Below are positions 1 to 40,359 of a DNA stretch of 40,359 nt, one piece after another. Numbering within the stretch: the first letter of the stretch is position 1; each line of letters begins with the position of its first letter. Source of the DNA: Acidiplasma aeolicum (GTDB taxonomy: Archaea; Thermoplasmatota; Thermoplasmata; Thermoplasmatales; Thermoplasmataceae); contig NZ_LKBG01000231.1 of NCBI RefSeq assembly GCF_001402945.1, forward strand, positions 1 through 40,359, written 5' to 3'. The notes under the pieces were generated by a model that did no database searches, was not told the origin of the DNA, and saw nothing but the letters and a program-made list of their open reading frames with translations. Both the position numbers and the translations under genes were made by a program.

Positions 1-226
1 CTGAACAGCACGTATCAGAATACACAAACGTTGCAATGGCTGCAAAGGCCGAGGGGTATAATGATGTTGAATCCATGCTATGCGCATTTTCTGAGCAGGA
101 AAAAGGAATAGCAGAGGCACTTAACAGGGCTGGCATGGAAAAGGTAATAACAGATATGGCAAAGGAGGAATCTGAACAGCACGTATCAGAATACACAAAC
201 GTTGCAATGGCTGCAAAGGCCGAGGG
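1..226 (+). repeat. 171-bp in-phase tandem repeat inside a gene
   Basis: Bases 1-55 and 172-226 are identical and begin CTGAACAGCACGTATC. The period is 171 bp, or 57 codons. The units differ after the identical block, for example GYNDVES against GHEDIEK, so this is an older duplication with one conserved or gene-converted block. More copies may lie upstream of the window. Confidence 0.9.
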
Positions 227-317
227 ACATGAGGACATAGAAAAAATGCTTTGTGCTTTTGCAGAGCAGGAAGAGGGCATAGCTAAAACACTTGAAAAGA
301 CAAAAAACGCCTTCTAA
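1..317 (+). CDS. 3' end of a repeat protein, possibly ferritin/rubrerythrin-like
   Basis: The reading frame is open from base 3, so the start lies outside the window; the ATG at 36 is probably internal. The visible part holds two copies of a roughly 57-residue helical unit. Each contains EQHVSEYTNVAMAAKAEG, then a segment with CAF-EQE-GIA. At DNA level bases 1-55 recur exactly at 172-226, in phase. An ExxH-like EEsEQH and the pattern AxxAEGxxDxxxMxxAFxEQE loosely recall rubrerythrin helices. Only one of the usual Glu/His ligand sets is visible, so metal binding is unproven. A T-rich stretch follows the stop. Function is unknown; the ferritin-like idea is inference. Confidence 0.6.
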   Translation, partial: EQHVSEYTNVAMAAKAEGYNDVESMLCAFSEQEKGIAEALNRAGMEKVITDMAKEESEQHVSEYTNVAMAAKAEGHEDIEKMLCAFAEQEEGIAKTLEKTKNAF

Positions 318-382
318 ATTAGAAAACTTTAAATATTATATTTTAATTTAATATATTAATTCTGTCACACAATTTTTATTTT

Positions 383-808
383 TTATATTTCCCTGTGAAC
401 AATTGAAACCGGCAGCTTGCATGTTTTGATTTTATTAAAAAATTCTATTGTTGTTTCGTTTATTTCATTGCCATTTAAACTGTTTATATCGAAGAATTTT
501 ATCTCCAATGAATCTGAACCGGCCTTTAAATTTCCACCCATTATGATGCACTCATAATCAAGTATTACATAATGAAAATTTGTATTAATGAATTCTGCCA
601 CGGCCATGAGTTTTCCAGTTTTTATTATCAACCCGGTTTCCTCGTGCATTTCCCTTTTAAGTGCCTCCTCAAGTGTTTCATTTAAATTTACCTTTCCACC
701 TGGTATGGCCCATTTATTTTTATTGGGCTCATCCCTGCGTTTCCCAAGCAGTACCTGATTGTTTTTTATTATAATTCCACCAACAGCTATTTTTGGCAAT
801 CTGATCAT
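383..808 (-). CDS. Nudix hydrolase
   Basis: 141 residues with a complete Nudix box at about residues 38-60: G-x5-E-x7-REMHEETGL, matching GX5EX7REUXEEXGU. This family hydrolyses nucleoside diphosphates linked to another moiety, such as oxidised dNTPs, ADP-ribose or NADH, using Mg2+ bound by the box glutamates. The substrate cannot be read from the sequence; length and the N-terminal VGGIIIKNNQVLLGKRR resemble MutT/ADP-ribose-type enzymes. It starts 6 nt after the ppcA stop on the same strand, and GGATGA at that stop can act as its ribosome site, so it is probably co-transcribed with ppcA. Cytosolic. Confidence 0.9.
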   Translation of the reverse strand: MIRLPKIAVGGIIIKNNQVLLGKRRDEPNKNKWAIPGGKVNLNETLEEALKREMHEETGLIIKTGKLMAVAEFINTNFHYVILDYECIIMGGNLKAGSDSLEIKFFDINSLNGNEINETTIEFFNKIKTCKLPVSIVHREI

Positions 809-814
809 TTCTTC

Positions 815-2341
815 TCATCCCAAAAATTTTCTTATTAAACCCATCTCATATATGTAATCGCGCATTTCATCAAATTTACCATCCTTAAATGCCAGCATTG
901 TAAGGGATGAGTACATTAGATGTTTTCTGATTCCATATGAATTATCTGTTGGGACACCAATATTATTTTCAACATATCTCATATCGGATCTTATCATATT
1001 TATTATCTCATCATCGATATTCCATATCTCCTTAAGCAATTTTAGTGAGTCATAATTAAAATACCTTGCACTCATCTTCAGGTCAAAATTCAAGTTTAAA
1101 TACAATTTATGTATTAATTCATATTCAGCTTCTGTCATTTCATTCAGGGATGCCATTCCAAGTATTTCCGGGGGTATCCCCATTGAGTACAGGGCAGCAA
1201 CAAAGGATATTGCACGTGGAAGAACGGCCTTTCCTGTACTCCTGGAGTAACCAAACAATCCTATGTGCAGTTTTCTGGCCCTTCTCTTGGGCAAATATAA
1301 TGTAATATCATTTATGGGCCTTGCAATTGCCTCTATTTCCCTCTGGAATCTTTTTTTATATTTGTCAAGTATGGATTTAAAAATATTTAAATCAACATTA
1401 TCCGGCAGTTTCCTGTAGTCTGGATCGTGCAGGTTAATTTGAGCCACCGCCTTTTTTACAGTGTTTATATCATAATCAAATTTAAACGCGGACTGTACTG
1501 TATATGTATAGTATGAATCATACTCCTCCAGTGCATTTACCGTGTTATCCGGGCCAAGGTTACCCCTGAATGGTGATGACCCTGCACCAAGCATGGGGTA
1601 AATGTTAATATTGAGTTTATTGCTTAATTCCCTGAGTCTTATGGCCGCAAATTTTGCCAGAAGTGTGGCAGGAAGCATTCCATAATTCATTGCCGGATCT
1701 GATCTTGCTATAAATACCCTCATGTGATCTGGACCTGCAGCCCTATAATATCCATTAATTATGGAATCTATATTTAATATTGAGTCCATATCCTCTATTA
1801 ATGGAATTACATTAATTTTTTTTGGGTAAACCTCACCTGTAACATCCCTTGCATATACATCGTCATAAAGCTTAATATCCTGCTGTCCAACTATGGCCTT
1901 TTCATAGTACTTTAAAACACCCAAAAGATCCGTGTAATCGGTTGTGAAAGGTATTATTACCTCAAAAATTGGTGGTGTCTTATTCATATAAACCCTGTTG
2001 CCAACATCATAATTAAGCGGTATGCTTGATAATGTTTCAGTTAATATTTTCCTTTCTATCCCCTCTATTCTTGGGTTTGGAACCCTGTATGTTAAAAATA
2101 TATCCCTTCCAAGAATGTTCTCACTAAAAAATTTGTTATCCTTAGAAATAATTTTTCTCACAACATGTGTGTCAACATCCTTTCCCTCAGCATCCCACAT
2201 AACCTCCTGAATTCCCATCTTCTTATATGCTATGTATGCTTCCTCGATCTCATCCTCATTTTTTATAATGGCTTTATCATGAGACCATTCCGGCATCCTT
2301 GCATTATCTGGATGCTGTGTGGACATTGTTTTTGGTATCAT
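815..2341 (-). CDS. ppcA: Phosphoenolpyruvate carboxylase, archaeal type
   Basis: 508 residues, the length of the short archaeal PEPC family rather than the roughly 900-residue bacterial form. It begins MIPKTMSTQHPDNARMPEWS, and STQHPDN is the family's N-terminal signature. Other conserved pieces are GAGSSPFRGNLGP and GLFGYSRSTGKAVLPRAI. It carboxylates PEP to oxaloacetate with bicarbonate, refilling the TCA cycle. The ATG at 2341 has a TATA-like run (TTTATATTTATATAA on the minus strand) about 20-30 nt upstream and no clear SD, so a leaderless start is likely. The Nudix gene follows by 6 nt. Confidence 0.95.
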   Translation of the reverse strand: MIPKTMSTQHPDNARMPEWSHDKAIIKNEDEIEEAYIAYKKMGIQEVMWDAEGKDVDTHVVRKIISKDNKFFSENILGRDIFLTYRVPNPRIEGIERKILTETLSSIPLNYDVGNRVYMNKTPPIFEVIIPFTTDYTDLLGVLKYYEKAIVGQQDIKLYDDVYARDVTGEVYPKKINVIPLIEDMDSILNIDSIINGYYRAAGPDHMRVFIARSDPAMNYGMLPATLLAKFAAIRLRELSNKLNINIYPMLGAGSSPFRGNLGPDNTVNALEEYDSYYTYTVQSAFKFDYDINTVKKAVAQINLHDPDYRKLPDNVDLNIFKSILDKYKKRFQREIEAIARPINDITLYLPKRRARKLHIGLFGYSRSTGKAVLPRAISFVAALYSMGIPPEILGMASLNEMTEAEYELIHKLYLNLNFDLKMSARYFNYDSLKLLKEIWNIDDEIINMIRSDMRYVENNIGVPTDNSYGIRKHLMYSSLTMLAFKDGKFDEMRDYIYEMGLIRKFLG

Positions 2342-2554
2342 AACCTAGTTAAATGCGTTATTATATAAATATAAATCTGTATAAAATTGCACTGTAGATA
2401 ATATTTTAAATAATATTGTTTTAAAATATATCAAAATTATTAAATTGTTTATTTAATAAGTGGAAGTCCATGCAATCGGCATTAATGTTATGCATTCAAA
2501 AACATTTATTAAAAAATTGGAAATAATAATATATTATTCTTGCATGCAATTTAT

Positions 2555-2974
2555 ATGGAAGAGAAATTTAAATACGCATATTACTTCACAGGCGGTTTAG
2601 TTTTACTGCTTTTCATTCAGTTTATTCTTGGAATATATATTAATCTTTATGTTAATTTTCCACCAATAACATCCCACGGATTCATGAGAATGCCCATGAC
2701 TAACTTTATACCAATTATGATTCACATGGTCTTTGGCTTTCTGATTTTATTTGCATCATTTATTATATTTTATTTAATGCTTAAAATCTCTGATAATGTG
2801 CTGATTATATCATCCACAATAAGCTTTATTTTTGTCCTGATAGCAGGCCTTTCAGGCTTTTTATTCCTCTTTAATGAATCAAATACATATTCATTTCTCA
2901 TGGCATTTTCATTCATAGTCATATTCGTGCTTCAGTTTGTGAATATTTACCGGCTTTCAAGAATTCAGAAATAA
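2555..2974 (+). CDS. Small four-helix integral membrane protein
   Basis: About 139 residues from the ATG at 2555 (MEEKFKYAYY); an in-frame TTG at 2540 would add five residues and is less likely. Four hydrophobic segments are visible at about residues 9-30, 48-70, 77-98 and 103-126. A short hydrophilic loop after helix 1 holds SHGFMRMPMTN, and helix 2 carries IHMVFGF. The two histidines near the first two helices could bind a metal or haem, as in small cytochrome-b/COX15-like membrane proteins, but no signature confirms this. An AT-rich 213-bp gap separates it from divergent ppcA. Product unrecognised. Confidence 0.65.
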   Translation: MEEKFKYAYYFTGGLVLLLFIQFILGIYINLYVNFPPITSHGFMRMPMTNFIPIMIHMVFGFLILFASFIIFYLMLKISDNVLIISSTISFIFVLIAGLSGFLFLFNESNTYSFLMAFSFIVIFVLQFVNIYRLSRIQK

Positions 2975-3028
2975 TTTTTAATTATGTTTTGGGTCAAAAT
3001 AAAAATATGTATAAAATGAAATAATATA

Positions 3029-4231
3029 ATGGACATGCTGGAATACGATAAAAATCTTTTTTCAAGGACACTTGAGGGTTATACTGTGGTTTTGGCCCTA
3101 TGTGGAAGCATTTCAATATACCGAATACCGGATCTGGTAAGAAACCTAAGAAGGGAGGGTGCAGAGGTTATAACCACAATGAGCTTTAATGCAGCACAGT
3201 TCATAAGCCCCGAGGTTATGAAATGGGCATCTGAAAACAGTGTAATAACCAGAATATCAGGAGAATTGGAGCATATCAATATTTTTTCTGAAAATCGCGA
3301 TAAAAAAATTTTTTTGGTAGCCCCAGCCTCATATAACTGTATTGGTAAAATATCTTCAGGCATAGCAGACACGGTGCCATCATTATTTTTTTCACAGGCA
3401 CTTGGCAGTAATGTTAAAACATTAATAGCACCTGCCATGCACAGGTCAATGATGGAAAACCCTGTAAATAAAAAAAATATAGATAAACTGATTTCAATGG
3501 GTATTTCCATAGTAAATCCAGTATATTCAGGGGATAAGGCAAAATTGGGCGATAATAACTGTATTATAGACCATGTTTCAAGGTGTGTTCATAATGAACT
3601 TTCAGGAAGGAGAATATTAATTATCTCTGGAAGGGGAGAGGCCAGAATAGACCCTGTAAGGTCCCTGACAAATGACGGAACAGGATTTACCGGTTACTGG
3701 ATTGCAAGAAATGCATTTAGGCTTGGTGCTGATAAAATAACATACATAGGGAATTCTGAGGAATCAATGCCAGATTATGTGAATTACATACCTGCAAAAA
3801 CCTTTGATGAGTTTAAATCAAATACTATAAAGGAATTAAAAAACAACTATGATATTGTTATAGTATCCGCTGCACTGCCGGATTTCGAGGTTATTAATAA
3901 AAACGAGGAAAAATATGATAGTAATAAGGAAATCACAATAAAACTCAAACCTGTTAAAAAACTGTTAAATATTATAAGAGAAAATTTCTCAGGGCTTCTT
4001 GTTGCGTTTAGATTAACATCAGATTTCAATGAGGATGTTATGGCGCATTTTAAAAATGTACCCGACCTTGTTGTTGTTAACACCTATAAAATGGAACCTT
4101 TTGGGAGGATAACAAATCATTACATATTTGCCGGTAATAATATATCAGAGGATATGGGTGTTATGCCCAAGCCAGTAATGACCAAAAAACTGCTTATTTA
4201 TCTCTCAGGATTAAAAGGCAGGGGTGTATAA
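3029..4231 (+). CDS. coaBC: Bifunctional phosphopantothenoylcysteine decarboxylase / phosphopantothenate-cysteine ligase
   Basis: 400 residues in two domains. The N-terminal flavoprotein (CoaC) half, about residues 17-185, has LCGSISIYRIPDLVRNL, an EHINIF histidine, LVAPASYNCIGKISSGIAD and APAMHRSMMENP. The C-terminal ligase (CoaB) half, about 190-395, has ILIISGRGEARIDPVRSLTN and an ITIKLKPVKKLL segment like the family's substrate-binding lysine region. Together they convert phosphopantothenate and cysteine to phosphopantetheine for CoA synthesis. The linker KAKLGDNNCIIDHV lacks the bacterial ACGDxGxGRM loop, as I recall for archaeal versions. The next gene starts one base after the stop. 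A TATA-like ATAAAAT lies upstream of the ATG. Confidence 0.88.
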   Translation: MDMLEYDKNLFSRTLEGYTVVLALCGSISIYRIPDLVRNLRREGAEVITTMSFNAAQFISPEVMKWASENSVITRISGELEHINIFSENRDKKIFLVAPASYNCIGKISSGIADTVPSLFFSQALGSNVKTLIAPAMHRSMMENPVNKKNIDKLISMGISIVNPVYSGDKAKLGDNNCIIDHVSRCVHNELSGRRILIISGRGEARIDPVRSLTNDGTGFTGYWIARNAFRLGADKITYIGNSEESMPDYVNYIPAKTFDEFKSNTIKELKNNYDIVIVSAALPDFEVINKNEEKYDSNKEITIKLKPVKKLLNIIRENFSGLLVAFRLTSDFNEDVMAHFKNVPDLVVVNTYKMEPFGRITNHYIFAGNNISEDMGVMPKPVMTKKLLIYLSGLKGRGV

Positions 4232-4232
4232 A

Positions 4233-4985
4233 ATGCCTGAGATAGGTGCATCAATAATACAGTTAAAGCGTACTGATAAAAATTCGGCACATGACAATGC
4301 TGTAAACTCATTGAAAAATGTAAATTCAGAGATTATACTCTTCCCGGAAAAGTGGATAACAGAAAAACTGACAATGGAAGAGGCTTTATCCATAATAGAG
4401 GATCTAGGAACAGAAAATATACCATATTTCATTCCCGGGTCTTTTTCAATACAAACAGACGCTGGCCTTTTTAACAGATCATTTTTTGTACATTATGGAA
4501 AAATTGCCGGATATCAGGACAAAATAATGCTGTATGGAAACGAGAAAATTCATTATAACAGTGGAAATATTATCACCATATTTTCACATAATGATTTAAA
4601 ATTCGGGATAGCAGTATGCTATGACATTGATTTTCCTTACTATATGAAAATCCTTGCAGGTAATGGATGTGATATTGTATTAAACCCATCATTAATTGGC
4701 CATGATTTTAATGTGGAATGGCATATGTACATAAAAATAAGATCTCTTGAAAACAGAATGCCGGTAATGTCTGCCAATTCTATTTCAGACCCATATCTGG
4801 GGGAATCAATAATGGCTGTACCGTTCGGATTTAAAAACGGATTTAGAATAAGGACAAAAATAGAAAAATATAAAAATATTGAAGATGTAATAAATACTGA
4901 AGACTACCGTGATGGAAGAAATAAAAGGTTTATGGAGGATCCCGGTAAATACGCTGGGCCGGAATCTAAAATAATAAAATTTTAG
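4233..4985 (+). CDS. Carbon-nitrogen hydrolase (nitrilase superfamily)
   Basis: 250 residues from the ATG at 4233. An in-frame GTG at 4224 overlaps the coaBC stop and is less likely; AGGGGTG there can serve as ribosome site. The nitrilase triad is readable: Glu39 in LFPEKWI, Lys97 in GYQDKIML and Cys129 in IAVCYDIDFP. Later RSLENRMPVMSANS is also typical. Such enzymes hydrolyse amides or nitriles (omega-amidase, N-carbamoyl amidase and others); the substrate is not evident. Tight coupling to coaBC suggests co-expression and perhaps a role in small-amide metabolism, but that is inference. Confidence 0.85.
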   Translation: MPEIGASIIQLKRTDKNSAHDNAVNSLKNVNSEIILFPEKWITEKLTMEEALSIIEDLGTENIPYFIPGSFSIQTDAGLFNRSFFVHYGKIAGYQDKIMLYGNEKIHYNSGNIITIFSHNDLKFGIAVCYDIDFPYYMKILAGNGCDIVLNPSLIGHDFNVEWHMYIKIRSLENRMPVMSANSISDPYLGESIMAVPFGFKNGFRIRTKIEKYKNIEDVINTEDYRDGRNKRFMEDPGKYAGPESKIIKF

Positions 4986-4993
4986 ATAAAATT
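4978..4993. terminator. AT-rich inverted repeat between convergent genes
   Basis: AATTTTA and TAAAATT form a 7-bp inverted repeat around GA, across the stop of the nitrilase gene and 3 nt short of the end of the convergent gene at 4997. A T-rich run (ATTATTTTATTTTTTG) follows on the plus strand. Oligo-T tracts are the usual archaeal stop signal; the pairing may be incidental in such AT-rich DNA. Confidence 0.35.
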
Positions 4994-4996
4994 ATT

Positions 4997-5458
4997 TTAT
5001 TTTTTGTATGTATCAAGGGCCCTCTGATAAAATACATCGCGCATGATCCAGAAGGCCTCGAAGTATTCCGGTAAAAATCTGTGTTTGTAATCATCCTTTT
5101 TCGACATTTTTTCATAGTAATACATAACCTCAACTGTTTTTAATACGGCCCTGAAGAGAAGCCTGGAAACCCTGTTCCTGCTTTGAATTATATTATAATC
5201 GTCTTTCCATCCCTTAACAGAGGGGAGGGTCTTTAAGAACTGAAAATCATCTGGTTTTTCACCGGTTATTAAAAAATTCTCAAAAGACTGTATAAATTTC
5301 AGAATTCTGGAGTACTGAATGCTATCATTGTCCAGCTCAATAAGCCTGGAAACCTCCATGGCTAGTTCATACTCTCTGGTAAAAAACAGCTGTATATCGG
5401 CGTCATACCCCTCATCCTTTTGATTTATTAGGCAGTGGAAGGTTGGGAATTTATCCAT
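4997..5458 (-). CDS. Hypothetical protein, helical
   Basis: 153 residues, not recognised. It begins MDKFPTFHCLINQKDEGYDA and is rich in Glu, Lys, Tyr and Phe, with probable amphipathic helices through RNRVSRLLFRAVLKTVEVMYYY and EYFEAFWIMRDVFYQRALD. There is no signal peptide, membrane span or metal motif. It ends 11 bp from the stop of the convergent nitrilase gene and starts 81 bp after the dipeptidase stop on the same strand, with a TATA-like AT-rich stretch between. Base composition matches its neighbours, so it is probably a lineage gene. No function is proposed. Confidence 0.7.
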   Translation of the reverse strand: MDKFPTFHCLINQKDEGYDADIQLFFTREYELAMEVSRLIELDNDSIQYSRILKFIQSFENFLITGEKPDDFQFLKTLPSVKGWKDDYNIIQSRNRVSRLLFRAVLKTVEVMYYYEKMSKKDDYKHRFLPEYFEAFWIMRDVFYQRALDTYKK

Positions 5459-5539
5459 AAATGTTGAATATATGTTATTTTAAATATTTTTTTAAATAAT
5501 CACACAATTATATATATGTATTTAAATAAATTATTATAA

Positions 5540-6466
5540 TCATCCCAAAATTTTCTCTATTATCCTGTAGGGATTCTTAAAAAATACATCCTGATAATGA
5601 TCAAGTTTTGATTTTAATTCCTCCATTTTAATTATATTTTCAAAGCCAGCAGGGACATCGTTTATGCCAAGAAAATCTGTTCCAATGCCAACATATCTCC
5701 ACCCATAGTTGTCTCCAATATAATTGATGTTTTCTATAATTCCATCAACACTGGCATGATTGAGTGTGGCGGGAATTGCGGTTATACCGATAATACCATC
5801 TGTCTCTGTAATTGCCTTTATTTCCTCGTCATCTATGTTCCTTGTGTGTTTTTTTAACGCTGTTAAATTTGTATGTGAATCTATTACCGGTGCCTTTGTT
5901 AACGCACAGGCTTCAAGAACGGTTTTTCTGGATGCATGTGCAAGGTCAATAATAATACCAGTCTTGTTTGCTATGTTAATCAATTCCTCACCAAAGCCGG
6001 TAAGTCCATAATCCTTTCTGGACATGCACGACGCTGCAAATTTTGTATCATAATTCCATGTTAATCCAATGGCACCAAGCCCAAGGTTTTTTAATATGTA
6101 TAAATCATCGGGCTGATTCAGAACATCGGTGCCCTCCATTGAAATCAAAAAATTAATTCCATTGTTTATATCACTGTATCTTCTTACCAATCTTAAATAA
6201 CCTGATCTCTCAAGATAATAGTAAAATTTAAACTGGTCCATCATTATGCTGTACTCTGGATATGTTCCTTCCTGTTTGAACCCATAATTCTTTGTCATTT
6301 CATCTGACAAATCAGTGTATGCTGGAATATGTGGAAAAACAACAGAAAATATTGTTACCTTTTCAAATTCCCTGAGCATATTTATTCCAGACTGGCCGTT
6401 ACCAGATATTATATCACCGCGCAATGAAGAAAATGCGAAATCCTCATGCATATCAACAAATTCCAT
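5540..6466 (-). CDS. Membrane dipeptidase-like metallopeptidase (family M19)
   Basis: 308 residues with the M19 (renal dipeptidase) metal set: His7 and Asp9 in VDMHEDF, bridging Glu111 in ISMEG, His177 in IDLAHAS, His198 in IDSHTN and Asp264 in IGTDF. The family hydrolyses dipeptides, some with D-residues, using two zinc ions. No signal peptide is visible, so it is probably cytosolic and processes peptides imported by a protein-degrading acidophile. It starts 48 bp after the egsA stop on the same strand. A TTAATATA element lies near -30, so it probably has its own promoter. Confidence 0.9.
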   Translation of the reverse strand: MEFVDMHEDFAFSSLRGDIISGNGQSGINMLREFEKVTIFSVVFPHIPAYTDLSDEMTKNYGFKQEGTYPEYSIMMDQFKFYYYLERSGYLRLVRRYSDINNGINFLISMEGTDVLNQPDDLYILKNLGLGAIGLTWNYDTKFAASCMSRKDYGLTGFGEELINIANKTGIIIDLAHASRKTVLEACALTKAPVIDSHTNLTALKKHTRNIDDEEIKAITETDGIIGITAIPATLNHASVDGIIENINYIGDNYGWRYVGIGTDFLGINDVPAGFENIIKMEELKSKLDHYQDVFFKNPYRIIEKILG

Positions 6467-6514
6467 TATGGTTTATATGGCAATCCTATATTAATTATTA
6501 TTGATTATTATAAA

Positions 6515-7576
6515 TTAAATAACCATTGTATACCTTGCCAGCCTCTCGGCAGAACCCTCTGAAAGGCCATTTATACCAAGTATTGTATACCATGGCCTCA
6601 TTGTATGTGCAATTGTAAGCGCCTTTATTATTTCTTGGGGTTTTACATCTAGATCTGCAGCTGTTGTGGCCGCACCAACATCGTTTAAATATTCCCTGAC
6701 CTCGCCATCCTTTTTGGATTGTATATATGCCATCATAATGGTGCCAAGGCCGCAATACTCACCATGATTTGGCATTCCATGTATTTTTTCAAGTGCGAAG
6801 GTAAATAAATGTTCGCTTCCTGCCGCAACCCGGGTTGTTCCAGAGAGCTGCATAAGATAACCATCTGTAACCTCAGACAAAAATAATGTTTCTATTCCGA
6901 TATAATTCATTGCCGCAACATCCGCAATCCTCTTCTTTAATAAATTGGTTGTGGCCTTTGCAACATTCATGGCGAAATCATTATATGTTTCACCTGCAAG
7001 CCAGAAGGCAAGCCTCCAGTCATAAAGTGCAGACATCTTTGAAAGCATATCACCAACTCCAGCAGAGATGTATTTTTTTGGCTGGTTTTTTAATATTTCA
7101 TAATCACCAACAATAAGCGAGGGTGCCTTCGTCTGGAATGCCTCGTTTTTATCATCAATCCATAAAACAGAGTATCCAGTTGCTATTGCATCGCTTGAAA
7201 GAAGCGTTGGAACGGCAATAAAATTAAGTTCAAGTTTAGCAGATATATATTTGCACACATCAAGTGTTGAGCCACCGCCTATGCCAATTATAAAAACATC
7301 ATTTTTTGATGAATAATTTTTAATTATAGCTTTTAAACTCTCGGCATTTTTAAGTGTTGGTTCTATTTTTTCGTAAATAAATGTGTTAACATAAAATCCA
7401 CTGGATTCAAGGGAATCAACCACTATTTTACCTGCTATTCTAAATGCTGTTTCTCCAGATATAACGGCAGCGGTTCCGGTAATCCCTATATTTTTTAGAT
7501 GCTCACCGATATTTTTTAACGATCCAAATCCCGCCTCAATGTTTGCAGAGAATTTCATAAATTTAAACTGCTGCAT
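6515..7576 (-). CDS. egsA: sn-glycerol-1-phosphate dehydrogenase
   Basis: 353 residues, the family length. It reduces dihydroxyacetone phosphate to sn-glycerol-1-phosphate, the archaeal lipid backbone. Nucleotide binding is shown by IIGIGGGSTLD (residues 97-106) and VPTLLSSDA. Likely zinc ligands are Asp176 in GVGDMLSK, His256 in AAGSEHLF and His271 in PNHGEYCGLG. An alternative ATG lies six codons downstream (MKFSAN). It begins 8 nt after the aminotransferase stop, so it is the third gene of the permease unit, which is an odd place for lipid synthesis. Its pathway partners GGGP and DGGGP synthase are at 35033-36576. Confidence 0.93.
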   Translation of the reverse strand: MQQFKFMKFSANIEAGFGSLKNIGEHLKNIGITGTAAVISGETAFRIAGKIVVDSLESSGFYVNTFIYEKIEPTLKNAESLKAIIKNYSSKNDVFIIGIGGGSTLDVCKYISAKLELNFIAVPTLLSSDAIATGYSVLWIDDKNEAFQTKAPSLIVGDYEILKNQPKKYISAGVGDMLSKMSALYDWRLAFWLAGETYNDFAMNVAKATTNLLKKRIADVAAMNYIGIETLFLSEVTDGYLMQLSGTTRVAAGSEHLFTFALEKIHGMPNHGEYCGLGTIMMAYIQSKKDGEVREYLNDVGAATTAADLDVKPQEIIKALTIAHTMRPWYTILGINGLSEGSAERLARYTMVI

Positions 7577-7584
7577 GTAACCAT

Positions 7585-8958
7585 CTATTTCATTTTTTTA
7601 GAGACCTCATCCAGTGATTCAGAGAATACATCAAGTCCAGATTCTATTATATGATCCTCTATTGTGAGTGGGGCTATATACCTCATTACATTTCCATAAT
7701 GCCCGCATGTAAGCATAAGCAGTCCATGCCTGAAAAGAGTTTCCTTCATGGTATTTGCCATTTCAGTGGCAGGTTCCCTTGTGCCTTTATCCCTTACAAG
7801 CTCTGCAGCGATCATGTAGCCAAGGCCGCGAACATCACCTATGAATGGATTCTTACCGGCCATTTCCTCAAACCTTTTCTTTATATATCTGCCCTTGCTT
7901 GTCACCCTGTCCAGAATATCACTTGTTTTTAAATAGTTTAAAATTGCAGTTCCAGCGGCAAGTGCCAGTGGGTTAGCCCGGTATGTGCCAAGGTGAAAGC
8001 CTGCAGGCAGATCCCTGTCATAATCAGCACGGTATGAAATCATTGATGCTGGTATTCCACCACCAACACTCTTTGATATGCACATAATATCCGGGCTAAC
8101 ATTATAATGCTCGGATGCCCATATTTTCCCGGTTCTTCCCATTCCACTCTGAACCTCGTCAAAAATAAGAGGTATTGAATATTTTTCAGTAACCTCCCTT
8201 AACATAGGAAGAAAATCATCAGGTGGGACTATGTATCCCCCCTCACCCTGAACAGGCTCAACAAGGACACCCCCTATTGATCCGGGACCTGCAGCCGGAT
8301 CCCTTATTATATATTCAAGCTGTTCTATGACGACCTTGCTTATATCCTCCTCAGGAACATCTACCGGAAATCTATATGGATAAGGAAATGGAAGGTGGTA
8401 TATATCCCTTGGGGATATTCCGGCATAATCCCTGTAATGATAATTTGCTGTTGCACCCACAATGTCCCCGGCAACGCCATGATATGACCCACCAAAGGCA
8501 ACAATGGTTTTTTTGCCTGATACATGCCTGGCAAGGCTTATTGCAGCCTCGCATGCATCGGCACCGGTAACAGTAAACATTGTCCTTGCATGGTCCTTAA
8601 GTTCCTTTGGTAGCACTGAATTTAAAGTTTTCAAAAAATTGATTCTTGCCTCCGTGGGGACCTCATTGATATGAACTATTTTTTCAAGCTGCTCCTCTAT
8701 TGCATGCCTGACAATAGGGTTGTTATGCCCAAGATTTAAAACACTAATGCCTGCAAACCAGTCTATAAATATATTGCCGTCAAGATCCATTACTGTTGAT
8801 CCCCTGGCATTATCAACGGCAAGTTTAAATGCCCTTGTATAGGTTCTGCTCTGTGTTTCAAGCATGTCCTGCTCATTTAACGCAATCCTTGACCTTGGAC
8901 CTGGCAGCTCTGTTTTTATTACAGGCGCCTCATCATAACTTAAATTATATACCTCCAT
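7585..8958 (-). CDS. Class III PLP aminotransferase, GABA/ornithine type
   Basis: 457 residues from the ATG at 8958; a GTG at 8967 would add three codons. GGTGAT four bases before the ATG supports the ATG. Fold type I class III motifs are TGADACEAA, FGGSYHGVAGD, EPVQGEGG, IFDEVQSGMGRTG (PLP Asp) and CISKSVGGG with the Schiff-base Lys near residue 296. The family moves a terminal amino group from omega-amino acids (4-aminobutyrate, ornithine, beta-alanine, lysine) to 2-oxo acids. The exact substrate is not readable. It lies directly behind an amino-acid permease and ahead of egsA, which suggests uptake followed by transamination. Confidence 0.88.
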   Translation of the reverse strand: MEVYNLSYDEAPVIKTELPGPRSRIALNEQDMLETQSRTYTRAFKLAVDNARGSTVMDLDGNIFIDWFAGISVLNLGHNNPIVRHAIEEQLEKIVHINEVPTEARINFLKTLNSVLPKELKDHARTMFTVTGADACEAAISLARHVSGKKTIVAFGGSYHGVAGDIVGATANYHYRDYAGISPRDIYHLPFPYPYRFPVDVPEEDISKVVIEQLEYIIRDPAAGPGSIGGVLVEPVQGEGGYIVPPDDFLPMLREVTEKYSIPLIFDEVQSGMGRTGKIWASEHYNVSPDIMCISKSVGGGIPASMISYRADYDRDLPAGFHLGTYRANPLALAAGTAILNYLKTSDILDRVTSKGRYIKKRFEEMAGKNPFIGDVRGLGYMIAAELVRDKGTREPATEMANTMKETLFRHGLLMLTCGHYGNVMRYIAPLTIEDHIIESGLDVFSESLDEVSKKMK

Positions 8959-8962
8959 TTTA

Positions 8963-8968
8963 ATCACC
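8963..8968 (-). promoter_or_regulatory. Ribosome binding site GGTGAT for the aminotransferase
   Basis: On the minus strand GGTGAT lies four bases before the ATG at 8958, one base after the permease stop. It matches the expected complement of the archaeal 16S tail (GATCACC). It decides the start in favour of ATG 8958 over GTG 8967, which overlaps the site. Confidence 0.7.
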
Positions 8969-8969
8969 C

Positions 8970-10451
8970 TTAACTGTTTTCACTTATTTCCATTTCAGCA
9001 TCATAATTTCCTGCATTCTGCAGCACTTCCGGTTTTTTAAATTTATAATATAATGTAACCGCAACCGCACCAACAACTATCCAGAGAACCGCGAGTATAA
9101 CTATAATAAAATACGCAAGATTAAGCGTTGTTGGGTCCGATATATATGTCTGTATGTTTGTAAGCACTGTATAATAAATAATAACAAGCCCAACAAAACT
9201 TGCAATGGTCGGCATAACATAATGGTACAGTATGCTTGATTCCCCTGTTTTCTTAAGCACCGTGTGGCTAAAGAATGTAAGAGATGTATTTCCAATTATA
9301 TGTACTGTAACTATGCATACGCCCGTCATTGTTAAAAGAATTAATGCGGCGTTCACAGGTCCAAAATATATGCCTGTTATTATATCAAGCACAAATGAAA
9401 TGGCAAGCCAAACAAGCATGGCATGTCCTGGTGTTCTGTATTTTTTATGCACCTCACCAATATACTCCGGAAATATGACCCTATCCCTGGCTGCGGAATA
9501 CCATATCCTGCTCACTGCATTTGTTTTTGAAACTGCATACGAAAAATAGCTATTTGTAGTGAATATTATTAATAAAATGAACCCAACAGGTCCAAGATAT
9601 CTATAGAATACAATAAGTCCCGGATCAGGTGCGCTGGCAAAGGCTGATATTGATGGAAGGCCCCATCCAACAACAAGGGCATATGAGGCCGGTATCAGTG
9701 CAAGCCCTGCAAGAAGCCATGCAATTAAAATTGATTTTCTCACGTTTCTCTTTGAATTTTTCATCTCCTCGGATATTGTTGTAACAGTGCCAAGTCCGGT
9801 GAAATCCACTATGGAAAATATAACTCCAAAGAAAAAAGAACCTATGGCACTGCCTGTTGGCAGGTAAAATGGCTTTAATGTATTTGCCGATCCAAGCCTT
9901 GCGATAATTATAAATGAGCCTATGACAAGTAGCAAAACCTCAAGCATTCCGGTAATTGCCATATAATTTGTTGACACCTTTATTCCAAGATATGGAAGAA
10001 TAAACATGTAGAGTGTTATTATTACAGCAAAGAGGATCCATAAATATGGTATATTGCTAATATAGGTTGAGATCGCAAATATGAACGCAGATAAACCGAG
10101 TATGCCGAAGGCCTGACCTGTAAAGTTCTCACCCATCCATGTAAATAGCGCCATTGGTCCGAAGCCGCCACCCCTGGTGCTACCCGCAGCATATGCATAA
10201 TAACTTCCCGCATTTGCCTTGTATTTTGAAAATTCATATGGCATTATCATGAATAAACCGTATGAAAGCCATGCCACTATAATTGCCAGCGGTGTGGCAA
10301 CAAGTGCAAATGCAACGGTGCCAAGTAATAAAATTGCCACATCTGCAGCCGGGCCGACATATGATAAGGACTGAAAAATTCCCTGAATGCTGCCAACAGC
10401 ATTGCTTTTTAATTTATTTGTTCCAGAAGAATGCTTAATCTCATCAACCAT
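8970..10451 (-). CDS. APC-family amino-acid permease
   Basis: 493 residues with about 12 hydrophobic spans across residues 30-470. After a short hydrophilic N-terminus the first helices contain YVGPAADVAILLLGTVAF and a GSYYAYAAGSTRGG segment, typical of the APC superfamily; TISEEMKNSKRNVRKSI is a typical cytoplasmic loop. It should import amino acids across the cytoplasmic membrane with protons or sodium. The substrate is not evident; the following aminotransferase suggests an omega-amino acid. It is the first gene of a three-gene unit and diverges from an Lrp/AsnC gene. TTTATATC lies about 24 nt upstream of its ATG, so the start is probably leaderless. Confidence 0.88.
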   Translation of the reverse strand: MVDEIKHSSGTNKLKSNAVGSIQGIFQSLSYVGPAADVAILLLGTVAFALVATPLAIIVAWLSYGLFMIMPYEFSKYKANAGSYYAYAAGSTRGGGFGPMALFTWMGENFTGQAFGILGLSAFIFAISTYISNIPYLWILFAVIITLYMFILPYLGIKVSTNYMAITGMLEVLLLVIGSFIIIARLGSANTLKPFYLPTGSAIGSFFFGVIFSIVDFTGLGTVTTISEEMKNSKRNVRKSILIAWLLAGLALIPASYALVVGWGLPSISAFASAPDPGLIVFYRYLGPVGFILLIIFTTNSYFSYAVSKTNAVSRIWYSAARDRVIFPEYIGEVHKKYRTPGHAMLVWLAISFVLDIITGIYFGPVNAALILLTMTGVCIVTVHIIGNTSLTFFSHTVLKKTGESSILYHYVMPTIASFVGLVIIYYTVLTNIQTYISDPTTLNLAYFIIVILAVLWIVVGAVAVTLYYKFKKPEVLQNAGNYDAEMEISENS

Positions 10452-10461
10452 ATAAATATAA

Positions 10462-10497
10462 ACTTAAGATGATATAAAATGATTCTTATGATTAAGT
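10462..10497. promoter_or_regulatory. Inverted repeat around the permease TATA box
   Basis: ACTTAA (10462-10467) and TTAAGT (10492-10497) are reverse complements flanking the permease TATA region, in the gap shared with the Lrp-type gene. Lrp/AsnC proteins often bind short AT-rich dyads near their own and neighbouring promoters. This is a candidate operator only; such short dyads also occur by chance in AT-rich DNA. Confidence 0.35.
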
Positions 10498-10583
10498 GAA
10501 ACAGTATTTTATAGCAATAATTTTTCCTTTTTTATTATTAAAACAAAATTTTTTGACATAAAAACATATTTATTGATAGAAAA

Positions 10584-10590
10584 TATAAAA
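10584..10590 (+). promoter_or_regulatory. TATA box of the Lrp-type regulator
   Basis: TATAAAA ends 23 nt before the ATG at 10614, the spacing of a leaderless archaeal promoter. It supports that ATG over the in-frame GTG at 10593, which sits almost on the TATA box. Confidence 0.6.
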
Positions 10591-10613
10591 TAGTGATAAA
10601 ACTTTTAATCATT

Positions 10614-11072
10614 ATGGTGGATGAATTTGATAGAAGAATATTAACCATTCTTAAAAATGATTGTGATGTGCCATTAAAGGAAATTGGCAAAAAGGTTGGA
10701 TTATTTTCAGCCTCCGCAATTAGCAAGAGGATAAATAAACTAAAGGAGGATGGCATAATAAAAAAACAGGTTGCACTCCTGGATTATGAGAAATTGAATT
10801 TTGATTTTATATCCATAATATTTGTTAAAACAAAATATCATAAGGATTATGCACAGATAATTGGCAACAAGCTAAAATCACTTCCAAATGTTGTTGCAGT
10901 ATTTTTTATACTGGGTGATATTGATTTTGTTATTCTGACCGTGAACAGAAACAGGCAGGATTTTTTGCGTATAATGGAAAAGCTCACCAGCATGGACGAA
11001 ATAGAAAGAAGCGATTCACGGGTTGTTGCATATACAATTAAGGATATTGATTTCTCATCTATAGAGCTTTAA
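10614..11072 (+). CDS. Lrp/AsnC-family transcription regulator
   Basis: 152 residues from the ATG at 10614 (MVDEFDRRILTILKND). The N-terminal helix-turn-helix covers about residues 3-60, with VPLKEIGKKVGLFSASAISKRINKLKEDGII. The C-terminal RAM-type alpha/beta domain follows, with LPNVVAVFFILGDIDFVILTV. These proteins form dimers or octamers and sense amino acids. It diverges from the permease/aminotransferase/egsA unit with about 160 bp between the starts, so it likely controls that unit and itself. Its last 14 bases overlap the end of the convergent cyclodeaminase gene. Confidence 0.9.
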   Translation: MVDEFDRRILTILKNDCDVPLKEIGKKVGLFSASAISKRINKLKEDGIIKKQVALLDYEKLNFDFISIIFVKTKYHKDYAQIIGNKLKSLPNVVAVFFILGDIDFVILTVNRNRQDFLRIMEKLTSMDEIERSDSRVVAYTIKDIDFSSIEL

Positions 11073-11667
11073 ATATATCTTTTTCATAGGACTCTGCCAT
11101 TCCAAATATCCTAAGGCTCTCCTCATAAAACAGTTTAATTTTCAATTTTTCTGTAAAAATATATTCTGAGCCTTTATATATCCCTAAATTTATGGCGATG
11201 TTTCCCAGAGATGCATTTATTGAGGAGTATGCCATATATGCCGAGGTTATATCATCTGTAACAAGATTTTTATTTCCATTATAAAGAAGATAAACTGCAT
11301 TTTCAAGGTTTATCAATGATCTAATTGCTATTTTCCATGATGTTATTATGCTTTTTTTTACCGCATAATTTATTTTATTGGGCCTGTTTTTATCATTACG
11401 GGAAATTCTTAAGGCATCCATTATGTCCATAAAATTTTTTTCATCCTCATTCATTAAACTTTTTAAGTCATCTATAATTTTATTGCTCTGTAAAACAATA
11501 TTATTATATTTCCCGTAATTTTCCCTGAGCTTTTCCTTTTTTAATGATAGCAGGGATGCCATTGAATTTAATGATGCTGAAAATATTGATGTTAATGCTG
11601 ATGCAGATCCACCGCCGGGTGCTGCAGAATCGCTTTTTAAATTATTTATATATTCATCTATTTCCAT
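11059..11667 (-). CDS. Formimidoyltetrahydrofolate cyclodeaminase
   Basis: 202 residues, the stand-alone C-terminal half of mammalian FTCD. The signature SDSAAPGGGSASALTSIFSASLNSMAS is near the N-terminus (the AAPGGGSASA core at about residues 14-23), followed by a helical bundle. It deaminates 5-formimidoyl-THF to 5,10-methenyl-THF and ammonia. The gene overlaps the end of the formimidoyltransferase gene by 14 bp, so the two are translationally coupled and supply one-carbon units from histidine breakdown. Its end overlaps the convergent Lrp-type gene. The other hut genes are not in this window. Confidence 0.9.
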   Translation of the reverse strand: MEIDEYINNLKSDSAAPGGGSASALTSIFSASLNSMASLLSLKKEKLRENYGKYNNIVLQSNKIIDDLKSLMNEDEKNFMDIMDALRISRNDKNRPNKINYAVKKSIITSWKIAIRSLINLENAVYLLYNGNKNLVTDDITSAYMAYSSINASLGNIAINLGIYKGSEYIFTEKLKIKLFYEESLRIFGMAESYEKDIFKAL

Positions 11668-12553
11668 AGCTTCCTAATATTTTATATTCTAAAATATTTT
11701 TGCCAGATATATCCGCCTTTATGAATTTTCCAAGGGATAATGCAACAGCGTCAGCAGGCAGGAGACCAATTATCTCACTTGATTCTATGTCAAATCCCAT
11801 ACCTTTTGCCTCGGAATCTATAAAATTATATATGTTATTAATTGGTGAACATTTATAACAGTATATATTCATGGATAACTGCGTGTAACCCTTTGACTTA
11901 ATTGGGAATGCAAGTGCCTTTACCCCCTTAAAATATTTTCCTGATCTTATTTTTTTCACAATCATATTTACCTTTGAAACGTCATCTGTATTAATATTCA
12001 CATTATAGGCTATAAGGAAATTTCTTGCGCCAACCATCATTGCACCTGCACTGCCCAAAACAGCAGGCCCGTAATCAGGTTTATATTTTTCCTCCAAAAT
12101 ATGCTGTTTTAGTTCCTCATACTGAAAATGCATATTCCTTATGTATGATATATCCCTCCTTTCCGGAATTTTCGCTGATTCACCATACATATAAACAGGG
12201 ATGCCAAGCTCGCTACCTATTCTATAACCAAGTTTATTTGATATTTCTATGGCCTCATTCATGGTGGAATTTCCCATTGGAACTATAGGAAGCACATCCA
12301 GCGCACCTATTCTTGGATGCAATCCCCTGTGTTTTTCCATATCTATGAGTTCCTTTGCACTTTTTGCAAGGTCAAACAGTATCTGTACAATCCTATCGTT
12401 ATCTGCTATCAGCGTTATAACACTTCTGTTATGGTCCCTATCAGATGTGCTGTCCAGAAAAGTACCACCGCCTGATGTTATTATGCCTTTTAATATTTCA
12501 ATTATATTCTCATCGGATGTGCTAAAATTGGGGACTGATTCAAAAATATTCAT
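11654..12553 (-). CDS. Glutamate formimidoyltransferase
   Basis: 299 residues, the stand-alone N-terminal half of FTCD. Clear family blocks are the opening FESVPNFSTS, STSDRDHNRSVITLI, EKHRGLHPRIGALDVLPIVP and GSAGAMMVGARNFLIAYNVN. It moves the formimidoyl group from N-formimidoyl-L-glutamate to tetrahydrofolate in histidine catabolism. It is the first gene of a two-gene unit, with an exact TATAAATA 20-28 nt upstream of its ATG. Its presence implies a folate-type carrier here, consistent with the FolC-like gene at 28226 and MptD at 36688. Confidence 0.92.
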   Translation of the reverse strand: MNIFESVPNFSTSDENIIEILKGIITSGGGTFLDSTSDRDHNRSVITLIADNDRIVQILFDLAKSAKELIDMEKHRGLHPRIGALDVLPIVPMGNSTMNEAIEISNKLGYRIGSELGIPVYMYGESAKIPERRDISYIRNMHFQYEELKQHILEEKYKPDYGPAVLGSAGAMMVGARNFLIAYNVNINTDDVSKVNMIVKKIRSGKYFKGVKALAFPIKSKGYTQLSMNIYCYKCSPINNIYNFIDSEAKGMGFDIESSEIIGLLPADAVALSLGKFIKADISGKNILEYKILGSYGNR

Positions 12554-12573
12554 GATATATTATATATTATAGG

Positions 12574-12581
12574 TATTTATA
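12574..12581 (-). promoter_or_regulatory. TATA box of the formimidoyltransferase operon
   Basis: TATAAATA on the minus strand lies 21-28 nt upstream of the ATG at 12553, the spacing expected if transcription starts at or beside the start codon. No SD sequence is present between them. Confidence 0.65.
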
Positions 12582-12600
12582 CTAATTTGTTTTAAAAATG

Positions 12601-12634
12601 ATGTTATCTTATATTTTATCTGATCTGATAACAT
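12601..12634. promoter_or_regulatory. Inverted repeat upstream of nrdJ
   Basis: ATGTTATC (12601-12608) and GATAACAT (12627-12634) form a perfect 8-bp dyad with an 18-nt spacer, about 50 bp upstream of the nrdJ TATA box and also near the divergent formimidoyltransferase promoter. Size and position fit a regulator site for one or both genes. No known regulator motif was recognised. Confidence 0.4.
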
Positions 12635-12684
12635 ATATGTTTATGCTGTAAGTAACTTATCTAATTACATGTTGGGTTCAAAAA

Positions 12685-12692
12685 TTTTTATA
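12685..12692 (+). promoter_or_regulatory. TATA box of nrdJ
   Basis: TTTTTATA lies about 40 nt upstream of the nrdJ ATG, predicting a short 5' leader of 15-20 nt that contains an SD site at 12721. This differs from the leaderless layout at most first genes in the window. Confidence 0.5.
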
Positions 12693-12720
12693 TTCCTTCA
12701 GGTATTGTCATTAATGCACC

Positions 12721-12726
12721 GTGATG
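12721..12726 (+). promoter_or_regulatory. Ribosome binding site for nrdJ
   Basis: GTGATG ends four bases before the ATG at 12731 and matches the GGTGAT core used by internal genes of this window. It supports the chosen start. Confidence 0.6.
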
Positions 12727-12730
12727 TAAT

Positions 12731-15700
12731 ATGATAACTAGTATAAAAAATGTTATAAAAAGGGACGGAACTGAGGTTCCATTCGATAAGGGTAAAATAG
12801 CAATGGCAATTTATAAGGCCATGCTTTCGGTTAAAATGGGTTCAATGGAGGATGCAAACAAGCTTGCCGATATTGTTACAGAGGAATTGGAAAAATCAGG
12901 GGGGGTACCAAATGTTGAATCCATACAGGATACTGTAGAAAATGTTCTTATGACAAGAAAGATTGATGGTAAATCGTATATACCTGTTGCAAAATCATAT
13001 ATATTATACAGGGAAAAGAGGAAAACCATAAGGGAGGAAAAGGAGCTACTTGGTGTAAAGGACGATCTAAAATTAACTGTAAATGCAATAAAGGTTCTTG
13101 AGGCAAGGTATTTATTCAAGGACTCTGAGGGCAAAATAATAGAAACCCCAAGGCAGATGTTCCACCGTGTTGCAGTACATCTGGCCATAATACAGGGATT
13201 ATATGATTACCGTGATTTCCAGAAAAATGGTGTTATACATGAGGATGGTGAGGTCTATTCAGGTCTTTCAAAAACACAGATAGATGAATTGAGGAGGGCC
13301 TTTAATGAGTTAAAGAAGGAAAAGGAGCTAACAGGCACGTTTGATGAATTCCTTGATTTTCTTGAGACAAAGAAAACAAGAATAAATTATTATATCAAAA
13401 AATTTGAGGACGAAATGATAAACCTGCGCTTTGTTCCAAATTCACCAACATTAATGAATGCCGGTGGACCACTTGGTCAGCTTTCAGCATGCTTTGTGCT
13501 TCCAGTCGATGATAGCATAGATTCCATATTTGATGCATTAAAATATACCGCGGAGATACACAAATCTGGCGGTGGCACAGGTTTCTCATTCTCAAGGCTA
13601 AGGGCATCAGATGACATAGTTGCATCCACAAAGGGTGTTGCATCAGGCCCAGTATCATTTATGAGAATATTTGATGTTACAACAGATGTAATAAAACAGG
13701 GTGGCAAGAGAAGGGGGGCAAACATGGGCATACTTAACTATAACCACCCGAACATAATGGACTTTATAATGAGCAAGGACTCAGATAACAAGGTTCTAAG
13801 CAATTTCAATATATCTGTTGCGGTTGATGATGAATTTTTTGAAAAGCTGGACAATGATGATTATATTGAGCTTAAGAATCCACGTGATAAAAGAACGATG
13901 GGAAAAATTAAGGCAAGGACCCTCTGGAATTCCATAATAAACCAGGCATGGAAGACCGGAGACCCCGGAATGGTTTTCCTTGATGAAATTAATAAAAAGA
14001 ACCCTGTGAAAAATATAGGGTATATAGAATCAACAAATCCCTGTGTAACAGGTGATACAAGAATATACACATCCGAGGGAATAAAAACAGCAAAACAGCT
14101 GTATGATTATGGAGAGCCATTAAATATAAAGATAGATGGAAGATTAGGTGGCAATTTCAGAAAATCATCAAATGTCATTTATACAGGCTATAAGGATGTA
14201 TATAAGATAACAACCAGGGAGGGATTCGAAATAAAGGTAACCGGAGACCATAAAATCTACAGCGATGAAAGAGGATGGGTAGAGGCATTAAAGTTAAGAA
14301 AGGGCGAAAAAATAAGAATACTAAATGAAGGAGGAGCTTTTGGAAGCTATGGCAGCCTTGAGGAAGGAAGGGTCCTTGGATGGCTTGTTGGTGATGGCCA
14401 TATAAACAAAGGCAATAATAACGATCGGGCCGTTCTATCATTCTATGACCAGGATCGCGTATTGGCAAAGGATTTTGAAAATTATGTAAATAATATAATA
14501 AGGCCATCAACGAATAACCGTGATTACCATGTAGGACTGGTAAACATAGAGAGCAGAAACTGCACAACAATAGCATCTGAAAGATTAAAGGAAATGGCTA
14601 AAGAATATGATTTATTGGATGAAAAATTAAAGGTTCCTGAGAAGGTATTTGAAGGATCAATGGAAATGCAGAAAGGATTTATACAGGCACTATTCGAGGC
14701 GGATGGTACAGTAAATCTAGATGGGAACAGCACAAGGCATATACATTTAACATCAATAAGCGAGAAACTATTACGTGGTGTTCAAGAATTGTTACTTAAC
14801 TTTGGAATATACAGTAGAATATATTTCAATCGCAGAAAGGCTGGATTTAAAATGCTTCCAGATTCAAATAGAAATCTAAAAATGTATAAAACTCAACCAT
14901 ATCACGAGTTATATATCATGGGTAAAAGTTCGGTAACATTCTATAATAAAATAGGATTTTTATCCGAAAGAAAGAACTCAAAGTTATTAAAGCTTGTAAA
15001 TAGTTACTCACATGGACCTAGAGATGAGAAATGGGTTGCAAGGGTTGATAATATAGAATATGTAGGTAAGGAAGATGTATATGATTTAGTAGAACCATCT
15101 ACTCATTCATTTGTAGCTAGCGGAATTGTGGTACACAACTGTGGCGAGCAGCCGCTTATGCCCTATGAATCCTGCAATCTCGGTTCAATAAATCTATCAA
15201 AATTTGTGGAGAATGGTCAGTTCAATTTTGATAAATATAAAGAAACAATAGACATAGCCACAAGGTTCCTTGAAAACGTAGTAGATGCCAACAAATTCCC
15301 TGTAGAGGAAATAAAAAACATGACAAGAAAGACCAGAAAAATAGGCCTTGGATTAATGGGATTTGCAGACATGCTAATAATGCTTGGCATACCATATAAC
15401 AGCAATGAGGCCCTTGAAATGGCGGAAAAGGTCATGAAAACACTTAATGATGAGTCACACCTTGAATCACAGAGACTTGCTGAGGAGAGGGGTGTCTTCC
15501 CCGGATGGTATGGATCAGAATGGGAGGAAAACGGAATAAAGATGAGAAATTCAACAACAACAACCATTGCCCCAACAGGTACAATATCAATAATTGCCGG
15601 ATGTTCCTCATCAATTGAGCCATTATTTGCCATAGCCTTTGTAAGACATGTGCTAAACGGGCAGGAATTACTGGAGGTAAATCCCCTATTTGAGGATGCC

Positions 15701-16156
15701 CTAAGGTCAAGGGGGCTTTACTCAAATGAGATAATGGAAAAGGTTGCACAGACAGGGAACCTGCAGAATGTTGATTTACCTGATGACCTGAAATCAATAT
15801 TTGTGACTGCGCAGGAGATAGATCCTGAATGGCATGTAATAATGCAGGCAACATTCCAGAGATACTGCGATTCCGGAGTATCAAAGACAATTAACCTTCC
15901 CTATGAGGCAACTCCAGATGACATTGCAAAGGCATACAGGCTCGCAAAGGATCTGCACTGCAAGGGTATAACGGTTTACAGGGACAGGAGCAAGAGCCAG
16001 CAGGTATTATATGCAGGAACAAAAAAGGAAACTGAGGAGACAAAAAAAAGTGATGAGGAAAAAAAAATTGATTTATCATTAAAAATGCCCGATAAATTCC
16101 TGAAACTTGACTCCACATTCGACCCTGCATGCCCAACAGGAAAATGTGATTTATAA
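12731..16156 (+). CDS. nrdJ: Adenosylcobalamin-dependent (class II) ribonucleotide reductase with intein
   Basis: A 1141-residue precursor: 775 residues of reductase plus a 366-residue intein at 438-803. An ATP-cone domain fills about residues 3-95 (IKRDGTEVPFDKGKIAMAIY). The barrel carries NSPTLMNAGGPLGQLSACFVLP, KSGGGTGFSFSRLR, TNPC/GEQPLMPYESCNLGS split by the intein, and APTGTISIIAGCSSSIEP. The radical Cys and the following Glu of CGEQ are in the C-extein (Cys804 of the precursor, Cys438 after splicing). The C-terminal redox pair is Cys1134/Cys1139 in ACPTGKCDL. It reduces ribonucleotides to deoxyribonucleotides with a B12-derived thiyl radical and does not need oxygen. SD and TATA lie upstream; a 20-bp palindrome overlaps its stop. 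Confidence 0.96.
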   Translation: MITSIKNVIKRDGTEVPFDKGKIAMAIYKAMLSVKMGSMEDANKLADIVTEELEKSGGVPNVESIQDTVENVLMTRKIDGKSYIPVAKSYILYREKRKTIREEKELLGVKDDLKLTVNAIKVLEARYLFKDSEGKIIETPRQMFHRVAVHLAIIQGLYDYRDFQKNGVIHEDGEVYSGLSKTQIDELRRAFNELKKEKELTGTFDEFLDFLETKKTRINYYIKKFEDEMINLRFVPNSPTLMNAGGPLGQLSACFVLPVDDSIDSIFDALKYTAEIHKSGGGTGFSFSRLRASDDIVASTKGVASGPVSFMRIFDVTTDVIKQGGKRRGANMGILNYNHPNIMDFIMSKDSDNKVLSNFNISVAVDDEFFEKLDNDDYIELKNPRDKRTMGKIKARTLWNSIINQAWKTGDPGMVFLDEINKKNPVKNIGYIESTNPCVTGDTRIYTSEGIKTAKQLYDYGEPLNIKIDGRLGGNFRKSSNVIYTGYKDVYKITTREGFEIKVTGDHKIYSDERGWVEALKLRKGEKIRILNEGGAFGSYGSLEEGRVLGWLVGDGHINKGNNNDRAVLSFYDQDRVLAKDFENYVNNIIRPSTNNRDYHVGLVNIESRNCTTIASERLKEMAKEYDLLDEKLKVPEKVFEGSMEMQKGFIQALFEADGTVNLDGNSTRHIHLTSISEKLLRGVQELLLNFGIYSRIYFNRRKAGFKMLPDSNRNLKMYKTQPYHELYIMGKSSVTFYNKIGFLSERKNSKLLKLVNSYSHGPRDEKWVARVDNIEYVGKEDVYDLVEPSTHSFVASGIVVHNCGEQPLMPYESCNLGSINLSKFVENGQFNFDKYKETIDIATRFLENVVDANKFPVEEIKNMTRKTRKIGLGLMGFADMLIMLGIPYNSNEALEMAEKVMKTLNDESHLESQRLAEERGVFPGWYGSEWEENGIKMRNSTTTTIAPTGTISIIAGCSSSIEPLFAIAFVRHVLNGQELLEVNPLFEDALRSRGLYSNEIMEKVAQTGNLQNVDLPDDLKSIFVTAQEIDPEWHVIMQATFQRYCDSGVSKTINLPYEATPDDIAKAYRLAKDLHCKGITVYRDRSKSQQVLYAGTKKETEETKKSDEEKKIDLSLKMPDKFLKLDSTFDPACPTGKCDL
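14042..15139 (+). mobile_element. Intein with LAGLIDADG homing endonuclease in nrdJ
   Basis: 366 codons in frame (precursor residues 438-803). Splice block A begins CVTGDTRIYTSEG with Cys1. Block B is EIKVTGDHKIYS (TxxH). The C-terminal block is HSFVASGIVVHN followed by extein Cys804, giving the standard Cys1 / His-Asn / Cys+1 chemistry. Two LAGLIDADG motifs sit at about residues 546-558 (GRVLGWLVGDGHI) and 650-660 (FIQALFEADGTV), both keeping the acidic residue, so the endonuclease looks intact. It is inserted directly before the catalytic Cys in NPC-GEQPL, a site known for inteins in archaeal reductases. Every extein Gln I read is CAG, while the C-terminal part of the intein uses CAA twice, a weak hint of separate origin. 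Confidence 0.95.
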
Positions 16157-16170
16157 AAATATTTTTATAA
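16151..16170. terminator. 20-bp perfect palindrome at the end of nrdJ
   Basis: TTATAAAAAT followed by ATTTTTATAA is fully self-complementary. It overlaps the nrdJ stop (16154-16156) and faces the convergent GH57 gene ending at 16250. T runs on both strands make it a plausible bidirectional terminator. Archaeal termination depends mainly on T tracts, so hairpin formation may not matter. Confidence 0.45.
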
Positions 16171-16249
16171 TATTATTTAATTAAATTTCATGCAATTTTA
16201 TGTATCAATGTAAAAAATACATGAATGATATTATAACATAAACTATTAT

Positions 16250-17359
16250 TTAGAAATTTTCAAGTATGTTTGTGAAATAAAAAAATGCGTTGTATGGTGA
16301 TTTATAGGGATTAAAATATTCATGGACCTCCTGATCTGGGCCTGTGCCTGCTGCCATATAGTAAAAATTATCTGAGGTCTGAAGATATCCAAAGAGTTTT
16401 TCATCAATTTTATCGCCCTTTGATAACAAAATATTTAGCGCCTCAACCTGCATACTGTTTCCAGTCCATGGTGATAGGTCCCTCCCGGTATCAGCCCATG
16501 ATATTGTGGAATCTGTATTTATAACTGATTTAACAGAAAATTTTAACGCGTCATTTACCCTGAGGTCGTTTATATTATTTTTAATCATTTCAGTTTTCAA
16601 TGATTTTAAAAATTCAAAAATTCCGGTGGAACTGTCCTGATGTTCCCCAAATGTCTCATAATCCATAAAAATATTAATTACATCGCCTTCTGAGTGTTTA
16701 ATCCAGGATGCATATTTTTCGGCTGTAAGTGGAAACTCCGGCCACGATCTGTTTGAGAATCTAAATGATATGTCATCACTTAAATTATAATTCCTTAAAA
16801 GCATTCCTAATCCATTAATATCCTTATAAACAAAGTTGGGTGAATTGGCGTTATTGAATCTGTCTGTAAATTCTGTTAAAATTAAATTGTATCCAATATT
16901 TTTAACAATCCTGCCAATATTTGTATTGTAAATTAATTCTGTATTTCTAAAATTTTTGGGTTTGATTCCAAATACATTTTTCATTTTTTCAGCATGCATG
17001 GAAATTTGTTTTTTAAATTCGTTTTCATCATAGATTCCTGCAAGGCTGTGATAATAGGTTTCATCAAGCAATTCCCCAAGCCCGGATTTAAAGTATTCCT
17101 TAAACGCATCAAGAACCTCTGGGTAAAACATCTCAGCCTGTTCTATAAATGTACCTGATAATGAGAATGTGGCATTTATATTATTCTCCATTAAAATTCT
17201 TGTTGCAGGTATGTATGATTTTTCCGAAATTCTTTTAAAAATCCTCTCATTTTCAGAGTCCCAGAAGAATGAATTATTATTGCCTATTTCGTACCTTCTG
17301 TAAGGTCTCAGCCTACGTGGCTGGTGAACCTCAAAATACATTATTACATTATCCGTCAT
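16250..17359 (-). CDS. GH57 alpha-amylase-like glycoside hydrolase
   Basis: 369 residues. GH57 conserved regions are visible: HQP at 12-14 (region 1), GLGELLDETYYHSL (region 2), FRNTELIYN with probable nucleophile Glu141 (region 3) and FMDYETFGEHQ with probable acid/base Asp233 (region 4). It should cut or rearrange alpha-1,4-glucan. At this length it lacks the extra domains of GH57 branching enzymes, so an alpha-amylase is more likely. No signal peptide, so it acts in the cytosol. Its ATG overlaps the stop of the glycosyltransferase gene by four bases; it is the last gene of the glucan operon. Confidence 0.9.
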   Translation of the reverse strand: MTDNVIMYFEVHQPRRLRPYRRYEIGNNNSFFWDSENERIFKRISEKSYIPATRILMENNINATFSLSGTFIEQAEMFYPEVLDAFKEYFKSGLGELLDETYYHSLAGIYDENEFKKQISMHAEKMKNVFGIKPKNFRNTELIYNTNIGRIVKNIGYNLILTEFTDRFNNANSPNFVYKDINGLGMLLRNYNLSDDISFRFSNRSWPEFPLTAEKYASWIKHSEGDVINIFMDYETFGEHQDSSTGIFEFLKSLKTEMIKNNINDLRVNDALKFSVKSVINTDSTISWADTGRDLSPWTGNSMQVEALNILLSKGDKIDEKLFGYLQTSDNFYYMAAGTGPDQEVHEYFNPYKSPYNAFFYFTNILENF

Positions 17360-18498
17360 ATTGATCTGTATACCTCCATTGTTTTAATGGCAGCACTCTC
17401 CCATGTAAATTTCCTTGCCTCAATCTGGCCATTTATACCCATGGTCTCTCTTAATCCCCTATGAAGAAGCATTGAGATTATATATTCAGATAAAAGTTCA
17501 GTGTCCCAGTAATCAGATCTGAAAACATTATGAAGCGCCTCACCAACACCGGTTGTGTAGCTAATTATTGCGGGGGTTCCGGTGCTCATTGCCTCTATAA
17601 CAGACATGCCAAATGGCTCGGATACCGCGGGGAGCAGAAACACATCACTGTTTTTATAATAGTATATCTGCTCATTAAAGCTTACAAAGCCCCTGAATAT
17701 AACATTCTTATTTATTCCAAGTTCACCTGTAATTCTCCTCATCTCAGGCTCCTGATCACCGGTACCGGCAAATGTAAATTTAATATCTGGAAATTTCTTT
17801 ATAACACGGTATGCCGCATTCAGGAAAAATCTTGGTCCTTTCTGTGTTGTAATTCTCCCAAAATAAAGAACGTTTCTGTATAAATCATAGGATTTCTGCG
17901 GCATGTTTATGAATGTATTATCTATACCATTATGCACAACATAAATTTTTTTTGGATCTGCATTATAATATTTAATAATCATCTTCTGGGTGTATTCTGA
18001 TACGGCTATTATTCTGTCAGCATATTTTATGCCCCTTCTTTCAATGTCCATTATATATTTTTGTGGGAAAAAGTTTCCGGATCTGTCTATTTCTGTGCTG
18101 TGCACTGTTATTACAAGGGGTTTATTATATCTTTCCTTAAGCTCAATGCCCGCCTCAAATGTAATCCAGTCATGGCAGTGTATAATATCGGTTTCAGGAT
18201 CGAATTGATCAACAACCATCTCATTATAATATTTTATCTTTTCATTAAAATCATGAAATTTAATGCCATCGAATCCGGTATAATAACTTTCATTTCTTAT
18301 ATTTTTTTCATTAATTTTATAATTGGTTTTCACCCTTTTTACCCTAAATGGATAATATGGATAAAGTCCTGAAACATCTGGAATATACAGCGTTACATCA
18401 AAAATCTTATTTATAATTGAAAATATATTTATGGTATGAACACCCAGGCCACCTGAAAATGCAGGCGGAAGCTCCCAGCCGATTACAGATATCCTCAT
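17356..18498 (-). CDS. GT4-family glycosyltransferase, glycogen-synthase-like
   Basis: 380 residues with a GT-B fold. The N-terminal half opens MRISVIGWELPPAFSGGLG and contains HCHDWITFEAG and VITVHSTEIDRSG. The C-terminal half has VLYFGRITTQKG, VHNGID and the donor-binding EPFGMSVIEAMSTGTPAI (ExxxxxxxE). It begins immediately after the debranching-enzyme stop, with GGGGGC as possible ribosome site, and overlaps the GH57 start. With a debranching enzyme and an amylase around it, a role in making cytosolic alpha-1,4-glucan from a nucleotide sugar is likely. Trehalose or other glucoside synthesis cannot be excluded. Confidence 0.88.
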   Translation of the reverse strand: MRISVIGWELPPAFSGGLGVHTINIFSIINKIFDVTLYIPDVSGLYPYYPFRVKRVKTNYKINEKNIRNESYYTGFDGIKFHDFNEKIKYYNEMVVDQFDPETDIIHCHDWITFEAGIELKERYNKPLVITVHSTEIDRSGNFFPQKYIMDIERRGIKYADRIIAVSEYTQKMIIKYYNADPKKIYVVHNGIDNTFINMPQKSYDLYRNVLYFGRITTQKGPRFFLNAAYRVIKKFPDIKFTFAGTGDQEPEMRRITGELGINKNVIFRGFVSFNEQIYYYKNSDVFLLPAVSEPFGMSVIEAMSTGTPAIISYTTGVGEALHNVFRSDYWDTELLSEYIISMLLHRGLRETMGINGQIEARKFTWESAAIKTMEVYRSI

Positions 18499-20289
18499 TT
18501 AATTGCCCCCAAGATCCTCAAAGTAAGATCTTATTAATTCCCCGTAACTCCATGCCTGAAGTATGCAGCCCTTTGGCGTCCCATCATCATCAAAGAGTTC
18601 CGGTATTTTCCTCATGTTATATAGTGATGAAAAATAATCAAGCAAATCTGAGGCACTGTTGCCTGACCTTACAGCCGCCGTAATATACGGGCCTGCAAGC
18701 CACGGCCATATGATTCCATTATGATATGCCCTGTCACGGTGAAGCCGGTCACCGGTATATACAGGTATGTAATCAGGATCCTCTGGAGATAATGTTCTGA
18801 GCCCATATGGTGTTATAAGGTATTTATCAACCTGATTTTTGTATTTATTAAAGTTATTTAATACCGGGAATGGAAGTGAAAAGGCAAAAATAAAATTAGG
18901 CCTTAATTTAAAATCATCTGGAAGCACATCGTAAATTTTTCCATCATGCATGTATAGATTTTCAAAATTTTTTTCGATATACTTATATATATTTTTATAG
19001 GAATCATCATAACCAATTGAAACCTCATTGCAGAGGAACTCATATGTTTTAAGCGCATTATACCATAGCGCATTTATCTCCACAGGCATTCCTGAACGTG
19101 GCGTGAATATTATATTATTATACTCCGCATCCATCCACGTCAGCTTGCCCATCTTTAATTTTATAAGGTTATTTTCCATAAAATAATAGTCATTACCCCT
19201 AATATATCCATCTATAATCTCCTTAATTGCCGGCATAAAATGCCTTATGGTGTTAACATCTTTTGTGTACTCATAATACTTATAAACTGCATAGATAAAC
19301 CAGAGCGATACATCTGCAGCATCATATTCCCCTGCCATCGTTTTGGGAATTATTCCGTTTTTCATTTGCCTCATATATGTAAATAGAATATCCCTGGCAA
19401 GTTCATATCTACCGGGTATAAGCGCAAGCCCCGGCAGGGATATAAATGTATCCCTGCCCCATGGGCCAAACCAGTAATATCCCGCTATTATATTATTTTT
19501 AAGGAGGAAAATATTTGCCTTTTCATACATGTTTTTTATATTTATTCTATTTGATCTAATTTTATATCTGCTTTTAATGTATTCTTTAAGGGTATCATCA
19601 AAGGATTCGCCAGCATATGATGCATCAGAATGCACAGTAATTTCAATGTTTTTGCCTGGATATCTTAGCTCAAAGTGCCCCGGAAGATACAGATCCTCCT
19701 CATAATGTGATCCTCTTTCAATTTCAACAGGATACTGAAAATTATAATACCACAAATTATCTGTAATAAAATTGCCATCAGCTCCAATCCAAAGATTATT
19801 TTGAACGGATGAAAAATGAACAAATTTACCATTTTTCTGCCATACAAAAATACGATCACCCTTTCTTATTATATCATTGGAATTTCTAAAACTTAATAAT
19901 GGATAAAATCTTGCAATTTCAGGCTCAGGGTCCATTTCATATTTTATTATTAAAACATCCTTAAGTGGATGCATAATTATGCTTTTTTTTATTTTGAAAT
20001 TCTGTGAAGAATATACAAACTGGGGATATGGATCATCATTAAGGTCACTTAAATATTTTCTGCCGTCGGGAAATACAGTGCCCGGATAGTAATTTGAATC
20101 CAGGTTTATCCTATCTGAATCAAATTCAAATTCCTCAAAGAATTTTGAAAGCATTACCATTCTATCATAATTCTCATTTATATTTTTTACAAAAATGCCG
20201 TGATACGTCCTTAGATTTGCAAAGGATGCTGAGGATGATGAATAGCTTGCATTTTTATTTGCAATGATCCACTCATAATTATAATCCAT
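18499..20289 (-). CDS. Amylo-alpha-1,6-glucosidase (glycogen debranching enzyme, GH133)
   Basis: 596 residues. The N-terminal beta-rich domain (about 1-230) precedes an (alpha/alpha)6 barrel. Barrel motifs typical of the GDE C-terminal family are WFGPWGRDTFISLPGLAL, GEYDAADVSLWFIYAV, LTWMDAEYN, TPRSGMPVEINALWYNAL, HRDRAYHNGIIWPWLAGPY and LQAWSYGELIRSYF. It removes alpha-1,6 branch glucose from glycogen-type polymers. It is first in the operon debranching / GT4 / GH57, and its presence implies a branched glucan. TATATAAT about 30 nt upstream of the ATG is the probable promoter. Confidence 0.93.
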   Translation of the reverse strand: MDYNYEWIIANKNASYSSSSASFANLRTYHGIFVKNINENYDRMVMLSKFFEEFEFDSDRINLDSNYYPGTVFPDGRKYLSDLNDDPYPQFVYSSQNFKIKKSIIMHPLKDVLIIKYEMDPEPEIARFYPLLSFRNSNDIIRKGDRIFVWQKNGKFVHFSSVQNNLWIGADGNFITDNLWYYNFQYPVEIERGSHYEEDLYLPGHFELRYPGKNIEITVHSDASYAGESFDDTLKEYIKSRYKIRSNRINIKNMYEKANIFLLKNNIIAGYYWFGPWGRDTFISLPGLALIPGRYELARDILFTYMRQMKNGIIPKTMAGEYDAADVSLWFIYAVYKYYEYTKDVNTIRHFMPAIKEIIDGYIRGNDYYFMENNLIKLKMGKLTWMDAEYNNIIFTPRSGMPVEINALWYNALKTYEFLCNEVSIGYDDSYKNIYKYIEKNFENLYMHDGKIYDVLPDDFKLRPNFIFAFSLPFPVLNNFNKYKNQVDKYLITPYGLRTLSPEDPDYIPVYTGDRLHRDRAYHNGIIWPWLAGPYITAAVRSGNSASDLLDYFSSLYNMRKIPELFDDDGTPKGCILQAWSYGELIRSYFEDLGGN

Positions 20290-20397
20290 ATTAAATTAAT
20301 AAGCCAAGGGATTATATAATAATTCCTAAAATACTAAATTCATCCACAGGGTTTGATAAAAAAATTAGTTAATTGCTAAATTGTTTTGCACTTTATA

Positions 20398-20405
20398 TTT
20401 ATATA
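20398..20405 (+). promoter_or_regulatory. TATA box of the MFS exporter gene
   Basis: TTTATATA lies 23-30 nt upstream of the ATG at 20428, within the 138-bp gap to the divergent debranching-enzyme gene. No SD is visible, so the mRNA is probably leaderless. Confidence 0.6.
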
Positions 20406-20427
20406 GTAAAAATAAATAAAGTATAAT

Positions 20428-22134
20428 ATGCTGCAAAAATGGATAGCCCTATCCAATACAACAATAGGGCAGCTAATGGCCACAATAAATACGAGCATAA
20501 TAATAGTGGCACTTCCACCAATTTTCAGGGGCATACATCTGAACCCACTGGCACCACAATCATTTCCATATCTTTTATGGACAATAATGAGCTATATGAT
20601 TGTTGTATCAGTTCTGCTGCTCACCATAGGCCGGCTTTCAGATATGTACGGCCGTGTGAGGCTTTTTAACTTGGGTTTTTTAATATTCACAATCGGATCC
20701 ATACTGCTTTACCTAACCCCGGGAACAGGATACACAGCAGCCACCGAATTAATTATTTTTAGAATAGTTCAGGCTGTTGGCGGATCATTTATAATGGCCA
20801 ACAGCTTTGCAATCATTACAGATAATTTTCCAGGTGAGGGACGTGGATTTGCCCTATCCATAAATAGCGTTGCTGCTGTATCCGGTGTGAGCATAGGCAT
20901 AGTCCTTGGAGGATTTTTATCGGTAATTTACTGGCGTGATGTTTTTCTCATAAGCGTTCCTGTTGGTATATTTGGCACATTCTGGTCATATTTTAGACTT
21001 AGGGAGACATCAATGAAGAAAAGGGACAGGCTTGATATACCCGGAAATATTCTATTCGCCGCCGGTATTATAATACTTCTCATTGGTGTGACATATGGAA
21101 TAACACCATACGGGAAAAATCCAATGGGATGGACAAATCCATTTGTTATAATTTCACTGCTTACCGGTACATTGCTGTTAATAATCTTTCCTTTTATTGA
21201 GAAAAAATCAGGGAACCCAATGTTTAGGATTGATTTTTTCAAAATTAAGGGGTTCAGCATAGGCAATTTTACTGCGTTCATATCCGCCATGGAAATGATG
21301 GGATTAATGTACATGTTAACAATTCTGTTTCAGGGTGTATGGCTTCCAATACATGGATATCCATTTTATATAACACCGTTATGGGCAGGGATATATATGC
21401 TGCCAATGACGGTTTCCATGGGCCTTTTCGGTATACTTGGGGGGCGTTTATCAGACCGTTATGGCTTCAGGATTCTAACATCTGCAGGCCTATTTATATC
21501 AGCATTTTCATTGGTTCTGCTTGCATTTTTACCATATAACTTTTCATACTATTTAATGGGCATAATCCTTGTTATATTTGGCATTGGTTATGGCCTTTTC
21601 AACGCTCCAAATATTTCTGCGGTAATGTCTGTGGTTCCTCCTGAAGCCCGTGGAACCGCATCCGGCATGGTGAATACAATGAGGAATACAGGATATACTG
21701 CCAGCATGGGGTTATTCTTTTCCATTCTTATATATGGGCTTTCTAAATCATTGCCTGTAACAATTTCCTCCGGCCTAAGGGCAAAAAATGCAGGACAGCT
21801 AATACCATATTTAATCCACATGCCACCCACCGAGGCCATATTTGGAACCTTCCTTGGAATAAACCCTGTATCAGCAATCATCTCAGGAATTCCAGGGCCT
21901 GTAATTTCCTCTGTACCTGCAAATGCATTATCCACGATTACCGGAAATACATGGTTTTCCTATGTTTTTGCCCCTGCCTTCATGGGGTCCCTTGACACTG
22001 TTTTCTTTATAGTGGCAGGCATAACGGTATTTGCAGGATTAATCTCATTGCTCAGGGATAGGGATAGGATAAGTATTGATAAAAAAACAGGATCCTCCTC
22101 TAAAATTATTAAAAGGCTTAAGGAATATAAATAA
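20428..22134 (+). CDS. MFS transporter, 14-TM DHA2-type exporter
   Basis: 568 residues, about 14 hydrophobic spans. The MFS loop signature GRLSDMYGRVRLFNLG follows helix 2, and a second half-copy GGRLSDRYGFRIL occurs near residue 350. The DHA2/EmrB-type helix 4-5 region is visible as RIVQAVGGSFIMANSFAIITDNFPGEGRGFA. The family exports drugs or metabolites in exchange for protons across the cytoplasmic membrane, which is favourable in an acidophile with a large pH gradient. Substrate unknown. The C-terminus is basic and cytosolic. It is followed after 55 bp by the class V aminotransferase, which has its own promoter-like region. Confidence 0.9.
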   Translation: MLQKWIALSNTTIGQLMATINTSIIIVALPPIFRGIHLNPLAPQSFPYLLWTIMSYMIVVSVLLLTIGRLSDMYGRVRLFNLGFLIFTIGSILLYLTPGTGYTAATELIIFRIVQAVGGSFIMANSFAIITDNFPGEGRGFALSINSVAAVSGVSIGIVLGGFLSVIYWRDVFLISVPVGIFGTFWSYFRLRETSMKKRDRLDIPGNILFAAGIIILLIGVTYGITPYGKNPMGWTNPFVIISLLTGTLLLIIFPFIEKKSGNPMFRIDFFKIKGFSIGNFTAFISAMEMMGLMYMLTILFQGVWLPIHGYPFYITPLWAGIYMLPMTVSMGLFGILGGRLSDRYGFRILTSAGLFISAFSLVLLAFLPYNFSYYLMGIILVIFGIGYGLFNAPNISAVMSVVPPEARGTASGMVNTMRNTGYTASMGLFFSILIYGLSKSLPVTISSGLRAKNAGQLIPYLIHMPPTEAIFGTFLGINPVSAIISGIPGPVISSVPANALSTITGNTWFSYVFAPAFMGSLDTVFFIVAGITVFAGLISLLRDRDRISIDKKTGSSSKIIKRLKEYK

Positions 22135-22149
22135 TTAAAATATACCATA

Positions 22150-22173
22150 TAATGAATAGTTTTATATTCATTA
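22150..22173. promoter_or_regulatory. 9-bp inverted repeat over the aminotransferase promoter
   Basis: TAATGAATA (22150-22158) and TATTCATTA (22165-22173) form a perfect dyad with a six-base spacer. TTTATATT, the likely TATA box about 22-29 nt before the ATG at 22190, overlaps the spacer and right arm. A protein bound here would block TBP, so a repressor operator is plausible; a terminator for the MFS gene is the alternative. Confidence 0.45.
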
Positions 22174-22189
22174 AATAATTTTATTTATT

Positions 22190-23350
22190 ATGGACAGAAA
22201 AATCTTAATGCATGTTGGACCAACCATGATTGATATTGATGTTTTACTGGCCGGTGTAAGGAATAATACCGGATTTGCATCACCAGAATTTGTTACTTCC
22301 ATGGGAAATGCACTTAACGGATTAAAATATGTAATGAATGCCCCTGATTACCAGCCATTCATACTTCCGGGCAGCGGAACCATGGCCATGGAGAGTGTAA
22401 CATCATTATTAAAAAAGGGTGATAATGTACTTATAGTCAGCTCCGGTGTTTTCGGGGATAGATGGGTAAACATTTTTAAAAAATATCCCCTAAACATCAA
22501 GCATTTAAGATCAGAACCCGGACATATAATCCCGCAGGATGAGGTTTCAAGAGAACTGGAAAACGGAAAATATAAAATGGTTACAATAACACAGGTTGAG
22601 ACAAGCACCGGTGTTTTATATCCTGTGGAATCCCTTGTAAAGAAAATACGTGATAAGGTTGATATCATTGTTGTTGATGCGGTTGCCAGTGCAGGTGCCG
22701 AAAAATTAAATGTGCAGGACTGGGGCATAGACGTCTGCCTCACAGCCAGCCAGAAGGCCATGGCAGCACCACCCGGTGCAGCCCTAATGGTTTTATCCCA
22801 GAACGCTGTTAACCATTTATCAGAAAATTCAATATCTGGATTTTACACAGATTTAAACCAGTGGATTAAGGTTATGAACAGCTTCCAGAACGGTAAATCA
22901 GGATATTATACAACACTTCCTGTGCATATAGTATTCTCACTGGAAAAGGCATTTGACCTTATAAGGGAGGAAACTCTTGAAAACAGAATAAAAAGGCATG
23001 AAATAGTTTCAGGTGCAATCAGGGCCGGATTAAATGGTATGGATATGCCTGTAATGGCTGAAAAGGGTTTTGAAAGCCACACAGTTACCGGAATGATGCT
23101 TGATGGCATAAGCATGAATGATTTTCTTTCAGAATGCCTTAATAATGGTATAGAAATGGCCACAGGCATAGTCCCGGAATATGCTGGAAAATATGTAAGA
23201 ATTGGACATATGGGCTGGATAAACCAGAACGATGCAATTTCAACAGTGGCCGTAATAGAGCGGGTTCTGAGGGATATGGGCAGGAAAATACCTGCCAATT
23301 CTGGTGTATCTGCAGCACAGGAATATCTATCCTCAAACATTAAAGACTAA
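22190..23350 (+). CDS. Class V PLP aminotransferase, alanine-glyoxylate / serine-pyruvate type
   Basis: 386 residues. Family blocks are MHVGPTMIDIDVL, ILPGSGTMAMES, VSSGVFGDRW, TQVETSTGVLYPV, IIVVDAVASAGAE (PLP Asp) and LTASQKAMAAPPG with the Schiff-base Lys, and YVRIGHMG near the end. It transfers amino groups between small amino acids and glyoxylate or pyruvate; a phosphoserine or tritryl-type role is less likely. Cytosolic. It lies behind the MFS gene with its own dyad-overlapped TATA region, and ends seven bases from the convergent lipB stop. Confidence 0.88.
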   Translation: MDRKILMHVGPTMIDIDVLLAGVRNNTGFASPEFVTSMGNALNGLKYVMNAPDYQPFILPGSGTMAMESVTSLLKKGDNVLIVSSGVFGDRWVNIFKKYPLNIKHLRSEPGHIIPQDEVSRELENGKYKMVTITQVETSTGVLYPVESLVKKIRDKVDIIVVDAVASAGAEKLNVQDWGIDVCLTASQKAMAAPPGAALMVLSQNAVNHLSENSISGFYTDLNQWIKVMNSFQNGKSGYYTTLPVHIVFSLEKAFDLIREETLENRIKRHEIVSGAIRAGLNGMDMPVMAEKGFESHTVTGMMLDGISMNDFLSECLNNGIEMATGIVPEYAGKYVRIGHMGWINQNDAISTVAVIERVLRDMGRKIPANSGVSAAQEYLSSNIKD

Positions 23351-23357
23351 ATTTTAT

Positions 23358-23996
23358 TCAAATGTAAAAATCATTTATTTTTGTATATAAATTATAATTT
23401 TGAATTTTAAAATCACTGATAAGTATTTCCATATATTTTTTTCTTGCATCATCCATTGGTATTTTAAATCCCTTTATTTCCTCAATTGAGGTCATTATCT
23501 CAGGGTCAAAATTGCAGGGGTTTATCAGATAAAATTTTTTAAGGTCTGTATTAATGTTTAATGCCATGCCATGCAGTGTTGAAAAACCTTTTATTGCGAG
23601 GCCTATTGAACATATCTTTTTATTATTTACCCAGACACCTGTTTTTTCATTTAGTTCAGGATGAGCATCAATATTATAAACTTCAAGGAAATCAGTAACG
23701 GTTTTCTGAATTAATCTGATAACATCAAGCACATTCTTATTACCTTCCTTCATGTTTATAATAAAATATGCTACCAGCTGTCCAGGGCCATGGTATGTTA
23801 AATAGCCTCCACGTTCAGTCTTTATAATGTTGTCCATTGCGCCTTTATAGTGAACACCTGAGGTATAAACATCATTATGTTCAAGAATTATAAATGAATC
23901 CTCAATTTTATTCTGATTCCTTAAATTATTTAACCTTCTCTGAAAATCCAGAATTTTTTTATAATCCTCAACACCAAGCACATAAATATCTGGCAT
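23358..23996 (-). CDS. lipB: Octanoyl-(acyl carrier protein):protein N-octanoyltransferase / lipoyltransferase
   Basis: 212 residues, the LipB length. The family signature TERGGYLTYHGPGQLVAYFI is at residues 60-79. GVWVNNKKICSIGLAIKG contains the catalytic Lys (about 127), FSTLHGMALNIN follows, and the acyl-thioester Cys161 lies in LINPCNFD. It attaches octanoyl groups to the lipoyl domains of 2-oxoacid dehydrogenases or glycine cleavage H protein; LipA then adds sulfur. LipB is best known from bacteria and organelles, and many archaea use the LplA type, so its presence is notable. No lipA or lipoyl protein is in the window. A TATA-like AAATATATAC lies about 20-29 nt upstream. Confidence 0.9.
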   Translation of the reverse strand: MPDIYVLGVEDYKKILDFQRRLNNLRNQNKIEDSFIILEHNDVYTSGVHYKGAMDNIIKTERGGYLTYHGPGQLVAYFIINMKEGNKNVLDVIRLIQKTVTDFLEVYNIDAHPELNEKTGVWVNNKKICSIGLAIKGFSTLHGMALNINTDLKKFYLINPCNFDPEIMTSIEEIKGFKIPMDDARKKYMEILISDFKIQNYNLYTKINDFYI

Positions 23997-24072
23997 AATA
24001 TGATATTATGAAACAGTATATATTTAATTTGCAAAGGACTTTTTTTGATTTTTATTATATTTATGGGCAATC

Positions 24073-24080
24073 TTTAAATA
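24073..24080 (+). promoter_or_regulatory. TATA box of the ABC transporter operon
   Basis: TTTAAATA lies 23-30 nt before the ATG at 24103, the standard spacing for a leaderless archaeal start; the gap to divergent lipB is 106 bp. Confidence 0.6.
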
Positions 24081-24102
24081 AATCATTTATATATTAAGGC
24101 AT

Positions 24103-24927
24103 ATGCCACAGGATACAAATTTGAAACAGTACTATACATCATTTAAATATCAGTTACTGGGTTATATTAAGACCAAAAGGTTTATCGGGCTTACCCTTTT
24201 TTCATTAATAGTTTCGATTGCGGTTACACTTTTAATGTTTCATGTGGAATACACAACGTTAAAGGATTCAAACTCGCCAACATTTTTTTTAAATTATCTT
24301 GATACATCACTTCTGGATATTATTGTTGTGGTCGGTTCATTTTTTGGTGGTGATTTAATTTCAGGCGATGTTGGCACCGGTTCAGCATATTACATACTTG
24401 TTCAGCCGGTAAAAAGGTCAGTTTTATTTCTTGGGAAGTATACCGCTGCACTGCTATCATCCTTTTTCATAGTTTTCCTTTACATACTTGTCGGAATTTT
24501 TGCATCTATTGACCTTTATGGAACGGTAACATCCAAGGTTGCACTGAGCCTTGGCCTTGTACTTTTAATGGTTGCCGCAACCATCATGCTGGCATCATTT
24601 TTTAGCTCCATATTTAAGAGCCCAACATCCGGCATGATCACATCAATTGTTCTATTAATTCTAGTATTTCCAATAATAACCGGAATTATAGGCAGCCTTG
24701 AGGGCATATATCCAATTGAATTTTTAACCTTTGCAGGTGAGATTACATACCTTATTTTCAATACCGAATATCCCGCAACAAAAATAGTGAGTCCGGCATT
24801 GCATGGCCTTAAAATATACACGTTTAATCCGGCATTATATCAGGGGATAGAATCACTTCTGATTTATTTAATCGTCTTTGGCATTATATCAATTGTGATT
24901 TATTCAAGGAGGCAGATCGAGGGATAA
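24103..24927 (+). CDS. ABC-2 type transporter permease
   Basis: 274 residues, six predicted spans: one near residues 24-46 (FIGLTLFSLIVSIAVTLLMF), then a group from about 70 to 200 and the last near 250-268. The pattern GDLISGDVGTGSAYYILVQPVKRSVLFLGKY between spans 2 and 3 is typical of ABC-2 permeases. It should form the membrane part of an exporter with the ATPase encoded two bases downstream. The cargo (drug, lipid, peptide or polysaccharide) cannot be told from sequence. Confidence 0.87.
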   Translation: MPQDTNLKQYYTSFKYQLLGYIKTKRFIGLTLFSLIVSIAVTLLMFHVEYTTLKDSNSPTFFLNYLDTSLLDIIVVVGSFFGGDLISGDVGTGSAYYILVQPVKRSVLFLGKYTAALLSSFFIVFLYILVGIFASIDLYGTVTSKVALSLGLVLLMVAATIMLASFFSSIFKSPTSGMITSIVLLILVFPIITGIIGSLEGIYPIEFLTFAGEITYLIFNTEYPATKIVSPALHGLKIYTFNPALYQGIESLLIYLIVFGIISIVIYSRRQIEG

Positions 24928-24929
24928 AA

Positions 24930-25841
24930 ATGGAAATATCAATGGTCAATGTTTCAAAAAAATATAGGAATTTTACCGCACTGGACAATGTATCATTTAA
25001 TTTTTCCGGTAAAAGGGCCATAGGATATCTTGGTCCAAACGGTGCGGGAAAAACAACAACATTAAAAATTATGACAAATTTATTAAGGCCATCACAGGGC
25101 ACAGTAGAATTAAATGGCATAAATGTTAATAAAAATCCAAAAAAGGCCCTGGAATCGGTTGGCTCCATGATAGAAACACCTGTGCCATACCCATATTTTA
25201 CCGTAAAGGAATCACTGGAATTTATCGGTGAGCTGAGGGGCATTGACAAAAGAACTGTTGATGGCAAAATAGACGAATATTTTGACGCACTTAAACTACC
25301 ACCATTAAAAAATAGAATAGGTTCATTATCAAAAGGCCAGAGGCAGAGGGTTGTTTTTGCATCTGTTCTTGTATCTGATCCGGATATAGTGATACTTGAT
25401 GAGCCAACAAGCGGCCTTGATCCATTTGAGAGGAAGATATTCCGTGATTTTATATTGAAACTAAAAAAGGACAAGCTTGTTTTCTTCTCATCCCATATAC
25501 TCTCAGAGGTCTCAGAAACATGTGATGATGTAATATTTTTAAATCATGGGAAGGTTCTTAAGATAGGAAATATGGGCGAGATAACAAGGAGCTTTAACAC
25601 AAACGCGGTAAAAATTGAGTTTGTTAAAAATGTGGATAATGATATACTATCAAGGTTAAGGGAATTAAAATATGACATTATGGATTCATCAGGAAGAACT
25701 GTAACAATCAATTATTCAGGAGATGAGCAGGAGAGGGCACAGATTCTGATTAACGCCATTAAAATCTGCCCTGTAATATCATACACATCTGCAGGATCAG
25801 ACCTTGAAAAGGCATATATATCAATTCTTGGGGAGAAATGA
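24930..25841 (+). CDS. ABC transporter ATP-binding protein
   Basis: 303 residues. Walker A is GPNGAGKTT at 35-43, the signature is SLSKGQRQRV at about 132-141, Walker B is IVILDEPTSGLD at 153-164, and the H-loop is FFSSHILSE with His189. The C-terminal 90 residues form the extra domain common in ABC-2 exporter ATPases and end SDLEKAYISILGEK, matching the usual SLEDVFLxLTG tail, so the protein is complete. Partner of the permease two bases upstream; GAGGGAT before the ATG is a possible ribosome site. The stop codon abuts the GC-rich patch at 25842. Confidence 0.93.
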   Translation: MEISMVNVSKKYRNFTALDNVSFNFSGKRAIGYLGPNGAGKTTTLKIMTNLLRPSQGTVELNGINVNKNPKKALESVGSMIETPVPYPYFTVKESLEFIGELRGIDKRTVDGKIDEYFDALKLPPLKNRIGSLSKGQRQRVVFASVLVSDPDIVILDEPTSGLDPFERKIFRDFILKLKKDKLVFFSSHILSEVSETCDDVIFLNHGKVLKIGNMGEITRSFNTNAVKIEFVKNVDNDILSRLRELKYDIMDSSGRTVTINYSGDEQERAQILINAIKICPVISYTSAGSDLEKAYISILGEK

Positions 25842-25905
25842 GGTGGCACCCTGGCGTTATCTGGGGCTTCTCTATTCCAGGGAAAAGCCCTAGCTCCAAG
25901 GGCAT
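25842..25905 (+). ncRNA. GC-rich structured patch, possible IS200/IS605 right end (omega-RNA-like)
   Basis: This stretch is much richer in G+C than its surroundings. GGTG/CACC is one small hairpin. CCCTGG (25849-25854) pairs with CCAGGG (25877-25882), while GGGCTT (25864-25869) pairs with AAGCCC (25885-25890); these interleave, as in a pseudoknot. GCCC (25887-25890) can instead pair with GGGC (25900-25903) around TAGCTCCAA. From memory, GGGGCTTCTC...AAGCCCTAGCTCCAAGGG resembles the sequence downstream of archaeal tnpB, where the right end and guide-RNA scaffold lie. No tnpA or tnpB is present, so at most it is a solo remnant. A free-standing small RNA is the alternative. Confidence 0.35.
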
Positions 25906-26154
25906 AAATTCGGTAAAGTTTTGTGTTATATAAATTTCTGGGCAAATGCATAATATAACCTATTTTATTTATCTGCGTTTTATTTTGATATATTCCAAAT
26001 TTATATGCTCTGTCTCTCTTTAATAACTTTTTTAGAATATATATTATAAATATAGAATAATATATACTATAAAACTTTGCATCCCCATATCCCAATGGAA
26101 GGAGACTTAACACTTTAAAGTTAAAATTTAAATTATAATAAATAATCAGATTTT
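25906..26154. other. AT-rich gap without a convincing gene
   Basis: Between the structured patch and the GH1 gene. Most is low-complexity A/T with runs such as ATATATTATAAATATAG. A second less AT-rich island at about 26079-26106 (ATCCCCATATCCCAATGG) has a weak CCAT/ATGG dyad and could be the other border of a mobile remnant. An open frame on the minus strand crosses the area but looks non-coding. The end of the gap carries the GH1 promoter. Confidence 0.6.
26127..26134 (+). promoter_or_regulatory. TATA box of the GH1-fold gene
   Basis: TTTAAATT lies 21-28 nt before the ATG at 26155 with no SD between, as in the other leaderless starts of the window. Confidence 0.5.
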
Positions 26155-27594
26155 ATGTTAAGAAAATTTGTTAATGATTTTATGCTGGGTTTTTCCATAA
26201 ATTCATTTCAGAACGATCAGGGTAATGATTCCATGGCTGTTAACACGGACTGGTATAAATGGTCCACTGATAAAACCATGGAAAATATGAATTATGTTTC
26301 AGGTGGAATAGGTAATGGCCCGGATTTCTGGAATAATTTTAGGAAATATATAGATAAAATTGTAAATGCTGGATTAAACTCTGTAAAAATCGGGATTGAA
26401 TGGTCAAGAATATTTCCAGAAAGCACAGAAAATGTTGAGATTAATTATAAATCAAACTCCTCAGGCGATGTGTATTCAGCAGAATTTGATGATAATTTAT
26501 ATAAAATGCTGGATATCAGGGCAGATAGAAAAAGCCTTGAACATTATGAGTCAATTTTTAAATATATAAGGTCAAAAAATATCAGAATAATTGTTACATT
26601 ATGGGATGGAACATTACCATTGTGGATTCATGACCCTGTTGAATGCAACAGGAATTTACATAATTCAAAGAATAAGGGATGGCTTAATAAGAATACAGTT
26701 CTAGAATTTGGAAAATACTCATATTACATTTCAAAAAGGTTTGGCAGTTATATTGATTATTTTAACACGATGAACCGGCCAAATTATTTTGCAATAAACA
26801 GCTATTTATATGGCAATATTGAGGGATATCCACCGGGGCTTTCAGATTTTTCACTTTTAATGGAGGCATACCGTAATATGGCCTATGCACATAATCTGGC
26901 ATACCTTGCCATAAAAAAATCAATTAATAAGCCCGCTGGATTAACCATGGAGGTTCCATATTTTACACAGGAAATGGATAATGATAATAATATATTCATG
27001 GTAAATTTTGTCAAATATCTTTATTATAATTTATTTATAAATTCAGCACTTTATGGAAATTTTGACATGAACCTTACAGGTGAGTTTAAGGAATCAAGGC
27101 CATATGAATTCAACGGTACGGATTTTATAGGCATATCATATTATGGAAGCATTCCAGTAAGGTATGTGCAGAATGAGGGTGTTGATATAAGATACCGGTT
27201 TGCCTTTATACCATGCACTAACTGCAGCGATGATTTCCATGAAATCCATCCTGACGGAATTAAATATGTGGCATCCGAAATATATAATACATACAGAAAA
27301 CCCGTAATAATAACGGAAAACGGTATTGCAACAGAATCAGATGATAAAAGATGCGATTTCATTAAACATACATTAATAGCCCTGCATCAGGCAGTTAAAG
27401 ATTATCATATAAATTTAAAAGGATATTTTTACAGATCGCTTACAGATACCTATGAATGGGCACATGGTTTTTCATATAAATATGGGATTTTAAATGATAA
27501 CATAAACTTTAAGGATACAGGGTCCATGGATTTATACTCAAATGTGGCAAAAAATAATGGGATAGAGGATGAAAAATACCGTGCATATGAATAA
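26155..27594 (+). CDS. GH1 beta-glycosidase-fold protein lacking the catalytic acid/base
   Basis: 479 residues, close to archaeal LacS length. GH1 landmarks are present: FMLGFSINSFQNDQG (substrate Gln), KIGIEWSRIFP, LPLWIHDP, FIGISYYG, nucleophile Glu388 in IITENG, and DTYEWAHGFSYKYGI. However, the acid/base motif T-M/L-N-E-P reads TMNRPN, with Arg208 (codon CGG) replacing Glu. The usual substrate His of LxHWxLP is Asp151 (LWDGTLP), and the HWSL before the C-terminal EW motif reads YRSL. Hydrolysis by the normal retaining mechanism is therefore unlikely. It may be a binding protein, or use an external base as plant myrosinases do. The frame is intact and has its own promoter. Confidence 0.88.
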   Translation: MLRKFVNDFMLGFSINSFQNDQGNDSMAVNTDWYKWSTDKTMENMNYVSGGIGNGPDFWNNFRKYIDKIVNAGLNSVKIGIEWSRIFPESTENVEINYKSNSSGDVYSAEFDDNLYKMLDIRADRKSLEHYESIFKYIRSKNIRIIVTLWDGTLPLWIHDPVECNRNLHNSKNKGWLNKNTVLEFGKYSYYISKRFGSYIDYFNTMNRPNYFAINSYLYGNIEGYPPGLSDFSLLMEAYRNMAYAHNLAYLAIKKSINKPAGLTMEVPYFTQEMDNDNNIFMVNFVKYLYYNLFINSALYGNFDMNLTGEFKESRPYEFNGTDFIGISYYGSIPVRYVQNEGVDIRYRFAFIPCTNCSDDFHEIHPDGIKYVASEIYNTYRKPVIITENGIATESDDKRCDFIKHTLIALHQAVKDYHINLKGYFYRSLTDTYEWAHGFSYKYGILNDNINFKDTGSMDLYSNVAKNNGIEDEKYRAYE

Positions 27595-27624
27595 AAAATA
27601 AATATAATCTTTAACTTATTAATT

Positions 27625-28236
27625 ATGAACATCATAGAATACATTAAAACAGATGAAATAAAGGGCATAATAAAAAATATAATGAATGCAAAATTTGTGC
27701 TGGAGATGCAGGATGGGTCATTAAGTGATGATAAATTCAAATATTACCTTATTCAGGATGACATATATTTAAAATATTATAAGGAGGCCGGAACAAAAAT
27801 AAAAAATAATACAAAGAACAATGGCATTATAGAACTCTATGATGCAATAGGTTCCGATGAACCGGTGTTTCATCTTCAAATGCTGGATAAATTTGGAATA
27901 AAAAAGGAAAATATAACTGAGGATTTAATTAATTATACAACATATTCTTATATAAATCATTTAATAAGATGGTCAGAGGATTCAGATTATAACGGCATGC
28001 TGTCAATGCTTCCATGCCAGTGGTCCTATGAGTACATAGCGGAAAATTCAAATGTTAAATCTGATAAATACTCATTCTGGTTTGACTTTTATAAATCTGA
28101 TGGTTATATAAAAATCACGGCAAAATACTTTGATATACTAAAAGATCTGGAATTAACCGGGATGCAGAAAAACATCTTTAAATTTGGATTATTATATGAA
28201 TTAAATTACTGGATATGCAGTTATAATGGAATATAA
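27625..28236 (+). CDS. tenA: TenA/THI-4/PQQC-family protein
   Basis: 203 residues, all-helical haem-oxygenase-like fold. TenA marks are KFVLEMQDGSLSDDKFKYYLIQDDIYLKYY near residues 23-52, active-site Cys131 in MLPCQWSYEYIAE, and LLYELNYW near the C-terminus with the conserved Glu. TenA hydrolyses aminopyrimidines in thiamine salvage or splits thiamine (thiaminase II). No other thiamine gene is adjacent. It starts 30 bp after the GH1-like stop with its own AT-rich TATA region, and its last 11 bases overlap the FolC-like gene. Confidence 0.85.
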   Translation: MNIIEYIKTDEIKGIIKNIMNAKFVLEMQDGSLSDDKFKYYLIQDDIYLKYYKEAGTKIKNNTKNNGIIELYDAIGSDEPVFHLQMLDKFGIKKENITEDLINYTTYSYINHLIRWSEDSDYNGMLSMLPCQWSYEYIAENSNVKSDKYSFWFDFYKSDGYIKITAKYFDILKDLELTGMQKNIFKFGLLYELNYWICSYNGI

Positions 28237-29539
28237 ATATGGCTTTGGCATTAACCACTGGATGATTGAAGATACTCTTAATTATCTATATAATTTAAAG
28301 AGAAATGGAATTAAACTGGATTTAACAGCCACAAGGCTGTTTGCGGAATATAATGGCAACCCTCAGGATAATTACAGAAGCATACACATAGCGGGAACAA
28401 ATGGAAAGGGTTCAATTTCATCATACATTTATAATATATTGAGGCAGAAAAATAATACAGGACTTTACACATCACCACATTTAATAGATTTTAATGAAAG
28501 AATTGTATTTAACCGCGAATTAATCACTGATGAATATATAAAAAAATTTGTTGATAATAACAAAAATTATATAGAGGAGATGGCAAAAGAATACAGAAAT
28601 CCAACCTTTTTTGAGACCACAACGGTTATGGCATTTAAATATTTTTCAGACAGGCATGCAGATTATGCTTCAGTTGAGGTTGGCCTTGGGGGGCGTCTGG
28701 ATTCCACAAATATAATAAATCCCGAGGTAAGTGTGATAGCCCAGATAGGCTATGAGCATTACAGAATACTTGGCTGCTCATTAACATCAATTGCATATGA
28801 AAAGGGCGGAATAATTAAGGAAACAAAACCTGTTGTACTGCTTGACGACAAGCCCGAGGTTGTGGCCGAGATTAAAAAACTTGCAGCAGTGAGAAAATCA
28901 AAATTAATCCGTGTATCTGAATACTGCACTGTTAAAGATCTTGAATATGATATGGAAAAAATAAAATTTACTGCAGTTACTCCTGATGGCAGCTATAATA
29001 TAGACGCAAAAAATTCAGGGCTGTTTCAGGTTAAAAATATCTGCACTGCAATAGCAGCCGTGAATTCACTTGAAAATCCTCCAGATATAAATACAGTTGA
29101 AAGGGGAATATATGAAAGCAGATGGCCCGGCCGGTTCGAGATTGTTGACAGCCATCCGCTGGTTATTTTTGATTCCGCACATAACCCGCCAGCTGCAAAT
29201 GCACTTGTTGAATCATACACAAAAATCATAGGTAAAAAACCTTTACTTGTTATAGGCATGCTCTCAGACAAGGATGTTTTCTCATACCTTTCTGTCATGA
29301 GCCGTTTATCAGACAGTGTTATATTTACAACGCCTGATGAACCAGAAAGGGCAATACCACCCCAGACCCTCAGAGAATTATCAGGCAATCTGTTTAAGAA
29401 CATCACTGTTATTGATGACCCTGTTATGGCATATGAATATGCCATTAAATCATCAGACTATATACTTGTGACTGGATCTATGTATCTTGTCGGATTTTTA
29501 AAAAAATATATAGGTTCACCGGCAGTACCATTTATCTAA
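28226..29539 (+). CDS. folC: Folylpolyglutamate / dihydrofolate synthase-like Mur ligase
   Basis: 437 residues. The ATP loop is HIAGTNGKGSISSY. TSPHLIDFNERI, FFETTTVMAF, SVEVGLGGRLDSTNI, GYEHYRILG and EKGGIIK are FolC blocks, with SHPLVIFDSAHNPPAA in the C-terminal domain. It links glutamate to dihydropteroate or folate. Its ATG lies inside the tenA end (11-bp overlap), suggesting coupled translation. With MptD and the FTCD halves it supports a folate-like cofactor in this organism. Whether it acts on folate or another pterin is unresolved. Confidence 0.88.
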   Translation: MEYKYGFGINHWMIEDTLNYLYNLKRNGIKLDLTATRLFAEYNGNPQDNYRSIHIAGTNGKGSISSYIYNILRQKNNTGLYTSPHLIDFNERIVFNRELITDEYIKKFVDNNKNYIEEMAKEYRNPTFFETTTVMAFKYFSDRHADYASVEVGLGGRLDSTNIINPEVSVIAQIGYEHYRILGCSLTSIAYEKGGIIKETKPVVLLDDKPEVVAEIKKLAAVRKSKLIRVSEYCTVKDLEYDMEKIKFTAVTPDGSYNIDAKNSGLFQVKNICTAIAAVNSLENPPDINTVERGIYESRWPGRFEIVDSHPLVIFDSAHNPPAANALVESYTKIIGKKPLLVIGMLSDKDVFSYLSVMSRLSDSVIFTTPDEPERAIPPQTLRELSGNLFKNITVIDDPVMAYEYAIKSSDYILVTGSMYLVGFLKKYIGSPAVPFI

Positions 29540-29608
29540 GAATAAATAAATAGATAAAACAGTCAGTAACTAACCCAGTTAAAAAATATTTTTGTATATC
29601 CAATACAT

Positions 29609-29624
29609 AGCTATTTTATTAGCT
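29609..29624. promoter_or_regulatory. Inverted repeat just upstream of cdc6
   Basis: AGCTA (29609-29613) and TAGCT (29620-29624) form a dyad with spacer TTTTAT, ending seven bases before the cdc6 ATG. It covers the expected TATA/start zone and could be an autoregulatory Cdc6 site or simply an AT-rich coincidence. Confidence 0.3.
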
Positions 29625-29631
29625 GATATTT

Positions 29632-30894
29632 ATGGACAACCCTTTTATTAAATACAGTAAAACAAGCGATTACGTTATAGGCGACCTTAAAAAATTAAGC
29701 AGTTCATATATACCCGACAACTTTCCACACAGGGAAAAGCAGATAAATGAAATTGCAAAAATACTAAGCTCAATTATTAACGGGGGAATTGCATCAAATA
29801 TACTTATATATGGAAAATCCGGATCAGGAAAAACATCCTCAACATTGTATGTTACATCAATGCTCTCCGAGGCTGTTTCAGGAAATTTAAACTCAATTTA
29901 TATAAACTGTGAAATCTATGATTCACAGTATTCCATACTTATAAATATAATAAACTCAATAAATATTGGTGAAACACAGGTGCCCTCTCTTGGACTTCCA
30001 CTGGATCGCGTTTATTTTGAATTAATTAGAAGATTAAAAAAATCAGGAAAATATACAATAATAATACTTGATGAAATAGATAAATTAATCCAGAAAAATG
30101 GCAGTGATGCACTTTATGTTATACTTAAGGTTATATCTGAGGTTAACGCATCGATTATAGGAATTACAAATGACTCATCATTTGTTAACAGGCTTGATGC
30201 CCGGGTCCAGAGCAGGCTTAATCAGGAGAGCATAATATTCCCGCCATACAATGCAATTGAACTAAGGGATATACTCAATTTTAGGGTATCCGGGATTATT
30301 AAAAGGGAATTTATAGATGATTCTGCCATTAATTTATGTGCCGCACTTGGTGCACAGGAACATGGAGATGCCAGAAAATCCATAGATTTGTTAAGAATAG
30401 CCATAGAGAATGCACTCAGGGAGGGTAGGGATCTGGTAACAGCAGATGATGTATACCGTGCCAGGGATAAATTTGAGATGAATATATTAAAGGAATCAAT
30501 AAAAACCCTGCCAATACATTCAAAAATGGTACTTTTAAGTGCAGCATTAACACAGGAAACAGACTCAGATCTTACAGTGACCGGTGAAATATATGAAAAT
30601 TACAAAAACATTAGCACCGAGCTTGGTTTTCAACCATTAACAATGAGAAGAATATCCGATCTTTTAACTGACCTTGAGGACCTTGGCCTTCTCTCAACAA
30701 ATACCAGAAGCCTTGGGAGATATGGTAGAACCAAATTTATTCGTGTTATGGGGTCCATAGAAAATATAAAATCATACATTATGGAAGATCCGGCATTTAT
30801 AAACTTCCAGGGTTCCAAAATAGTTAAGCAGACCAAACTGAGAACCAACTTCGACTCATATTTCGACGGGTTAAATGAGAACAATAATAAATAA
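29632..30894 (+). CDS. cdc6: Orc1/Cdc6-type replication initiator
   Basis: 420 residues. The AAA+ domain has Walker A IYGKSGSGKTS (60-70), Walker B IIILDEIDKL (143-152), sensor 1 GITNDSSF and sensor 2 GDARKSIDLLR. A C-terminal winged-helix domain follows from about residue 300 (KMVLLSAALTQ ... RTKFIRV). It binds origin recognition boxes and loads MCM. Archaeal origins often lie beside this gene. The upstream gap is only 92 bp and shows AACT-AACCC-AGTT and AGCTA/TAGCT dyads, but I see no clear origin box set. Confidence 0.95.
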   Translation: MDNPFIKYSKTSDYVIGDLKKLSSSYIPDNFPHREKQINEIAKILSSIINGGIASNILIYGKSGSGKTSSTLYVTSMLSEAVSGNLNSIYINCEIYDSQYSILINIINSINIGETQVPSLGLPLDRVYFELIRRLKKSGKYTIIILDEIDKLIQKNGSDALYVILKVISEVNASIIGITNDSSFVNRLDARVQSRLNQESIIFPPYNAIELRDILNFRVSGIIKREFIDDSAINLCAALGAQEHGDARKSIDLLRIAIENALREGRDLVTADDVYRARDKFEMNILKESIKTLPIHSKMVLLSAALTQETDSDLTVTGEIYENYKNISTELGFQPLTMRRISDLLTDLEDLGLLSTNTRSLGRYGRTKFIRVMGSIENIKSYIMEDPAFINFQGSKIVKQTKLRTNFDSYFDGLNENNNK

Positions 30895-30930
30895 TGAAAA
30901 TTTTTAATAAACATATGACAATATACAATC

Positions 30931-31221
30931 ATGTTTAAGGTATTCGAAATCTCAAAGGAAAACAGAAATATTATAGACGAGGTTCTTAACGATGATGTTC
31001 TTGGCAGGCAATCAGTTCAGTACAAGGATGGCGCAGAATTTGGATATGATTCATCATATATACTTTTGATTGAGGGTTCTCCAGATATTTTTGAGAGGGT
31101 AAATTCAATACTCAATGGAAAATCTGAAGAAATTGGCGGGAAAAAGGCCGAAAAAATTTATGAGAAAATAAAGGAGGACGAAAACAATTCAAAGGAAGGC
31201 ATGGGATTTATTTTTGGATGA
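30931..31221 (+). CDS. Small hypothetical protein coupled to a P-loop kinase gene
   Basis: 96 residues, not recognised: MFKVFEISKENRNIIDEVLN, then SSYILLIEGSPDIFERVNSI, a charged helix KKAEKIYEKIKEDEN and a MGFIFG tail. No membrane span or metal motif. The N-terminal 70 residues could form a small alpha/beta domain. A TATA-like TTTTTAATAAAC lies about 25 nt upstream, 36 bp after cdc6. The next gene starts three bases after its stop, so both are probably made together. Confidence 0.65.
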   Translation: MFKVFEISKENRNIIDEVLNDDVLGRQSVQYKDGAEFGYDSSYILLIEGSPDIFERVNSILNGKSEEIGGKKAEKIYEKIKEDENNSKEGMGFIFG

Positions 31222-31224
31222 AAA

Positions 31225-31788
31225 ATGTTAATTATTACTGGCATGCCGGGTGCCGGCAAGGATGAATTTGTTAAGGTTGCCAGATCCATGGGCTTTGTGG
31301 ATGTCCACATGGGCAATACTGTGAAAAAATATGCATTAAAAAATAATATTAAGCAGGATGATTCATCAATAGGTAAGTATGCATCAGCAGAGCGTCAGCG
31401 TTTTGGCATGGACATATGGGCAAAAAGAACAGCCGAGGACATTAGGGAACCGGACATAACAATAGTTGATGGTTTAAGAAATTGTGAGGAGCTTGAATAT
31501 TTTAAAAAGCATTTTGATAATATAATAGTTATAGCTGTATTTGCAAATGAATCAGAGAGGCTTGAAAGAATCCTTAAACGTGACCGCGAGGATGATGTTA
31601 AAAGTCAGGAGGGCCTTCGAAAGAGGGATAGCAGGGAGCTGTCATGGGGCATAGGCAAGGTAATATCACTTGCAGATTACATGATTGTAAATGATTCAAC
31701 CCTTGATGAATATCATAAAAATGTAGGAATTCTATTGAATGATATTATAAACAGGCACTCTGAAATAAAGAAAAAACTAGTCAAATAA
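31225..31788 (+). CDS. P-loop nucleoside/dephospho-CoA kinase-like protein (UPF0200 type)
   Basis: 187 residues. Walker A is TGMPGAGKDEF near the N-terminus. MGNTVKKYA, IGKYASAERQRFGMDIWAK and IVDGLRNCEELEYF are typical of the archaeal UPF0200 family, related to adenylate and dephospho-CoA kinases; RILKRDREDD is a lid-like Arg region and ADYMIVNDSTLDEY is also typical. Reaction unproven: phosphorylation of a nucleotide or CoA precursor is likely. It follows the small hypothetical gene by three bases and overlaps the end of convergent purQ by 12 bp. Confidence 0.82.
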   Translation: MLIITGMPGAGKDEFVKVARSMGFVDVHMGNTVKKYALKNNIKQDDSSIGKYASAERQRFGMDIWAKRTAEDIREPDITIVDGLRNCEELEYFKKHFDNIIVIAVFANESERLERILKRDREDDVKSQEGLRKRDSRELSWGIGKVISLADYMIVNDSTLDEYHKNVGILLNDIINRHSEIKKKLVK

Positions 31789-32565
31789 TTTTTTTGTGTA
31801 ATTATATATGGCCTTAAAAAAATATTCACCTGTACCTTTTTCATGCACATGGCCGTCAGGCATCATCTGAAAATTATAGTAAACACGTTCGGGATGTGGC
31901 ATCAGACCTATTACATTGCCATTTTCGTTTGATATTCCGGCTATGTCCATTACCGAGCCATTGGGATTCCATGGATATCCTGATCCGGTTCCATCAGGAT
32001 TTGTGTACTTAAATAATATCTGATCATTTTGTAAAACCTCATCAAGTATATTTTCATTTTTGAATAAAACGCGTCCCTCAAGATGTGCCACAGGAACCTG
32101 CATTATCCTGTCCCTAAATGCACTTTCAAATATTTTATTTCTGGATGTGTAATTAAAATATGTATACCTGCATTCAAACCTGTTGGATTCATTTACTGCC
32201 AGAACCATGGATCTTTCCATTTTATTTCCTGTATCAGGAAGCATGCCAAGCTCACTAAGAACCTGAAATCCATTACATATTCCAAGAATTACCCTGTTTA
32301 AATCATTAAATTTCTGGAGGTCTCTTATATATGCCCTTAGCCTCGCGGCAAATATGGCACCCGCCCTGATATAATCACCGGCAGAGAATCCACCCGGTAT
32401 TAATAAAACATCATAATCCAGAAGATTTTTTCTACCTGAATTTAAATCGAAAATATGTATGTAATCCGGTATAAAGCCAGAACGCTGGAGGGATAAATAT
32501 GCTTCCTCCTCGTTATTTGTCCCCTCCATTCTGAGGACTCCTGCCCTTAAACCGTCACTTTGCAC
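31777..32565 (-). CDS. purQ: Phosphoribosylformylglycinamidine synthase subunit PurQ
   Basis: 262 residues, a class I glutamine amidotransferase. [17 protein letters not shown] starts the domain, [17 protein letters not shown] follows, and the triad is Cys97 (GICNGFQ), His224 and Glu226 (MPHPERV). It supplies ammonia to PurL in purine synthesis. The start is GTG at 32565, 11 bases inside the eL40 gene, preceded by AAGGAGAT at 32571-32578. The nearest residue to the usual start (VLR) has no other start codon, so GTG is favoured. Other pur genes are not seen here. Confidence 0.92.
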
Positions 32566-32704
32566 TTTTTATCTCCTTTGATTTAACTCTAAGACCGGTA
32601 TAACCGCATTTTCTGCATCTTTCGGCCCTTATTGAGTTCCTTGCGTAGCATCTCATGCATATCTTTTTATTTAATCTTCTCTCTACTGCTTCTGGAAAAG
32701 GCAT
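32555..32704 (-). CDS. rpl40e: Ribosomal protein eL40 (49 residues)
   Basis: The frame from ATG 32704 reads [20 protein letters not shown], then [20 protein letters not shown] and KSKEIKSAK before TGA. The zinc set is C16-x2-C19 and C30-x2-C33, and FPEA-E-RL-N-KICM-C is the archaeal L40e pattern. It is a structural protein of the large ribosomal subunit. GTGAT lies three bases before the ATG. It sits between fbp (66 bp upstream) and purQ (overlapping its end by 11 bp), so it is translated with purQ. At 49 codons it is easily missed by length filters. Confidence 0.93.
32571..32578 (-). promoter_or_regulatory. Ribosome binding site for the purQ GTG start
   Basis: AAGGAGAT on the minus strand, inside the eL40 coding sequence, ends five bases before the GTG at 32565. 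It supports both the GTG start and coupled translation of purQ. Confidence 0.6.
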
Positions 32705-32707
32705 AAA

Positions 32708-32712
32708 ATCAC
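32708..32712 (-). promoter_or_regulatory. Ribosome binding site for eL40
   Basis: GTGAT on the minus strand, three bases before ATG 32704, matches the SD core used elsewhere in the window. Confidence 0.5.
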
Positions 32713-32770
32713 AAGGCTTAATCAAAAAAGAATATTTTAACTTTGTTATAAAAATTTAAAAAAGTTATTT

Positions 32771-33916
32771 TTATCTTTCAAGCTTCATTTCACTCTTTGC
32801 ACCCTTATCCTCTATGTTCTTAAATCTGGGTGCAAGTTTTTCAAGTATTCTTGGAAGTGCTGTATATTCCATGTCCTCATCAGGAAGCCTATGAGGCTCA
32901 AATACGCCCATCTTCCTTATGTAGTTTGCCATCTGAAGGGCCTCTGTTCTTGCAAAGTCAAATGCAACATCGTTAAACATATCTACAGGCCCATGAAGCT
33001 TTCCATCCTTTAACACAAAGCCCATGGCAGCAACCCTTGGTGGACCATCAAATCTGGTCATCATTGAGTTATTTAATCCAACAGGCATTATGGGTCCATT
33101 AAATGATCCACGCATCCAGCCTGATACAAGATATGAGTTTGCAAATGGTTCAAGTGCCTCACCTGATGCAGGAAGACCGGACTGTATTCTCACTATGCCC
33201 GCTGGGTCATCCTTTCCCACGTATTCACCGGCTATAAATGATAATTTATCAGTGGTTATAACTGCAACATTTTCGTCCGGGAGCTTGCTGTGTGTTTCCT
33301 TTGTAAATACCCTTTTAATTACATATTTCCCCTTTGAACCTATAAGTGCAAGGAGATCATATGTATCCTCAGGCAGGGACATTATTACCTTCTTTCCGTT
33401 GTATATATCCCAGACCTCAAATTTGAATCCCATGTGCATATTCGGGTCTATTACCAAACCCGGGGTGTTAAAAGGATCCCCAAACATTTTATATATTGGG
33501 TAATTAAATGCTCCAGGCTCTGTCTTATCCATCATGTAAACTATGAATGGCTCTGCCTTTCTTGGTGTAATTTCGAGTTCTGCGACTCCTGGCCCCATGC
33601 CCTTTATATTTCCTGAAAATGCATCCTTTAGCAAGTCCTGACCGGCACCATACAAGCCCGCCTCCTTTGCCACCTCTGTACCGGCCTTGAAGGCGTTCCA
33701 TGCGAGTTCATGTATTTCAGGGTTATCAGCACCCATTTTATGTACCATGGTTATCTGTATGTCATCACCTATATGTGATATATGGTAATCAGAAATAAGA
33801 GATTCCCCATTTTCCTTTATGTATTTATCAACAGCATTAACCACCGGCTCATATACAACAGTGTGCCCTGGTAAGCTTCCAATATCTGCCTTTATATGTG
33901 ATATGGTTGTCTTCAT
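32771..33916 (-). CDS. fbp: Fructose-1,6-bisphosphate aldolase/phosphatase
   Basis: 381 residues, the bifunctional archaeal class V enzyme. It begins TTISHIKADIGSLPGH with the metal-binding HIKADIG motif. ISHIGDDIQI, GAGQDLLKDAFSGN and GPGVAELE follow; the Schiff-base Lys235 and nearby Tyr232 lie in EYVGKDDPAG, and FNGPIMPVGL is also typical. It condenses triose phosphates and removes the C1 phosphate to give fructose-6-phosphate in gluconeogenesis, using Mg2+. It ends 66 bp before eL40 on the same strand. An AATTTAATAAGT element about 30 nt upstream is the likely promoter. Confidence 0.96.
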   Translation of the reverse strand: MKTTISHIKADIGSLPGHTVVYEPVVNAVDKYIKENGESLISDYHISHIGDDIQITMVHKMGADNPEIHELAWNAFKAGTEVAKEAGLYGAGQDLLKDAFSGNIKGMGPGVAELEITPRKAEPFIVYMMDKTEPGAFNYPIYKMFGDPFNTPGLVIDPNMHMGFKFEVWDIYNGKKVIMSLPEDTYDLLALIGSKGKYVIKRVFTKETHSKLPDENVAVITTDKLSFIAGEYVGKDDPAGIVRIQSGLPASGEALEPFANSYLVSGWMRGSFNGPIMPVGLNNSMMTRFDGPPRVAAMGFVLKDGKLHGPVDMFNDVAFDFARTEALQMANYIRKMGVFEPHRLPDEDMEYTALPRILEKLAPRFKNIEDKGAKSEMKLER

Positions 33917-34035
33917 GCTTAATATATTGTTAACATACTTATTAAATTTTTTGTTATAAATCGTAACTGTTTTTAAATAAATATTCAGTGCATTTTCCCA
34001 TTTATAAAAAAATACTAAAAAACTTTAATTATATT

Positions 34036-35043
34036 TTATAGCATTTTTGCATAATTAATGCTGATGGCAATGCCGGATTCCTTTATCATTCTTGCAATGA
34101 AGCCATTAACACGGTAATTAAAAAAATCACCGAAATAATAATTGCCAACTCTTATAATGTTTGCAAAATTATTCGGCTTATATTCCAAATCCTCACCCAT
34201 TGCATTTGCCATGGCCCTTATGCCTGATGACCTTGCTATAATTGCAGACATGGGTGTGAATGTGTTTTTAATGGCCATGGAATCACCGCATGCATAAACA
34301 TCATCATAATCAACAGATCTTAAATAACTATCAACAACAATTTTTGAATTTAGGGTTGTTATGTCAAGATCATTAAGCAGTAAATTTCCAGTGAGCCCTC
34401 CTGCAAAAACAGAAACATCAGATTTAAAATCACCAGCATCGGTAATTATGGAATCTTTTTTAACCTCAATAACCTTTGTGTTAAAAAGAACATCAACACC
34501 GAGTTCAGAAAGTTTTTTTAAGGCTATTTCATGATACTCATTCTTTAAGCCCTGCAATAATCTTTTTCCCGCCTCTATTATTTTTATATTCACTCCATGT
34601 AACGACCCTGCAAGTTCGACACCCAAGTAGCCGCCGCCTATTATTGTAAGATTTTTTGCATTCTTAATTGAATCTCTCAATTTAATGGCATCACTGAGCT
34701 GGGCCATTGGGTATATGTACTGTTTACCCTTTAAAAATGAATAATTCTGTGATTTTCCAAGAGCAACTATTAACTTATCGTATCCAATTTTTCTTTTTTT
34801 TGTAATCACCTTCCTATTTTTAAAATCTATATCCATAACCTCATCATATACATCTGCATTTCTTTTTATTACAGCAAATTTTTGATCCATGCCCGAGGCA
34901 ACATCAATTAACCTTGGAAATACAGTCATTAATTCAGATTTTTCAACAAGCATGGCATCCCTGTTATAAGTTTTCGCGGCCACGCCCGCTATGCCTCCAC
35001 CAATAATTACAATTTTTTCCATAAACGGTAAATCAGAAAGCAT
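34036..35043 (-). CDS. NDH-2-like FAD/NAD(P) oxidoreductase
   Basis: 335 residues. The FAD-binding motif IVIIGGGIAGVAA is at the N-terminus, LIVALG closes the first domain, a second dinucleotide fold TIIGGGYLGVELAG lies near residue 140, and the flavin-binding VYACGDSMAI near residue 265. It resembles type II NADH dehydrogenases or sulfide:quinone reductases but lacks the Cys pair of the latter. The start is ATG 35043, overlapping the GGGP synthase end by 11 bp, or ATG 35022 directly before EKIVIIGGG. It probably feeds electrons to the quinone pool at the membrane. Last gene of the lipid unit. Confidence 0.8.
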   Translation of the reverse strand: MLSDLPFMEKIVIIGGGIAGVAAKTYNRDAMLVEKSELMTVFPRLIDVASGMDQKFAVIKRNADVYDEVMDIDFKNRKVITKKRKIGYDKLIVALGKSQNYSFLKGKQYIYPMAQLSDAIKLRDSIKNAKNLTIIGGGYLGVELAGSLHGVNIKIIEAGKRLLQGLKNEYHEIALKKLSELGVDVLFNTKVIEVKKDSIITDAGDFKSDVSVFAGGLTGNLLLNDLDITTLNSKIVVDSYLRSVDYDDVYACGDSMAIKNTFTPMSAIIARSSGIRAMANAMGEDLEYKPNNFANIIRVGNYYFGDFFNYRVNGFIARMIKESGIAISINYAKML

Positions 35044-35764
35044 TAATAATTTCTTTTAATGTCTGGTATACATCCACAGATTTTTCTATAACTGTACCTG
35101 TAACTATTATATCCGCACCGGCAGATAAAACATCATGGGCGGATTCATAATCCCTGATGCCACCACCAACTATTAACGGAATTTTAACCTCCCTTTTAAT
35201 CCTTGATATTACATTTTCAGAAACATGTGTTGGTGAACCAGAACCCGATTCAAGGTAAAGCAATTTAAATCCAAACATCTCTGCGGCCAGTGCATAGGAA
35301 AGTGCTGTCATTTCATCATCCCTTTTTATAAGCATGGCATTTCCAACACGCCCAACAGTCATGCCCGGGTCAAAGATCAAATATCCCATTGAAATTGTTT
35401 CAATACCAAGTTTTTTAAGTATTATTGATGACCTTACCTGATGGCCAATTAAGAATTCATTGCTCTGGGAATTCATCAGCATCATATAATAAATGGCATC
35501 GGCCTTCTTGCTTATGCTCTCACTGGAACCAGGGAATATTATTATTTTTTTATCTGTTACCTTTTTAATTTCTTCAATTGTTTTGTCAATTAATGCTGGA
35601 TAAACCTTTGTAGACCCGCCTATCATAAAAAAATCTGTTCCAGCCTTATCAGCCTTCTGTGCAATACTTACTGCCTTTTCAACATTTTGTGAGGCGGGAT
35701 CTATTAATGTCATATGCACCTTTTTGCTTTTTAATTTTTCAAGTATTTCTGAATAAACGCTCAA
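35033..35764 (-). CDS. Geranylgeranylglyceryl phosphate synthase
   Basis: 243 residues, TIM barrel. HMTLIDPASQ, FFMIGGSTKV, IIIFPGSSESIS, YLESGSGSPTHV and PLIVGGGIRDYESA with ADIIVTGTVIE are family marks for phosphate and prenyl-diphosphate binding. It joins geranylgeranyl diphosphate to sn-glycerol-1-phosphate, the first ether bond of archaeal lipids. Its ATG overlaps the DGGGP synthase stop by four bases and its end overlaps the flavoprotein gene, so all three are co-translated. Confidence 0.95.
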   Translation of the reverse strand: MSVYSEILEKLKSKKVHMTLIDPASQNVEKAVSIAQKADKAGTDFFMIGGSTKVYPALIDKTIEEIKKVTDKKIIIFPGSSESISKKADAIYYMMLMNSQSNEFLIGHQVRSSIILKKLGIETISMGYLIFDPGMTVGRVGNAMLIKRDDEMTALSYALAAEMFGFKLLYLESGSGSPTHVSENVISRIKREVKIPLIVGGGIRDYESAHDVLSAGADIIVTGTVIEKSVDVYQTLKEIINAF

Positions 35765-36576
35765 TTAATACCACCCAGGAGGAATGAAAACATGCCGAAT
35801 ATCATGGCTATTTTAGACACCTTTTGACCCTCTGATACACTTTTTCTCATTATAACCACACTGTATATAAATATAAAGTCATCTATAATAACTGCATATA
35901 AATAGTACACAGAAAGAATTTTAATAAGATATGGAACAGCAGATATTGATACTGTTATTCCAACAAAAACAGTGGATAATATTTTGGCATTCCCTATACC
36001 ATATTTTTTTGGGAATGTCATTCTGTCCTGATCTCCCTTTATATCCTCTATGTCCTTCATAATTTCCCTTGAAAAATTTGAAAAAAATGCTAGCAAAAAA
36101 AGAAGTGTCATTTTTAGTAATGAATCTGTTATTACACCACCAAATAAAAAAATCATGCCTATCAGGAGGCTTATGGTAAAATTTCCTGTCAGTCCAAGTT
36201 TTTTGGTTTTAAACTCATAACTTACCAGAAGCATTTCTGCAATAAAAACTATAAGCGATATTTTATATGATATAAATGATGATACAATTATTGCAATGAC
36301 AAAAATTATAATAGACACGATCAGTGCAGATTGCCTTGTAATTTTTCCAGATGGCAATGGCCTGTCAGGGTGATTAATCTTATCTGTGTTGAGATCACTT
36401 ATATCATTTATAATATTCCCGGCACCTGTTACGAGGAATACACTTATTGCCCCAAGTGTTAGTGGTACCAAAAATTTATAAAACATAACATTTACAGCTA
36501 TAAATCCGATAATATATATTGAAAAAAATCCCATTAAAGCGTTAACAGGTCTTAATATCCTTATCCATGGATTCAT
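35761..36576 (-). CDS. Digeranylgeranylglyceryl phosphate synthase (UbiA family)
   Basis: 271 residues with seven to nine membrane spans. The first Asp motif is NIINDISDLNTDKINHPDRP (Asn57, Asp58, Asp61, Asp65) and the second is REIMKDIEDIKGD. It adds the second geranylgeranyl chain in the membrane, after GGGP synthase. It is first in the three-gene unit and diverges from mptD with a 111-bp AT-rich gap. Together with egsA at 6515 the window holds three consecutive steps of the ether-lipid pathway. Confidence 0.92.
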   Translation of the reverse strand: MNPWIRILRPVNALMGFFSIYIIGFIAVNVMFYKFLVPLTLGAISVFLVTGAGNIINDISDLNTDKINHPDRPLPSGKITRQSALIVSIIIFVIAIIVSSFISYKISLIVFIAEMLLVSYEFKTKKLGLTGNFTISLLIGMIFLFGGVITDSLLKMTLLFLLAFFSNFSREIMKDIEDIKGDQDRMTFPKKYGIGNAKILSTVFVGITVSISAVPYLIKILSVYYLYAVIIDDFIFIYSVVIMRKSVSEGQKVSKIAMIFGMFSFLLGGIN

Positions 36577-36687
36577 TTAATGGTTATGCCTAACTATATG
36601 AAATATTTTATTATGCTCTTATTTATTTTAACATGTAACTAATATATAAAAAATAACATTTATTATATTTAATGTAATTACTATTCA

Positions 36688-37044
36688 ATGAATGACCCGG
36701 CATCAAAATATTTTAAGTGCACAGATCGGGAAAGAGCCATATTTGAGGCCGGGATAAAACTTGGCGCCATATATCATCAGTATACAGGCATTCCGGTAAA
36801 TGAATCAAACATTGAATATATCCAGAAGGCAATAGAAAGCGCTACAATGTTACAGCCCTTTGTGGAAAATGTAAAAGTAAAAATAAATCTAAATGCAGAA
36901 AATGATACTAAATTCAATTATAAATCTTTAAACGGTACCATGCTTGAGGTCGACCTGACTGTGAATTATAACGGCAGCACTGCAAGGGCAAAAATGAAAT
37001 ATTTAAGGGATTTAAATTATCCGCTAATGTATCTGGAGGAATAA
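36688..37044 (+). CDS. mptD: Archaeal dihydroneopterin aldolase MptD
   Basis: 118 residues, close to the archaeal MptD/DUF372 family. YFKCTDRERAIFEAGIKLGAIYHQYTGIPV at residues 8-37 matches the family signature, and the C-terminal part has LEVDLTVNYN and LNYPLMYLEE. It splits dihydroneopterin to 6-hydroxymethyldihydropterin and glycolaldehyde for pterin cofactors. A TTTATTATATTTA element lies 17-29 nt upstream. The NTPase gene starts two bases after the stop. Confidence 0.88.
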   Translation: MNDPASKYFKCTDRERAIFEAGIKLGAIYHQYTGIPVNESNIEYIQKAIESATMLQPFVENVKVKINLNAENDTKFNYKSLNGTMLEVDLTVNYNGSTARAKMKYLRDLNYPLMYLEE

Positions 37045-37046
37045 AT

Positions 37047-37592
37047 ATGGGAATAAAGGTTGGTATAACAGGGCCGGTTGGCTCCATAAAAAGTGAGGCG
37101 CTGGCAAAGGTTATGGAAATGCTTCAGAATGATGGCAAGGTTATTGAGGGCACCCTCATGTCTGAAAAATCTGAGCATGGTAAATTATACAGTTATTTTA
37201 TTACTGATATACTTACAAAGAAAAAAATAGAATTTGCAAGGTATGACCTTGTATCAAGGGTAAAGGTGGACAAGCTGGGTGTTGATACAAAGGCCCTTGA
37301 GGAGCTCCTGATACCATCTCTTGAAAAGGCCCTTGAGGAGGCAGATATAATAGTTATTGATGAACTTGGAAAGATAGAAAATGCTACTAAAAATATAAAA
37401 AATGAAATAGAAAAGGTAATGAAATCGGAAAAAGAAATTATCATAACGCTTCATAAAAAATCAAGAAATCCCGTGTTACAGGAGTTCAGGGCATATGAGA
37501 GCGTCAGGGTCTTTGATATAACACCAATAAATAAAAATATACTTCCATTTAAAATAGTTAAGGTGCTTAATGGAGAGGAAGAATCAATTTAA
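37047..37592 (+). CDS. THEP1-like nucleoside-triphosphatase with altered P-loop
   Basis: 181 residues. The fold matches the archaeal THEP1/NTPase_1 family: a P-loop at the N-terminus (GPVGSIKSE, residues 9-17), Walker B IIVIDELGKIEN, and a late EIIITLHKKSRNP segment. The Gly before the P-loop Lys is Ile14 (GxxGxIKS instead of GxxGxGKT), so nucleotide binding may be weak. Related enzymes hydrolyse NTPs in vitro; the cell role is unknown. It is sandwiched between mptD and trm1 in one unit; its last 23 bases overlap trm1. Confidence 0.8.
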   Translation: MGIKVGITGPVGSIKSEALAKVMEMLQNDGKVIEGTLMSEKSEHGKLYSYFITDILTKKKIEFARYDLVSRVKVDKLGVDTKALEELLIPSLEKALEEADIIVIDELGKIENATKNIKNEIEKVMKSEKEIIITLHKKSRNPVLQEFRAYESVRVFDITPINKNILPFKIVKVLNGEEESI

Positions 37593-38628
37593 ATTAATAC
37601 ATGAGGGTGCAGTACAATTAAGGGTTCCATTAAATTATAATCTTAAGGGCCCGGGCACAGCACAGTCCGGGTTTTATAATGCATCACAGAAATTAAACAG
37701 GGATATTACATTATCATTTCTTAAAACATTTAAGCCACGCCTGGCCCTGGATGCATTTGGCGGAACCGGGGTCCGTGGGATCCGTTTTCTAAAGGAGGCT
37801 GGGATTAAAACAGTGATAACTGAATTAAACCGTGAATCCTTTGACATTATTAATCAGAATGCCCTATTAAATGGTGAAGACCCAGAGGTAATTAATGCAG
37901 ACTTTAGATGTGTTATAAATAAATACCTTTTTGATTACATAGATATTGATCCATATGGGTCTGTAATACCATATATTGGCGATGCAATCATGGCAGTAAA
38001 AAACAGGGGATATATAGGTATTACAGCAACTGATTTAACAGCCCTAACAGGATCAATGCCACAAAAAACCTTAAGGAGATATAATGCATATATAAACAAT
38101 GATGCATACAGGCACGAGTCCGGAATCAGGCTTCTCATAGCCAGTTTTGTCAGGGCTGCTGCTGCACAAGATAAAGGTGCCTTTCCCTTAATTTCATTGT
38201 GGCACTCTCATTATTATAGAATAATTTTTAAAATATACTCATCAGCAAATAAGGCAGATGAGGCACTGGCATATATAGGTAAAATAAATAAGAATAAATC
38301 AATATCAGATATATACATGGATATGGATGAGGGGCCATTGTGGCTTGGCCACATTCACGGTATTGATTTTAACAGCCTTATAAGAATTGACAGCCCTGAC
38401 TCAGAGTACCTTAAAATTCTGGACAGAATGAAAAATGATGATTTATCATTAATGTTCTTAAATCTTCCTGATATATTTAGGGCAAAAAAGATTAATTCAA
38501 TAAAAATGGAGGACGCCATAAGAATACTGAATGATAATAATATAAGGGCCGGCCGGACACAGTTTTCAGATACCGGCATAAAGGCCGATGCAGATCTAAG
38601 GGATTTACCAGAACTATTGATTTCTTAA
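37570..38628 (+). CDS. trm1: tRNA (guanine26-N2)-dimethyltransferase
   Basis: 352 residues. The N-terminal FKLIHEGAVQLRVP is typical. The S-adenosylmethionine motif is LDAFGGTGVRGIRF (60-73), the catalytic motif is DIDPYGS at 125-131, and GYIGITATDLTAL follows. It dimethylates G26 of tRNA. It is the third gene of the mptD unit, starting 23 bp inside the NTPase gene, and its end overlaps the convergent DUF2240-like gene by 15 bp. Confidence 0.93.
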   Translation: MERKNQFKLIHEGAVQLRVPLNYNLKGPGTAQSGFYNASQKLNRDITLSFLKTFKPRLALDAFGGTGVRGIRFLKEAGIKTVITELNRESFDIINQNALLNGEDPEVINADFRCVINKYLFDYIDIDPYGSVIPYIGDAIMAVKNRGYIGITATDLTALTGSMPQKTLRRYNAYINNDAYRHESGIRLLIASFVRAAAAQDKGAFPLISLWHSHYYRIIFKIYSSANKADEALAYIGKINKNKSISDIYMDMDEGPLWLGHIHGIDFNSLIRIDSPDSEYLKILDRMKNDDLSLMFLNLPDIFRAKKINSIKMEDAIRILNDNNIRAGRTQFSDTGIKADADLRDLPELLIS

Positions 38629-39090
38629 GATGTTCTTTTCCTTTTCAAGGACAAACTGTCTTACATCTATATTATTGTCTGATAATACTGTAATAATTGC
38701 AGTTTCAATATCTATGTACCTCATATTTTTGATGAGTTCCTTTGCACGCACAATTGCCTCCTTTTTTGTCATTCTGCCTGATGAAGCCGCCGTATCAAGA
38801 AGCCTGTCTATCAATGGTCTTTCACCGGAATCCATGAAAAGCCTGTCAGGGTCAACGGTAAAATCCAGTGGAACTATTACACCATCGGAGTTAAAATTTG
38901 GTACATACTTTCCATTTTTTTCCACAAGAAGTTTATCTTTTAAACAGCCCTCTATAAACCTGTCTATTAAATCTGGGGGTATTAAAGCCCTTTTAAATGA
39001 TAATGATGTTAAAAAATCGTTTTTTGTGTAGCCCTCCAGTTTTTTGGCTGCCACTATGGCAATTAATTTTCTGGCATCGTCCTTATTCAT
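38614..39090 (-). CDS. DUF2240-like archaeal protein
   Basis: 158 residues. MNKDDARKLIAIVAAKKLEGYTKNDF, LIPPDLIDRFIEGCLKDKLLVEKNGKY and a second helical half with AIVRAKELIKNMRYIDIETAII resemble the archaeal DUF2240 family, probably winged-helix-like. It has no catalytic or metal motif and may bind nucleic acid. It follows the CinA-like gene by 23 bp on the same strand, suggesting co-transcription. Function unknown. Confidence 0.72.
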   Translation of the reverse strand: MNKDDARKLIAIVAAKKLEGYTKNDFLTSLSFKRALIPPDLIDRFIEGCLKDKLLVEKNGKYVPNFNSDGVIVPLDFTVDPDRLFMDSGERPLIDRLLDTAASSGRMTKKEAIVRAKELIKNMRYIDIETAIITVLSDNNIDVRQFVLEKEKNILRNQ

Positions 39091-39113
39091 TATATGATAA
39101 TAATATTATTTTA

Positions 39114-39872
39114 TTAATGTTTATCCTGTAAAATATCTATATCCCTTTTTATCATGTTTATTACATTTTTTATGGTTTCCTGAACCATATTTTTATCATT
39201 GCCTGATGCGGATACCTCAATTTCAAGAACCGGCGATTTAATCTCATTGCCCTTTGGGTGTGTCTTTATATAAACCATATCACCATAATCTTTCATCAAA
39301 TTTTTTATATACGGTGCCAGGGAGCTTTCCATAATTCCATTTACGGTAAAGGATTCGTCAAGATAAACATAATTTTTTATTCTTATTTTCTCAATAAAGT
39401 TGTTCATTATTGATTCAACCTCCCTGGGAACCCCTGGAAGTATAATGTACTTTTTATTATCAATTTCCATGTACACTCCGGGGGCCGTGCCAGCATCATT
39501 TTTAAGTGGTATTGACCCCTCAGGAATTATTGCCATTTTCTCTCTTTCAGGGGTTATCTTATCAAATTTATTTTTTATCATGTTAAATGCAGTTTCATTA
39601 AGCTTTAAATTAAGGTTAAATGCCCTTGCAAAACCAGTTAATGTCATATCATCATAGGTTGGTCCTAGACCTCCGGATGATATAATAAGATCACCATAGG
39701 CGGCAGCATTTCTGAATGCAGCTGCTATTGCATCGAGATTGTCTGGAACTATAATGCCGAGTGATACATTATATCCAGAAAATGTAAGCAGCTTGCCTAT
39801 AAATGAAAAATTTGTATTAACTGTCCTCCCCTTCAAAATTTCATTGCCTATTGTAATTATAACAGCCTTCAT
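39114..39872 (-). CDS. CinA-like / molybdopterin-binding-domain protein
   Basis: 252 residues. The MoCF domain shows AVIITIGNEILKGRTVNTN, then DLIISSGGLGPTYDD and the family segment YIILPGVPREVESIM. It is the stand-alone N-terminal half of bacterial CinA, without the C-terminal NMN-deamidase domain. Related proteins hydrolyse ADP-ribose or NADP-linked pyrophosphates, while MoaB/MogA-type proteins adenylate molybdopterin; the opening and the PGVPRE block favour the CinA type. Upstream gene of a pair with the DUF2240-like gene. Confidence 0.85.
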   Translation of the reverse strand: MKAVIITIGNEILKGRTVNTNFSFIGKLLTFSGYNVSLGIIVPDNLDAIAAAFRNAAAYGDLIISSGGLGPTYDDMTLTGFARAFNLNLKLNETAFNMIKNKFDKITPEREKMAIIPEGSIPLKNDAGTAPGVYMEIDNKKYIILPGVPREVESIMNNFIEKIRIKNYVYLDESFTVNGIMESSLAPYIKNLMKDYGDMVYIKTHPKGNEIKSPVLEIEVSASGNDKNMVQETIKNVINMIKRDIDILQDKH

Positions 39873-40036
39873 AAATTATTATTATAATAAAATATATAAT
39901 TGTATAGTAAATTCATTGGGGTATAAAATAAATAAATTCTGCCATCTGATACCATTGTACATACCAGTATGTCAAAATTGAATATTTTAATTAATTTGCC
40001 TGAATAAGAGATGACATTCCACAGATTAAATATGCC

Positions 40037-40359
40037 CTATTGCTGCATGTTCTTGAAAATTGAATCATATATATTTTCTTCCTTTTTATTATCGTCCCTT
40101 TCATTTGCTATTTTTTTTATTTTTTCCGAGTCTATATACCACTGATTTATCCTCCATGTTTTTCCCTTTATTATGGATATTTCCTCCCTGTGCGTTGAAA
40201 GTATGCCGCTTTCCTCTAGATTATAAAAAACATCACGTTCTGATGGTGATAGCACATTGTCCAGTACATAATCGTCATAACCGAAAAATGATAATATAAA
40301 ATCGCATAGATCCTCCACATCCCTGCTGGACATGCCCTTTTTACCATATATGTTGTCCA
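40037..40359 (-). CDS. Conserved hypothetical protein, 5' end cut by the window
   Basis: From the ATG at 40333 it reads MSSRDVEDLCDFILSFFGYD and continues to KNMQQ. The frame stays open upstream of that ATG (DNIYGKKG) to the window edge, so the true start may be outside. DNVLSPSERDVFYNLEESGIL followed by a basic-hydrophobic GKTWRINQWYI looks like a winged-helix-type fold, and I recall similar archaeal DUF proteins (possibly DUF6015), which I cannot confirm. Its stop is 164 bp from the CinA-like start, with an AT-rich gap between. Confidence 0.6.
   Translation of the reverse strand, partial: DNIYGKKGMSSRDVEDLCDFILSFFGYDDYVLDNVLSPSERDVFYNLEESGILSTHREEISIIKGKTWRINQWYIDSEKIKKIANERDDNKKEENIYDSIFKNMQQ

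Follow-up and report, generated by a model that had tools for sequence, protein, structure and literature searches.

GH1 is a textbook enzyme family whose best-known inactive members are animal co-receptors. In the beta-glycosidase of Sulfolobus solfataricus (LacS), E206 is the acid/base and E387 the nucleophile, Gln18, His150, Asn205, Trp425 and Trp433 contact the glycone, and the H150A replacement alone raises KM 3.2- to 27-fold (PMC6522968). Two described groups depart from this arrangement. Klotho proteins share the GH1 fold, but each domain has a replacement at one of its two catalytic Glu residues, and they are considered inactive (PMC10229096); plant myrosinases have Gln at the acid/base position and keep the nucleophile (PMC6691170). 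Our searches of open-licence papers on GH1 pseudoenzymes and on Ferroplasma glycosidases, and of family libraries, revealed no description of an archaeal GH1 pseudoenzyme. Here we describe a GH1-fold protein with an altered active site from the acidophilic archaeon Acidiplasma aeolicum.

The window that we analysed comprises 40,359 nucleotides, positions 1 to 40,359 of the forward strand of contig NZ_LKBG01000231.1. The GH1 open reading frame lies on the plus strand at 26155..27594, starts with ATG and encodes 479 aa; no stop or frameshift occurs across its 479 codons, in agreement with the undisrupted frame of the preliminary description. It is the sole GH1 in its genome. Pfam Glyco_hydro_1 (PF00232) matches it with E=2e-37 and 129.2 bits, against a gathering cut-off of 22.6, placing it within GH1. 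Its nearest solved relatives are LacS-type archaeal beta-glycosidases, and it aligns with LacS (Ss-beta-gly; PDB 1UWQ, 1GOW) over the full length at ~30% identity. Its score of 308 bits against the corresponding NCBIfam model, BgaS (NF041004), is below the cut-off of 475 bits, as is that of the active Ferroplasma ortholog (387 bits). We modelled the structure with AlphaFold2 from a 22-sequence alignment; the model has a pLDDT of 90.4 and a pTM of 0.93, and superposes on LacS with a TM score of 0.88 and on GH1 structures with TM scores of 0.88-0.90, as a (beta/alpha)8 barrel of the GH1 type. Model confidence is lowest at residues 431-460 (pLDDT 60-68), a stretch that includes Glu434 and Trp435. 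The resemblance to GH1 is not due to chance, and the model predicts a GH1 barrel with confidence.

We read the active-site residues from the codons and from the alignment (all coordinates on the plus strand). Arg208 (CGG, 26776..26778), in the motif TMN-R-PN, replaces the acid/base Glu (LacS E206), which is Glu in 18/18 active relatives. Asp151-Gly152 (GAT GGA, 26605..26610) replaces the His-Trp pair that includes the glycone contact His150 (LacS H150, W151; PMC6522968), Tyr426-Arg427 (TAC AGA, 27430..27435) replaces a second His-Trp, the Trp being LacS W425, such that HWSL reads YRSL, and Lys78 (26386..26388) replaces a conserved Arg (LacS R79). The nucleophile position is kept as Glu388 (GAA, 27316..27318; LacS E387) within an intact ITENG, as are Glu434-Trp435 (27454..27459; LacS E432, W433), Gln19 (LacS Q18) and Asn207 (LacS N205). 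Hence, of the five glycone contacts of LacS, the equivalents of His150 and Trp425 are replaced, and those of Gln18, Asn205 and Trp433 are kept. Arg208, Asp151, YRSL and the intact ITENG with Glu388 had been listed in the preliminary description, and all are present in the DNA; its point that a change from Glu to CGG takes at least two base changes also holds (two from GAG, three from GAA). Beyond that list, Trp152 is replaced by Gly, Arg78 by Lys and Asp328 by Ser, and QxE reads QND.

The Glu of NEP was present in all other GH1s read from the order. The genome collections gave 82 GH1 rows in the alignment, the window sequence included; of these, 72 have Glu at both catalytic positions, one has Arg/Glu (the window) and one has Asn/Glu (from genus g13, described below); the remainder are truncated or unaligned there. 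We defined an invariant set of 88 residues common to the 18 active relatives. Pocket positions were lost from the window GH1 at 7/13 sites, compared with 19/75 at the other invariant sites, a borderline enrichment (p=0.05). Given that the equivalents of E206, H150, W151 and W425 are all replaced, and that of R79 is Lys, ordinary acid-assisted hydrolysis is unlikely, and judged from these residues the protein is unlikely to have glycosidase activity.

In a search of 117 genomes of the order, the closest relatives of the window GH1, at 47-52% identity, all belong to Ferroplasma (genus g4, which includes Ferroplasma acidarmanus), a genus close to that of the window and in the same family. Unlike the window sequence, the GH1s of F. 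acidarmanus and its relatives have intact NEP, ENG, HW and HWSL motifs. Their gene order, ABC permease, ABC ATPase, GH1, TenA, FolC, Cdc6, matches that of the window, and we therefore consider the window GH1 to be the syntenic ortholog of the Ferroplasma enzyme; every indel between them is in frame. The genes for an ABC-2 type permease and an ABC ATPase upstream of GH1 (24103..25841, plus strand) are syntenic in both Ferroplasma and same-genus genomes. The TenA gene (thiaminase II family; 27625..28236, plus strand), a syntenic partner of GH1 in Ferroplasma and in g13, begins 30 bp downstream of GH1; its product has the catalytic Cys and Glu motifs and looks catalytically intact. GH1 is preceded by an AT-rich intergenic stretch of 313 bp (25842..26154, plus strand), compared with 5-29 bp at the Ferroplasma loci, so the window GH1 may have its own promoter. 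We rejected the idea that this stretch is itself a GH1 remnant, since it contains no GH1 match; a comparison with the rest of the genome for repeats gave a single weak match over part of its length (~83 bp, 75% identity, contig G000:C178).

The same locus has had other outcomes in close relatives. In G041 and G042, two genomes of the window genus, the ABC genes, TenA, FolC and Cdc6 are all in place, with ~250-300 bp left between the ATPase and TenA. Eroded GH1 remnants lie in this interval (L099:8324-8578 and L098:8032-8329): an N-terminal remnant in G041, KFPEDFMFRVSKNAFQV*, and, read by eye, a short C-terminal-like remnant in both. Within Ferroplasma, a single stop, at the Trp position of YHW, interrupts the otherwise active GH1 of G065 (L005 / L054:8424-9896), and in G061 no GH1 was found at the locus. 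These erosions, the absence and the stop indicate that GH1 is dispensable in the group, and the persistence of TenA without GH1 in G041 and G042 indicates that TenA is independent of it. Across this small clade a single gene is thus found active, altered under constraint, interrupted by a stop, eroded or lost altogether, and the locus constitutes a compact natural experiment in the passage of an enzyme to pseudoenzyme or to disappearance.

A second altered copy occurs in genus g13, in which GH1 adjoins TenA at the corresponding place in both genomes (G094 and G095), an adjacency that survives despite rearranged surroundings. In window numbering, the g13 pocket carries Asn or Asp at His151, Gly at Trp152, Asn at the acid/base position, Ser at Trp427 and Lys at Arg78. 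R78K, W152G and H426Y are identical in the two lineages, and H151, E208 and W427 are lost in both. The two differ in that g13 lacks NG after the nucleophile Glu, has a far longer stem branch, and reads N-N-G where the window has N-R-P; orthologs with the exact N-R-P motif, which the preliminary description had proposed to seek, were not found, g13 being the nearest analogue. The window GH1 keeps 62 of the 88 invariant residues and the g13 copies 45-47, compared with 95-100% in active sequences (leave-one-out). The window has lost 26 invariant sites and g13 41; 21 of these losses coincide in the window and both g13 copies (p=4e-5), and at 7 the replacement is identical. Nine residues are common to the window and both g13 copies and occur in no active relative. 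When the altered sequences were used as queries across the phylum, the sequences read included no further altered copy.

We estimated selection with a purpose-written codon model. On the g13 tip branches omega is 0.073 (0.061 for TenA), with 2dlnL 250 against neutrality, and for the g13 pair alone it is 0.056, indicating that the altered g13 protein is strongly constrained. A branch-class estimate for TenA on the g13 stem was unstable, with a branch length near zero, and was discarded. The window species is represented by one genome in the comparison; on its branch omega=1 is rejected (2dlnL 41.8), and since synonymous sites are saturated, this constraint is an average over a long time. A terminal neutral segment on the window branch never improves the fit; its likelihood maximum is at zero, and the upper bound on its length is ~0.08 substitutions per codon (a likelihood drop of ~1.9 units, interpolated). 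Neutral simulations that lost 26 invariant residues acquired a mean of 13 stops, and 0/400 were stop-free; with 8 invariant residues lost, 20/400 were stop-free. From the simulations and the bound we conclude that most of the active-site loss occurred while the frame was maintained. A short, very recent phase of decay is possible.

The sequence, its orthology, its predicted fold and constraint over most of the window branch are demonstrated by these data. The reading that we favour, with a probability of roughly 0.6, is that the window GH1 is a constrained pseudo-glycosidase that would bind a ligand or a partner in its old pocket. The ancestor would have been an active GH1 beta-glycosidase between the ABC transporter and TenA, as in Ferroplasma. 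The window lineage would have replaced the glycone His/Trp pair, the second Trp, the conserved pocket Arg and the Glu that serves as acid/base, with purifying selection maintaining the barrel together with the nucleophile Glu and four residues that contact the sugar. Glycoside hydrolysis would thereby have been given up in favour of binding in a rebuilt pocket, probably lined now by Arg208, Arg427, Lys78, Asp151, Glu388 and Glu434. Purifying selection on the altered protein, the mark of a pseudoenzyme, is evident in g13 (omega 0.056-0.073) and in the rejection of omega=1 for the window, where dS is saturated. The suggestion in the preliminary description of a retained but altered function agrees with the intact frame and with both of these estimates; of the specific functions that it named, sugar binding or sensing is backed in part, as a candidate function that fits the kept Gln19, Asn207, Glu388, Glu434 and Trp435.

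A constrained pseudo-glycosidase of this kind would resemble Klotho in the way it works; Klotho proteins are extracellular, tandem-domain animal co-receptors. Myrosinases are less close. They are active S-glycosidases and retain the glycone site, whereas the window GH1 has Arg, not Gln, at the acid/base position and has lost the glycone His and Trp. The 30-bp spacing of GH1 and TenA, with an adjacency kept in g13 through rearrangement, suggests co-transcription; from that adjacency one might guess at a role with TenA in cofactor or thiamin salvage.

The remnants in G041 and G042, the empty locus of G061 and the stop in G065 would also suit a window GH1 in early decay, in which catalysis had become dispensable, the active site had been lost and a stop is yet to come, as would the loss of 26/88 invariant residues that active relatives retain at 95-100%. 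However, the bound on the neutral phase leaves room for only a handful of invariant losses, all indels relative to Ferroplasma are in frame, and the parallel g13 gene is under strong selection; we consider early decay rather unlikely. The preliminary description had taken normal NEP and HW motifs in orthologs, combined with relaxed selection here, as the sign of a decaying gene: the Ferroplasma orthologs do have normal motifs, and a neutral window branch as a whole is rejected, though a very recent relaxation is possible. The retention of E388, N207, Q19, E434 and W435 could instead reflect altered chemistry, in which a glycosyl-enzyme still forms at Glu388 and the part of Glu208 is taken over by an activated donor or an external acid/base; plant myrosinases, with Gln for Glu, do work with a Gln plus Glu site (PMC6691170). 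This is improbable, as the equivalents of His150, Trp151, Trp425 and Arg79 are replaced too, H150A in LacS is by itself enough to raise KM 3.2- to 27-fold (PMC6522968), and a positive Arg beside the nucleophile would be expected to favour a salt bridge over catalysis. The earlier proposal of a transferase with a different catalytic base is not supported, since the His and Trp that would touch the sugar have been lost as well, and Arg would be a poor general acid. Although the assembly is a draft in 296 contigs, a sequencing or assembly error is scarcely credible: 7/13 pocket codons differ, some by at least 2 bases, the frame is intact, and the same sites are changed in a second genus.

Whether counted as a constrained pseudo-glycosidase or not, the window GH1 shares its lost pocket residues with g13 either by convergence, with long-branch attraction, or through an old paralog and differential loss. 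The full GH1 tree joins the window and g13 with support of 100/99, contrary to the species markers Cdc6 and ribonucleotide reductase, by which g13 falls outside a group of the window and Ferroplasma. This join, the nine residues exclusive to the window and both g13 copies, and Ser14 and Asn16, common to the G041 remnant and the window (read by eye), would be explained by a single altered paralog that arose by tandem duplication before the split of g13, Ferroplasma and the window genus, was kept in the window and g13 and was lost in Ferroplasma, as opposed to two independent losses. With the active-site columns removed, however, support for the join drops to 82/90 and a grouping of the window with Ferroplasma is not rejected (p=0.166), the very long g13 stem makes long-branch attraction likely, and both copies occur together at the locus in no genome. 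We regard the single paralog as possible though on the unlikely side, and since the join weakens without the active-site columns, we do not claim firm shared ancestry. Broader still, and doubtful, is the idea of an archaeal GH1 pseudoenzyme lineage at one TenA-adjacent locus in two genera, arisen by convergence or old duplication, which would keep half of the sugar site and act as a non-hydrolytic sensor or partner, possibly in thiamin-related salvage.

Elsewhere in the window, the ribonucleotide reductase gene (12731-16156) contains an in-frame intein with splicing and LAGLIDADG domains at approximately residues 439-803. Its distribution is patchy: it is present in G041, G059, G060, G063, G065 and G068, and absent from G042, G062, G066 and G094. 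A glycogen-type cluster on the minus strand (16250-20289) encodes a GH57 protein, a glycosyltransferase and an archaeal glycogen debranching enzyme.
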